DNA of 43,391 nt, taken from NCBI GenBank assembly GCA_018969385.1, contig JAGWYL010000006.1:1-43391 (forward strand), written 5' to 3'. The translations under genes and the position numbers were made by a program. Below the pieces are notes generated by a model, which was given only the letters and a program-made list of their open reading frames with translations, did not search any database and was not told the origin of the DNA. This DNA is from Patescibacteria group bacterium. Its GTDB lineage: Bacteria; Patescibacteriota; Minisyncoccia; Phycocordibacterales; Phycocordibacteraceae. This document shows positions 1 to 43,391 of this stretch, piece by piece. Position 1 is the first letter of the stretch; each line of letters starts with the position of its first letter.

Positions 1-1047
1 GAATTCCCGCGGGCGACCGGCTACATACCGCAGCAGATCGCGCTCGCGGAGACGCTCGAACAGAAGGGCTTCGCGTATCGCACGAAGCATGCGCTCTATT
101 TCGATACGAGCAAGTTCCCGAGCTACGGCAAGCTCGCCGGCGTCTCGAGCGCGGAGCTTATCCCGGGCGCGCGCATCGGCACCGACCCGGACAAGCATCA
201 TCCGGCGGACTTCGCGCTCTGGAAGCAGACGCCCATCGGCACGACGCGGCAGCAGGAATGGAGCTCTCCGTGGGGACGCGGATTCCCGGGATGGCACCTC
301 GAATGTTCCGCGATGGCGCGCACGCTGCTCGGCCCGGAGATAGACATCCATACCGGCGGCGAAGACCTCGCTCCGGTCCATCACAATAACGAGATAGCGC
401 AGTCGGAAGCGGCGTCGGGCCGTCCGTTCGCGCACTACTGGCTCCATAACGCGTTTCTGACCATGGACGGGGAGAAGATATCGAAGTCGCTCGGCAACTT
501 CATCTATCTTTCGGACATCGTCGCGCGCGGCATGCATCCGCTCGCGCTCCGCTACTTCTTCCTGCAGGCCCACTACCGCACGCCGCTCTCCTTCTCGTTC
601 GACGCGCTCGCTGCCGCCGAACAGGGACTCGTCCGCCTCTGGCGCATCGCGCGGGAGATTGCGGACTCCGCGAAGCGCGTCGGCCTTCCCTCCCCCGCCC
701 TCGAGCGTTTCGTCGCTACCGTGCGCGACGACGTGGCGACTCCCGCGGCGCTCGGCGTGCTCTGGGAAGAACTGCGCAGCGACGAGCTCTCCGACGAGGA
801 GAAGTGGATGCTCATAACGGTCGCGGACGAGATTTTCGGTCTTTCGCTTACCGAGCCTCCCGAAGCCGCCGCGCTTCGCATCGACGAGCTTCCCGAAGAC
901 ATCCGCGCGCTCCTCGCGAAGCGCGACGCCGCGCGGCAGGACCGCGACTACGCCGAAGCGGACCGCCTGCGCGGCGAGCTCGAAAACAGTGGATATCGTG
1001 TGGATGACGGGCCTTCGGGAACGATAGTGACGAGGCGCGCCGAGTGA
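1..1047 (+). CDS. cysS: Cysteinyl-tRNA synthetase, 5'-truncated by window edge
   Basis: Class I aminoacyl-tRNA synthetase that charges tRNA-Cys in the cytoplasm. The reading frame is open from base 1, so the start and the HIGH-containing N-terminus lie outside the window; about 348 residues remain. The ORF track begins only at an internal ATG (313). Visible hallmarks are PRATGYIPQQI, WHLECSAM (zinc-ligand Cys), the GGEDLAPVHHNNE block (zinc His and Glu) and the signature loop KISKSLGN, with Ile where Met is common in KMSKS. A helical C-terminal domain follows and the frame ends in TGA. The dnaB start lies 12 nt downstream on the same strand. The family call is secure. Confidence 0.96.
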   Translation, partial: EFPRATGYIPQQIALAETLEQKGFAYRTKHALYFDTSKFPSYGKLAGVSSAELIPGARIGTDPDKHHPADFALWKQTPIGTTRQQEWSSPWGRGFPGWHLECSAMARTLLGPEIDIHTGGEDLAPVHHNNEIAQSEAASGRPFAHYWLHNAFLTMDGEKISKSLGNFIYLSDIVARGMHPLALRYFFLQAHYRTPLSFSFDALAAAEQGLVRLWRIAREIADSAKRVGLPSPALERFVATVRDDVATPAALGVLWEELRSDELSDEEKWMLITVADEIFGLSLTEPPEAAALRIDELPEDIRALLAKRDAARQDRDYAEADRLRGELENSGYRVDDGPSGTIVTRRAE

Positions 1048-1053
1048 TAGAAT
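1025..1053 (+). promoter_or_regulatory. Candidate dnaB promoter at the cysS end
   Basis: TAGAAT (1048-1053) ends 6 nt before the dnaB ATG, so transcription would start at or next to the start codon. The -35 match (TAGTGA, 17-nt spacer) is weak. It overlaps the cysS stop. The assignment rests on the same geometry recurring at other genes of the window. Confidence 0.4.
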
Positions 1054-1059
1054 TGCGGC

Positions 1060-3696
1060 ATGGCCGCCGCGGACCGCATCCCTCCCCAATCGCTCGAATC
1101 GGAGCGGGCGCTCCTCGGCGCGCTCCTCTTGCGCCCCGATGCGCTCCACGACGTCATCGACACGGTGCGCGAAGACTCCTTCTACGCGGAAAAGCATCGG
1201 CTCATATTCGAGGCGATGCGCGAGCTTTCGGAGCGCGGCGAACCCGTGGACCTGCTCGCGCTTTCCGAGCGGCTCGCGAACAAGGGCCAGCTCGAGCGGG
1301 CCGGCGGGCGGGCGTACCTCACCGAGCTTGCGGACGCGGCGCTCTCTCCCGGCAACCTTTCCTACTACGCGGACCTCGTCGCACAGAAGCACCTGCGCCG
1401 GGCGCTTATCGAGACGTCGTACCAGATCGCGGAAACCGCACACGACGAATCACGCGACACGCACGAAGTGCTCGACGAAGCGGAGAAGTCCGTCTACGCT
1501 ATAGGCAACGCCGTCGCGTCCCATAAGTTCATCGCGCTTTCGGACAAGCTCGCCGAAGCGTGGGACCGCATCGAGAGCCTCTCGAAGAAGGGCGACGGCA
1601 TCCGCGGCGTGCCGACCGGCTATCCCGAGCTCGACAACCTGCTCTCCGGATTCCACCCTTCGGACCTCATCATCCTTGCCGCCCGCCCGTCCATGGGAAA
1701 GACCTCGCTCGCGCTCGACATCGCGCGGAACGCGGCCGTGCGCCACGGCATATCCGTAGGCATCTTCTCGCTCGAGATGAGTTCCGAGCAGCTCGTCGAC
1801 CGCATGCTCGCGGCGGAGTCCTACGTGAACGCGTGGAAGATACGCACCGGCGCCGTCCATGCGGAAGAGGAGTTCGCGAAGATACGCGACGCGCTCGAAT
1901 CGCTCTCGAAAGCTCCCATCTATATCGATGACAAGCCGGGCAACAACATCCTCTCCATGCGCGCGGTAGCGCGTCGCCTGAAGCGCGAACGCGGCATCGG
2001 GCTCATCGTCGTCGACTACCTCCAGCTCATGACGCCGACATCCACCAAGGCGTCCGACTCCATGGTCCAGCAGGTGACGGAAATCTCGCGCTCGCTCAAA
2101 TCGCTCGCGCGCGAGCTTGAAGTCCCGGTGCTCGCGCTCTCCCAGCTCTCCCGCGCGGTCGAGCAGCGCGGCGGACGTCCGCGCCTTAGCGACCTGCGCG
2201 ATTCGGGCTGTCTCACCGGCGACACTCTGGTCATGCGCGCGGACACCGGCGAGCGCGTCGCGATCAAGGACCTCGTGGGCAAGGAAAACGTGCCGCTCGT
2301 TTCCATGGATGCCGGTTACGAGCTCCGTCCGATGCTCGCCAGCAGGATTTTCCCGAGCGGCCGCAAGCGCGTATTCGAGCTTACGCTGCGCAGCGGACGC
2401 GCCATCAAGGCCTCCGGAAACCATCGGTTCCTCACGCTCTCCGGATGGCAGCGGCTTGATGCGCTCACGGTGGGAGACCGCCTCGCCTCGCCGCGGCTGC
2501 TTACCGCATACGACGCGCCCGCACGGCTTTCGACCCATGAACTCATCCTGCTTGCGCACTTGCTTGGCGACGGATGCGTCTTGCCGCGCCAGCCTGTTCA
2601 CTACACCAGCGCGGACACGAAGAATCTGGATGCGGTCGAAGATGCCGCGCGCGAGCTTTTCGGCATTACGCCGCGGCGCGTCAAGCAGGGAAATTGGTGG
2701 CACAGTTACCTTCCCGCCCCCTTCCGCCTGACGCGCGGGAAACCGCACCCCATCACCGCATGGTATCGAGCGCTCGGCATCGCGCCGGTCCGTTCATACG
2801 AAAAGCGGATACCGCAAGCGGTATTCGCATCGGACTCGAAATCCATCCAGCTCTTCCTCCACCATCTCTGGGCGACCGACGGCAATATTTCGTGGAAGCG
2901 GCTCCCTGGACGGATGCCTTCCGCTGCAATCTACTATGCGACGACGAGCCGCGGACTTGCCGAGGATGTACAGCACCTTCTGTTGCGACTCGGCATCTGG
3001 AGCACCGTGCGTACGAGCGTCAAGAAGGGATATCGTCCGAGCTACCAGGTGCACGTGCAGAGCACGCCCGTCGAGGAACGCTTCCTTTCGCTCGTCGGCT
3101 CCTATGGCGCGCGCGGCGCCATCGTCAAGGAACTCTCCCGTGCGCTTGCGAAAATCGCGCCGTTGCCGAACACGGATACCATTCCCCAAGAAGTGTGGGG
3201 CCTCGTCGACGCCGCAAAGGACGCGCACGGCATGAGCTGGCGCGGACTCGCGCAAGAACTCCATACGGCATACAACGGTTCCGCGCTCACGGCTACCGGC
3301 GTTTCGCGCGCGCGGCTCGCTAAGGTGGCACGGGCGCTCCGAAGCGAGCGGCTTCTGCATCTTGCGGAGTCGGACGTGTATTGGGATGAAATCTCTTCTA
3401 TCACGCTGCTCGGGACTGAGGAGGTGTACGACGCGACGGTGCCCGGCACGCACAACTTCGTCGCCGGCGATATCATCGTGCACAACTCCATCGAGCAGGA
3501 CGCGGACGTCGTCATGTTCATCCATCGCGAAGACAAGGTGAACAAGGAGAGCGACCGCACGAACATCGCGGAGGTGCTCATCGAGAAGCATCGCAACGGC
3601 CCTACCGGCAAGGCGGAACTCTACTTCGACGAGAAGCGCGCCACGTTCCAGCCCATCGACAAGTCCGGGTATAGCGACTTTGACGCCGCTTTCTAG
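1060..3696 (+). CDS. dnaB: Replicative DNA helicase DnaB with in-frame intein
   Basis: Hexameric replication-fork helicase. The 878-residue frame holds a 452-residue extein (normal for DnaB) interrupted by a 426-residue intein. The extein has the N-terminal helical domain (about 8-110), Walker A ARPSMGKTS (208-216), Walker B LIVVDYLQL (from 315) and the SDLRDSG / SIEQDADVV junction region. The intein must be spliced out because it splits the RecA-like core just before SIEQDAD. There is no Shine-Dalgarno sequence; TAGAAT ends 6 nt before the ATG, suggesting a leaderless message. It follows cysS closely and is followed 3 nt later by a small membrane protein gene. Identification is firm. Confidence 0.97.
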   Translation: MAAADRIPPQSLESERALLGALLLRPDALHDVIDTVREDSFYAEKHRLIFEAMRELSERGEPVDLLALSERLANKGQLERAGGRAYLTELADAALSPGNLSYYADLVAQKHLRRALIETSYQIAETAHDESRDTHEVLDEAEKSVYAIGNAVASHKFIALSDKLAEAWDRIESLSKKGDGIRGVPTGYPELDNLLSGFHPSDLIILAARPSMGKTSLALDIARNAAVRHGISVGIFSLEMSSEQLVDRMLAAESYVNAWKIRTGAVHAEEEFAKIRDALESLSKAPIYIDDKPGNNILSMRAVARRLKRERGIGLIVVDYLQLMTPTSTKASDSMVQQVTEISRSLKSLARELEVPVLALSQLSRAVEQRGGRPRLSDLRDSGCLTGDTLVMRADTGERVAIKDLVGKENVPLVSMDAGYELRPMLASRIFPSGRKRVFELTLRSGRAIKASGNHRFLTLSGWQRLDALTVGDRLASPRLLTAYDAPARLSTHELILLAHLLGDGCVLPRQPVHYTSADTKNLDAVEDAARELFGITPRRVKQGNWWHSYLPAPFRLTRGKPHPITAWYRALGIAPVRSYEKRIPQAVFASDSKSIQLFLHHLWATDGNISWKRLPGRMPSAAIYYATTSRGLAEDVQHLLLRLGIWSTVRTSVKKGYRPSYQVHVQSTPVEERFLSLVGSYGARGAIVKELSRALAKIAPLPNTDTIPQEVWGLVDAAKDAHGMSWRGLAQELHTAYNGSALTATGVSRARLAKVARALRSERLLHLAESDVYWDEISSITLLGTEEVYDATVPGTHNFVAGDIIVHNSIEQDADVVMFIHREDKVNKESDRTNIAEVLIEKHRNGPTGKAELYFDEKRATFQPIDKSGYSDFDAAF
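2209..3486 (+). mobile_element. DnaB intein with LAGLIDADG homing endonuclease
   Basis: Protein-splicing element spanning DnaB residues 384-809 (426 aa). It begins with Cys in CLTGDTLV (block A) and ends VAGDIIVHN before the +1 Ser of SIEQDAD. The block B-like SGNHRFLT and block F-like VYDATVPGTHNF are present, so all expected splicing residues are seen. The centre carries two LAGLIDADG motifs, LAHLLGDG and LHHLWATDG, each keeping its acidic residue (intein positions 121 and 224), so an active endonuclease is plausible. A basic helical segment lies before block F. Inteins at this DnaB site are known from cyanobacteria. Base composition resembles the host, suggesting long residence. Confidence 0.95.
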
Positions 3697-3699
3697 CCT

Positions 3700-3975
3700 A
3701 TGAGACGGACGCATATCGGCGGCACCGGAAATGCGCTCGTTGAAGGCATCGGCTGGTACGGCGTGGCCGCCACCATCCTCGCGTACGCGCTCGTCTCTTT
3801 CGCATGGCTTCCGCCCGATAACCTCATCTACCAGGGACTCAACTTCACCGGCGCCGCGGGCGTGACGCTTGAGACCTGGGTGCGCCGGGATTACCAGCCG
3901 TTCTGGCTGAATCTCATCTGGGCGGGCATCGCGCTCCTCGCTATCGGGAACATAATCGCGCATCTTGCGCGCTGA
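3700..3975 (+). CDS. Small integral membrane protein, CBU_0592-like
   Basis: A 91-residue hydrophobic protein with about three membrane segments (near 17-35, 42-58, 68-88). The pattern GWYGVAATILAYALVSF, then YQGLNFTGAAG, then a C-terminal WLNLIWAGIALLAIG segment resembles the CBU_0592 family of small bacterial membrane proteins, whose function is unknown to me. It starts 3 nt after the dnaB stop and ends 3 nt before the MFS gene, so it is probably co-transcribed with both. No signal peptide or catalytic motif is visible. The coding call is good; the family call is tentative. Confidence 0.75.
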   Translation: MRRTHIGGTGNALVEGIGWYGVAATILAYALVSFAWLPPDNLIYQGLNFTGAAGVTLETWVRRDYQPFWLNLIWAGIALLAIGNIIAHLAR

Positions 3976-3978
3976 GGT

Positions 3979-5241
3979 ATGGACGGCTCGCTCTCCCGCG
4001 CGGCAACCGCGACGCTCCTCAAGGCCTTCCTCGCGTTCTGGCTGTTCCTCGCGGTCGACAAGTTCGCGCTCACGCTCCACTACTCCCTGCTCTCCCCGCT
4101 CGGCGAGCGGCTCCTGCCGCTCTGGATAGTCGGCCTCCTCATCGGGGGCGAATCCTTCCTCCAGATGCTCCTTGACGTGCCCGCGGGACGCATCGTGGAC
4201 CGCTTCGGCCGGCGGCGCATGCTCTTTGTCGGCCTCGCTGCGCTTTCCGCCGCCGCGCTCCTCCTCATGGATTTCACGCTGCCCACCTTCATCGCGAGCA
4301 TCGCCTGTTCGGTACTAGGCTGGCTCTTCCTTGCGCCCGGCACGAACGCCTACCTGCTCTCCTATGCGCAGCGGGAGACGAGCGGGCGCTTCCTCGCGCT
4401 TCGCGATACGTTCTGGTCCGTCGGCGTCGTGCTCGCGAGCGTGTCGCTCCCGTTCATCCTGCTCTACACCCCGCTTGTCATGGGTGCCGTCATCCTCATC
4501 CTGGCGTTCTTCTCCCTGTTCCTGCTTCTCGCGAGTCCGCACGATAAGCCCGTCCTCCACGGGACGCGCACGCTCCCCGCGGAGCCGTACCACGTCCGCC
4601 GTACCGCATTCCTGAAATCGCTCAGGGCCATACGCCGGCTGAATCCCGCGAGCGGCATGCTCTGCATCTATTCGTTCGTGGCCGCCATCTTTTACGGCGC
4701 CATCTGGTTCGTCGTGCCGCTCGCGATAGCGAGCGATCCGCACCAGCAGCTCCTGGGGCTCGGGCTCGGCATCTTCGACCTCTCCATCGTGGTGCTCGGC
4801 GTCGTCATCGGGACGCTTGTCGACCGCGGCAACAAGCGGCTCCTCGTGTTCTACGGCCTCCTGCTGTTCGCGGTCATGGGACTCTTGCTCGGCCTCACCC
4901 TCGGACCCCTCTTCCTCCTGTTCGGCTTCCTAGCCACGGCGGGCGACGAGACGACCGGACTCTCGCTCTGGAGCTGGCTCCATTCGCTCGACAAGGAACA
5001 CGCCCACGACGGCGCCGTGGCCGGCGTCATCTCGTTCTCCGAAGACTTCGGATACGCCATCGGGCCCGTGCTCGCGGGCTTCACGTACGGCGGCTTCGGT
5101 CCCGGGTGGGCCATCGCGTTCGCCGCCCTGCCGCTCGTGCTGGTCTGGCTTTCCTATTCCGTATTCATCCGCCCGGCATGGGCCGAACTTCCGCTCCTCG
5201 ACATTCCGCGCATGCCGCGCAGGAGGCGCCACAAGTCATGA
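3979..5241 (+). CDS. MFS-type transporter
   Basis: A 420-residue polytopic protein with about 12 hydrophobic helices in two six-helix halves, consistent with the major facilitator superfamily. The loop DRFGRRRML between helices 2 and 3 matches the MFS signature, and DRGNKRLLV is the counterpart in the second half. A basic tail follows the last helix. Substrate cannot be read from sequence; drug or metabolite efflux is possible. The start follows the previous gene by 3 nt and the end overlaps recR by 4 nt (ATGA), indicating translational coupling. Confidence 0.88.
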   Translation: MDGSLSRAATATLLKAFLAFWLFLAVDKFALTLHYSLLSPLGERLLPLWIVGLLIGGESFLQMLLDVPAGRIVDRFGRRRMLFVGLAALSAAALLLMDFTLPTFIASIACSVLGWLFLAPGTNAYLLSYAQRETSGRFLALRDTFWSVGVVLASVSLPFILLYTPLVMGAVILILAFFSLFLLLASPHDKPVLHGTRTLPAEPYHVRRTAFLKSLRAIRRLNPASGMLCIYSFVAAIFYGAIWFVVPLAIASDPHQQLLGLGLGIFDLSIVVLGVVIGTLVDRGNKRLLVFYGLLLFAVMGLLLGLTLGPLFLLFGFLATAGDETTGLSLWSWLHSLDKEHAHDGAVAGVISFSEDFGYAIGPVLAGFTYGGFGPGWAIAFAALPLVLVWLSYSVFIRPAWAELPLLDIPRMPRRRRHKS

Positions 5242-5840
5242 GTGACCGCATCGGAGAACTCGCGCGCGCGTTCGAACGCTTCCCGGGGATAGGTCCCCGG
5301 CAGGCGAAACGTTTCGTGTATCACCTCTTGTCCGTTTCCGGAGCCGACCGCGCCAAGCTTTCGGAACTCATCGCGAAGATAGGCAGCGACGTGCATCAGT
5401 GCCCGGAGTGCATGCGCTTCTCGAACGGGAACGGTCCCCTCTGCGCGTACTGCGCGGACCCCGCGCGCGATGACGCGCTGCTCACTCTCGTGGAGAAAGA
5501 CCAGGACCTCGCCGCGCTCGAGCGCGCGGGAACGTATCGCGGACGCTATTTCGTGCTCGGAGGCGTGTTGACGCTCTCCGGCAAGGGCGCGATACGCGAG
5601 AGGGACCTCATCCGCGTCGTAGGGATGCGGCTCGGCCGGGGACTGAAGGAGATAGTCCTCGCGCTCTCCGCTACCTCGGAAGGCGAACATACGAGCGACC
5701 GAATCCGCGAACTTCTCGCTCCCTATCGCGAGCGGGTGCGCATTTCCACGCTCGGCCGCGGCCTCGCTACCGGTTCGGAACTCGAATATTCGGATGCCGA
5801 GACGCTTCGCGCCGCGCTTGCCGGGCGGAAGGAGACGTAA
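5238..5840 (+). CDS. recR: Recombination mediator protein RecR
   Basis: RecR (200 aa) acts with RecF/RecO to load RecA at gapped DNA. Domains in order are a helix-hairpin-helix with FPGIGPRQAKRF (15-26), a four-cysteine zinc finger CPEC/CAYC (Cys 55, 58, 69, 72), and a Toprim domain (about 78-170). The ORF track extends upstream to 5106, but the ATG at 5238 gives the family's usual N-terminus, overlaps the MFS stop as ATGA and has AGGAGG about 11 nt upstream. The extra residues in the track are an out-of-frame read of the MFS gene. recR here is not beside dnaX. Confidence 0.96.
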   Translation: MSDRIGELARAFERFPGIGPRQAKRFVYHLLSVSGADRAKLSELIAKIGSDVHQCPECMRFSNGNGPLCAYCADPARDDALLTLVEKDQDLAALERAGTYRGRYFVLGGVLTLSGKGAIRERDLIRVVGMRLGRGLKEIVLALSATSEGEHTSDRIRELLAPYRERVRISTLGRGLATGSELEYSDAETLRAALAGRKET

Positions 5841-5843
5841 GCC

Positions 5844-6371
5844 ATGGCGCGCCTCGTCACTCCGTCCAAGCGCTATTGGAACTCATACCGCCGCGCGCTC
5901 GCCGGCTTCCACGCGGAAAAGCGTTTCCTCCGGCAGGATACGCCGCGTCTTCTCAAGGACCCCGCCGGCTACCTCCGCGCGCTTCGCGACGAAGCGCGCG
6001 GCGTGCACCTGCCTCCCGGATGGGTTCCGGCGACCACGTACTGGCTCGTCGAAGAGGGCACGTTCATCGGACGCGTGACCATCCGCCATCGCCTGAATGC
6101 GTACCTGCGCGATGAAGGCGGCCATATCGGGTACGCGGTCCGAGCATCGAAGCGCCGCAAGGGCTACGGCACGCAGCTGCTCCGGCGCGCGCTCGCGAAG
6201 GCTGCAGCGATGGGACTCAAGAGAGTACTTGTCACCTGCGACGACACGAACGTTGGTTCTCGCAAGATCATCGAAGCGAACGGGGGCGTGCTTGAGAACA
6301 GGAAGCGCGCGGCAAGCGGCGTGCTGAAGCGCAGGTACTGGATACGGATTCATGCGAAGACGCGTAAGTAA
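5844..6371 (+). CDS. GNAT-family N-acetyltransferase
   Basis: A 175-residue GCN5-related acetyltransferase that would move an acetyl group from acetyl-CoA to an amine. The acetyl-CoA-binding motif is RRKGYGTQLL after the strand GHIGYAV, and the later DDTNVGSRKIIEANGG matches the conserved region B seen in RimJ/RimL-like members. Substrate is unknown. It starts 3 nt after recR and closes the + strand operon; a strong hairpin follows. Confidence 0.88.
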   Translation: MARLVTPSKRYWNSYRRALAGFHAEKRFLRQDTPRLLKDPAGYLRALRDEARGVHLPPGWVPATTYWLVEEGTFIGRVTIRHRLNAYLRDEGGHIGYAVRASKRRKGYGTQLLRRALAKAAAMGLKRVLVTCDDTNVGSRKIIEANGGVLENRKRAASGVLKRRYWIRIHAKTRK

Positions 6372-6378
6372 AAAAGTA

Positions 6379-6402
6379 GAGAGGTCCGACAATGGACCTC
6401 TC
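6379..6402. terminator. Bidirectional hairpin terminator
   Basis: A 9-bp perfect stem (GAGAGGTCC/GGACCTCTC) with a 6-nt loop lies between convergent genes. On the minus strand it is followed by a run of T residues, making it a good intrinsic terminator for the small minus-strand gene. On the plus strand the T-rich part is weaker and displaced. Confidence 0.7.
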
Positions 6403-6424
6403 GATAGTCTCCCCTCTTTTCGAT

Positions 6425-6553
6425 TCACTTCGTTTCCGGCTCTTCCGGTTCTTCCGGCTCCTCGGGAGGAGCGCAGTAGAACTGGTAGGCGGCGACGGCA
6501 ATCAGGATAATCACGAGGAACATTCCCCCGTCTATGTAGACCTGCGCTGACAT
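6425..6553 (-). CDS. Tiny single-span membrane protein with acidic Pro-Glu tail
   Basis: This 42-residue ORF is below the track's length cut-off. It reads MSAQVYIDGG, one hydrophobic helix (about 11-25), then CAPP and a PEEPEEPEEPETK tail. Support comes from GGGGAG 6 nt before the ATG, a promoter with TTTACA and TATTAT, and a terminator just after it. The topology predicts a membrane-anchored acidic tail; the Cys after the helix could be modified or bridge. No family is recognised. Confidence 0.7.
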   Translation of the reverse strand: MSAQVYIDGGMFLVIILIAVAAYQFYCAPPEEPEEPEEPETK

Positions 6554-6580
6554 GCTAACTCCCCAACTGGTTCGAAAAAT

Positions 6581-6608
6581 ATAATACCACCTGTGATTCG
6601 TTTGTAAA
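6581..6608 (-). promoter_or_regulatory. Sigma70-type promoter of the tiny membrane protein
   Basis: TTTACA and TATTAT separated by 16 nt on the minus strand, upstream of the 42-aa gene. The -35 box overlaps the end of the helicase terminator. Confidence 0.65.
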
Positions 6609-6636
6609 GAACCCGCGGCGACTGCCGCGGGTTCTT
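6607..6636 (-). terminator. Intrinsic terminator of the DEAD-box helicase gene
   Basis: A 13-bp perfect stem (arm AAGAACCCGCGGC) with a 4-nt loop, 22 nt after the helicase stop on the minus strand and closed by TTCTTTA. The T tract merges into the -35 box of the next gene. Confidence 0.85.
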
Positions 6637-6658
6637 ACCGGAACGCCTCTGAAAGCCG

Positions 6659-8032
6659 TTATCGGCCGAAACGTTCCTCGACGAATGTGAGGGCCTGCCC
6701 CTTCATATCCGCGCGGCCGGTGCGGCCGATGCGGTGCACGTAGTCCTCGTACGTCGAAGGGAGGTCGTAGTTGATGACGTGCGAGACGGCGGGAATGTCG
6801 AGCCCGCGCGCGGCGACGTCCGTCGCGATGAGCGCGCTCACCTTCCCTTCCTTGAAGGCCGCAAGCGCGCGCTGGCGCGCGCCGTGCGTCTTGTCGCCGT
6901 GAATCGAGTCCGCCTTGATGCCCGCGCGCTTCAGGTCGCGCGCAAGACGCTCCACGCCGTGCTTCGTGCGTCCGAACACGAGCACCTTGTTGAACGCTTG
7001 TCCGGCAAGGAGCTCGACGAGCGTGCCGAACTTGTCGCCCCCGCGCGGGATGCGGACGATATCCTGGTCGACATTCTTCGACGTGTCCCGGGTCTTCACC
7101 GAGATGATGACCGGATTCACGAGGAAGTCGCCGATGAGCTTCTCGATATCCTTCCCCATCGTCGCAGAGAAGAAGAGCGTGTGGCGCTCCGTACGCATGG
7201 TGCCGAGGATGAAGCGCATGTCGTCGATGAAGCCCATGTCGAGCATCCGGTCCGCTTCGTCGAGGACGACCGTTCCGAACCCGGACAGGTTGAGCGCGCG
7301 GCGCTCCATGAGGTCCTTGAGGCGTCCCGGAGTGCCGATAACGAACGCCGGCTCATGCCGGAGCGCCGTTATCTGCGGCCCGATGTTCGCGCCGCCCACC
7401 GCGACCATGCCGCGGAAGCCCATGCCGCGTGCGAATCCCGCGAGCTCCTTCTCTATCTGCACCGCGAGTTCGCGCGTCGGCGCCATGACGAGCACCCGCT
7501 CGCCGCGCTTCGTCGTGACCTTCTCGATGAGCGGGATGAGGAACGCGGCCGTCTTTCCGGTTCCGGTCTCCGCGAGTCCCACGACATCCTGTCCCACGAG
7601 CGCGTGCGGTATCGCCTTGTCCTGTATCGGCGTCGGAAGCTCATACCCCTTCGCGGCGATGTTCTTCTTGAGATGTTCGCCTATGGCGAAATCGTTGAAG
7701 CGATGCTCCGGGACGTACGGGCCGGCCTGTTCCTCCGTGATGACCGCCTTGTTTATGAATTTGGAGAATTCCGCTTCGGTCTCCCCGAAAGAGCGCTGCC
7801 GGCCGCCGCGCGAAAAGCCCCGGCCTCCTCCCGGCGCCATGCGGCGAGGACCGCCGAAGCGACGCTCTCCGGAATAGAGACGGGAAGGGCGCGAAGGCGC
7901 GTACGGACGCGAAGCGCTGCGGCTTGTCGAAGAAGGCGAAGAGTCGCTGTATACGTGGCGGAATCGTCCCACCTGTTCTATGCGAGCACCCCCCGAGTGC
8001 GGACGAGGTCCGCGATTTCTGTCATGTTGCAT
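6659..8032 (-). CDS. DEAD-box ATP-dependent RNA helicase
   Basis: ATP-dependent RNA-unwinding enzyme, probably for ribosome assembly or mRNA turnover. A low-complexity Arg/Ser/Gly-rich N-terminus (about 100 residues) precedes a complete helicase core: Q motif region PTPIQDKAIP, Walker A AETGTGKTAAF, PTRELAVQ, LDEADRML, SAT, and the C-terminal HRIGRTGRAD. The track extends to a TTG at 8119, and an ATG exists at 8113. I prefer the ATG at 8032 (MQHDRNRG), which gives the basic Gly/Arg-rich start usual for these proteins (457 aa). No clear Shine-Dalgarno supports any of the three, so the 5' end is uncertain. Confidence 0.93.
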   Translation of the reverse strand: MQHDRNRGPRPHSGGARIEQVGRFRHVYSDSSPSSTSRSASRPYAPSRPSRLYSGERRFGGPRRMAPGGGRGFSRGGRQRSFGETEAEFSKFINKAVITEEQAGPYVPEHRFNDFAIGEHLKKNIAAKGYELPTPIQDKAIPHALVGQDVVGLAETGTGKTAAFLIPLIEKVTTKRGERVLVMAPTRELAVQIEKELAGFARGMGFRGMVAVGGANIGPQITALRHEPAFVIGTPGRLKDLMERRALNLSGFGTVVLDEADRMLDMGFIDDMRFILGTMRTERHTLFFSATMGKDIEKLIGDFLVNPVIISVKTRDTSKNVDQDIVRIPRGGDKFGTLVELLAGQAFNKVLVFGRTKHGVERLARDLKRAGIKADSIHGDKTHGARQRALAAFKEGKVSALIATDVAARGLDIPAVSHVINYDLPSTYEDYVHRIGRTGRADMKGQALTFVEERFGR

Positions 8033-8212
8033 GGTGAATGTAAGTTTGCGGTACGTCCCTCTACTGCCCGTACAGGGATAGCACGCCTTCGGAAGCGCCT
8101 TCAGGATGCTCATAGGCAAGGCGAGAGCTGGAGAGGCCTGCCGAACGCGGAAAGCGTACGGTAAGAGACCGAACCTCGGCTGACGACAGAGCGGACAAGT
8201 ACTCCGGAGCGC

Positions 8213-8539
8213 TTACGAAATCTCGTTAATCTTGACCTTGAGGTAGGCTTGCCGATGCCCGCGTCGCTTGAAATACCGGCTCTTCGGCTTGTACTTCACG
8301 ACATCCACTTTCTTCGCGCGTCCTTCGCGCTCGATAGTTCCGGTCACTTTCGCGCCGTTGATGAAAGGAGTCCCGATAGTGGTATCCGATCCGTTGTCGA
8401 CGAGAAGCACGTCACTGAACGTGACGGAATCTCCCGCCTTAAGGCCTTCCGGGAGCTTCTCTACGAAAATAGTATCGCCCTTCTGGACGACGTACTGCTT
8501 TCCACCGGTCTTGATAACCGCTACTTCCATAGTCGCCAT
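8213..8539 (-). CDS. rplU: Ribosomal protein L21
   Basis: Large-subunit protein bL21 (108 aa, usual length). It opens MEVAVIKTGGKQYVVQ after a short MAT extension and ends with the RNA-binding basic region KYKPKSRYFKRRGHRQ, both typical. An alternative ATG three codons in (8530) is possible. A TAGATG box ends 7 nt before the chosen ATG. The usual partner rpmA (L27) is not adjacent; a helicase lies downstream and an inverted repeat upstream. Confidence 0.97.
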   Translation of the reverse strand: MATMEVAVIKTGGKQYVVQKGDTIFVEKLPEGLKAGDSVTFSDVLLVDNGSDTTIGTPFINGAKVTGTIEREGRAKKVDVVKYKPKSRYFKRRGHRQAYLKVKINEIS

Positions 8540-8567
8540 AGCCTAGCATCTATGGGCTAAAAAGCAA

Positions 8568-8638
8568 GCCCGCACACTCACCCCTCGCATCGGCTTTCAG
8601 CCATGCGCCTCGCGCTATGCGAGGGTGAGTGTGCGGGC
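8568..8638. repeat. Inverted-repeat element, GCCCGCACACT family, copy 1
   Basis: Two near-perfect arms of 22-23 nt (one base indel) flank a 26-nt centre. The outer end is GCCCGCACACT, shared with elements at 21915 and 41537. In minus orientation the element is followed by TTGCTTTTT, so it may also end transcription of the 53-aa gene. Confidence 0.85.
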
Positions 8639-8669
8639 AATCTCCGTTGCGGTCGCTTCGCGACAGCGG

Positions 8670-8831
8670 TCACGGAGCCGCGTTCGCCGACACGTGACGG
8701 TTCTGCTCGTACTGTACGATTGCCCCGATTACGGGAATCGCCGCAAAGAAAACGATTCCCGAGATGACAAGGATCGCAAGCGGCACCCAGGGGCTTCCCG
8801 ACCCGCCCGTATCCGAATCGTCGTCATGCAT
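8670..8831 (-). CDS. Small single-span membrane protein
   Basis: A 53-residue protein beginning MHDDDSDTGGSG, with one hydrophobic helix (about 15-38, AILVISGIVFFAAIPVIGAI) and a short polar tail. The track start at 8870 is rejected because the ATG at 8831 has GGAGG 6 nt upstream. It follows rmuC on the minus strand with a gap of about 47 nt. No family is recognised. Confidence 0.65.
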   Translation of the reverse strand: MHDDDSDTGGSGSPWVPLAILVISGIVFFAAIPVIGAIVQYEQNRHVSANAAP

Positions 8832-8878
8832 TGAAGACCTCCGATGCTCCCCGCACTCGCACCCGCACATTCTACACG

Positions 8879-9940
8879 CTATTCCTCGACCGAAAGCGGC
8901 TTATCCAGAGTCGCCGGTTCGATGCCGATGCGCGTCTCCGCGATGCGGTAGATGTCCTTATCTATCTTCCCGAGCTCCTTGTATCCGCTATTGAAATGGG
9001 AAACGGTGGTGCTAAGCGAGCCGCCGAGCTTCTTGTAGAACTCCTCGTACTTGCCCATGTGCTTCCCGAGCTCGCCGACGCGCTTCTGGATGTCTTCGGC
9101 GCGCTTTTCTATCTCCATCGCCTTCAGTCCCTGCATCACGGTCTGGAGATACGCGAGGAATGACGTCGGCGAGACGATGATGACCTTGTACTTCCCCGCC
9201 GCTCTCTGGATGAGATTGTCTTCCTCGCTCGCGCCCACCTGGTTCGTGAGGAGGTCGTAGTAGATGGCTTCCGAAGGGATGAACATGAACGCGAAATCCA
9301 TGGTCTTCTCTTCCGGACGGATATACTTGGCGGTCTCCTGGATGCGGAGCTTGAGGTCGTTCACGAACGCCTTTTCGAGCGCGGGCTTCTCGCTCTCCGG
9401 CGCAGAGACGAGGCGGTTGTAATTCTCAAGCGAGAATTTCGAATCGACCGGTACGACCTTGTCGTTCACGAATACCGCCGCGTCCACGATTTCCCCATTC
9501 TCGAACGGGTACTGTATCTGGTACATGCCGGGCGGGAGCACGTTCTTCAAGACGGTCTCAAGGTAGTACTCGCCGAGCACCCCGCGCTGTTTCGGATTCT
9601 TCAGGATGTCCTGGAGCCCCTTCAGCTGCTCGGCGAAACTCTGCGTCTGCCGGCCGATTTCCTTCACGCTCGTCACTTCCTGCGTTATCTCCTTTATGAG
9701 CCGCGAACTTTCCGAGAACTGCCGGTGCGCGTTCTCCTGCATCTGCTTCGAAGACTCCGAGACGCGCGCGTCAAGCGACTTGCCGAGTTCCTGCATCTGC
9801 TGCTGCAGGAGGAGAAGGCTGTCGGACGGCTGGGCTATCGCCGCATTCTGCCGCCGGAGCCAGCCGAAGACGATGGCGAGCCCGGCGGCCTGCACGATGA
9901 CGAGCGCGGCGATGATGAGGAGGATGGTGAGCGGAGTCAT
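8879..9940 (-). CDS. rmuC: RmuC family DNA recombination protein
   Basis: RmuC proteins are nuclease-fold proteins linked to suppression of inverted-repeat rearrangement in E. coli. This 353-residue protein has an N-terminal membrane helix (LTILLIIAALVIVQAAGL), a coiled-coil region with LLLLQQQMQELGKSLDAR, and the conserved RmuC domain with KGLQDILKNPKQRG, VPVDSKFSLENY and FIPSEAIYYDLL. The ATG at 9940 puts the helix at the N-terminus; the track start (10024) adds 28 unlikely residues. In a window rich in long inverted repeats, its presence is notable. Confidence 0.93.
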   Translation of the reverse strand: MTPLTILLIIAALVIVQAAGLAIVFGWLRRQNAAIAQPSDSLLLLQQQMQELGKSLDARVSESSKQMQENAHRQFSESSRLIKEITQEVTSVKEIGRQTQSFAEQLKGLQDILKNPKQRGVLGEYYLETVLKNVLPPGMYQIQYPFENGEIVDAAVFVNDKVVPVDSKFSLENYNRLVSAPESEKPALEKAFVNDLKLRIQETAKYIRPEEKTMDFAFMFIPSEAIYYDLLTNQVGASEEDNLIQRAAGKYKVIIVSPTSFLAYLQTVMQGLKAMEIEKRAEDIQKRVGELGKHMGKYEEFYKKLGGSLSTTVSHFNSGYKELGKIDKDIYRIAETRIGIEPATLDKPLSVEE

Positions 9941-10064
9941 ACCAGACAGCTTACTGGCAAGAGAGCCGAGTGACAAACGCAATAGTATGCGTTTGCCCGA
10001 GGCGAACGCCGCCAGCAACCCCAAAAGGGTTACAGCGCACAGCGTACAGGCATGAGAACGGGGA

Positions 10065-10093
10065 TTGAAGCTGGCAGCTCGAAGCTGTACGCT
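10065..10093 (+). promoter_or_regulatory. Candidate promoter for the GatB/YqeY gene
   Basis: TTGAAG, a 17-nt spacer and TACGCT lie just before the 10107 ATG. The rest of the 9941-10106 gap holds short inverted repeats and no gene. Confidence 0.4.
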
Positions 10094-10106
10094 GTAAGCT
10101 ATTCAT

Positions 10107-10562
10107 ATGACCATCCACGAAACCCTGAAGAAAGCCATCCCCGACGCCATGCGCGCTAAGGATGAAGTGAAGCTCCGCACGCTGCGTTCCCTCGTGACCG
10201 CGATGACGAACGAAGTGGTCGCGAAGAAGAGGAAGCCCGATGAGTTCCTCACGGACGAAGAAGCCGTCGCCGTCCTGAAGCGCGCGGCAAGCCAGCGCAA
10301 GGACTCCGTCGAGCAATTCGAGAAGGCCGGACGAAACGACCTCGCGGAGCCGGAACAGGCGGAGCTCGCCATCATTGACGGCTACCTCCCCGCCATGATG
10401 CCTCGCGAAGAGATTGAGGCCATCGCGAAGGCGAAGATGGCTGAGCTCGGCGTCTCCGGCAAGCAGGACGCCGGCAAGTTCATCGGCGCGCTCATGAAGG
10501 AGCTCAAGGGCAAGGCGGACGGCGGGGTGGTGAAAGCGGTCGTGGATACATTGCTTACATAG
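10107..10562 (+). CDS. GatB/YqeY domain-containing protein
   Basis: A 151-residue free-standing YqeY-type protein, related to the C-terminal tRNA-binding domain of GatB. Typical features are MTIHETLKKAIPDAMRAKD, LRSLVTAM, and the paired C-terminal repeats YLPAMMPREEIEAIAK and KFIGALMKELKGKADGG. It probably binds tRNA or an amidotransferase partner; the exact role is not established. No Shine-Dalgarno sequence is visible and the predicted transcription start is close to the ATG. Confidence 0.93.
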   Translation: MTIHETLKKAIPDAMRAKDEVKLRTLRSLVTAMTNEVVAKKRKPDEFLTDEEAVAVLKRAASQRKDSVEQFEKAGRNDLAEPEQAELAIIDGYLPAMMPREEIEAIAKAKMAELGVSGKQDAGKFIGALMKELKGKADGGVVKAVVDTLLT

Positions 10563-10579
10563 CATTTTCGTGGCATTAT
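10551..10579 (+). promoter_or_regulatory. Candidate promoter for the 96-aa gene
   Basis: TTGCTT, a 17-nt spacer and CATTAT overlap the end of the GatB/YqeY gene, about 28 nt before the next ATG. Confidence 0.4.
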
Positions 10580-10606
10580 GAATACGGAGCTTACGGGACG
10601 TCTGAT

Positions 10607-10897
10607 ATGAAAATCACACCTGAAAGCGCAGGGCTCCTCTTCCCCGAAATCCGCATCGTCGAGGAAGATGACCCGAACACGGTGACGCTCAAGCCTCATC
10701 CGGCGATGATCGTCACCTATGCCCGCGACCCGGAAACGGGAGCGGTTTCCGCGGGAGAACTGCGGACCGACCCTTCCATGAGGGACACCATCGGCGACCC
10801 GACCGGCTATATCGGGAAGCAGTGGCGGTCCCGCACGGACGCCGTCGCGAAGAAGTACTTCGACCAGCATCCTCCGCAGCGGCTCGCCGCGGAGTAA
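10607..10897 (+). CDS. Hypothetical soluble protein, 96 aa
   Basis: Unrecognised, charged, soluble protein (MKITPESAGLLFPEIRIVEE...). It has no membrane segment, cysteine pair or catalytic motif that I can identify. Codon use fits the neighbours, and it precedes another hypothetical gene by 23 nt, suggesting a shared transcript. Confidence 0.6.
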   Translation: MKITPESAGLLFPEIRIVEEDDPNTVTLKPHPAMIVTYARDPETGAVSAGELRTDPSMRDTIGDPTGYIGKQWRSRTDAVAKKYFDQHPPQRLAAE

Positions 10898-10920
10898 CGC
10901 AAACGGAAAGGAGGTGCGCT

Positions 10921-11310
10921 ATGCCTGTGCCGATTGACATCTGGCGCCTTGCACGCGCCTACCGGTACGTGCACAAGAATCACAAGATATCGCGCGAGCA
11001 TCGGCTGAAGTATCGCGACAGCTACGAGATACTCGCGCGCATGTTCGATTACCGCCAGGGCGGCATGAGATATCACGCGGCCATGCAGCGCGCCGCTCAT
11101 GAACAGCCTGGCGTAGGCGTTTCGCGCGAGGCGTACCACCGGAAGATCATGAGCCGGTACGGGTACCTCACGAAGAAAGCCATGGAGGCACGAGGATTGG
11201 AGACTCCGAAAGGACTCGATCCGATTCCCGAACCCGTCGTACCCGTTCGTATCAGCTGCGACGAACGCGGACAATATGGTTTTTTAGACGACGACTGGGG
11301 CGGAACCTGA
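10921..11310 (+). CDS. Hypothetical basic protein, 129 aa
   Basis: Unrecognised protein starting MPVPIDIWRLARAYRYV. It is rich in Arg, Tyr and His in its first 100 residues and has an acidic end (DDDWGGT). The start at 10921 is fixed by AAAGGAGG a few nt upstream; the track start (10822) would overlap the previous gene. The terminator hairpin begins inside the last codons. A nucleic-acid-binding role is possible from charge but is not shown. Confidence 0.65.
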   Translation: MPVPIDIWRLARAYRYVHKNHKISREHRLKYRDSYEILARMFDYRQGGMRYHAAMQRAAHEQPGVGVSREAYHRKIMSRYGYLTKKAMEARGLETPKGLDPIPEPVVPVRISCDERGQYGFLDDDWGGT

Positions 11311-11331
11311 CGGTTCCGCCCCTTGCTTTTT
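11297..11331 (+). terminator. Intrinsic terminator
   Basis: An 11-bp perfect stem (GGGGCGGAACC and complement) with a TGAC loop is followed by TTGCTTTTTAT. It overlaps the 3' end of the 129-aa gene. Confidence 0.9.
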
Positions 11332-11350
11332 ATATAGTGCGTGCGATAAT
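11323..11350 (+). promoter_or_regulatory. Promoter built on the terminator T tract
   Basis: TTGCTT (11323-11328) within the T tract and GATAAT (11345-11350), 16-nt spacer, upstream of the 107-aa gene. Confidence 0.55.
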
Positions 11351-11401
11351 TCTAACGGAGTTGGGTAATGTGTGGGCACAATCCTGTTAATGGAGAGGCT
11401 C

Positions 11402-11725
11402 ATGAAAGTTGGAACTATCGAATACACCGGCGGGGACGCTGCCGGGGTGCGGAAGCTCACCGCGCGACTGTTCGGAGGCGCGAACCTTCCGGCAGTATCG
11501 TTCAGCGATATCAGCAGGGCGCTTGGCAACAGCGAACCGGCGTTTCCCGGGAGCTCAAGCAAGCGCATCCGCTGCGAGTCGTCGCCGGCCGGTGATGCAA
11601 AGCTCCACATCAACGTCGAGGGAGCGAGTGATGCCGACATGCTCGACCTTGCGACGAAGCTGGCCGCGGTAATCGCGGAAAAACTGGGGTATTCGATGAC
11701 GGTCACGAAGCAAACGCTTCAGTGA
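11402..11725 (+). CDS. Hypothetical protein, 107 aa
   Basis: Unrecognised soluble protein (MKVGTIEYTGGDAAGV...). A Ser/Gly-containing middle is followed by a helix-forming end (DADMLDLATKLAAVIAEKLG). The ATG at 11402 has GGAGAGG just upstream, so the earlier track start (11372) is rejected. It has its own promoter and terminator, so it is monocistronic. Confidence 0.65.
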   Translation: MKVGTIEYTGGDAAGVRKLTARLFGGANLPAVSFSDISRALGNSEPAFPGSSSKRIRCESSPAGDAKLHINVEGASDADMLDLATKLAAVIAEKLGYSMTVTKQTLQ

Positions 11726-11788
11726 CCACGACCGCCACGGAAGGGGTATGCATCGCGAACGCGATGCGCCCTATCCTGGTGGTCTTTT
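11724..11788 (+). terminator. Branched terminator hairpin
   Basis: The outer stem GACCAC/GTGGTC encloses an inner GCATCGC/GCGATGC hairpin and is followed by TTTTATTTT. It begins at the stop codon of the 107-aa gene. Confidence 0.75.
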
Positions 11789-11809
11789 ATTTTCTATGGT
11801 CCGCCCGCC

Positions 11810-13573
11810 CTATCCGAACGTGAGCGTATACGCTTGCAGTCCCGGCGAGAGCGCCTTAAGGAACAGCGTATGCTCTCCGGCTCCGGGATTCGCCACCACG
11901 TGATAGAGCCGGCTCTCCCCCACCGTGAGCACGCCGTCCTTCACGTCCGCTCCTGCCGCGCTCCCGATTGGCGCGCCATCCTGGAGCACCTCGATGCGCG
12001 TGCCCGAAAGCGCACCGCTTGCGACGAAGTACACGTCCTTCGCCTTGTAGGTATAGGACACCGTCGCTCCCGCGCTTGCACCGGCTGATTCACTCGCGAA
12101 GTCCCACGTCCCGCCTAGGTAAAGCTCATTCGCGCCGGTCGAGTCGGGAATCGTAAGCGTCTCCACGCCAAGCTTCCCTTGCGTTCCGTTCGCGAGATAT
12201 TCGTTACGCTCCGCGCCGAAGTACGTTTCCGGACTGCCCACGCCGGAGAGATTCGCCGGAGCAACGCCGACCGTCGAGGTCGCGACCGTATCCGGCGCGC
12301 CCATGCGCGCGGCGCGTTCCGCCAGGGCTGCCTGTATCGCCGCTTCCGTTTCCGCATACCCGCCCTCGCCCACATGGTCGTGCACGACGAATCCGTCCAT
12401 GTCTACGAGGTACTCGTGCGGCCAGTACGAGTTCTGATAGGCGTTCCAGGTCTTGTATTCGTTATCAAGCACGACCGGGTACGTGATGCCGAACCGCTTG
12501 AGCGCGGCCGAGACATTCGCCTCCACGTGCTCGAACGCGAACTCCGGCGTATGAACCCCGATGATGACGAATCCCTGGTCCTTATACTTCCGGTACCACG
12601 CCTCAAGGTACGGGAGCGTCCGTTCGCAGTTGATGCAGGAGTATGTCCAGAAGTCAACGAGCACCACCTTGCCGCGAAGGCTCTTGAGCGTGACGGGCTT
12701 TCCGTCCGTGTTGAGATAGCCGTCCGGCGAGACGAGCTCCGGCGCCTGCTGATACTGCGCCGATTTTTCTGCGAGGGTACGCATCGCGGGCGCATGCGCC
12801 GTCGTTCCCGCGTCGGTCGAACTCGCCATGGCTTCCGGCGACGAAGACGCGGACGCAGGAGACGGAAGGAGATGTTCCTCCAGCTTCGTCGCATCGAAGA
12901 GGTCGTACAAGGGCGCCTCCACCCTTGCGAGCGTACCGGTGACGATGAGCACCGCGAGCGCCATGAAGATTATGCCGAGCCCTTTCCGGAACCAGCCGTT
13001 CGGATCCGCGGCGATGGAGAGCATGTCCATGAGCCGCTGCCCCGCGACCGCTATGACGAAGAGGAAGATGCAGAGCCCGAGTATGTACGCGAGGATGTCT
13101 GCTACGCCCGCGGCAAAGGAGACGGGCAGCACGCTCGCAAGCACGACGAAGTACGTGGGGCTGCACGTGGAGAAGACGGGGCCGAGGGCGGCGCCCACGA
13201 CGACGTCGCCCCAGAAGCTCTGCTTCAGGTACCCGCGTGAGAGGAGCTTGTTCGAATCGCGATTCGCCTTCGCCGCTCCCGGAACAAGGTCCCAGAAATG
13301 CGGGAACAGGAAGAAGATGCCGACGAGCATGAGTATGCTGCCGGAAAGCCAGTTCCATGCCGCCGCGGGCACCGCGATGAAGACGGTCGATACCTTGAGG
13401 AGGAACGTGAATGCGAAGACGGAGATGCCAAGCGATACCGTGACCGTGAACGCGCGCTTCGCGCTCTTCCCTCCCGCAAGCGAGCCGCCCACGATGACGG
13501 GTAGCAGGGGCAACACGCACGGCGTAAGTACCGTGAGCATGCCCGCAAGGAACGCAACGAAAAGGAGCGCCAT
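11810..13573 (-). CDS. dipZ: DipZ-type CcdA-thioredoxin fusion protein
   Basis: Thiol-disulfide transporter fusion (587 aa). The N-terminal CcdA/DsbD-like domain (about 1-215) has six membrane helices with PCVLP and STCSPTY, the two cysteines that pass electrons across the membrane. A low-complexity Ala/Ser linker follows. The extracytoplasmic TlpA/AhpC-like thioredoxin domain (about 275-420) holds the active site CINC in WTYSCINCERT. The C-terminal beta-rich domain resembles the module seen after thioredoxin in DipZ proteins. It would keep secreted thiols or an oxidant-detoxifying partner reduced. A Met-rich anchored protein is encoded just upstream on the same strand. Confidence 0.9.
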   Translation of the reverse strand: MALLFVAFLAGMLTVLTPCVLPLLPVIVGGSLAGGKSAKRAFTVTVSLGISVFAFTFLLKVSTVFIAVPAAAWNWLSGSILMLVGIFFLFPHFWDLVPGAAKANRDSNKLLSRGYLKQSFWGDVVVGAALGPVFSTCSPTYFVVLASVLPVSFAAGVADILAYILGLCIFLFVIAVAGQRLMDMLSIAADPNGWFRKGLGIIFMALAVLIVTGTLARVEAPLYDLFDATKLEEHLLPSPASASSSPEAMASSTDAGTTAHAPAMRTLAEKSAQYQQAPELVSPDGYLNTDGKPVTLKSLRGKVVLVDFWTYSCINCERTLPYLEAWYRKYKDQGFVIIGVHTPEFAFEHVEANVSAALKRFGITYPVVLDNEYKTWNAYQNSYWPHEYLVDMDGFVVHDHVGEGGYAETEAAIQAALAERAARMGAPDTVATSTVGVAPANLSGVGSPETYFGAERNEYLANGTQGKLGVETLTIPDSTGANELYLGGTWDFASESAGASAGATVSYTYKAKDVYFVASGALSGTRIEVLQDGAPIGSAAGADVKDGVLTVGESRLYHVVANPGAGEHTLFLKALSPGLQAYTLTFG

Positions 13574-13602
13574 ATGATTTCAGGGGTTAAGAATGTATCT
13601 CT

Positions 13603-13648
13603 CCGCCATCTCGCTTTTTGTCCTATAGGACGAAAAGCGAGATGGCGG
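13603..13648. repeat. Long hairpin between dipZ and the Met-rich gene
   Basis: A 16-bp arm (CCGCCATCTCGCTTTT) pairs perfectly with its complement, and an inner GTCC-TATA-GGAC extends the stem. It lies after the Met-rich gene in minus orientation and may terminate it or reduce read-through into dipZ. Confidence 0.75.
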
Positions 13649-13669
13649 CGGAAATTCAAAATTCATGCG

Positions 13670-13948
13670 CTACTGGTGCATCGAGGCACCCGTCGTGGCG
13701 TCGTTCGAAGCCGGCATCGTGTCGTGCGTCATAGTATCCGAACTCGTGGTCATGGTGCCGGTAGCCATCGCATTGTCCCGCGTCATGGAGCCGGAAGAGC
13801 TTACTGCGCTGTCATGCGCGGTCTCCCCTGTCATCGTTCCTTCCTGCGCCATGGCGTCGTCCTTCTGGGAGGGATGCGCGAAGTAGTACGCGCCGCCTGC
13901 GATGATGACGAGCGCTCCAATGCCGATAAGCCAGTTCGTGCTCTTCAT
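13670..13948 (-). CDS. Met-rich membrane-anchored secreted protein
   Basis: A 92-residue protein with an N-terminal helix (LIGIGALVIIAGGAYYFA) as signal anchor. The rest is a low-complexity outside segment rich in Met, Asp, Thr, Ser and His, with repeated MT-type motifs such as TMTTSSDTMTHDTM. Such Met/His/Asp spacing is seen in metal-binding tails, so copper or other metal binding is possible but unproven. It is upstream of dipZ in the same orientation and has a good promoter. Confidence 0.6.
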   Translation of the reverse strand: MKSTNWLIGIGALVIIAGGAYYFAHPSQKDDAMAQEGTMTGETAHDSAVSSSGSMTRDNAMATGTMTTSSDTMTHDTMPASNDATTGASMHQ

Positions 13949-13975
13949 AAATAGCCAGGTTACTGGTACCTAGCT

Positions 13976-14004
13976 ATTGTATTTCGCCCTATTTCAAATG
14001 TAAA
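13976..14004 (-). promoter_or_regulatory. Promoter of the Met-rich anchored protein
   Basis: TTTACA, a 17-nt spacer and TACAAT on the minus strand. An imperfect palindrome (AGGTACC/AACCT) lies between the box and the ATG and could be an operator. Confidence 0.7.
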
Positions 14005-14043
14005 GGAAACTATACACACCTGAAGTCCACATCCTTGTATGCG

Positions 14044-14403
14044 CTACTGATGCCTGCTCGCCCAGGCGCGGGCGACGAGCTTGGCGAAGATGGTGAGGGC
14101 GAGCGCGGCCGGAATCCAGGGGTCTATCGTGTGAGTTACGCCCTGGTAGATGAGGGCCATGGTGAGCACGGCCATGGCGGTGAGGAAGGCCGCGCGGCCT
14201 GCGAGCATGCGGTGCAGCGTCTCGCGTTCGTCTCCCGCCTGCTCCTTGAGCACGAAGCCGCCGTAGACGACGGCGAGAATCGCCGCGACGAAGACCACCA
14301 CCATCTGGGTGGGCGTGGGCATCCAGACCATGAACGGATTCGTAAGGAGTCCGAGCAATGCGACGAGCGCGACCGCGATAAGGTATTCGGCAAAGGTGTT
14401 CAT
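14044..14403 (-). CDS. Four-helix membrane protein paired with XRE regulator
   Basis: A 119-residue protein with about four hydrophobic segments and a short charged loop [20 protein letters not shown] between helices 2 and 3. Small membrane proteins of this build are often found next to short XRE regulators (DUF2178-like arrangement). Its start overlaps the regulator's stop by 4 nt (ATGA), so the two are translated together. Function is unknown. Confidence 0.75.
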
Positions 14404-14600
14404 ATGGTGAAAAGCGTTTCTACCGGAACTCGTAATACTTTAGCAAGCGTGAGCGCAAGCGCCACCGAGGGCGCATAGTTCCCCTTCTCTATCGCGATGA
14501 CGGTCTGGCGCGTGACACCGACCTTCCGCGCGAGTTCCTCCTGAGTCAGCCCCGCCCGCGTGCGATGCTCCTGGAGCGTCGTGTGAAGCTTCCCTTTCAT
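14400..14600 (-). CDS. XRE-family transcriptional regulator
   Basis: A 66-residue single helix-turn-helix protein: [20 protein letters not shown] then [20 protein letters not shown], ending VPVETLFTI. It matches the short Cro/C1 (YozG-like) regulators. The track start (14780) is rejected because the ATG at 14600 gives the complete domain. It is followed by an overlapping membrane-protein gene that it probably regulates or senses with. Confidence 0.9.
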
Positions 14601-14721
14601 GCCGGCATGATAGGTGCGCGCGAACAAAGACACAAGCGAAGGACGCGCGACCGCGGCGTGACTGGCCATTTCGCATTCCTGTGCTAAAGTGTACGTAACG
14701 GCCAGCAGAAAGGAGGCTTTC

Positions 14722-15069
14722 ATGCCTGCGAAACCGTTATTGCTCATTGAGAGTGACGTGGAATGCTCCGTACGGGCCATCTCGCCCGGGAGCGTCTACG
14801 CAGCCATAACCCTCATACTTCTCGAACTTGCCGCCATGATGGGCGTGTATGCCGGGGCACTCCAGATCTGGGGCGCACTCGACAATCTCACGCGGTACGA
14901 ACGCCATTTCCATTCGTACCCTCCGAGCGAGGTGTACTACCTGCTTGCGCACCTGGGACTTTTTTCCCTGTGTTTCGCGCTTGCGATGTACCTCCCCGCG
15001 CGTCTGGTCCGGTTGGGACGCAGGACGTATCGCGTGCATTGCCGCACGACGGAAGGATTCGAGATATAG
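14722..15069 (+). CDS. Small two-helix membrane protein, 115 aa
   Basis: Unrecognised protein with two hydrophobic segments (about 25-50, [20 protein letters not shown]; and about 78-100) separated by a polar loop with Tyr/His/Arg, then a basic tail. The ATG at 14722 has AAGGAGG 7 nt upstream, so the earlier track start is dropped. An extended -10 (TGCTAAAGT, 14682-14690) is a weak promoter candidate. It is divergent from the XRE pair. Confidence 0.65.
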
Positions 15070-15076
15070 GGTACGG

Positions 15077-15191
15077 CTGCGAACAACGGTTCGCAATCAT
15101 TTGCAGATTTTCAGGCTTCACTTCTCCCGTGCAAGGGTACGCGAGAAGCGCTTCGTCCGAACATTCGCAAAATCCGTTGCGAGCCGTTGTT
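15077..15191. repeat. Inverted repeat after the 115-aa gene
   Basis: AACAACGGTTCGCAA (15077-15091) recurs inverted at 15177-15191 with one mismatch, around an 85-nt centre. The right arm is followed by a T-rich stretch, so it may terminate the upstream gene. Confidence 0.6.
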
Positions 15192-15263
15192 TCATTTTTA
15201 TGAGAAAGAAAAGTTATGCACAGTGTCGCGCATAAAGTTCACAAGACGTGCGCACTTCCCTGC

Positions 15264-15269
15264 TATGCT
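15264..15269 (+). promoter_or_regulatory. Extended -10 promoter of the micro-ORF transcript
   Basis: TGCTATGCT is an extended -10 box. A 7-bp hairpin (GTTGCGC/GCGCAAC) begins at the expected transcription start, about 15276. No good -35 lies at normal spacing. Confidence 0.5.
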
Positions 15270-15315
15270 TTCAGTGTTGCGCTATTAAGAAGCGCAACGG
15301 TAACTCCTACGGCAT

Positions 15316-15363
15316 ATGGCCAAGAAGAAAGCAGCCAAGAAGGCAAAGAAGGCGCGCAAATAG
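15316..15363 (+). CDS. Lysine/alanine-rich micropeptide ORF
   Basis: A 15-codon ORF, MAKKKAAKKAKKARK, ending TAG. It sits between an extended -10 box with a 5' hairpin and a very strong terminator, so a transcript of about 140 nt is likely. The peptide resembles the Lys/Ala-rich tails of histone-like proteins. No Shine-Dalgarno sequence is visible. It could be a DNA- or RNA-binding micropeptide, a leader ORF, or chance coding in a small RNA. Confidence 0.4.
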   Translation: MAKKKAAKKAKKARK

Positions 15364-15377
15364 TTTCAGTGTTTGAA

Positions 15378-15411
15378 GTAACCGGGCGTCCCGCAAGGGA
15401 CGCCCGGTTAC
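15378..15411 (+). terminator. Strong terminator of the micro-ORF transcript
   Basis: A perfect 15-bp stem (GTAACCGGGCGTCCC and complement) with a GCAA tetraloop. The T tract is poor (CGTTTATG), but the stem is very stable. Confidence 0.75.
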
Positions 15412-15427
15412 GTTTATGCCCCGCGCG

Positions 15428-15688
15428 ACCGATTCAGCTGAATCGGTACCCGCGCTTGCTTTCGATTCCCCACGAGGAAGTGTCCTGCCGAATACGGCAG
15501 GCACGCATCGGTCACGTTTCGCTAACCGGATTGCTGCGTGCTCTCGCAATCCGCTAAGCGACGCGACCCCGCCTCGCGGTTTCGCCAGGAGGCGAAACAT
15601 CGCTCCGGCTTTCGATTCCCCGTCGCAAAGCGTGCAGACGCTTTGCTTGGAGTCACCAACGCGAAAACCGCCCGAAGGCGGTTCGCAT
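15428..15688. repeat. Palindrome cluster beside tRNA-Glu
   Basis: This 261-nt stretch has no plausible gene and at least five separate palindromes. They are a perfect 20-bp one centred on CAGCTG (15428-15447), a CTGCCG/CGGCAG hairpin, a CGGATTGC/GCAATCCG hairpin with wider near-complementary flanks, GTTTCGCC/GGCGAAAC, and GCAAAGCG/CGCTTTGC. TTTCGATTCCCC, similar to a tRNA T-arm, occurs twice. The last hairpin joins the tRNA-Glu 3' end. Origin unknown. Confidence 0.6.
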
Positions 15689-15763
15689 TGGTGACTCCAC
15701 GGGGAATCGAACCCCGATTTCCAGCGTGAGAGGCTAGCGTCCTAACCGTTAGACGATGGAGCC
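15689..15763 (-). tRNA. tRNA-Glu(CUC), CCA encoded
   Basis: The 75-nt cloverleaf starts GGCTCCATCGTCTAACGG. Acceptor stem GGCTCCA/TGGAGTC, anticodon loop CTCTCAC giving anticodon CTC (Glu), T-arm GGTTCGATTCC region, discriminator A and an encoded CCA are all seen. Just past the 3' end the acceptor strand and CCA are repeated in inverted orientation, forming a long palindrome. Confidence 0.95.
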
Positions 15764-15808
15764 GAACGACCAGATAGTTATAACAGATACGGGCTAAAAA
15801 TGAAGCGT

Positions 15809-17095
15809 TCAGCTCCGCTTCTTCCATTCGCGCTCCTGGCGGACAAGCTTCGCCGCGTCCGCGGGATTCGCGAGCAGTCCGGCCACGAGCCGCTCCATGC
15901 GCATGGATTGCGAACCCTTCACGAGGATTACGTCGCCGGGCAAAACGAGCGAAGGAAGCGCGGCGAGCGCTTCCTTCGAGTTGTCGAACGAGAGTACCGC
16001 CTGCTCGTCCATGCCCGCTTCGCGCGCCGCCTTCGTGAGCGCGCGCATGCGGATGCCGACCCCGACGACGATATCCGCGGCGTGCGGAGTCGCCGCGCCG
16101 AGGCGCGAATGTTCCGCGACCGAGTAGCGGCCGAGTTCGAGCATGTCGCCTAGGACCGCGATGCGCCGCTTCGCCTCCGGAAACTCGGCGAGCGCGGCGA
16201 GCGCCTCTTCGAGCGCTACGGGCGACGCGTTGTACGAGTCGTCGATGACCTTCGAGCCGTGTATCCCCGCGAACACGCGCATGCGTCCCGGCGGAGTCTC
16301 ATACGACGAAAGCGCTTCGAGCGCTTTTTGGAACGGCACTTCGAGCGAAAGCGCGAGCGCGAGCGCCGCGGCCGCCGCGAAAAGCTGCTGGCGGCCCACG
16401 GTGCCGCGAAGCGTTATCTGCCCCACGCTTTCTCCGGCGCGGACGCTCGCGGTCGCGGAAGGAACGCCGTCTTCGATGCCGGTCTTTATGTCGAAGATGC
16501 GGATGTCCGCATCCTTCGCGACACCGTAGGTGAGCGTGCGGACCGGCAGCCGCTTCGCCATGGAAAGCGCGTGCGCATCGTCCGCCGAGATGATGAGCGG
16601 CGCCGCGGGAGGGAGCGCGTACGCGGGCTGGAACTCCTCTTCGCGAAGCGCCTCGGGCGTCGCGTACGCCTCGACGTGGACGGGCACTTCGGGCAAGCGG
16701 GTGACCACCACGGCGTCCGGCGTCGCGATGGACAGTATCCGTTCGAGGTCGCCCGGACGGTCCGCACCAACCTCGAGCACGAGAAGGTTCGGATAGTGGT
16801 TCGGCAGGAGCGCGAGCGCGAGCGCCTCGCGGAAGACGCCGAGCCAGGAGAGCGGATTCATCCATGGATTCTTGACGCCGAAGATGGTGAACGGCACGCC
16901 GAATTCGGTATTGAAGCTCTTTTCGCTCTTGCGGGAGAAGAAGGAGTCCGCGAGCACCGCGGCGGACGCTTCCTTGGCGGAGGTCTTCCCCACGCTTCCG
17001 GTCACCATGACGATGGTCGGCCGGTACTTCGCGATGACGACGCGCGCAAGGACTGCGAGGCTTTCGGCGAGGATATGGCGAGCGAATCGTTTCAT
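15809..17095 (-). CDS. murF: MurF, UDP-MurNAc-tripeptide:D-Ala-D-Ala ligase
   Basis: Cytoplasmic Mur ligase that adds D-Ala-D-Ala to UDP-MurNAc-tripeptide using ATP. The 428-residue protein has the P-loop VTGSVGKTSAKE (about 32-43), the Mur-ligase central domain with SEKSFNTEFGVP, and the C-terminal DDSYNASP motif followed by LGDMLELG, typical of MurF. The start codon overlaps the ftsI stop by 4 nt (ATGA). It is the last protein gene of the division cluster, with tRNA-Glu about 45 nt beyond. Confidence 0.95.
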   Translation of the reverse strand: MKRFARHILAESLAVLARVVIAKYRPTIVMVTGSVGKTSAKEASAAVLADSFFSRKSEKSFNTEFGVPFTIFGVKNPWMNPLSWLGVFREALALALLPNHYPNLLVLEVGADRPGDLERILSIATPDAVVVTRLPEVPVHVEAYATPEALREEEFQPAYALPPAAPLIISADDAHALSMAKRLPVRTLTYGVAKDADIRIFDIKTGIEDGVPSATASVRAGESVGQITLRGTVGRQQLFAAAAALALALSLEVPFQKALEALSSYETPPGRMRVFAGIHGSKVIDDSYNASPVALEEALAALAEFPEAKRRIAVLGDMLELGRYSVAEHSRLGAATPHAADIVVGVGIRMRALTKAAREAGMDEQAVLSFDNSKEALAALPSLVLPGDVILVKGSQSMRMERLVAGLLANPADAAKLVRQEREWKKRS

Positions 17096-18828
17096 TGCCG
17101 GTTCAGGGTGGTCGTGGCGGTTCCGTCAGGCGGTATCTGGTAATAATCGATGAGGAAGTGCATCAGGTCCAGGTAGGTGCTCGTCAGCGTCTGTGACGCA
17201 TACTCGACCCCCTGCGGGTCGTTCGTATAAAGAAGAATGATAAACCGCGGAGCGTACGATGGGAAGTACCCGAAGAAGGAGTGGAAGAAGCGGTTCGTAT
17301 AGTATCCGCCGCCGGGCTTCGTGAGCTGCGCCGTTCCGGTCTTCACCGCAAAGGACATGTCGGGCATCCGGTCCGCGCCGTGCGCGAGCGCCGTGCTCGC
17401 GACGACCGTCAGCATCTTCGTGACCTCGGCCACCGTCTGCGGCTTGAACACCTGCAGCGTCCCGCTCCAGTCGAGGGGACGCGTCACGCCCGAGTCGAGC
17501 CGTATCGCCTTCACGATGTGCGGACGCACCATGGCGCCGTCGTTCGCGAGCGTGCCGAGCGCGCGTATCATCTCGAACGGCGTTATCGCGATCCCCTGTC
17601 CGAAGGATGCCGTGTCGTACTCGAGCTGCCGCGGGCTGCTCAGGTTTCCGACGAGACCGTGCGTTTCCGCAGGGAGGTCGACGCCGGTCGGCTCTCCGAA
17701 CTGGAGCGCGGTGAAGTAGGAGCGGAACTTCTCCGGCCCAAGCTCGGTCGCCACCCAGGAAGCGCCCACGTTGAGGGACTGCGAGAGTATCTGCTGCATC
17801 GGGATGGTGCCGTGCGCCTTGAGGTCCCAGTTGCATATCGTCGCCGAGTCGACCGTGATGCAGGCGCTGTCCTTATACGTCGTGTCCGGCGTGATGACGC
17901 CCGCATCGAGCCCGGACGCCATCGTAAGCGACTTCATGATGCTCCCGAACTCGTACACGTGCTCGACGAGCGGATTGCCGAAATCGGCCGCATTCCCGCT
18001 CGCGAACGTGTTCGGGTCGAAGGTCGGGTCCGTGCCGAGCGCGATAATCTCTCCCGTCGACGGAACCATGATGATGCCGCCCGTGCTCTTGCTGTGGTAC
18101 TCGGCGTCCACCTTCGCGAGGTCGGTGACGAGCCGCGCCTCCACTTCAGGCTCGATGGTCGTGATGAGGTCGCCCTGCCGCGCGCTCCGCGCGTCGACGA
18201 CGAGGTCGCCGACGTTCGCGAACAGCTCGGCGAAGAAGTTCCGATACAGCGAACCCGAGTCCCGCGTGAGCGTGGTGTCGTAGTACCGCTCGAGCCCGTA
18301 GCGGCCGGAAAGCGTATTGTCGTTATCGTATGCGACGAAACCGATGGTCTTCGCCGCTTCCGTGCCCGCCGGATACGTGCGCCAGCGGTCGCGCAGCACG
18401 AGCACGCCGGGGAGCCGCTTCGCCGCAAGCGCCTCCCCGGCCGCTTCGGACACGTGGTCGACTATCTCTTCGTAGGGGTCGTTCTTCTTCGACGCATGCG
18501 CCATGAAATCCGCTTCCGTCGTCGATGCCGCGGCGGAAATCGCGGCGTACGCCGCCTGCGGGTCGGTAAGCGTCTCGGGGTCGATGGCTACCAGGAATCC
18601 GGTCTCGATGGTGGCCGCGGAAACGAGCGTGCCGTCCTTGGTCGTAAAGAATATGGAGCCGCGGTCATAGAGCGTCTTCGCCTGGGAGAGGTACTGCCGC
18701 TCGCCCATGAGCGAATAATCTCCGCCGTAGACTATCTGGACGAAATACAGCCGGAGCACGATGGCGGCTGCGATGACGAGGAGCGCTCCGACGAGGATGC
18801 GGAGCCGGACCTTGAAGCGTCTTCGCAT
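17092..18828 (-). CDS. ftsI: FtsI-type penicillin-binding protein
   Basis: Class B penicillin-binding protein, the septal D,D-transpeptidase. The 578-residue protein has a basic N-terminus and one membrane helix (about 8-30), a dimerisation region with TLYDRGSIFFTTKDG, and a transpeptidase domain. The active-site motifs are FGSIMKSL (SxxK), SQSLN (SxN) and VKTGTAQ (KTG). Its place between an FtsL-like gene and murF supports FtsI rather than the elongation enzyme; a second PBP (26313) lies in the mre block. Confidence 0.95.
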   Translation of the reverse strand: MRRRFKVRLRILVGALLVIAAAIVLRLYFVQIVYGGDYSLMGERQYLSQAKTLYDRGSIFFTTKDGTLVSAATIETGFLVAIDPETLTDPQAAYAAISAAASTTEADFMAHASKKNDPYEEIVDHVSEAAGEALAAKRLPGVLVLRDRWRTYPAGTEAAKTIGFVAYDNDNTLSGRYGLERYYDTTLTRDSGSLYRNFFAELFANVGDLVVDARSARQGDLITTIEPEVEARLVTDLAKVDAEYHSKSTGGIIMVPSTGEIIALGTDPTFDPNTFASGNAADFGNPLVEHVYEFGSIMKSLTMASGLDAGVITPDTTYKDSACITVDSATICNWDLKAHGTIPMQQILSQSLNVGASWVATELGPEKFRSYFTALQFGEPTGVDLPAETHGLVGNLSSPRQLEYDTASFGQGIAITPFEMIRALGTLANDGAMVRPHIVKAIRLDSGVTRPLDWSGTLQVFKPQTVAEVTKMLTVVASTALAHGADRMPDMSFAVKTGTAQLTKPGGGYYTNRFFHSFFGYFPSYAPRFIILLYTNDPQGVEYASQTLTSTYLDLMHFLIDYYQIPPDGTATTTLNRQ

Positions 18829-18841
18829 GGCGAGGACGACG

Positions 18842-19120
18842 CTAGTTCGCGCGCGTGAGGACCGCCTGTTCGGCAGTCACGTAACTCAAGTCCTTCGGCG
18901 TCGCATACCCGAGCTCCTTCGGGTCGACGGATTGCAGCGCGGAAAGCGCCGCGAGGTATCTGCCTTCGAGCGTCCCGACGTTCGCCTGCTCCGTAGCCAT
19001 CTGCGCGGCGTACTCGGTCCGCACGGTCGCAAAGAAGACCGTCGCGACGATGAGCGCGAGATAGACCGCGCCGAGCGATGCGCAGGTTATCCCGAGGATG
19101 CCGGTGAGACGGTTAGGCAT
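18842..19120 (-). CDS. ftsL: FtsL-like bitopic division protein
   Basis: A 92-residue protein with a short cytoplasmic start, one membrane helix (about 6-32, ITCASLGAVYLALIVATVFF) and an external region predicted to be helical (EYAAQMATEQANVGTLEGRY). Sequence identity alone is not decisive, but size, topology and position between rsmH and ftsI are those of FtsL. The ATG at 19120 overlaps the rsmH end by 8 nt; the track start at 19153 adds residues read out of frame from rsmH. Confidence 0.7.
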   Translation of the reverse strand: MPNRLTGILGITCASLGAVYLALIVATVFFATVRTEYAAQMATEQANVGTLEGRYLAALSALQSVDPKELGYATPKDLSYVTAEQAVLTRAN

Positions 19121-20063
19121 AGGCGGTGTGGTAGGAAGGCGCGCCCGCGGCAAGCGGAGCTGCCGGGCTCTTGATGAAGACGCGCAGCTTCGCGCTTCTC
19201 GAGCGCGGATTCGCGCGCACCTCTTCGCGCGTCGGCGAAAGCGGCTTCTTGAAGAGCAGCTCTCCGGTGCCTTCGTGAAGCGCGTTCCGGAACGCTTCCT
19301 TCACGATGCGGTCTTCGGCGCTATGGAAAGTGATGACGGCGATGCGGCCGCCGGGCGCAAGATGGGCGAGCGCCGCGGCGAGCCCTTCGCGAAGCGCGCC
19401 GAACTCGTCGTTCACCGCGATGCGCAGCGCCTGGAACGTCTTGGTCGCGGGATGAATCTTGTGCGTCCGGTACGAAGCGGGTACGCCCGCGCTGATGGCG
19501 TCCGCGAGCTCGCGCGTGCCGACGATGTGCCCTTTCCCGCGCCTCTCGACGATGGATGCGGCAATCCTGCGCGAATACCGCTCTTCGCCGTACCGGAAGA
19601 TGAGGTCGGCGAGGTCCTGCTCGCTCCAGCCATTTACGATGTCCGCCGCGGTCTCCCCGTCCGCATCCCCGTAGGTCATGAGGAGCGGTTCATCCGCGAG
19701 GAAGGAGAATCCCTTGCCGGACGAGAGCTGAAACCCGCTCCAGCCGAGGTCGAAGAGGAACTTGTTCGCGCGCGGCAGGTCGAGCCGGTCGAAGATGCGG
19801 GAGAGGTTCCTGAAATTGTCCGTGAGGAGGTGCACGACGGGACGGTCCGCACGGCGGTCGAGCGCGAGCGCCCCCCGCGCGCGCTCGACGGCGTCCGCAT
19901 CGGCGTCGATGCCGATGAGCGTCCCGTCCGCGCCGAGCACGGACAGGAGCCGCGCGAAATGCCCCGCCCCGCCGAGCGTGGCGTCCACGACGATATCCGA
20001 AGGGGCGACGGCAAGCGCGTCCACGGCCTCGGCAAGGAATACGCTCGTGTGTCCGTCCGTCAT
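19113..20063 (-). CDS. rsmH: 16S rRNA (cytosine-1402 N4) methyltransferase
   Basis: RsmH (MraW) methylates C1402 of 16S rRNA with SAM. The 316-residue protein has HTSVFLAEAVDAL, the SAM-binding DATLGGAGHFARLL, FLFDLGWSGFQL and the conserved VITFHSAEDRIVK near the C-terminus. The ATG at 20063 lies 5 nt after the mraZ stop; the longer track start would overlap mraZ. It follows mraZ in the normal dcw order. Confidence 0.96.
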   Translation of the reverse strand: MTDGHTSVFLAEAVDALAVAPSDIVVDATLGGAGHFARLLSVLGADGTLIGIDADADAVERARGALALDRRADRPVVHLLTDNFRNLSRIFDRLDLPRANKFLFDLGWSGFQLSSGKGFSFLADEPLLMTYGDADGETAADIVNGWSEQDLADLIFRYGEERYSRRIAASIVERRGKGHIVGTRELADAISAGVPASYRTHKIHPATKTFQALRIAVNDEFGALREGLAAALAHLAPGGRIAVITFHSAEDRIVKEAFRNALHEGTGELLFKKPLSPTREEVRANPRSRSAKLRVFIKSPAAPLAAGAPSYHTAYA

Positions 20064-20068
20064 ACGCG

Positions 20069-20503
20069 TCAGCGGGGGTTCCCTTCCCCGAGCCGTTCCG
20101 CGAACGCGTCCGCATCCCGTTCGATGGCCGCCGTGTAGCTCTTCCACGCGGTCTCATCCCATATCTCGACGCGTTCCGCGACGCCCGCGACAACCGCCTT
20201 TCCCGAGATTCCGGCGAATGCCTTCAGGTTCTCCGGGATGAGGATGCGCCCGGCGCCGTCCACGTCCGCTTCCGCGGAACCCGCGAGGAAGAGACGGGCG
20301 AGGCCGCGCGATGCGGCGTTCCCGTAGGTCTGTCCCGCGTACGCGCGCGCCTGCTTCTCCCACTCCTTCCGCGAGTAGACGTACAGACAATGGTCGAGGC
20401 CGCGAGTGACGACGACGACGCGGCCGAGCTGCTTCCGGAATTTCGACGGAAGCGAGATGCGGTTCTTGGTATCAAAAGTGTGAAGGTATTCTCCGAGAAA
20501 CAT
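20069..20503 (-). CDS. mraZ: MraZ transcriptional regulator
   Basis: DNA-binding regulator that heads dcw clusters and controls its own operon. The 144-residue protein contains the two tandem SpoVT/AbrB-like repeats: YLHTFDTKNRISLPSKFRKQ at the N-terminus and ADVDGAGRILIPENLKAF in the second half. The ATG at 20503 (MFLGEYLHTF) is the family start; the track adds 15 residues. A TATAAT box and GTGGG/AAAGTG-like repeats lie upstream. Confidence 0.95.
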   Translation of the reverse strand: MFLGEYLHTFDTKNRISLPSKFRKQLGRVVVVTRGLDHCLYVYSRKEWEKQARAYAGQTYGNAASRGLARLFLAGSAEADVDGAGRILIPENLKAFAGISGKAVVAGVAERVEIWDETAWKSYTAAIERDADAFAERLGEGNPR

Positions 20504-20540
20504 GGCGGCAGGCGATGGCGGAAAGTCGGCGGCGGCCCGG

Positions 20541-20590
20541 CTTCCCACTTCATAGGCCTAATGGGGATTATATGACACTTTGCCCCACAA
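20541..20590 (-). promoter_or_regulatory. mraZ promoter region with possible MraZ boxes
   Basis: On the minus strand TATAAT (20567-20572) lies about 64 nt before mraZ, with no convincing -35. AAAGTGTC just upstream and GAAGTGGG just downstream of it resemble the short G-rich repeats bound by MraZ in other bacteria. Operator identity is inferred. Confidence 0.45.
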
Positions 20591-20602
20591 GGACGCATTA
20601 AG

Positions 20603-20611
20603 TTATCCACA
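20603..20611 (+). promoter_or_regulatory. Single DnaA-box match (TTATCCACA)
   Basis: An exact 9-mer consensus DnaA box lies between the divergent mraZ and leader promoters. No cluster, AT-rich unwinding region or dnaA gene is present, so it is not evidence for an origin; it could allow regulation by DnaA. Confidence 0.35.
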
Positions 20612-20628
20612 CCGGGAGGATGCCCCGT

Positions 20629-20657
20629 TTGACGCGAACCGGCCGATTTGCTAATTT
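20629..20657 (+). promoter_or_regulatory. Sigma70-type promoter of leader ORF 1
   Basis: TTGACG, a 17-nt spacer and TAATTT, preceded by TGC (extended -10). The -10 ends 8 nt before the leader ATG, so the transcript should begin at or just before the start codon. Confidence 0.8.
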
Positions 20658-20665
20658 TTCCCTAC

Positions 20666-20755
20666 ATGCATCCGCACGCGAAGATCGTCGTCGCAACGCT
20701 TGCCGGCCTCATTACCGAGGTCGGGGGTTTGCTCGAGCTTTCTTCACGGGCGTAG
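20666..20755 (+). CDS. Leader peptide ORF 1 (Ile/Val/Leu-containing)
   Basis: A 29-codon ORF beginning MHPHAKIVVATLAGLITE and ending TAG. Ten of 29 residues are Ile, Val or Leu, including ATC-GTC-GTC and CTC-ATT. It lies directly after a promoter and before an intrinsic terminator that precedes the ATP-grasp-like gene. Its 3' codons (20735-20744) can pair with the left arm of that terminator. A ribosome stalled early would leave this segment free; one reaching the stop would cover it. The promoter, the opening context CTACATGCAT and the position match the leader upstream of leuA. Confidence 0.65.
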   Translation: MHPHAKIVVATLAGLITEVGGLLELSSRA

Positions 20756-20811
20756 ACGGAAAGAAATCTCAAGGAAGCTCCCGACCGAAAGGCCGGGACT
20801 TCGTTTTTTTT
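20735..20811 (+). terminator. Attenuator with competing antiterminator
   Basis: The terminator stem (20774-20802) pairs GAAG-TCCCG-CC with GG-CGGGA-CTTC around a GAAA loop with small bulges, followed by GTTTTTTTT. The antiterminator GAGCTTTCTT (20735-20744) with AAGGAAGCTC (20771-20780) gives 10 pairs including one G-U, and uses the same left-arm bases. The two structures exclude each other, as in amino-acid attenuation. Confidence 0.75.
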
Positions 20812-20864
20812 GTTCCTTCGTGCGTCTGTCCTTTGTCACCAACCAGCAACCAGGGAGCTCTCCC

Positions 20865-21854
20865 ATGTCCGTTACGCATCACATCAGCCTCGGCGACCTG
20901 TCGGTCGCGGTCACGAATCCCATCACCCTCAGCGCTATGGAGCGCAACCAGTATGAAGCGATGATTGCGCATTCCGTGATTCCGCGCCTGCATGCCGAAA
21001 TGTGCCGCAGCAGCCGGCGCACGTTCTCACGCGACCATCTTGGCATGCCTTCGCCCGTCCTAAGGGTCGAGCTCGCTTCATACGACCCCGATGCGTCAAA
21101 GATAATCGAGGTCGAGCAGGACGGCTCCGGACTCGGCATCGCGCGAAAGCTCGGACTTCCGCTCGCGGATAACGTCGCGTACATGCTCTATAACTATGGC
21201 GTGCGGGAAATCGGCTACTACCGTTCCGCGTGCCGCGAGCATGAGTCCGCGGATCAGGAGGAGATGCTTGACGCATTTACGCGCCAGGGCATCTGCGTAC
21301 GGCGCGCCCGTTCGCTCGACGAGCTGTCCCCGACCTGTCCTTCGTGGATACATGCAAGCCACGGAGCGCTTGCCGGATACGGCGAGCAGGGCGCGGACGC
21401 TGCCGCACGCGCGGTGTTCTGGCCGTTTGACGACGGCGGCAGCAAGCGCGTCCTGCTCTTCCTCAATGCCTATCCGCTCTCGAATTTCCGGAGCGCGGAG
21501 GAGCTATATCGGATGTTCCCGGACGGATTCGTGGTGAAGCCGTTCGTGGGCCGGAGCGCACGCTTCGTCCGCTGCTTCGAACCGCCGATCGCGGACGAGT
21601 ACGGAAGCGACGAGAGCGAGCGTACGGAACTCGGACAGGTGCTAGCCGACGCGAAAAGCGGAACGCATCTGGTCCAGCCGCTTCTCAAGCACCCCACTAT
21701 CCGCGAGCACGGAAAGAAGCGGCATGAGGTAGCGGTGCTCTTCTTCGTGTTCATCGAAGGGTACTATCGCCTCCGTGCGGGATACTTCATGAATACCCCG
21801 TCGCGGAAAGTCCATGTCGGCGCATGCACGCACCTGCGTCCGATCCGTTGCTAG
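20865..21854 (+). CDS. Uncharacterised ATP-grasp-like protein
   Basis: A 329-residue protein that I cannot place in a named family. The second half has features of an ATP-grasp fold: FPDGFVVKPFVGRSARFVRC (Lys and Gly-containing nucleotide loop), HLVQPLLKHP, and VAVLFFVFIEGYYRLRAGYF followed by VHVGACTHLRPI. No signal peptide or membrane helix is seen. An amide- or peptide-bond-forming ligase role is therefore only a suggestion. The ATG at 20865 gives the chosen start; the track start (20700) runs through the leader and terminator. The attenuator in front suggests control by amino-acid supply. It is monocistronic with a terminator just after. Confidence 0.75.
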   Translation: MSVTHHISLGDLSVAVTNPITLSAMERNQYEAMIAHSVIPRLHAEMCRSSRRTFSRDHLGMPSPVLRVELASYDPDASKIIEVEQDGSGLGIARKLGLPLADNVAYMLYNYGVREIGYYRSACREHESADQEEMLDAFTRQGICVRRARSLDELSPTCPSWIHASHGALAGYGEQGADAAARAVFWPFDDGGSKRVLLFLNAYPLSNFRSAEELYRMFPDGFVVKPFVGRSARFVRCFEPPIADEYGSDESERTELGQVLADAKSGTHLVQPLLKHPTIREHGKKRHEVAVLFFVFIEGYYRLRAGYFMNTPSRKVHVGACTHLRPIRC

Positions 21855-21870
21855 CGCGTGTTGGAAGTCG

Positions 21871-21901
21871 AAAGGGGCGGCCTGCGGGTCGCCCTTTTTC
21901 T
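21871..21901 (+). terminator. Terminator of the ATP-grasp-like gene
   Basis: The stem AAAGGGGCG/CGCCCTTT with one bulged G is followed by a T-rich run, 16 nt after the stop. Confidence 0.8.
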
Positions 21902-21914
21902 TTTCAGGGCGCCT

Positions 21915-22046
21915 GCCCGCACACTCAATCTCGCATGCTTCGCATGCCGTCACGAGTTATGAGTGCCATACGCACTGGCGCTCTTCTCAACCGACTTACT
22001 TAAGCGGATACATTGAGGCGAAGCATGCGAGATTGAGTGTGCGGGC
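21915..22046. repeat. Inverted-repeat element, GCCCGCACACT family, copy 2
   Basis: Perfect 29-nt terminal inverted repeats (21915-21943 and 22018-22046) flank a 74-nt centre with no ORF. The outer end GCCCGCACACT is shared with copies at 8568 and 41537. The right end directly abuts the -35 box of the leuA leader promoter. Size and structure resemble a MITE-like or REP-like palindromic element. Confidence 0.85.
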
Positions 22047-22075
22047 TTGACCGCGCGGGGCGCGGATGCTTAACT
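22047..22075 (+). promoter_or_regulatory. Promoter of the leuA leader
   Basis: TTGACC, a 17-nt spacer and TTAACT, ending 9 nt before the leader ATG. It has the same build as the promoter at 20629. Confidence 0.75.
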
Positions 22076-22084
22076 TCTTCCTAC

Positions 22085-22159
22085 ATGCATACACGGACGG
22101 CAAAGCTTCTTGACCTTCTTCTTACGCCCACGCAAGGTGGAGGTCCAGCCCGTGTCTAG
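22085..22159 (+). CDS. leuL: Leucine-rich leader peptide upstream of leuA
   Basis: A 24-codon ORF containing KLLDLLLTP: five Leu codons, all CTT, within six positions, then Gly/Pro-rich codons and TAG. Leu runs of this kind are the classic sensor in leu attenuators of enterobacteria, where ribosome stalling at Leu codons switches on the biosynthetic gene. Here the next gene is leuA, 2-isopropylmalate synthase, which strongly supports the role. The gene symbol is by analogy only. Translation would start at or near the transcript's 5' end. Confidence 0.75.
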   Translation: MHTRTAKLLDLLLTPTQGGGPARV

Positions 22160-22243
22160 GTTCTAAGGAAATAGATACGAACAGGCCCTCCACACGGAGG
22201 GCCTTGACGTTGTGTAACCCCGTGCGAAAGGCCGTTCTTTCGC
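22136..22243 (+). promoter_or_regulatory. leuA attenuation region with alternative stems
   Basis: The hairpin AGGCCCTCC/GGAGGGCCT (22183-22204) competes with pairing of GTGGAGG (22137-22143, in the leader ORF) to CCTCCAC (22187-22193). A second hairpin GCGAAAG/CTTTCGC (22224-22243) is followed by TCTTT. No long T tract follows the first stem, so control could be transcriptional or at the leuA ribosome-binding site. Confidence 0.55.
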
Positions 22244-22270
22244 TCTTTGAAAACCGAAGGAGGAAGTATC

Positions 22271-23818
<1,548 letters not shown>

Positions 23819-23853
23819 CGGCGGGCATGCATGCTTCTTCTCCGGTTATTCGG

Positions 23854-23886
23854 AAACCCCTGCGTAACGCACGCGCAGGGGTTTTT
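23854..23886. terminator. Terminator of leuA, between convergent genes
   Basis: An 11-bp stem AAACCCCTGCG/CGCAGGGGTTT is followed by TT on the plus strand. It lies between convergent leuA and lysS; the minus-strand T run is shorter. Confidence 0.85.
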
Positions 23887-23899
23887 CTTATTTGCGCGA

Positions 23900-25369
23900 C
23901 TACCCGCGCGGCCGCATGAGCGGAAAAATCTGTCCCTCACGTATCGATACGCCTTCGAGAAAGGCGAAAAGGCGTTCGGAAACGCCAAATCCGAACGAGG
24001 GCGGCATACCATACTCGAGCGCTTCGACGTACTCGGCGTCCGGCATCTGCGCCTCCTCGTCACCGGCATCCCGCAACTCGCCCTGATGCCTGAAACGCTC
24101 GGCCTGATCTACGGGGTCATTTAATTCGCTGAACCCTTTCCCGATCTCGCTACCGGCAAGCATGACTTGAAAACGTTCGACGACGCGCGGGTCGTTCGGA
24201 TCTTTCTTCGCGAGCGGCTCGAGATATACCGGCACGTGTATGAGAAAGCCAGGGCCGGCGATTTCCTTGCGAACCTTCTTCCAGAGATAATCGACGACGC
24301 GGCCGATGCCTCGTTCGTCTCCATCATAGGCGGGTTCATATTTCTTCATGAGCGCGCAAGACTCCGCTTCGGAATAATCCCCAACATCGCGCGGATCGAA
24401 CCCGTACTTCTCCTGCATGAGCGCACAAAAGTCGTACGTCTCCCATTCGTGACCGAGGTCAATCGCAACATCTTTTATGGTGAAGACACGTGTACCGTAT
24501 ACCTCGTCCGCGATGGTGCGGTATAGATCGCGGATCATCTCCATGCCCTGCCGATAATCCTTATAGGCCTCGTAGAACTCGAGTTGCGTGTAGTCCTGTG
24601 CATGTTCCGCACTCATGCCCTCATTGCGGAAAATACGTCCGATTTCGAACACTTTTGGGAGCCCGGCGACCATGAGCCGTTTCTGCCAGAGCTCCCCGGC
24701 GCTGATTCGCAAGTACACATCGATGTCGAGTGCGTTGTGATGCGTCCTAAACGGGGTAGCCTCCGCGCCGCCGGTCGTGGTTTCCAGAACCGGTGTCTCA
24801 ACCTCGACAAAATCGCGGTCGAGGAGGTACGAACGAATGACATTCCAGAACTTGGAACGACGCCGAATGCGATCTGCCGTTTCACCCGAGAGGAGAATGT
24901 CGAGATAGCGTTTCCGGTACCGTTCGTCCTCGTCCTTGAGACCATACCACTGGTCAGGAATCGGCAGGATTGATTTGGCGAGCATGCGCCATGACCGAAC
25001 CTCCACGCTCGGTTGACCGCGCTTGGTCGTGAACGCGATGCCCGATAGCTCGATGAAATCCCCGACATCCGCGTCCTTCAGGAACAGTTCGAACACATCA
25101 TCTCCGAGTGTGTCCTTCTTCAGGAACCCCTGTGTCTTTCCCGTGCCGTCGACGATATCTATAAAAATGGAGCCGCCGTGTTCGCGGAATGAGATGATAC
25201 GGCCATCGAGCGTCACGACCTCGCCACTCTCGGCAAGTGCCGCATGGTTTTCCAGAAAGCGCGCGATGTCATGCGTGCGAGCGGCATGAACCGGATATGG
25301 ATCCATGCCCGCTTCGCGGAGCCGTGCAAGCTTGGCAAGTCGCTCGTTCCTGATATCTTCAAGTGCCAT
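23900..25369 (-). CDS. lysS: Lysyl-tRNA synthetase, class II
   Basis: Charges tRNA-Lys. The 489-residue protein has an N-terminal OB-fold anticodon-binding domain (VVTLDGRIISFREHGGSIF) and a class II core with motif 1 region KFWNVIRSYLLDRDFVEVET, motif 2 FEIGRIFRNEGMS and motif 3 GMPPSFGFGVSERLFAFLEG. Length is normal for LysS. Codon use is noticeably less GC-rich than most neighbours, which may reflect transfer. No Shine-Dalgarno sequence is seen before the ATG. Confidence 0.96.
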   Translation of the reverse strand: MALEDIRNERLAKLARLREAGMDPYPVHAARTHDIARFLENHAALAESGEVVTLDGRIISFREHGGSIFIDIVDGTGKTQGFLKKDTLGDDVFELFLKDADVGDFIELSGIAFTTKRGQPSVEVRSWRMLAKSILPIPDQWYGLKDEDERYRKRYLDILLSGETADRIRRRSKFWNVIRSYLLDRDFVEVETPVLETTTGGAEATPFRTHHNALDIDVYLRISAGELWQKRLMVAGLPKVFEIGRIFRNEGMSAEHAQDYTQLEFYEAYKDYRQGMEMIRDLYRTIADEVYGTRVFTIKDVAIDLGHEWETYDFCALMQEKYGFDPRDVGDYSEAESCALMKKYEPAYDGDERGIGRVVDYLWKKVRKEIAGPGFLIHVPVYLEPLAKKDPNDPRVVERFQVMLAGSEIGKGFSELNDPVDQAERFRHQGELRDAGDEEAQMPDAEYVEALEYGMPPSFGFGVSERLFAFLEGVSIREGQIFPLMRPRG

Positions 25370-25481
25370 ACGTCAGGCTGGAGGGATATATGCACATCCT
25401 ATCATGGAACGGCAAGTGTGCATGTCATACTTCCCTCGTGGCGGCATCCGGGAACGCCGCCTTACGGGAGGAGTCACGGCC

Positions 25482-25700
25482 ATGAGGGTTTTCCTGTTGC
25501 TCGTCTGCCTGATGCTCGCGCTCGGTACGCTGTTCTTCGGGTACGGACCGTTCTATCTCGAAGACGCCCTGCGCTTGTACCTGCATATCGCGTCCTGCAT
25601 CGCATTCGCGCTCGTCGTGGCGCTCGTCATACATATCGTCTTCCAGCCTCCGCCGGATGAGGCGGACTGGGAGGAGAATCCGCATAGGCACGCTCGCTAA
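25482..25700 (+). CDS. Small two-helix membrane protein, 72 aa
   Basis: Starts MRVFLLLVCLMLALGTLFFG; a second helix follows (IASCIAFALVVALVIHIVF) and then an acidic/His tail (PPPDEADWEENPHRHAR). GGGAGGAG lies 8 nt before the ATG, so the longer track start is discarded. It is flanked by divergent lysS and convergent greA. Function unknown. Confidence 0.65.
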   Translation: MRVFLLLVCLMLALGTLFFGYGPFYLEDALRLYLHIASCIAFALVVALVIHIVFQPPPDEADWEENPHRHAR

Positions 25701-25719
25701 GCGTCGCGGAAACTCGAAA

Positions 25720-25743
25720 CGGGCGCCGGGATTCCGGCGCCCG
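25720..25743. terminator. Symmetric hairpin between convergent genes
   Basis: A 10-bp stem (CGGGCGCCGG and complement) with a 4-nt loop serves the 72-aa gene (+) and greA (-). T tracts are poor on both sides, slightly better on the minus strand (GTTTCGAGTTT). Confidence 0.6.
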
Positions 25744-25771
25744 CTCTGTATCGAGCGCGACCGAAGACGGC

Positions 25772-26254
25772 CTAGCTCACTTTCTCGACGGAATACGTCT
25801 GCTTGCCGTTCGGCGTCTCGAACGTGAAGACATCGCCCTTCTTCTTGCCCATGAGCGCGGCGCCGAGGGGCGAGACGTGGGAGAGCTTGTGCGCGCGCAT
25901 GTCCGCCTCCTCGCTCCCGACGATGACGTACTCGTGCCCTTCCGAGGAGCCGTCCTTCCGTATCGTGATGTGCGAACCGAAGCCGACGACGTCCTTCTTC
26001 TTGCCGTCCGTGACTATCTTCGCGTTCTTTACGAGCTCTTCGAGCTTCCTGATGCGCTCCTCCGTCGCCGCCTGCAGTTCCCGCGCTTCCTGGTACTCGG
26101 CGTTCTCGGAAAGGTCGCCGAGCGATCTGGCGTACTCGAGGTTCTTCGCGATTTCAGTCCGACGCACGGTCTTGAGGTTCTCCAATTCTTTCACCATTTC
26201 GTCGAACTTCTCTTGCGAGACGACAGTCTCCGTATCGTTCATAACGCGGGTCAT
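25772..26254 (-). CDS. greA: Transcription elongation factor GreA
   Basis: Rescues backtracked RNA polymerase by stimulating transcript cleavage. The 160-residue frame has the N-terminal coiled coil with the acidic tip region GDLSENAEYQEA and the C-terminal FKBP-like domain ending SPLGAALMGKKKGDVFTFETP, both typical. Two ATGs are possible (26254 and 26242, MNDTETVV); neither has a Shine-Dalgarno sequence and both lie downstream of the predicted transcription start. Confidence 0.95.
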   Translation of the reverse strand: MTRVMNDTETVVSQEKFDEMVKELENLKTVRRTEIAKNLEYARSLGDLSENAEYQEARELQAATEERIRKLEELVKNAKIVTDGKKKDVVGFGSHITIRKDGSSEGHEYVIVGSEEADMRAHKLSHVSPLGAALMGKKKGDVFTFETPNGKQTYSVEKVS

Positions 26255-26274
26255 GCGAGGTGTAATGGACGCTC

Positions 26275-26302
26275 ATTGTACCTGCGCCAAGAAAGCGCGC
26301 AA
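26275..26302 (-). promoter_or_regulatory. greA promoter
   Basis: TTGCGC, a 16-nt spacer and TACAAT on the minus strand, about 20 nt before the 26254 ATG. Confidence 0.6.
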
Positions 26303-26312
26303 GGGAAACCGG

Positions 26313-27983
26313 TCATTTGAAATATTCGGGGGCGGTCTGCTCGAGTTCCGTAAAGACCTGCTGCATCACGCTCACGCCCTGCTCGCCGGAACCCGAAGGA
26401 CCGCGCTCGAGCACGACGACGAACGCGTATTTCGGGTCCTGGTACGGGAAGAACCCTTCGACCCACGCGTTGTCGTATTCGTTATTGACGCCGACCTGCG
26501 CGGTGCCCGTCTTCGCCGCGACTTCCACGTACGGGAAGTCGAGCGGCGAAGCGAGCGCGCTCGTGACGCTGAGCCGCATGCCCGCGCGCGCGACGGCGAG
26601 CGCCGAGGCGCTTGCCGGTACGCGCGTCCCTTGGACCGGCTCCCCTTCGAGCAAGGTCGGGGTGAGGAGCGTGCCGTCGTTCGCGACCGCGGCGATGGCG
26701 CGCGTGAGCTCGATGGGCGTCACCTGCACCGCATACTGCCCGATGGCCGTGTGGTACGTATCGCCGATGTTCCATGCCTTGCCGTACGCGGCCTCCTTCC
26801 ACGCGGGCGTGGGAACGAAGCCGCTGTTCTCGCCGGGAAGCGCGACGCCCGTCGCCGAATCGAACCCGAACGACTTGAACCAGTATGCGAGGCGGTCGAT
26901 GCCGAGCCCCTTTATGCCGCCGTAGCCGCCGCCGACCATGTAGAAGTACACGTCCGAAGACCACGCGATGGCCTTTTCCAGATTTTCCGTGCCGAGCACT
27001 TTCCAGTCGACGAAGATGTTCGGATGCGCGGGGTCGTACGGGTTCGGCACGCTGATGGACCCGGTATCGTTGATGGTGTAGTCCGGCGTGATGACGCCGT
27101 CCGTGAGCGCGCCTGCGGCTTCGATGGGCTTCACCACCGAGCCCGGCGTGTAGAGCCCCTGCACCGGACGGTTCAGGTATACGTGGCGCGGGTCCGTGTT
27201 GTAGAGGGCGATGGTCGAAGACGGTCCGCCGGAGGAGAGCACGTTCGAGTCGTACTGCGGATAGGAGACGAGCGCGAGCAGCTCGCCGGTGCGCACGTCC
27301 ATGATGATGCCGCCGCCGCTGTTGAAGCGCATGCGCTCCGACACCTGCTGTATGGCGTCATACATCGCCTGCTCTACGCGCGCGTCGATGGTAAGCCGGA
27401 GCGATTTCCCGTTCACCGGCGGTATCACCTTCCCCTGCGAGACGACGCGGCCGAGCGCGTCCTTCTCCACGAGCAGCGTGCCGTTCTGTCCGGCGAGGAG
27501 CGCGTTCTCCGATTTCTCGATGCCCGCGAGGCCGGTGATGTCCGTGTCGTAGTAATTCCCGTTCGAATCCTTCCGGGGATACGACACGTACCCGAGCACG
27601 TTCGAGAAGCCGGGACTCCGGTACAGGCGGCGGACGGAACCGTCGGGAAGCGCCACGTTCGTCACGAGCGGCACGCCGTTGCGGTCCGTGATGACGCCGC
27701 GGTCCGCGAAGAGCACGCTCGAATCGAGCTGGTTCTGTTCGCTTATGGCGGCATAGGACGGGCCGCGCTCTACTTCGAGATACCAGGCGCGTCCGAGAAG
27801 CCCCGCGAGGACGAGCGCGATGACGATACCGAGTCCGAGGAACGCGCCGTCCCCGATGGGACGCTCCAGCCTCCCTTCCATGTGCCCCGGCTCGAACGAA
27901 GGGAGGTTCGACGCGTCGACGAGCACTTCGTCGGGGTCTATCTCATGGAAACGGTACGTCCTCCGGATGCGGCGGCGGAACAT
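26313..27983 (-). CDS. mrdA: Penicillin-binding protein 2, elongation transpeptidase
   Basis: Class B PBP for side-wall peptidoglycan synthesis, partner of MreC and RodA. The 556-residue protein has a cytoplasmic N-terminus of about 48 residues, one membrane helix (GLGIVIALVLAGLLGRA), a PBP dimerisation domain with DRGVITDRNGVPL, and a transpeptidase domain with TPGSVVKP (SxxK), WSSDVYFY (SxD) and AKTGTAQ (KTG). It is the last gene of the mreB-mreC-mreD-mrdA series. No rodA is seen. Confidence 0.94.
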   Translation of the reverse strand: MFRRRIRRTYRFHEIDPDEVLVDASNLPSFEPGHMEGRLERPIGDGAFLGLGIVIALVLAGLLGRAWYLEVERGPSYAAISEQNQLDSSVLFADRGVITDRNGVPLVTNVALPDGSVRRLYRSPGFSNVLGYVSYPRKDSNGNYYDTDITGLAGIEKSENALLAGQNGTLLVEKDALGRVVSQGKVIPPVNGKSLRLTIDARVEQAMYDAIQQVSERMRFNSGGGIIMDVRTGELLALVSYPQYDSNVLSSGGPSSTIALYNTDPRHVYLNRPVQGLYTPGSVVKPIEAAGALTDGVITPDYTINDTGSISVPNPYDPAHPNIFVDWKVLGTENLEKAIAWSSDVYFYMVGGGYGGIKGLGIDRLAYWFKSFGFDSATGVALPGENSGFVPTPAWKEAAYGKAWNIGDTYHTAIGQYAVQVTPIELTRAIAAVANDGTLLTPTLLEGEPVQGTRVPASASALAVARAGMRLSVTSALASPLDFPYVEVAAKTGTAQVGVNNEYDNAWVEGFFPYQDPKYAFVVVLERGPSGSGEQGVSVMQQVFTELEQTAPEYFK

Positions 27984-27991
27984 GGAGCGGA

Positions 27992-28285
27992 TCAGCGCGG
28001 CAAGGCGCGAAGCGGCTCGGTAGCGAGGCCGCCGATGAGCCTGCGGTGCGTAAAGCGCCGGAGCGCATAGACCGCGAGCATGATGCCGACGCCCGTGAGC
28101 GTGCCGACGGGGAGCGGCGCGGCGAAAAGCGGCGACGTGCGCGAGACCAAGTCCGCGAAGATGCCGAGCGCGACGGCCGAACCGGTGAAGGAGAACTCAG
28201 CGGCAAGGAGCGCGAGGAACGTGACCGGCCAGGGGAACCAGAGTGCGGAAAGGAAGGCGAATGCGAGCGCGAGGAAGGCTTTCAT
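27992..28285 (-). CDS. mreD: MreD-like shape-determining membrane protein
   Basis: A 97-residue hydrophobic protein, shorter than usual MreD (about 160 aa). It has about three to four membrane segments starting FLALAFAFLSALWFPW and a basic tail. The assignment rests mainly on position between mreC and the PBP2 gene and on hydropathy. Its start overlaps the mreC stop by 4 nt (ATGA). Confidence 0.7.
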   Translation of the reverse strand: MKAFLALAFAFLSALWFPWPVTFLALLAAEFSFTGSAVALGIFADLVSRTSPLFAAPLPVGTLTGVGIMLAVYALRRFTHRRLIGGLATEPLRALPR

Positions 28286-29085
28286 GGCGCGGGATACGAG
28301 ACGAGCGAGAGCCAGGTGAGCGAGAACGGATTCGCCACGCCCTGCACGAGGTATGAGACGGACGTGCTCTCGGGATTGTTCGTGACCGCGGCAATGGTGC
28401 CGATGGGCCGCAGGCCGCCGTAGGAGAAGTACACCGCATCCCCCTTCGCGAAGAGCGGCCCCGAAAGCGAGCGCGGCAGCGAGAACGAGAAGCCGCCCGC
28501 GCCGGTGCCGGTAAGCGTCGCGGGCGTCCTTGACGCGCCCACGAGGACCGAGGTCTTCGTCCCCGACGAAGAGAAGAGCGCGATGCGCGCGAAGCGTCCG
28601 TCGACGGACGTGACGGTCCCGACGGGCGTGCCGCCGTCCGCAAGCGCGAGCTCACCGTCCGCGACCGACACGCCGTCGCCGACTTCGACGACGAGCGAAT
28701 CGTAGGGCGCCATCGGCGGGCGGATGAGCACGGACGCGAGCATGCCCGGAGGGAATGCCGGCAACCCGCCTTCGTGGCGGGTGAGGTCCGTAAGCTGCGC
28801 TGCGAGCGTATCACGCTCTTCCGTCACGGACGCGAGCTCTTGAGCGAGCGCATCCCGTTCGCCCGAGAGCGCGGTGCGGTCCGCGAAGAGCGCGGCGAGG
28901 CCGGACACGCCGTTCGCGGCGGCCGTACCGACCTGCGCGATGGGCGCGACCGCGAAGAGGAACGAGCCGGGCAAGGCGAAGCGCCACAGCACGACAAGCG
29001 CAACGACGAGCGCGAGCGCCGCGAACCGCAGTGCAACGGCGGGCGGGATGAACCGCCTAGGTTTCCGAAATAACCGCGTCCTCAT
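28282..29085 (-). CDS. mreC: Cell shape-determining protein MreC
   Basis: A 267-residue bitopic protein: basic start, one helix (ALRFAALALVVALVVLW), a coiled coil (RDALAQELASVTEERDTLAAQL) and the two-barrel external domain with DSLVVEVGDGVSVADGELA. It links MreB to the wall enzymes. The ATG at 29085 lies within the end of mreB (29-nt overlap); the track start at 29199 is out of frame in mreB and rejected. Confidence 0.9.
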   Translation of the reverse strand: MRTRLFRKPRRFIPPAVALRFAALALVVALVVLWRFALPGSFLFAVAPIAQVGTAAANGVSGLAALFADRTALSGERDALAQELASVTEERDTLAAQLTDLTRHEGGLPAFPPGMLASVLIRPPMAPYDSLVVEVGDGVSVADGELALADGGTPVGTVTSVDGRFARIALFSSSGTKTSVLVGASRTPATLTGTGAGGFSFSLPRSLSGPLFAKGDAVYFSYGGLRPIGTIAAVTNNPESTSVSYLVQGVANPFSLTWLSLVSYPAP

Positions 29086-30106
29086 CGATGAAAAAGTCAC
29101 GGAACCGTTTCGGGTCTTCCGTGATGATGCCCGTCCCGCGCACCACCGCGGTGAGCGGGTCCTGCACGATATGCACCGGCACGCCGAGCATCTTCTCAAG
29201 GAGCCGCGGGAGGCCGCGAAGCAGGGCGCCGCCGCCGAAGATGAAGACGCCGCGCTCGAGGATGTCGGAGAGGAGTTCGGGCGGCGTGCGCTCGATGACC
29301 TGCTTCAGCTGCTCCATGAGCGTATCAAGCGACGGCCCGAGCGCCTCGCGTATGTGCGAATCCGTGAGGAGAATCTCGCGCGGCAGGCCCGTCGCGAGGT
29401 CGCGGCCGCGTATGGCGCGCTCGAGCGGCGTCGCCAAGGGAAGCACCGCACCGATGGCGAGCTTCGCCTCCTCCGCCGTCCGCTCCCCTATCGCGAGCTG
29501 GAATTCGCTGCGTACGAATTCGGAGATGTTGTCATTGAAGCGGTCGCCCGCGACCTGCGACGAGACGGACGAGACGACGCCCGAGAGCGAGAGCACGGCG
29601 ATGTCCGTCGTGCCGCCGCCGATGTCGAGCACCATCGTGCCGACCGGCTCCTGGATGGGCAGCTTCGCGCCGATGGCGCCCGCCACCGCTTCCTCGACGA
29701 TGTAGACTTCGCGCGCGCCCGCGGCGGCGGCGGCGTCGCGCACGGCGCGGCTCTCCACGTTCGTGACGCCGGTCGGCACGCCGACGACGACGCGCGGACC
29801 GAAGAGCTTCGAGCGATCGTTGTGCGCCTTGTTGATGAGGTATGAGAGCAATTCTTCCGTGACCTCGAAATCGGAGATGACGCCGTGCGAGAGCGGACGC
29901 ACGACCCGGATGTGCGGCGGCGCCTTGCCGAGCATGGGCTTCGCGTCCCTGCCGACGGCGACGACGCGATTCGTCTTCTCGTTCACCGCCACGATGGACG
30001 GTTCCGTGAGCATGATGCCGCGCCCGCGCACGTACACGAGCGTATTGGCGGTACCGAGATCGATACCGATGTCGTGGGAGAAGAGGTTGCCGAATCGCTC
30101 CGCCAT
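29057..30106 (-). CDS. mreB: Rod shape-determining protein MreB (copy 1)
   Basis: Bacterial actin that guides side-wall synthesis under the membrane. The 349-residue protein has the actin-fold phosphate loops HDIGIDLGTANTLVYV and VLDIGGGTTDIAVLSL, the linking VVVGVPTGVTNVE and the adenosine-site FGGGALLRGLPRLL. Its start follows the proS stop by 3 nt and it heads the mreBCD-mrdA set, so it is the main elongation MreB. A second MreB gene lies at 34719. Confidence 0.96.
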   Translation of the reverse strand: MAERFGNLFSHDIGIDLGTANTLVYVRGRGIMLTEPSIVAVNEKTNRVVAVGRDAKPMLGKAPPHIRVVRPLSHGVISDFEVTEELLSYLINKAHNDRSKLFGPRVVVGVPTGVTNVESRAVRDAAAAAGAREVYIVEEAVAGAIGAKLPIQEPVGTMVLDIGGGTTDIAVLSLSGVVSSVSSQVAGDRFNDNISEFVRSEFQLAIGERTAEEAKLAIGAVLPLATPLERAIRGRDLATGLPREILLTDSHIREALGPSLDTLMEQLKQVIERTPPELLSDILERGVFIFGGGALLRGLPRLLEKMLGVPVHIVQDPLTAVVRGTGIITEDPKRFRDFFIDEDAVISET

Positions 30107-30109
30107 ACG

Positions 30110-31372
30110 CTAGGCCGCGCGTCCCGTCGCGAGCGCGAGCACCTCTTCGCGCGTCTTCTTCGCCGTTTCCCCGCTCGCGCGTTCGACCACCTCGAACAGG
30201 TCGGAGCCGGCGGCGTCCTTCCCGACGATGACGCGCCACGGGATGCCGATGAGGTCGCTGTCCGCGAACTTCTCGCCGGCGCGCAGGTCGCGGTCGTCGT
30301 AGAGGACGGATGCGCCGTGCGCGGAAAGCTCGTCATAGAGCTCGTCCGCGTAGCGCGTCACGTCGTCGCCCTTCTTGCCGAGCGCGACGAGGTGAAGGCG
30401 GAACGGCGCCACCGCTTCGGGCCATACGATGCCCTTCTCGTCGGCGAACACCTCGACTATCGTCCCCATGATGCGCGAAGGTCCGATGCCGTAGCAGCCC
30501 ATGAGCACCGGACGGCGCTTCCCTTCCTCATCGGTGTAGGACAATCCGAGCGGTTCGGAAAAGCGCGTGCCGAGGTGGAAGATGTTGCCGACCTCTATCG
30601 CTTTCTTCTCGACCAGCCGCTCGCGGGAGAGGCCGAGCGTCGCGAGGTTCTCGTCTGACAAGACCTCCTTGTTGACGGCCAGCTTCTTCTCCTCGTCCAC
30701 GTAGATGGTGTCTTCTCCGGAATCTGAGATCGTCTGGAACTCCTCGGAGAACGGGCTGAAGATGCCTCCGGAAGCGAAGGTCACGTAGGTGTGCGCGCCG
30801 AGCCCCAGGCGTTCGAACGTCTTCACGTATGCCGTGCGCGCCTTCGCATACAGCTCCTGATGCTGCGCGTCATCCTGCGCGAACGAGTACATGTCCTTCA
30901 TCAGGAACTCCTTCCCGCGCATGATGCCGCTCTTCGCGCGCAGCTCGTTGCGGAACTTGTTCTGGAACTGGTACGCGAATATCGGAAGGTCGCGGTAGGA
31001 AGAGACGTACTCCGACATGATGCGCGTCAGCGGTTCTTCATGCGTGATGGCGAGTCCGGTCTGTCCGCCGGATTTGAATTCGGTCTTGAACCAGTTATCG
31101 ACCTTCTCGTCGTCCCAGCGGTCCGTGCGGCTCCAGAGTTCCTTGTCCTGGAGCGCGGTCATGATGAGTTCCTGGCCGCCGACGGCGTTCATCTCTTCGC
31201 GTATCACTTCCACTATCTTGTTGAGGGTGCGCAGGCCGAGCGGCAGGTACGAATACACGCCCGCCATCTCCTTATGGACGAATCCCGCGCGGATGAGAAG
31301 CTCGGCGTTCTTCGCGACCTCATCGGCAGGCGCGTTACGCCTGGTCTTCGTGAAAAGCTGTGATTGCCGCAT
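30110..31372 (-). CDS. proS: Prolyl-tRNA synthetase, short form
   Basis: Class II synthetase for tRNA-Pro. At 420 residues it lacks the YbaK-like editing insertion found in the common bacterial ~570-residue enzyme. Class II elements are present: KNAELLIRAGFVHKEMAGVY at the start, motif 2 FRNELRAKSGIMRGKEFLMKD region, motif 3 GCYGIGPSRIMG, then the anticodon-binding domain. Without the insertion, hydrolysis of mischarged Ala-tRNA-Pro would need another protein. A TATAAT box ends 10 nt before the ATG. It is co-directional and nearly contiguous with mreB. Confidence 0.95.
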   Translation of the reverse strand: MRQSQLFTKTRRNAPADEVAKNAELLIRAGFVHKEMAGVYSYLPLGLRTLNKIVEVIREEMNAVGGQELIMTALQDKELWSRTDRWDDEKVDNWFKTEFKSGGQTGLAITHEEPLTRIMSEYVSSYRDLPIFAYQFQNKFRNELRAKSGIMRGKEFLMKDMYSFAQDDAQHQELYAKARTAYVKTFERLGLGAHTYVTFASGGIFSPFSEEFQTISDSGEDTIYVDEEKKLAVNKEVLSDENLATLGLSRERLVEKKAIEVGNIFHLGTRFSEPLGLSYTDEEGKRRPVLMGCYGIGPSRIMGTIVEVFADEKGIVWPEAVAPFRLHLVALGKKGDDVTRYADELYDELSAHGASVLYDDRDLRAGEKFADSDLIGIPWRVIVGKDAAGSDLFEVVERASGETAKKTREEVLALATGRAA

Positions 31373-31382
31373 ATGTGCGCGA

Positions 31383-31412
31383 ATTATACCTGAACACTAA
31401 AAATACCGTAAA
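31383..31412 (-). promoter_or_regulatory. proS-mreBCD-mrdA operon promoter
   Basis: TTTACG, an 18-nt spacer and a consensus TATAAT on the minus strand. The -10 ends 10 nt before the proS ATG, leaving a 5' leader of only a few nt. Confidence 0.75.
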
Positions 31413-31472
31413 TCGGCCCCTCTCCCCCTGCGATCCTAGGACCCATTTGACGACTCGCGAGGAAGGAAGGAC

Positions 31473-31535
31473 GCGCGAGGAGTGACGGTTCGGAAGCGAA
31501 CTCTCCTTAGGCTTCCGAACCGTCACTCCTCGCGC
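31473..31535. repeat. Perfect 25-bp hairpin, loop GAACTCTCCTTAG
   Basis: Arms 31473-31497 and 31511-31535 are perfectly complementary, around a 13-nt loop. The inner stem TTCGGAAGC/GCTTCCGAA and the loop recur at 34622-34652. Between rseP and proS, it may act as a terminator for rseP. Flanking CCTAGGACCC and GGGTCCTAG sequences extend the symmetry. Confidence 0.85.
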
Positions 31536-31566
31536 AACCGGGCCCGCTTGAGGTCCTAGAAGGGTC

Positions 31567-32679
31567 CTAGACGAATATCTTGAAGATGTCGTGCGCCGTC
31601 ACGGCGAGCATGAGGAGAACGAGGAGCGCGAAGCCGAGCGTGTTCACGGCGCGCGTGATGCCCGGGTGGAGCGGTCGGCGTATGACCGCTTCGATGAGGA
31701 CGAAGAGCAGCCGGCCGCCGTCGAGCGCGGGCACGGGAATGACGTTGATGAGCGCGAGGTTCACCGAGATGACGGCGACGAGGGAGAGCAGGTCCGTAAA
31801 GCCCTGCGCGCTTGCCGTGCCGACGGCACCCGCGATGCCGACCGGTCCGGAAATCTGGGAGAAGTCCGCATGACCCGTGACGATGCCCGCGAAGAATTCA
31901 TAGAGGCCGAGGGATGTCGCTTTCGTCACGTACCAGGTCGTCTGCGCGCCCTCGGTGACGGCCGCGGGAAACGAAAGCGGGACGGTCCCGATGGTGGCGA
32001 CGCCGAGTCCTATCGCGGGGCGTGCCGGGTCCGAAACGATGACCCCCGGTTCCGGAACGAGCGTGACGTCCTTCACGGCGCCGTTGCGGAGGACGGAAAT
32101 CGCGATGGGCGCCTGCGCCGTGTCGCTTGAGACGAACACGGTGAAGGAGTCCGGCGTCGCCTCCGCGTACGTCTTGCCCGCGTAGGAGGCGGACTCGATG
32201 ATGTCGCCCGCGGCAAGGCCCGCGGATGCCGCGGGCGATGCCGGAAGCACGGTGGCGACCGCGAGCCGCGCGTCGTGCGCGAGCGTCGCTTCGGCGGGAG
32301 AGAGGGCGCGCGGCGTACCAACGAGCAGGATGAACGTGAAGAGGAGGAACGCGAACAGCATGTTCATCGCGATGCCCGCGACGAGCACGAGCACCTGCAC
32401 CGCGCGCGGCTTGTCCGTGAACGCGCGCCCCGCGGACGGATGCGCGTCCGCGTCGCGCGCTTCGCTGTCCTCGCCGTAGATGCGGACGAACCCGCCGAAC
32501 GGAAGCCAGTTCAGCGTGTACTCCGTATCGCCGCGCACGCCGAGCGAAAGCGCCTTCGGCGGGTAGCCGATGCCGAATTCGTCGACGCGCATGCCGGCAA
32601 GCTTCGCGACGACGAAATGCCCGAACTCGTGCACCAGGATGAGCGCGACGAGTACGAGGATGAGGATGAGGACTTCCAT
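31567..32679 (-). CDS. rseP: Site-2-type zinc metalloprotease, RseP-like
   Basis: Intramembrane protease of the M50 family that cuts membrane-bound substrates such as anti-sigma factors. The 370-residue protein has the zinc motif HEFGH in its first helix (LVALILVHEFGHFVVAKLAG), a PDZ domain in the external loop (about 130-230), and the second metal motif NVIPVPALDGGRL near the end. Four membrane helices are visible. It follows frr on the same strand with a 15-nt gap. Its substrate is unknown and no sigma/anti-sigma pair is in the window. Confidence 0.93.
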   Translation of the reverse strand: MEVLILILVLVALILVHEFGHFVVAKLAGMRVDEFGIGYPPKALSLGVRGDTEYTLNWLPFGGFVRIYGEDSEARDADAHPSAGRAFTDKPRAVQVLVLVAGIAMNMLFAFLLFTFILLVGTPRALSPAEATLAHDARLAVATVLPASPAASAGLAAGDIIESASYAGKTYAEATPDSFTVFVSSDTAQAPIAISVLRNGAVKDVTLVPEPGVIVSDPARPAIGLGVATIGTVPLSFPAAVTEGAQTTWYVTKATSLGLYEFFAGIVTGHADFSQISGPVGIAGAVGTASAQGFTDLLSLVAVISVNLALINVIPVPALDGGRLLFVLIEAVIRRPLHPGITRAVNTLGFALLVLLMLAVTAHDIFKIFV

Positions 32680-32694
32680 GAACGCGTATCCTCG

Positions 32695-33246
32695 CTAGCG
32701 CGAAATCTCCTCGTCCTTCTTTTCCGCGAGCGCCGCGAATGCCGCGTTCCCCGCGTCAATGAGCTTCTGAATCTCCGCCTTGATGCGTTCGAGCTCGTCC
32801 TTGCCCATGCCGCCGGCCTTCTCCGCGTCCGCCGCGCCGTTCATGGCCTCCGTGCGATGTCCGCGGAGCGTCACCTTCGCCTGCTCGTGCCGTTCGCCCG
32901 CGAGCTTCTTGAGGAGCGTGCGGCGTTCGGCGGTGAGTTCGGGGAAATTCACGCGCAGGCCCTGGTCGTCGACGGAGACGCCGACGCCGAGGTCCGCGTC
33001 CGTGATGCCCTTCTCGATAGCCTTCGTGTTCCCCTTGTCCCACGGGATGACGCGCAGCGTGCGCGCGTCCTCGATGGTCACGGACGCGAGCTGCGCGAGC
33101 GGCGTCTTCACGCCGTACGCGTCCGGCCTCACCGAATCGAGGAGCGCGGGCGACGCGCGCCCCGTCCGGATGCCGGAGAGCTCGTTGCGGAGCCATTCCT
33201 CCGTTTCGGAAATGGCGGTCTTGAGTCTTGAGAGGTCGTACGCCAT
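32695..33246 (-). CDS. frr: Ribosome recycling factor
   Basis: Splits post-termination ribosomes with EF-G. The 183-residue protein has the family's three-helix bundle and hallmark segments: ELSGIRTGRASPALLD, PLAQLASVTIEDARTLRVIPWD, and VNFPELTAERRTLLKKL. A TAATCT box ends 8 nt before the ATG with no Shine-Dalgarno sequence, suggesting a leaderless message; another TATAGT lies further up. It is co-directional with rseP. Confidence 0.97.
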   Translation of the reverse strand: MAYDLSRLKTAISETEEWLRNELSGIRTGRASPALLDSVRPDAYGVKTPLAQLASVTIEDARTLRVIPWDKGNTKAIEKGITDADLGVGVSVDDQGLRVNFPELTAERRTLLKKLAGERHEQAKVTLRGHRTEAMNGAADAEKAGGMGKDELERIKAEIQKLIDAGNAAFAALAEKKDEEISR

Positions 33247-33286
33247 AGCAGTGAAGATTAGCGGTAAGTACGGATACTATACACCG

Positions 33287-33970
33287 TTACGGGACGCTAC
33301 GCGGCGGAAGGACGATGGCGAGATGTTCGAGGATCATCTTCACGGGCGACGAGCGGTCCATAAGGTACCCGCGCAGTTCCTGAAGCTCGGACAGGAGCGC
33401 GGCGGCGGCGTCCGTCCCGTCCTTCTTCCACTTCGCATGGACGGCGCGCTCGACGCCGTCGAGTATGGAGAGCGCCGTGTCGCGCGCCTCTCGGCGCGCG
33501 ACTTCGTCCTTGGCCGCGGCAAGGCGCTCGATGCGCGCACTCCTTCCCTTCTCGTCCGCGGCGAGGAACGCGCGCGCCTCGTCGCTTATCGCCTGCGCGC
33601 CGCCGTCCCATCCCGGAAGCGCCATGACGCGCGAGCGCAGCGTGCCGATGACCGCGCCTTCTCCGGGCAGCACGAGGAAGAGCGTCGTGCCGGCGACGGG
33701 TTCTTCGAAATGCTTGAGGAGCGCGTTCTGCGCTTCGTGATAGATGCGGCTGGCGACGATGAGGATGGCTTTCGCGTCGCCGGTGAGGGGCGCCGCGGAA
33801 GCGATGGACGAGAGTTCGCGCGCGTCTTCGACGGTGAAGAGTCCGCGGCGGATCTCGATGACGTCCGGATTCCCCTTCGCGGGCAGTCCGAGTTCGCCCT
33901 CGACGAACGCGAGCGCGGCTTCGCGCGCCGCGTCTTGCGGGCCGGTCACGAGATACGCGTGATGCTTCAT
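33287..33970 (-). CDS. holB: DNA polymerase III delta'-like clamp-loader subunit
   Basis: A 227-residue protein resembling the RFC-like domain of delta'/DnaX proteins. It has a degenerate P-loop (VTGPQDAAREAAL), the segment IYHEAQNALLKHFEEPVAGT that matches the conserved NALLKxLEEP box, then LFLVLPGEGAVIGTLRSRVM, which corresponds to the sensor region just before the SRC motif (here SRV). It is shorter than E. coli HolB (334 aa). Loss of the P-loop lysine is usual for delta'. The ATG at 33970 is preferred over 34015. Identification is fairly good; the symbol is by domain. Confidence 0.8.
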   Translation of the reverse strand: MKHHAYLVTGPQDAAREAALAFVEGELGLPAKGNPDVIEIRRGLFTVEDARELSSIASAAPLTGDAKAILIVASRIYHEAQNALLKHFEEPVAGTTLFLVLPGEGAVIGTLRSRVMALPGWDGGAQAISDEARAFLAADEKGRSARIERLAAAKDEVARREARDTALSILDGVERAVHAKWKKDGTDAAAALLSELQELRGYLMDRSSPVKMILEHLAIVLPPRSVP

Positions 33971-33978
33971 GCGTAACC

Positions 33979-33984
33979 AGTATA
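33979..33984 (-). promoter_or_regulatory. -10 box of the clamp-loader gene
   Basis: TATACT on the minus strand ends 8 nt before the ATG; no clear -35. The geometry suggests a leaderless start. Confidence 0.45.
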
Positions 33985-33996
33985 GCGGAATCGCGG

Positions 33997-34025
33997 TTGT
34001 ACGTCCGTAGGGCAAGGGCTAGTAT
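33997..34025 (+). promoter_or_regulatory. Promoter of the 155-aa secreted protein
   Basis: TTGTAC, a 17-nt spacer and TAGTAT, giving a 5' leader of roughly 29 nt before the 34061 ATG. Confidence 0.6.
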
Positions 34026-34060
34026 GGAATCACGATATTCGTAACCGCTCGTCCCGCAGT

Positions 34061-34528
34061 ATGAAGACAAGAACCTGGGTATTCGCCGCGGCGCTCGTCA
34101 TCTTCTTCGTCCTCGGCTACTGGTATTGGTCGGCGCACGTCGCCCCTTCTCCCGCGCCGGGCAATCCGGTTCCGAATCCCGAGCTTATGGCGACGCGCGA
34201 CCGGGCGACGATTGCCGGCGAGCTTTCCGGCGTCTGGGTGAGCACGCAAGACGCGAAGTTCACGCGCGAGTTCGATACGAACGGAACCGTCATCGACCGG
34301 TACGCGGGAACGGCGTCGACGACGATGACCGGCATATGGAGCGTCGTTCCGGATCCCGCCGCGGAACCGGTGCAGCTCCCCGCCGTCGACGGGCAGACCG
34401 TCATCAAGCTCGAGTTCCCCGCGGAATCCGTCATGTACTTCGCCATCACGTCAGCGACCGCGACGGACCTCTCCATGAACTACCTGAACGGCAACGGCGC
34501 TCTTGAGTTCACGAAGGTGACGCAGTGA
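34061..34528 (+). CDS. Signal-anchored secreted protein, 155 aa
   Basis: Starts MKTRTWVFAAALVIFFVLGY, an N-terminal membrane anchor. A Pro-rich linker and an outside domain of about 110 residues follow, with alternating strands (GVWVSTQDAKFTREFDTNG, TMTGIWSVVPD). The strand-and-turn pattern resembles small lipocalin-like or META-type folds, but I recognise no family. It is divergent from the clamp-loader gene and ends before two hairpins. Confidence 0.65.
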   Translation: MKTRTWVFAAALVIFFVLGYWYWSAHVAPSPAPGNPVPNPELMATRDRATIAGELSGVWVSTQDAKFTREFDTNGTVIDRYAGTASTTMTGIWSVVPDPAAEPVQLPAVDGQTVIKLEFPAESVMYFAITSATATDLSMNYLNGNGALEFTKVTQ

Positions 34529-34551
34529 TGCGTCTTGGCGGACGATAAGAA

Positions 34552-34580
34552 GGTGCGCCGCCCCTACGGGGCGGCGCACC
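34552..34580 (+). terminator. Perfect 13-bp hairpin
   Basis: GGTGCGCCGCCCC pairs with its complement around a TAC loop, 24 nt after the stop of the 155-aa gene. The T tract is weak (GTTCCTT). Confidence 0.6.
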
Positions 34581-34588
34581 GTTCCTTC

Positions 34589-34689
34589 GAACTCATTTCA
34601 AAACCGGCTCCGGGTGCGCGATTCGGAAGCGAACTCCCCTTAGGCTTCCGAACCGCGCATCTCCTCGCCGGAGGTTTTGAAATGAGTTC
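34589..34689. repeat. Nested inverted repeat with GAACTCCCCTTAG loop
   Basis: Outer arms of 17 nt (GAACTCATTTCAAAACC and its exact complement) enclose a second hairpin whose stem TTCGGAAGC/GCTTCCGAA and 13-nt loop match the hairpin at 31473 except for one loop base. It lies between convergent genes and could terminate both. Confidence 0.8.
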
Positions 34690-34718
34690 TAGCCCGCGCG
34701 CTGCGCGCATGGTTCCGG

Positions 34719-35732
34719 CTACCGCTTGGAAATGATGCTCTTCTTATAGGTATCGAGATGCGAAAGCGCGATGCCCGTCCCCTTCACCACGCAGTAGTAC
34801 GCTTCGGGCGCAAGCTTCGCGCGCACGCCCGTGCGGCGGAAGATGAGTTCGGGGAAATGCCGCAGCTGGCTCGTGCCGCCCGTCATGATGATGCCGTTGT
34901 CGATGATGTCGGAAGCGAGCTCGGGCGGCGTTTCCTGCAGCACGTCCTTGATGGCTTTCACCATCTCCCGCAGTTCCCTGCCTATGGCTGTGGCCACCTC
35001 GTTCGAGCGCACCTCCACCGTCCGCGGCAGCCCGGTCACGAGGTCGCGCCCTTTCACGGGCATCGAAAGCTCTTCGTTCATAGGGACCGCGGCGCCCACT
35101 TTTATCTTCACTTCTTCCGCGGTCTTCTCCCCGACCGCGAGGTTGTACTGGCGCTTCAGGTATTCGGCGATGGCGGCGTCGAGCTTATTGCCCGCGCATT
35201 TCACCGAGTTCGCCGCGACGATGCCGCCGAGCGAGATGACGGCGACGTCGATGGTCCCGCCGCCGATGTCGATTATCATGTGGCCCACGGGCTCGTTGAT
35301 GGGAATGCCCGCGCCGATGGCGGCGAGTATCGGCTCCTTCACGACGAACGCGTCCTTCGCGCCCGCCTTCATCGCCGCTTCGATGACCGCGCGCTTCTCC
35401 GTCGACGTCACGCCCGCGGGCACGGACACGAGCACCGTGGGACGCAGAGGATTCCACTTGAGCGCCTTGCGTATGAAATAGCGGAGCATCGCTTCCGTCA
35501 CGCGGTAGTCCGCGATGACGCCGTCCTTCATGGGACGGTACGCGATGATTTCCTCCGGCGTCCGGCCTATCATGCGCTTCGCTTCCGCGCCGATGGCGAG
35601 CACCTTTTTCGTGTCCTTCGAGACGGCGACGACGGACGGCTCGTTCAGCACCACGCCCTTCCCCGGCAGGTACACGAGGACGTTCGTGGTGCCGAGGTCG
35701 ATGCCGAGTTTCGGGGAGAAGAAGGAAGCCAT
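34719..35732 (-). CDS. mreB2: MreB/Mbl-type actin homologue (copy 2)
   Basis: A 337-residue second bacterial actin. It has the nucleotide-binding motifs LGIDLGTTNVLVYLPG and IIDIGGGTIDVAVISL, PVLVSVPAGVTSTEKRA-like linker (read as TVLVSVPAGVTSTEKR), and GTSQLRHFPELIF in place of copy 1's GGGALLRGL. It is a diverged paralogue, not a recent duplicate. It stands alone, opposite murA, with a TATAGT box about 25 nt upstream. A role in a second filament, like Mbl in Bacillus, is plausible. Confidence 0.92.
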   Translation of the reverse strand: MASFFSPKLGIDLGTTNVLVYLPGKGVVLNEPSVVAVSKDTKKVLAIGAEAKRMIGRTPEEIIAYRPMKDGVIADYRVTEAMLRYFIRKALKWNPLRPTVLVSVPAGVTSTEKRAVIEAAMKAGAKDAFVVKEPILAAIGAGIPINEPVGHMIIDIGGGTIDVAVISLGGIVAANSVKCAGNKLDAAIAEYLKRQYNLAVGEKTAEEVKIKVGAAVPMNEELSMPVKGRDLVTGLPRTVEVRSNEVATAIGRELREMVKAIKDVLQETPPELASDIIDNGIIMTGGTSQLRHFPELIFRRTGVRAKLAPEAYYCVVKGTGIALSHLDTYKKSIISKR

Positions 35733-35796
35733 GATGAAGCCGCAGTGATGAGTACTATAGCAGAACGGCGGAAGGAGCGCCTATCGAGAGCGATGC

Positions 35797-35821
35797 GGCG
35801 CCGGAGGCAACCTCCGGCGCC
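35797..35821. repeat. Palindromic hairpin between mreB2 and murA
   Basis: An 11-bp perfect stem GGCGCCGGAGG with loop CAA in the divergent promoter region, about 10 nt before the murA -35. It may be an operator or an insulating hairpin. Confidence 0.55.
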
Positions 35822-35830
35822 CCGTGCATT

Positions 35831-35858
35831 TTGGGGTTGTGCGGACGGCGTGTAGAAT
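35831..35858 (+). promoter_or_regulatory. murA promoter
   Basis: TTGGGG, a 16-nt spacer and TAGAAT. The -10 ends 7 nt before the ATG at 35866, pointing to leaderless translation and helping to choose that start. Confidence 0.6.
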
Positions 35859-35865
35859 GACCGGG

Positions 35866-37194
35866 ATGACTCCTGAATCGCACCTTAATTTCCGCATCGA
35901 AGGAGGCAGGAAGCTCTCCGGCGAAGTCACGGTAAACACCTCGAAGAACGGCGCGGTCGCGCTCCTTGCCGCCTCGCTCCTCAATCACGGGAAGACGGTG
36001 CTCCGCCACGTGCCGCGCATCGAAGAAGTGGAGCGCATCCTCGAAGTGCTGCGCTCTATCGGCGTCATGGCGACGTGGTCGGGCGACACGCTCACCCTCA
36101 CCCGACCGGATACGCTCGCACTCGCGGATATCGACCGCGCGGCGGCAGCACGCACGCGGAGCATCCTCATGTTCATCGGCGCTTTGGCGCACGATACGCC
36201 GCGCTTCTCGCTGCCGCACGCGGGCGGCTGCAAGCTCGGCAAGCGCACCATCCGGCCGCACCTCTTCGCGCTCGAGAAGTTCGGCGTCGGCGTCGCGACG
36301 GAATCGGAAGCGTATGACGTGACCGGCGGCGCGCTCCGGCCCGCGGAAATAATCCTGCTCGAAGCGAGCGACACCGCCACCATAAACGCGCTCCTTGCCG
36401 CCGCGAGCATCGCGGGCACGTCCACCATCAAGTACGCGTCCGCGAACTACCAGGTGCAGGAGGCGTGTCATTTCCTCTCGCGGCTCGGCGTCGTCATCGG
36501 CGGCATCGGCACCGCCACGCTTTTCGTGACCGGCGTCGCGCACATCGAGGCGGACATCGAGTATCCGCTCGCGGAGGACCCGACGGACGCGATGTTCTTC
36601 ATCGCCGCCGCCGCGGTCACCGGCTCCGCGCTTACGATACGCCGCGCGCCCATCGACTTCCTCGAGCTCGAGCTCCTCACGCTTTCCACCATGGGCTTTT
36701 GCTATTCGCTCTCCGCGCCGTATGTCTCCGAGAACGGCTTCACGAAGCTCGTCGACATCGAGACCGAGCCCTCCGCGCTCGTCGCCGCCGCGGAGCCCAT
36801 CCATCCGCGTCCGTACCCGGGCCTTAACATAGACAATCTCCCCTTCTTCGCCGTCATCGCGACCGCGGCGAAGGGCCAGACGCTGGTGCACGACTGGGTC
36901 TACGACCATCGCGCCATCTACTACACGGAACTCTCGAAGCTCGGCGCGGACGTGCTGCTCGCGGACCCGCATCGCGTCTTCATCACGGGACCCACGCCGC
37001 TCCACGCGGCGGACCTCGTCTGCCCGCCGGCGCTCCGTCCCGCCACCATCCTGCTCATCGCGATGCTCGCGGCGAAAGGCACGTCCGTCCTGCGTCAGGT
37101 GTACAGCATCAATCGAGGCTACGCGCTTCTCGTCGAGCGGCTCGAGAAGATCGGCGCGAAGGTCGAGGCGGAGCGCGAGCCCATTTGCCTATGA
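35866..37194 (+). CDS. murA: MurA, UDP-GlcNAc 1-carboxyvinyltransferase
   Basis: First committed step of peptidoglycan precursor synthesis: transfers enolpyruvate from PEP to UDP-GlcNAc. The 442-residue protein has the EPSP-synthase-like repeats, the opening SGEVTVNTSKNGAVALLAAS and the catalytic loop LPHAGGCKLGKRTIRPH with the expected Cys. The track start at 35824 precedes the promoter's -10 box; the ATG at 35866 (MTPESHLNF) is preferred. Fosfomycin targets the loop Cys in this family. The stop overlaps the next gene by 4 nt (ATGA). Confidence 0.92.
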   Translation: MTPESHLNFRIEGGRKLSGEVTVNTSKNGAVALLAASLLNHGKTVLRHVPRIEEVERILEVLRSIGVMATWSGDTLTLTRPDTLALADIDRAAAARTRSILMFIGALAHDTPRFSLPHAGGCKLGKRTIRPHLFALEKFGVGVATESEAYDVTGGALRPAEIILLEASDTATINALLAAASIAGTSTIKYASANYQVQEACHFLSRLGVVIGGIGTATLFVTGVAHIEADIEYPLAEDPTDAMFFIAAAAVTGSALTIRRAPIDFLELELLTLSTMGFCYSLSAPYVSENGFTKLVDIETEPSALVAAAEPIHPRPYPGLNIDNLPFFAVIATAAKGQTLVHDWVYDHRAIYYTELSKLGADVLLADPHRVFITGPTPLHAADLVCPPALRPATILLIAMLAAKGTSVLRQVYSINRGYALLVERLEKIGAKVEAEREPICL

Positions 37195-37982
37195 GATTCC
37201 GGCTCACGGGGAGCGTCATCATCATCGGCGGCCTCCTCATACTCGGCGGCGGCACGCTCCTCATCTACAGCCTCGGCTACCGTCTCGCTCCGGGACCGTC
37301 CATCATGAAAGCGTATACGCTCACCGTCTCCGGCCTGCCCGCGGGCGCCGTCGTATACGCGGACTCGATACGCAACACCGTCGCCAAGGACGGCCTCGCG
37401 CGCCTCACGCTCACGCCGGGGAATCACGCCATCATCGTGGAAGCGAGCGGCTACTGGCCGTGGAATGAGCTCGTACCGATACGCGCGCAGGACGCGTCCG
37501 TTCCCGCCATCATGGTGCCGGTTCCGAAGGCGGGCGTCGTTCCGGGCACGCTGCTCAGCGGGGCCGCGGCGGATGCCGCGAAAAAGCTCGTCGCGGATGC
37601 CGCGCTTCCCTCTTCTGACGCGCCGCTTCCGCTTGCGGGCGGCTGCGCGAAGACGTACGTCTCGGATAACCGCATCATCGCCGACCCCGTCGAAGGCAGC
37701 GCCTCCTGCACGCCGCCCGCGTACCTGTGCGAAGCGAGCGCCTGTTCGCCCACGGTCATCTTCTCTCCGGTCGATACGCTCCGCAGCGTCGTTCCGTTCC
37801 CCGGACGCGATGACGCGCTCCTCGTGGCCGTCGGCGGAAGCGTCTATGCGCTCGAGCTCGACCCGCTCGACCCGCGCTACTTCGCGCCAGCGTACGCCGG
37901 TACCGCCCCGGCGCTCGCCGCACGGAAGGACGGGAGCGTCGTCGTCGAGGATAAGGGCGCGGTCTATTCGCTCGCGCTCTGA
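37191..37982 (+). CDS. Signal-anchored protein with PEGA-like domain
   Basis: A 263-residue protein with an N-terminal helix (GSVIIIGGLLILGGGTLLIY). Next comes a PEGA-like segment (LTVSGLPAGAVVYADSIRN ... LTPGNHAIIVEASGYWPW), a surface domain common in secreted CPR proteins. The rest has four Cys (GGCAKTY, SASCTPP, LCEASACSP) and a repeat-like end (LLVAVGGSVYALELDP). The start at 37191 overlaps the murA stop, implying coupled translation. A wall-associated function is possible. Confidence 0.75.
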   Translation: MRFRLTGSVIIIGGLLILGGGTLLIYSLGYRLAPGPSIMKAYTLTVSGLPAGAVVYADSIRNTVAKDGLARLTLTPGNHAIIVEASGYWPWNELVPIRAQDASVPAIMVPVPKAGVVPGTLLSGAAADAAKKLVADAALPSSDAPLPLAGGCAKTYVSDNRIIADPVEGSASCTPPAYLCEASACSPTVIFSPVDTLRSVVPFPGRDDALLVAVGGSVYALELDPLDPRYFAPAYAGTAPALAARKDGSVVVEDKGAVYSLAL

Positions 37983-38002
37983 CGCCTTCCGTTTTCGCGG
38001 AT

Positions 38003-38377
38003 ATGAATCCCTCCGCCGGACGAGATGACCGAAACGCCGCGGCACGCGCGCAGGACGGACGCGCGCGCGCGGACGATGCGGGCGGGATGAAGCCGCTTGG
38101 CGAGCTGCTGCCGAAGATTCGGAACGAGCGGAGCCGCAAGACGGAGCGCGGCGAGCTCATGCGATTCTTCACGCGCCACCTGAACCATGCGCGCAAGCAG
38201 GACGGCCTTAGCCCGGTGACCATGGCGCGCATGGGAAAGATACTCGAAGGCATACCGACGAACGACCTCTACTACCTGCAGAGCGTCTGCACGCGCGCGA
38301 AGCATTTCAGCAAGAAATTCTGGTGGGAACTTGATCCAAAAAAGCACTATCCTGAAAATCCGTTCCGACAGCCGTGA
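38003..38377 (+). CDS. Hypothetical protein with altered C-terminus
   Basis: A 124-residue basic protein. The first 28 residues are low-complexity, so the internal ATG at 38087 (MKPLGELLPKIRNER) may be the true start. The core (RFFTRHLNHARKQDGLSP, MARMGKILEGIPTNDLYYLQ) is predicted helical; I recognise no family. The last codons (WWELDPKKHYPENP) use AT-rich codons unlike the rest. A second version of this ending, WEVDPKKHFNENP, occurs 65 nt after the stop with host-like codons, suggesting that the 3' end has been displaced. Confidence 0.6.
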   Translation: MNPSAGRDDRNAAARAQDGRARADDAGGMKPLGELLPKIRNERSRKTERGELMRFFTRHLNHARKQDGLSPVTMARMGKILEGIPTNDLYYLQSVCTRAKHFSKKFWWELDPKKHYPENPFRQP

Positions 38378-38441
38378 ATGCACATCGGGACTGAGTCTCG
38401 CCCCGTAGCCAAGCGAACGGAGTGAGCTTGCGGTACCGGGG

Positions 38442-38501
38442 TGGGAGGTGGACCCGAAGAAGCATTTCAACGAGAATCCGGACGCGTCCCGGAAGTATTG
38501 A
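38442..38501 (+). pseudogene. Displaced duplicate of the upstream gene's 3' end
   Basis: Reads WEVDPKKHFNENPDASRKY then TGA. It parallels the upstream gene's WELDPKKHYPENP ending at the protein level but not closely at the DNA level. It lacks a start. Between the copies is an imperfect hairpin (CCCCGTA...TACCGGGG). Its stop codon is part of the next promoter's -35 box. Confidence 0.6.
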
Positions 38502-38525
38502 CATCCTATTTCGTAGTGATATAGT
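38498..38525 (+). promoter_or_regulatory. Consensus promoter without an obvious gene
   Basis: A perfect TTGACA, a 16-nt spacer and TATAGT, among the best promoter matches in the window. No ORF follows before def, which has its own promoter. Confidence 0.8.
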
Positions 38526-38531
38526 CGCTAT

Positions 38532-38877
38532 CCGACCGTTTCGTGGCTCTTAGCGGAAGGCGATGGGGTGTCCCAAATATGGCCCCAAACCCAGGGACAC
38601 CCCGCCGACATGATTACGTACCTTAGAATTGGGGCGCGCTTGAGGCCGGTCTCGCACCACGGCGACCGTCTCGCGAAAGCCCTAAGCCGCGCCCGCCTGC
38701 ATGTTCCCGTCCTCGTTAAGAGGATGCGCGGAGCGTTCGCAGGCGGGCGCGGCGCCCCCTGATCCTGCGGTTACGACCCCTCCACCGCGGGATGCCGTCC
38801 GGGAGGACAGGATACGTGATGTTTCGGCCCCAGCTGTCCATCACGCAATCCTGTTCTCTCGGCGGTTTTGTTTTTAT
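38532..38877 (+). ncRNA. Candidate structured non-coding RNA
   Basis: This 346-nt interval has no convincing ORF. It lies between a consensus promoter and a hairpin with a downstream T-rich run. Stems are H1 GGGGTGTCCC/GGGACACCCC (38565-38603), H2 GGGCGCG (38632-38638) with CGCGCCC (38688-38694) enclosing CGGTC/GACCG, H3 a perfect 15-bp stem (38686-38700 with 38739-38753), and H4 ACAGGAT...ATCCTGT (38807-38854), then TTTTGTTTTTA. H2 and H3 share CGCGCCC and exclude each other. I see no RNase P, tmRNA or SRP RNA hallmarks. Ends are approximate. Confidence 0.5.
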
Positions 38878-38897
38878 ACGCGCAGGTTTGGTATAGT
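38868..38897 (+). promoter_or_regulatory. def promoter
   Basis: TTGTTT, an 18-nt spacer and TATAGT, which ends 6 nt before the def ATG. It overlaps the T-rich end of the upstream RNA candidate. Confidence 0.6.
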
Positions 38898-38903
38898 CCC
38901 CGC

Positions 38904-39485
38904 ATGACGGATATCGTCCAGAAGAACGACCCGGTCCTCCGGAAAATCGCGAAGCCCGTCCCGGAAAAGCTGTTCGGCACTCCCGAGCTCGCCGGAATCA
39001 TCGCCGACATGGAACGGGCGCTCGATGCGGAAGCGGACGGCGTCGCGCTCGCCGCGCCGCAGATAGGCGTTTCTTATCGCATCTTCATCGTGCGCTATGA
39101 CCGCACGCTCCCGCCCGTGCCGGAAGGGGAAGAAGTGCGCACGCCCGACGTGGGCGTCTACATAAATCCGGAGTTCGTACGCACCTCGCGCAAGACCGCG
39201 GAACTCGACGAGGGCTGCCTGTCCGTCCGCGACGTGTACGGGAAGACGAAGCGCCACGAGCGCGCGACGGTGCGCGCGCGTCGCGCGGACGGAAGCGCGT
39301 TTACGCGCGGCGGCGGCGGCATGCTCGCGCAGATATTCGAACACGAGACGGACCACCTGAACGGAACCCTCTTCATCGACCACGCGCACGACCTCGTCAC
39401 GCTCGTCCGACACAAGAAAGAAGCACCGGCCGAAATGGCCGGTGCGAAAGACGAGACGAGGCCGCCCGCTAATAAGGGCGCTTGA
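38904..39485 (+). CDS. def: Peptide deformylase
   Basis: Metal enzyme that removes the N-formyl group from new proteins. The 193-residue protein has all three family motifs: GVALAAPQIG (motif 1), DEGCLSV with the metal-binding Cys (motif 2) and FEHETDH (motif 3, HExxH type). A charged tail follows. The ATG at 38904 is chosen because TATAGT ends 6 nt upstream, suggesting a leaderless message. fmt, which adds the formyl group, lies 280 nt downstream. Its 3' end overlaps an opposite-strand gene by 17 nt. Confidence 0.96.
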   Translation: MTDIVQKNDPVLRKIAKPVPEKLFGTPELAGIIADMERALDAEADGVALAAPQIGVSYRIFIVRYDRTLPPVPEGEEVRTPDVGVYINPEFVRTSRKTAELDEGCLSVRDVYGKTKRHERATVRARRADGSAFTRGGGGMLAQIFEHETDHLNGTLFIDHAHDLVTLVRHKKEAPAEMAGAKDETRPPANKGA

Positions 39486-39717
39486 ATGCGAGCCGCAGGT
39501 CGAGCCGATTAAGCCAGCGGGTCACGATGTTCCTGCGCGCGGCTCTCGTCCGGCCGCGCGCGCGGAAGGCGTCTTCGTATGCATCCCACGCCTTCTCCAT
39601 CATGCGCACCTTCGAGCGCAGGAACGTGAGCCGCGCGTTCGCGTCGAAGGCGGTGCCGCTTCCCCGCACCGCCTCGTCCGGAATCCGCTCGGGGAACAGG
39701 CGTTCGAACGGAATCAT
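39469..39717 (-). CDS. Basic hypothetical protein antisense between def and fmt
   Basis: An 82-residue basic protein, MIPFERLFPERIPDEAVRGS then an Arg-rich helical region and TRWLNRLDLRLAFKRPY. The track shows only a longer ORF (start 40302) that runs through fmt in antisense; the real start is the ATG at 39717 with AAGGAGA 7 nt upstream. It lies between def and fmt on the other strand, with the fmt promoter just beyond its start. Function unknown. Confidence 0.65.
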   Translation of the reverse strand: MIPFERLFPERIPDEAVRGSGTAFDANARLTFLRSKVRMMEKAWDAYEDAFRARGRTRAARRNIVTRWLNRLDLRLAFKRPY

Positions 39718-39729
39718 GGCGATTCTCCT

Positions 39730-39758
39730 TTGATTCGCGGACACAAACAGACTACGAT
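39730..39758 (+). promoter_or_regulatory. fmt promoter
   Basis: TTGATT, a 17-nt spacer and TACGAT. The -10 ends 7 nt before the ATG at 39766 and includes part of the earlier ATG at 39757, which argues for the later start. Confidence 0.65.
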
Positions 39759-39765
39759 GGTCTTC

Positions 39766-40626
39766 ATGTCCGGAACGGATATACCACGATTCGCTTTCTT
39801 CGGCACGCCGTACGTGGCGCGCGACACGCTCGCATGCCTCGCCTCGCGCGGGCTCGTCCCCGCCGTCGTCATCACCTCTCCGGACGCGAAGCGCGGACGC
39901 GGCCTCCTGCTTACCCCTTCCGAAACCAAGGCGTTCGCCGCGGAATACGGCATTCCAGTCCTTACGCCGGAAACTTTCGACGCGCAGACGCTGCGGGAAA
40001 TCGCCTCGTACGAATGTCCGCTCGCCGTCGTCGTCGCGTACGGGAAAATCCTTCCGGAAGCGCTCATCGAGGCGTTCCCGAAGGGCGTATTGAATATCCA
40101 CTATTCGCTCCTGCCGAAGTATCGCGGCGCTTCCCCCGTCGAAGCGGCGCTCCTTGCCGGAGACGCGTATACCGGCGTCGCTATACAGAAGATGAAGCAC
40201 GCGCTCGACGCGGGCGACATCGTCGCGATGGAAGAGACGCCCATCGCGCCCGCGGAGACCACGCCGGAACTCCGCGCGCGCCTCATCACGATGGGCGCGC
40301 ATCTGCTTATCGGATCGCTTCCCGGCTACCTTTCGGGAACGCTCGCGCCCGTACCGCAGGACGAGACGCGGGCGACGTACTGCAAGAAGATACGGAAAGA
40401 AGCGGGCCTGCTCTCGCTTAACGCGCCGGACGCGGAAAACTGGGCGAAGTATCGCGCCTATGCGACGTGGCCGGGAACGTACTTCTTCGCCGAGCGCGGC
40501 GGCAAGGATCTGCGCGTGAAGATAGCGAAGGCATCGCTCTCGCCCGCGGGCGCGTTCGTCATCGAGCGCGTCGTTCCGGAGGGCAAGCGCGAGATGGCGT
40601 ACGCGGACTTTTCGCGCGGCGGTTAA
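39766..40626 (+). CDS. fmt: Methionyl-tRNA formyltransferase
   Basis: Formylates initiator Met-tRNA using 10-formyl-tetrahydrofolate. The 286-residue protein has FAFFGTPYVARDTLACL, the catalytic-site segment VLNIHYSLLPKYRGASPV with the conserved Asn and His, and GDIVAMEETPIAPAETT; the C-terminal OB-like domain follows. The track's start at 39442 lies in def; the ATG at 39766 agrees with the promoter geometry, though 39757 is possible. Together with def it completes the formyl-Met cycle. Confidence 0.95.
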   Translation: MSGTDIPRFAFFGTPYVARDTLACLASRGLVPAVVITSPDAKRGRGLLLTPSETKAFAAEYGIPVLTPETFDAQTLREIASYECPLAVVVAYGKILPEALIEAFPKGVLNIHYSLLPKYRGASPVEAALLAGDAYTGVAIQKMKHALDAGDIVAMEETPIAPAETTPELRARLITMGAHLLIGSLPGYLSGTLAPVPQDETRATYCKKIRKEAGLLSLNAPDAENWAKYRAYATWPGTYFFAERGGKDLRVKIAKASLSPAGAFVIERVVPEGKREMAYADFSRGG

Positions 40627-40636
40627 GCTGTGCGCC

Positions 40637-40999
40637 CTAGCGGCCGAAGCGCAGGAACGACTTCACCGCGCTGCCGCCGCGGCGGAAGAGTTCGCGGGCG
40701 CGTCCGCGCGAACGGCCGAGCTCTTTGCGCAATTCGTTCCGCACCGCTTCGACGGCGCTCTCCATCGTGTCCGCGCTCGCTTCCGCGCGGTAGAGCGTGC
40801 CGTTCACGTCCAGGTTCACTTCCGCGCGATACGGCTTCCCCATCTTCTTTCCGTCCGTCGTGTATGCGACCTCAAGCGCCATGAGCGCCGTCTCTTTGTG
40901 CTGCGGCAGGAATCTGCCAAGTGAACCGAGCTTGTCCTCTATCAGGAGACCGATTTCCGGAGTGAGCGTGTAGTTCGTCGTCTTCGTGGTGATACGCAT
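40637..40999 (-). CDS. hpf: Ribosome hibernation factor, HPF/RaiA short form
   Basis: A 120-residue ribosome-associated inhibitor that binds the 30S decoding region in slow growth. The beta-alpha-beta fold is visible: MRITTKTTNYTLTPEIGLLI, EDKLGSLGRFL, AEVNLDVNGTLYRAEASADTME, and a basic Arg-rich tail. It is the short form without the long C-terminal dimerisation domain. TAATCT ends 8 nt before the ATG, suggesting leaderless expression. It is convergent with fmt. Confidence 0.93.
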   Translation of the reverse strand: MRITTKTTNYTLTPEIGLLIEDKLGSLGRFLPQHKETALMALEVAYTTDGKKMGKPYRAEVNLDVNGTLYRAEASADTMESAVEAVRNELRKELGRSRGRARELFRRGGSAVKSFLRFGR

Positions 41000-41035
41000 A
41001 CGGAGAAAGATTACGGCGAGTAATGTTCCCTTATT

Positions 41036-41254
41036 TTATTCCACTGAAAAGACTTTGGTAAGCGAGCGGGCGCCGGAAACCATGGACACGCGCTTCTCCG
41101 AGACGCCGAAATGCTCGGCAACCAGCGTCCGCACGCGCTTATTCGCAAGGTTCCGCTCCGCCGGCTCCTTTATCTGCATGGAGAGCGTGTCGCGCTCCAC
41201 CTCAAGCACTCTTTCGCGCCGCGCATCCGGCGTCACGCGTACGCGAACCAGCAT
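41036..41254 (-). CDS. YggU/DUF167 family protein
   Basis: A 72-residue protein with the family pattern: VRVTPDARRERV, MQIKEPAERNLANKRVRTLV, then GVSEKRVSMVSGARSLTKVF. The biochemical role of the family is not established. The ATG at 41254 follows the glutaredoxin stop by one base, so the genes are an operon; the longer track ORF is rejected as out of frame in the glutaredoxin gene. Confidence 0.9.
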   Translation of the reverse strand: MLVRVRVTPDARRERVLEVERDTLSMQIKEPAERNLANKRVRTLVAEHFGVSEKRVSMVSGARSLTKVFSVE

Positions 41255-41255
41255 C

Positions 41256-41501
41256 CTAGACGACTCGTTCCGCGTAATGTTCGCGCAGGTACCGGGCGAT
41301 GTCGTCCGACTCGTACATCTCCGTGTCGCGCGCGGCGTCCACGAGGTACGGCACCTGGCGCTTGCCGCCGCGCGCGACGAGTTCTGCGGCCACGGACGGG
41401 TCCGCGATATTCCTCTCGTCGAACGCGATGCCGAGTTCCCTTCCCACGGCAAGCACCTTCGCGCAGAAGGGGCAGCCGTCTTTCACATACAGCGTGAGCA
41501 T
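41256..41501 (-). CDS. Glutaredoxin-like protein
   Basis: An 81-residue thioredoxin-fold protein with active site CPFC (MLTLYVKDGCPFCAKVL), the cis-Pro segment RQVPYLVD and SDDIARYLREHY. It would reduce disulfides or bind glutathione/iron-sulfur clusters. It is the first gene of a two-gene operon with the YggU-like gene. A promoter lies about 30 nt upstream. Confidence 0.93.
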   Translation of the reverse strand: MLTLYVKDGCPFCAKVLAVGRELGIAFDERNIADPSVAAELVARGGKRQVPYLVDAARDTEMYESDDIARYLREHYAERVV

Positions 41502-41530
41502 GGCGTTTTGCGATAAAGGGATAGGCCTTC

Positions 41531-41560
41531 AGTATACCCGCACACTAACGGTGTCGTAAA
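41531..41560 (-). promoter_or_regulatory. Promoter of the glutaredoxin operon
   Basis: TTTACG, an 18-nt spacer and TATACT on the minus strand, the same -35 and spacing as the proS promoter. It lies inside the left part of an inverted-repeat element. Confidence 0.65.
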
Positions 41561-41598
41561 TCGCATTTTGCTACGCGACGGCGCCGTTAGCGTGCGGG
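41537..41598. repeat. Inverted-repeat element, GCCCGCACACT family, copy 3
   Basis: Arms CCCGCACACTAACGG and CCGTTAGCGTGCGGG pair with one mismatch around a 32-nt centre, itself partly complementary. The outer sequence matches the two other elements. It contains the spacer and -35 of the glutaredoxin promoter. Confidence 0.75.
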
Positions 41599-41662
41599 CA
41601 GGGCAAATGAATAGGCGCGGCTCCCTTTCGGTCGCCGCGCCCACACGTCTTCAGAGAGCCGC

Positions 41663-42181
41663 TTACGCGGCAACCGCTTTTATCGGCCGGAGCTCATTCA
41701 CGAGCTCCATGAGCCGTGTCCGGTGCCGGACCTGCCCGATGTTCGGGACGAGCCGCGGCACGCGGAAATTCGCGAACGAGAGATTGCGCAGTACGCCCTT
41801 GTTCCCCAATAGCGGGAGCAGGAAATCGAACGCGCCGGCCGGGGTCGGCAGGTCGCAGCAGACAAGGAGCGGCCCGCGCCCCGTATCGGCCACGAGCCCG
41901 CTCACGCGTACGAGCTGGTGGGGGCCGCCGGCGGCAACCGCTTCAAGGTCCCAGTACGAGCCGTCGAAGGCGTCCGCGAGTCCCGGATTCACGCGACTCT
42001 TGGTCGAGACGTAGTCGCACCATGCGCGTTTCGTCTCCGCGTGCAGGCGCTCGACGACATGGCACGCCGCCTCAAACGCGACGGCGCGGTCATATCTGTC
42101 CCTGCGCTTTTCGGCTTCTTCCCCGACGTCATCGCCCAGGCTTTCGCCGGGCATGGCGAACGGACTCGGATATGCGAACAT
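41663..42181 (-). CDS. Hypothetical protein, 172 aa
   Basis: Unrecognised soluble protein. It starts MFAYPSPFAMPGESLGDD, has a charged helical region (EEAEKRRDRYDRAVAFEAAC, HVVERLHAETKRAW) and a mixed second half (RGPLLVCCDLPTPAGAFDFL). The ATG at 42181 has GGGAAGGGAAAG upstream; the track start (42217) is less likely. A hairpin (CAGTGC/GCACTG, 42208-42223) lies in its upstream region. No domain is assigned. Confidence 0.6.
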   Translation of the reverse strand: MFAYPSPFAMPGESLGDDVGEEAEKRRDRYDRAVAFEAACHVVERLHAETKRAWCDYVSTKSRVNPGLADAFDGSYWDLEAVAAGGPHQLVRVSGLVADTGRGPLLVCCDLPTPAGAFDFLLPLLGNKGVLRNLSFANFRVPRLVPNIGQVRHRTRLMELVNELRPIKAVAA

Positions 42182-42266
42182 GGCTTTCCCTTCCCATAAA
42201 CAACCGACAGTGCCCACGCACTGCCTGAATTCACCTTACGACAAAAACGCGCTTATGCAACGCGCG

Positions 42267-42740
42267 CTACGCGCGCGAATATTTCCCCACGAGTTCCGCC
42301 CTCGCGAGCGTCGCGCCCTCCATCGCCGCTTCAAGCTCCGCTTTCGTAGGCGGCGCGTCGAACGTGGGCGCGATTGAAAGCGCATAGAGCTTGAAAATAT
42401 AACGGTGCACTTTCGGTTCGTACTCGGGCGGCGGACACGGCCCCGTGTATGCCGCGTTCCCCGCTCCGTTCAGACCCGCAGAACCGATAGACGCGCCTTC
42501 AGGAATCTCCGTCGTGTCCGCGGGAATGCCGTAGAGCGTCCAGTGATCGAACACGTCTATGCCGCGCGCGTCCTTCACCTCCTGCGGGATGTCCGGGTCA
42601 TCCATCACGAGCGCGAGCGATTTCGTCCCCTCCGGCACGCCGGAAACCGCAAGCGGCGGAGAAAGCAGGCGGTCGCCGTCGCACGTGTACTTCGCGGGTA
42701 TCATTCCCCCATCCGCGAATGCCGGGCTCGTCAATTCCAT
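42267..42740 (-). CDS. YbhB/YbcL-type PEBP family protein
   Basis: A 157-residue phosphatidylethanolamine-binding-protein homologue (Raf kinase inhibitor-like). Family features are MELTSPAFADGGMIPAKYTC, SLALVMDDPDIP, FDHWTLYGIP, and AYTGPCPPPEYEPKVHRYIF with the ligand-pocket His and CPP. The cellular role in bacteria is unclear. The ATG at 42740 gives the usual start; TAGGAT ends 8 nt before it. It is divergent from tRNA-Asn. Confidence 0.93.
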   Translation of the reverse strand: MELTSPAFADGGMIPAKYTCDGDRLLSPPLAVSGVPEGTKSLALVMDDPDIPQEVKDARGIDVFDHWTLYGIPADTTEIPEGASIGSAGLNGAGNAAYTGPCPPPEYEPKVHRYIFKLYALSIAPTFDAPPTKAELEAAMEGATLARAELVGKYSRA

Positions 42741-42757
42741 ATCCCACAATCCTACCA

Positions 42758-42785
42758 TTGCGGAGCATGATTTTTCGGTTAGAAT
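42758..42785 (+). promoter_or_regulatory. tRNA-Asn promoter
   Basis: TTGCGG, a 16-nt spacer and TAGAAT, about 35 nt before the tRNA. A small hairpin (GCCTC/GAGGC) lies in the 5' leader. Confidence 0.6.
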
Positions 42786-42819
42786 GCCCCTACGCCTCAT
42801 TGAGGCGCGTGCAAGATAT

Positions 42820-43121
42820 TCCGGTGTAGCTCAATGGTAGAGCAGCGCCCTGTGGCTTACGCAGCTTTCCGGAGGAATCCGGATCGAATAACGAGGTGAA
42901 TTCGGGGAAGCCCCACCGCGAGAAGCGCGGGTAATCCCGAGCCAAGCCCGAAGCGCAATCTTTGGGAAGGTGTAGAGACTATTCCGAAAGGAAGTAGCCC
43001 CGACGCACGGTCGAGGCGAAGCGCCCCGCATCGAGAACCGATGATGATATAGTCCATCCCTTTAGGAAACTTTAGGATAAATGTAAGGCGTTGGTTGTAG
43101 GTTCGAGTCCTACCGCCGGAG
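42820..43121 (+). tRNA. tRNA-Asn(GUU) interrupted by a group I intron
   Basis: Exons are 42820-42853 (34 nt) and 43084-43121 (38 nt). Joined, they give acceptor TCCGGTG/CGCCGGA, D-arm GCTC/GAGC, anticodon stem GCGCC/GGCGT, loop CTGTTAA (anticodon GTT), T-arm GTAGG/CCTAC and discriminator G, as expected for tRNA-Asn. CCA is not encoded. Read without the intron removed, no tRNA folds. The intron lies between anticodon bases 35 and 36. A terminator follows directly. Confidence 0.93.
42854..43083 (+). ncRNA. Group I self-splicing intron, IC3-like, 230 nt
   Basis: The conserved core is present in order: P element AATTCGGGGAAGCC (42899-42912), Q CCGAGCCAAGC, R GGTGTAGAGACTA and S GATATAGTCC. These closely resemble bacterial tRNA introns of subgroup IC3. 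P1 forms between the exon end CTGTG and CGCAG with the U-G wobble at the splice site. The loop bases CTTA can form P10 with the 3' exon TAAG. The intron ends with G. There is no endonuclease ORF. Confidence 0.92.
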
Positions 43122-43127
43122 CAAGAT

Positions 43128-43163
43128 AGGATTTTGGGAGTAGATTTCCCCAAAGTCCTTTTT
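43128..43163 (+). terminator. Intrinsic terminator of tRNA-Asn
   Basis: An 11-bp stem (AGGATTTTGGG and complement, one G-T) with a 10-nt loop is followed by TTTTT, 6 nt after the tRNA. Confidence 0.9.
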
Positions 43164-43391
43164 GTTTGAGCCATTTTTTGGAGGTTCTAACCCTTCGTGT
43201 ATTTTGCTGACCTCTGCCGCCATTGTTTGGACTGGGAAAAGCAAATCATCCAAGGAAACACGCTGTTGTTGTTCAGCTTTGCATTCAGCGAGCTTCTTCT
43301 CGTATGCGGGTTAGCTACGCGACGATATATGGCGGCGAGGACAGGAGCATCGGACCAGTGTTCCCTTCGCACACGCCAAGTGCCGCCGCTA
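43164..43391 (-). pseudogene. Possible recombinase remnant in low-GC sequence
   Basis: The segment just after tRNA-Asn is poorer in GC than the rest. On the minus strand one frame reads AYEKKLAECKAEQQQRV then SLDDLLFPVQTMAAEVSKIH. This resembles, by eye, the helical segment after the zinc ribbon of serine recombinases. It has no start in the window, is preceded by an in-frame TAA and would run on through the terminator into the tRNA. The track's 61-aa ORF (43187-43372) is another frame and could be chance. A decayed or frameshifted integrase is a guess; the contig edge prevents a decision. Confidence 0.3.

Follow-up and report, generated by a model that had tools for sequence, protein, structure and literature searches.

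The leader upstream of leuA in the window (the whole 43,391-nt stretch of DNA analysed here, contig C31 of its draft genome) very probably represents a ribosome-mediated, leucine-sensing transcription attenuator and belongs to a family of leaders that recurs across the order (Table 1). The genome comprises 757,562 bases in 32 contigs with a completeness of 92.6%, and genome sizes across the order range from 0.4 to 1.1 Mb, which suggests a place within Patescibacteria/CPR. An earlier, sequence-only reading of this DNA had proposed that leucine attenuation operates upstream of leuA, a logic that is supported by recurrence of the leader in relatives, by covariation and by the spacing of the promoter. 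Its remark that no other leucine genes lie in the window can be extended to the draft genome as a whole, in which no match to the Iso_dh family (leuB) or the Aconitase family (leuC) is detected at that level of completeness. The LeuA protein encoded in the window is full-length.

Table 1. Positions of the leader elements and leuA in the window.
Feature	Position	Strand	Remarks
Promoter-like boxes TTGACC (22047-22052), 17 nt, TTAACT (22070-22075)	22047..22075	+	-10 to ATG spacing as in family leaders
Leader ORF, 24 codons, MHTRTAKLLDLLLTPTQGGGPARV; start ATG 22085, stop TAG 22157-22159	22085..22159	+	predicted leaderless or nearly so
Regulatory codons CTT CTT GAC CTT CTT CTT	22106..22123	+	unique in genome
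Segment 1, GACCTTC, pairing with 22139-22145 (GGAGGTC) as protector hairpin 1:2	22112..22118	+	minimum-energy fold
Segment 2, 5′ strand of antiterminator, GTGGAGGTCCAGCCCGTGTCTA	22137..22158	+	complementarity; covariation in 30 sequences
Segment 3, 3′ strand of antiterminator, TAGATACGAACAGGCCCTCCAC	22172..22193	+	complementarity; covariation
Terminator-like hairpin 3:4, AGGCCCTCC-ACAC-GGAGGGCCT	22183..22204	+	dG -18.6; poor T-tract
boxA-like element, GCTCTTTGAAAAC	22242..22254	+	role hypothetical; single copy in genome
Shine-Dalgarno of leuA, AAGGAGG	22257..22263	+	sequence
leuA, 2-isopropylmalate synthase, 515 aa, with allosteric domain	22271..23818	+	alphaproteobacterial affinity

CTT occupies codons 8, 9, 11, 12, and 13 of the leader ORF, giving five leucines in six positions, and the encoded amino acid is that of the pathway to which the downstream gene belongs. 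Of the genome's 2564 ATG-initiated ORFs of 15-40 codons, no other contains five or more Leu within six codons, a density reached by 3 of 12254 short ORFs in block-shuffled genomes. Genome-wide, leucine is encoded by CTC in 50% of cases and by CTT in 25%, and five CTT out of five has a probability of about 0.001 from codon usage alone. The coordinates, the CTT count and the rarity of the run thus bear out the earlier description of a Leu-rich 24-codon ORF placed after a promoter, and its all-CTT composition does stand out in a CTC-preferring genome. In the protector hairpin the run contributes to segment 1, and it is also complementary to the leuA Shine-Dalgarno sequence.

The leader ATG lies 9 nt downstream of the -10 box of a promoter-like sequence, which a consensus promoter scan applying a stricter rule does not list. 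A distance of 6-9 nt between -10 and ATG combined with a good promoter match is found in 30 of 38 family leaders, compared with 10.5% in shuffled sequences; from this conserved spacing the transcripts of the family are predicted to be leaderless or nearly so, and it argues against a transcription start downstream of the leader ORF. Adjoining the -35 box is the right arm of a perfect 29-nt inverted repeat (arms 21915-21943 and 22018-22046, separated by 74 nt), which occurs once in the genome.

The 208-nt leader folds 3.4 standard deviations better than shuffled sequences and can form the mutually exclusive pairings 1:2, 2:3, and 3:4. The sequence-only reading had noted that GTGGAGG (22137-22143) could pair with the left arm of the following hairpin, and this heptamer is indeed exactly complementary to CCTCCAC (22187-22193), as part of the longer, 22-nt complementarity that constitutes antiterminator 2:3. 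The hairpin that was noted in front of leuA is stable, but it does not qualify as a strong terminator, since the sequence downstream of it (TGACGTTG) holds three T in eight nucleotides, the poorest T-tract among relatives with a well-delimited hairpin; a terminator scan found nothing, whereas most relatives possess T-tract terminators. Termination is the weak step in the window.

In the mechanism that we infer from these elements, transcription would start at most a few bases away from the leader AUG and the ribosome would load at the extreme 5′ end of the transcript. When charged tRNA-Leu is scarce, the ribosome would stall on the CUU codons and cover segment 1, upon which segments 2 and 3 would pair, hairpin 3:4 would be blocked and RNA polymerase would continue into leuA. 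When leucine is plentiful, a ribosome at the stop codon would cover segment 2, leaving segment 3 to pair with segment 4, and transcription would end. Folding with a masked ribosome footprint (A-site -15 to +13), for a transcript ending before segment 4, yields a probability of 1.00 for pairing 2:3 whichever of the five Leu codons the ribosome occupies, falling only to about 0.54 once it has passed the Leu run, so that stalling at the Leu codons is predicted to change the folding, as had been proposed. In most of 13 leaders to which ribosome masking was applied the switch lies near the end of the leader's own Leu run; L082, L100, and L113 show weak contrast to shuffled sequences. When segment 4 is included, equilibrium folding of the window leader favours 3:4 in every ribosome state (0.90-0.98), and the switch would therefore need co-transcriptional kinetics.

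A Leu-rich leader followed by a hairpin, in most cases with a T-tract, can also be detected before the leuA genes of further members of the phylum, including MRGTTASGSLLALLLMKGRGACAA (L082), MIKSLLLGLLLATDCGRFTRA (L111), and MSTQLGLLLLLLLMAEERLRA (L100). No leader was seen by eye at other leuA loci of the phylum, such as L087, L089, L091, and L108, and at twelve leader-bearing leuA loci no leuB, leuC, or leuD was recognised by eye among the longest downstream reading frames. For a possible link in L082 between the ORF preceding leuA and the gene that follows it, Pfam gave no support. Nine leuA leaders of the phylum, the window being left out, were aligned (A1) and used to build model R1, which is sequence-only since the RNAalifold consensus of this first alignment contained no pairs. 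Across 228 kb, R1 has a single match, the window leader (E 8.6e-6), and this is also its sole match in the whole of the genome that carries the window, where a custom scan for further attenuators gave no convincing candidate. At E 0.01 the model matches 50 of 397 genomes of the order, compared with 5 that carry leuA of the window type; at E 0.001, matches occur in 3 of 152 genomes at class level and 5 of 153 at phylum level, the window's own genome being counted in both. One locus (L113) has two tandem Leu-rich leaders, each followed by a hairpin, before a single leuA-like gene.

Thirty loci of the order were collected, including the L082 and L083 leaders; the counts given here cover the remaining 28, which were read individually. 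Nearly all of these have a leader ORF containing a run of Leu or Ile codons, and in most the ORF carries a GGG- or GGD-type tail. At some loci the identity of the next gene is doubtful or the gene falls outside the sequence retrieved. At 7 of the 28 the next gene encodes, by reading, a PRK03739-type LeuA, a class other than that of the window, confirmed by NCBIfam for L173, and leaders with Ile codons precede citramalate synthase (MKSRTAIIISGIIIPSERGGLACVR) and threonine dehydratase (MKANSFHQPNMISIIIIQLSGGGFICV), so that Leu leaders before LeuA and Ile leaders before these two enzymes match codon to function. Most of the remaining leaders precede short or unidentified ORFs, several of them encoding short proteins without a Pfam match. 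Directly behind the Leu leader of L187 (G343:C19) is a stand-alone LeuA_dimer allosteric domain of 115 aa (PF08502, E 2e-22). The Leu leaders of L177, L179, L189, and L190 are followed by mutually similar orphan proteins of 75-98 aa with a MIS start and a conserved P-x-W end, for which profile comparison with the LeuA allosteric domain gives a probability of 7.5% only. At a further locus (L112), a leader rich in Ile codons (MTLINKQQNIIISIIISRGILSCRSV) precedes the gene for a LeuA-like protein (37% identity), which suggests that this gene may encode a citramalate synthase.

The pairing of segments 2 and 3 was assessed in arm-only alignments (A3, A5), with the inter-arm stretch replaced by an artificial AACAAA linker. 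The arms were delimited by pattern matching or manually, in sequences that share ancestry, which makes register slides a fairer control than shuffles. Across 30 arm pairs, 83.2% of cells are paired, compared with 77.4% after shuffling and 34-51% when the register is slid; 12 pairs and 42 cells are changed on both sides, and covariation is 0.258 versus 0.159. The antiterminator is thus conserved by covariation in these linker-joined alignments. Segment 2 is kept while its reading frame differs (GGT GGA GGT in the order, GCG GAA GGG in L100 and L101), implying that the RNA rather than the peptide is conserved. A comparison with relatives had been put forward in the sequence-only reading as the check to be made, and the Leu run, the alternative pairing and the hairpin all recur before leuA in the phylum; absence of conservation and a transcription start downstream of the leader ORF, which it had named as grounds for abandoning the proposal, were both looked at computationally and neither was found.

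Of 34 family members, 26 have a KNTCTTT motif after the hairpin, compared with 6.5% expected, and in many of them boxA-like letters come after the motif. Some of these motifs are part of the T-tract, for which reason the boxA reading is hypothetical; the element may recruit antitermination factors. A comparison with the boxA of the genome's own rRNA found no rRNA motif in the draft.

The poor T-tract in the window raises the question of whether the leader is a relic, that is, a former attenuator decaying after leuA was replaced by an alphaproteobacterial gene or after the T-tract was lost, with leuA expressed constitutively. The window leader is also the lowest-scoring of the aligned first-hit family members (23.3 bits), and leuA stands alone in the draft. 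This is nevertheless unlikely: the elements of the switch are all intact, with an uninterrupted ORF, five Leu codons and both alternative helices, and modest T-tracts are also found in same-genus L196 and in the related L184 and L187. A weak T-tract may be typical of GC-rich members of the family.

A weak terminator would also fit control at the level of translation, in which the Leu run pairs with the leuA Shine-Dalgarno sequence, much as in the LEU element of Actinobacteria with its base stem, and translation of the leader frees or hides that sequence. In that element, leuA is preceded by a leader ORF whose Leu run can base-pair with the leuA Shine-Dalgarno sequence, and a pseudoknot with a base stem is thought to act in a manner other than classical attenuation (PMC1262725). 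The likeness extends to the window, where CTTCTTCTT and the leuA Shine-Dalgarno sequence can form 8 bp (-12.0 kcal/mol). This pairing is, however, absent from the minimum-energy fold, the predicted exposure of the Shine-Dalgarno sequence is low in all ribosome states (0.06-0.28), and CT-rich Leu runs are generally somewhat complementary to Shine-Dalgarno sequences. Most members of the window family, unlike the LEU element, have T-tract hairpins and the antiterminator covaries, and the chance that translational control explains the leader appears slim.

LeuA of the window groups with the alphaproteobacterial L002 and L003 (support 100/99), and window-type leuA is found in 1 of 105 genomes of the family, namely this one. 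Leu-rich ORFs lie upstream of most of the alphaproteobacterial leuA genes retrieved, and the Leu run plus T-P of the window leader recalls some of these (L045), as would be expected if the attenuator had arrived together with leuA from an alphaproteobacterium. Such a donor-derived leader is very improbable and was rejected, given that R1 matches none of 17 alphaproteobacterial-type leuA loci tested, the closest LeuA relatives L002 and L003 included, and that the stretch after the stop codon matches that of L111, a locus from the same class (score 42, compared with at most 24 for shuffles). In addition, the leader of same-genus L196 (MQRRQNLLGLLLTTNGGGFGRV) precedes a gene other than leuA, and the alphaproteobacterial ORFs, which are alike in being short and Leu-rich, in preceding leuA and in belonging to the same LeuA lineage, differ in that their Leu run mostly lies near the stop (LLLLxxP*). 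The classic leu leader logic proposed for the window is supported as to mechanism, but the leader is not a proteobacterial copy brought in with leuA. LeuA of L082, another genome of the order, groups with Geminicoccaceae (100/100), and the two placements together imply at least two separate alphaproteobacterial acquisitions of leuA in the order. A T-box or other known structured RNA acting without a leader peptide, which an amino-acid gene preceded by competing hairpins might bring to mind, is hardly credible, as Rfam gives only two chance-level matches on the opposite strand of the window leader up to E 10, no match at gathering score (T-box and leucine leader included), and only tRNAs at eleven other leader-bearing loci.

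Ribosome-mediated transcription attenuation is a known kind of regulation, and is exemplified by the enterobacterial leuABCD operon, where the position of the ribosome on a Leu-rich leader ORF selects between terminator and antiterminator through 1:2, 2:3, and 3:4 pairings. The window leader shares the Leu-rich ORF and the alternative pairings with this system but differs in being predicted leaderless, in preceding a lone leuA, in having a boxA-like motif after the hairpin and a poor U-tract, and in lacking an Rfam match. Actinobacterial cys leader peptides are likewise encoded by an ORF rich in codons for the relevant amino acid upstream of a biosynthetic operon, without conserved terminator hairpins (PMC1262725); they concern a different amino acid and phylum. 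A partial search of the literature on CPR, Patescibacteria, and Parcubacteria found no description of leader peptides or attenuation, and an earlier description is possible. An RNA switch recurring before leucine- and isoleucine-related genes seems to be undescribed in this order, and what is new lies in the lineage, the leaderless start, the boxA-like element and the separate histories of leader and enzyme. There is about an even chance that the leaders, as leaderless leader-peptide attenuators, make up a family so far undescribed and specific to the phylum, in which a conserved antiterminator RNA is combined with exchangeable regulatory codons (Leu, Ile) and cargo. Such a family would place LeuA of different origin, twice acquired separately from alphaproteobacteria in the order, under a native leader, would extend its control to a stand-alone LeuA allosteric domain and to small orphan proteins, and may use the boxA-like element to recruit antitermination factors.

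The reduced genome sizes across the order are suggestive of bacteria that depend on a host and synthesise little themselves, and that many of these genomes carry an amino-acid-sensing switch, at times ahead of a lone leuA or of a gene for a small orphan protein, would indicate that leucine and isoleucine supply is monitored. The lone leuA poses the question of what purpose an isolated 2-isopropylmalate synthase serves. For uncultured genomes, the leader family offers a sequence handle on amino-acid-responsive genes. It also allows attenuation that begins at a leaderless ORF to be compared between genomes, and the window provides an example of a regulatory leader and a downstream enzyme with different histories.

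Elsewhere in the window, a tRNA gene that could encode tRNA-Asn(GTT), judged by reading of its loop, is interrupted by an intron; ARAGORN lists no tRNA-Asn(GTT) elsewhere in the draft genome. The intron belongs to group I (RF00028, 62.3 bits; 42842-43076), and the tRNA halves that it splits lie at about 42823-42856 and 43085-43122 (TCCGGTGTAGCTC... and ...CGCCGGAGCA).
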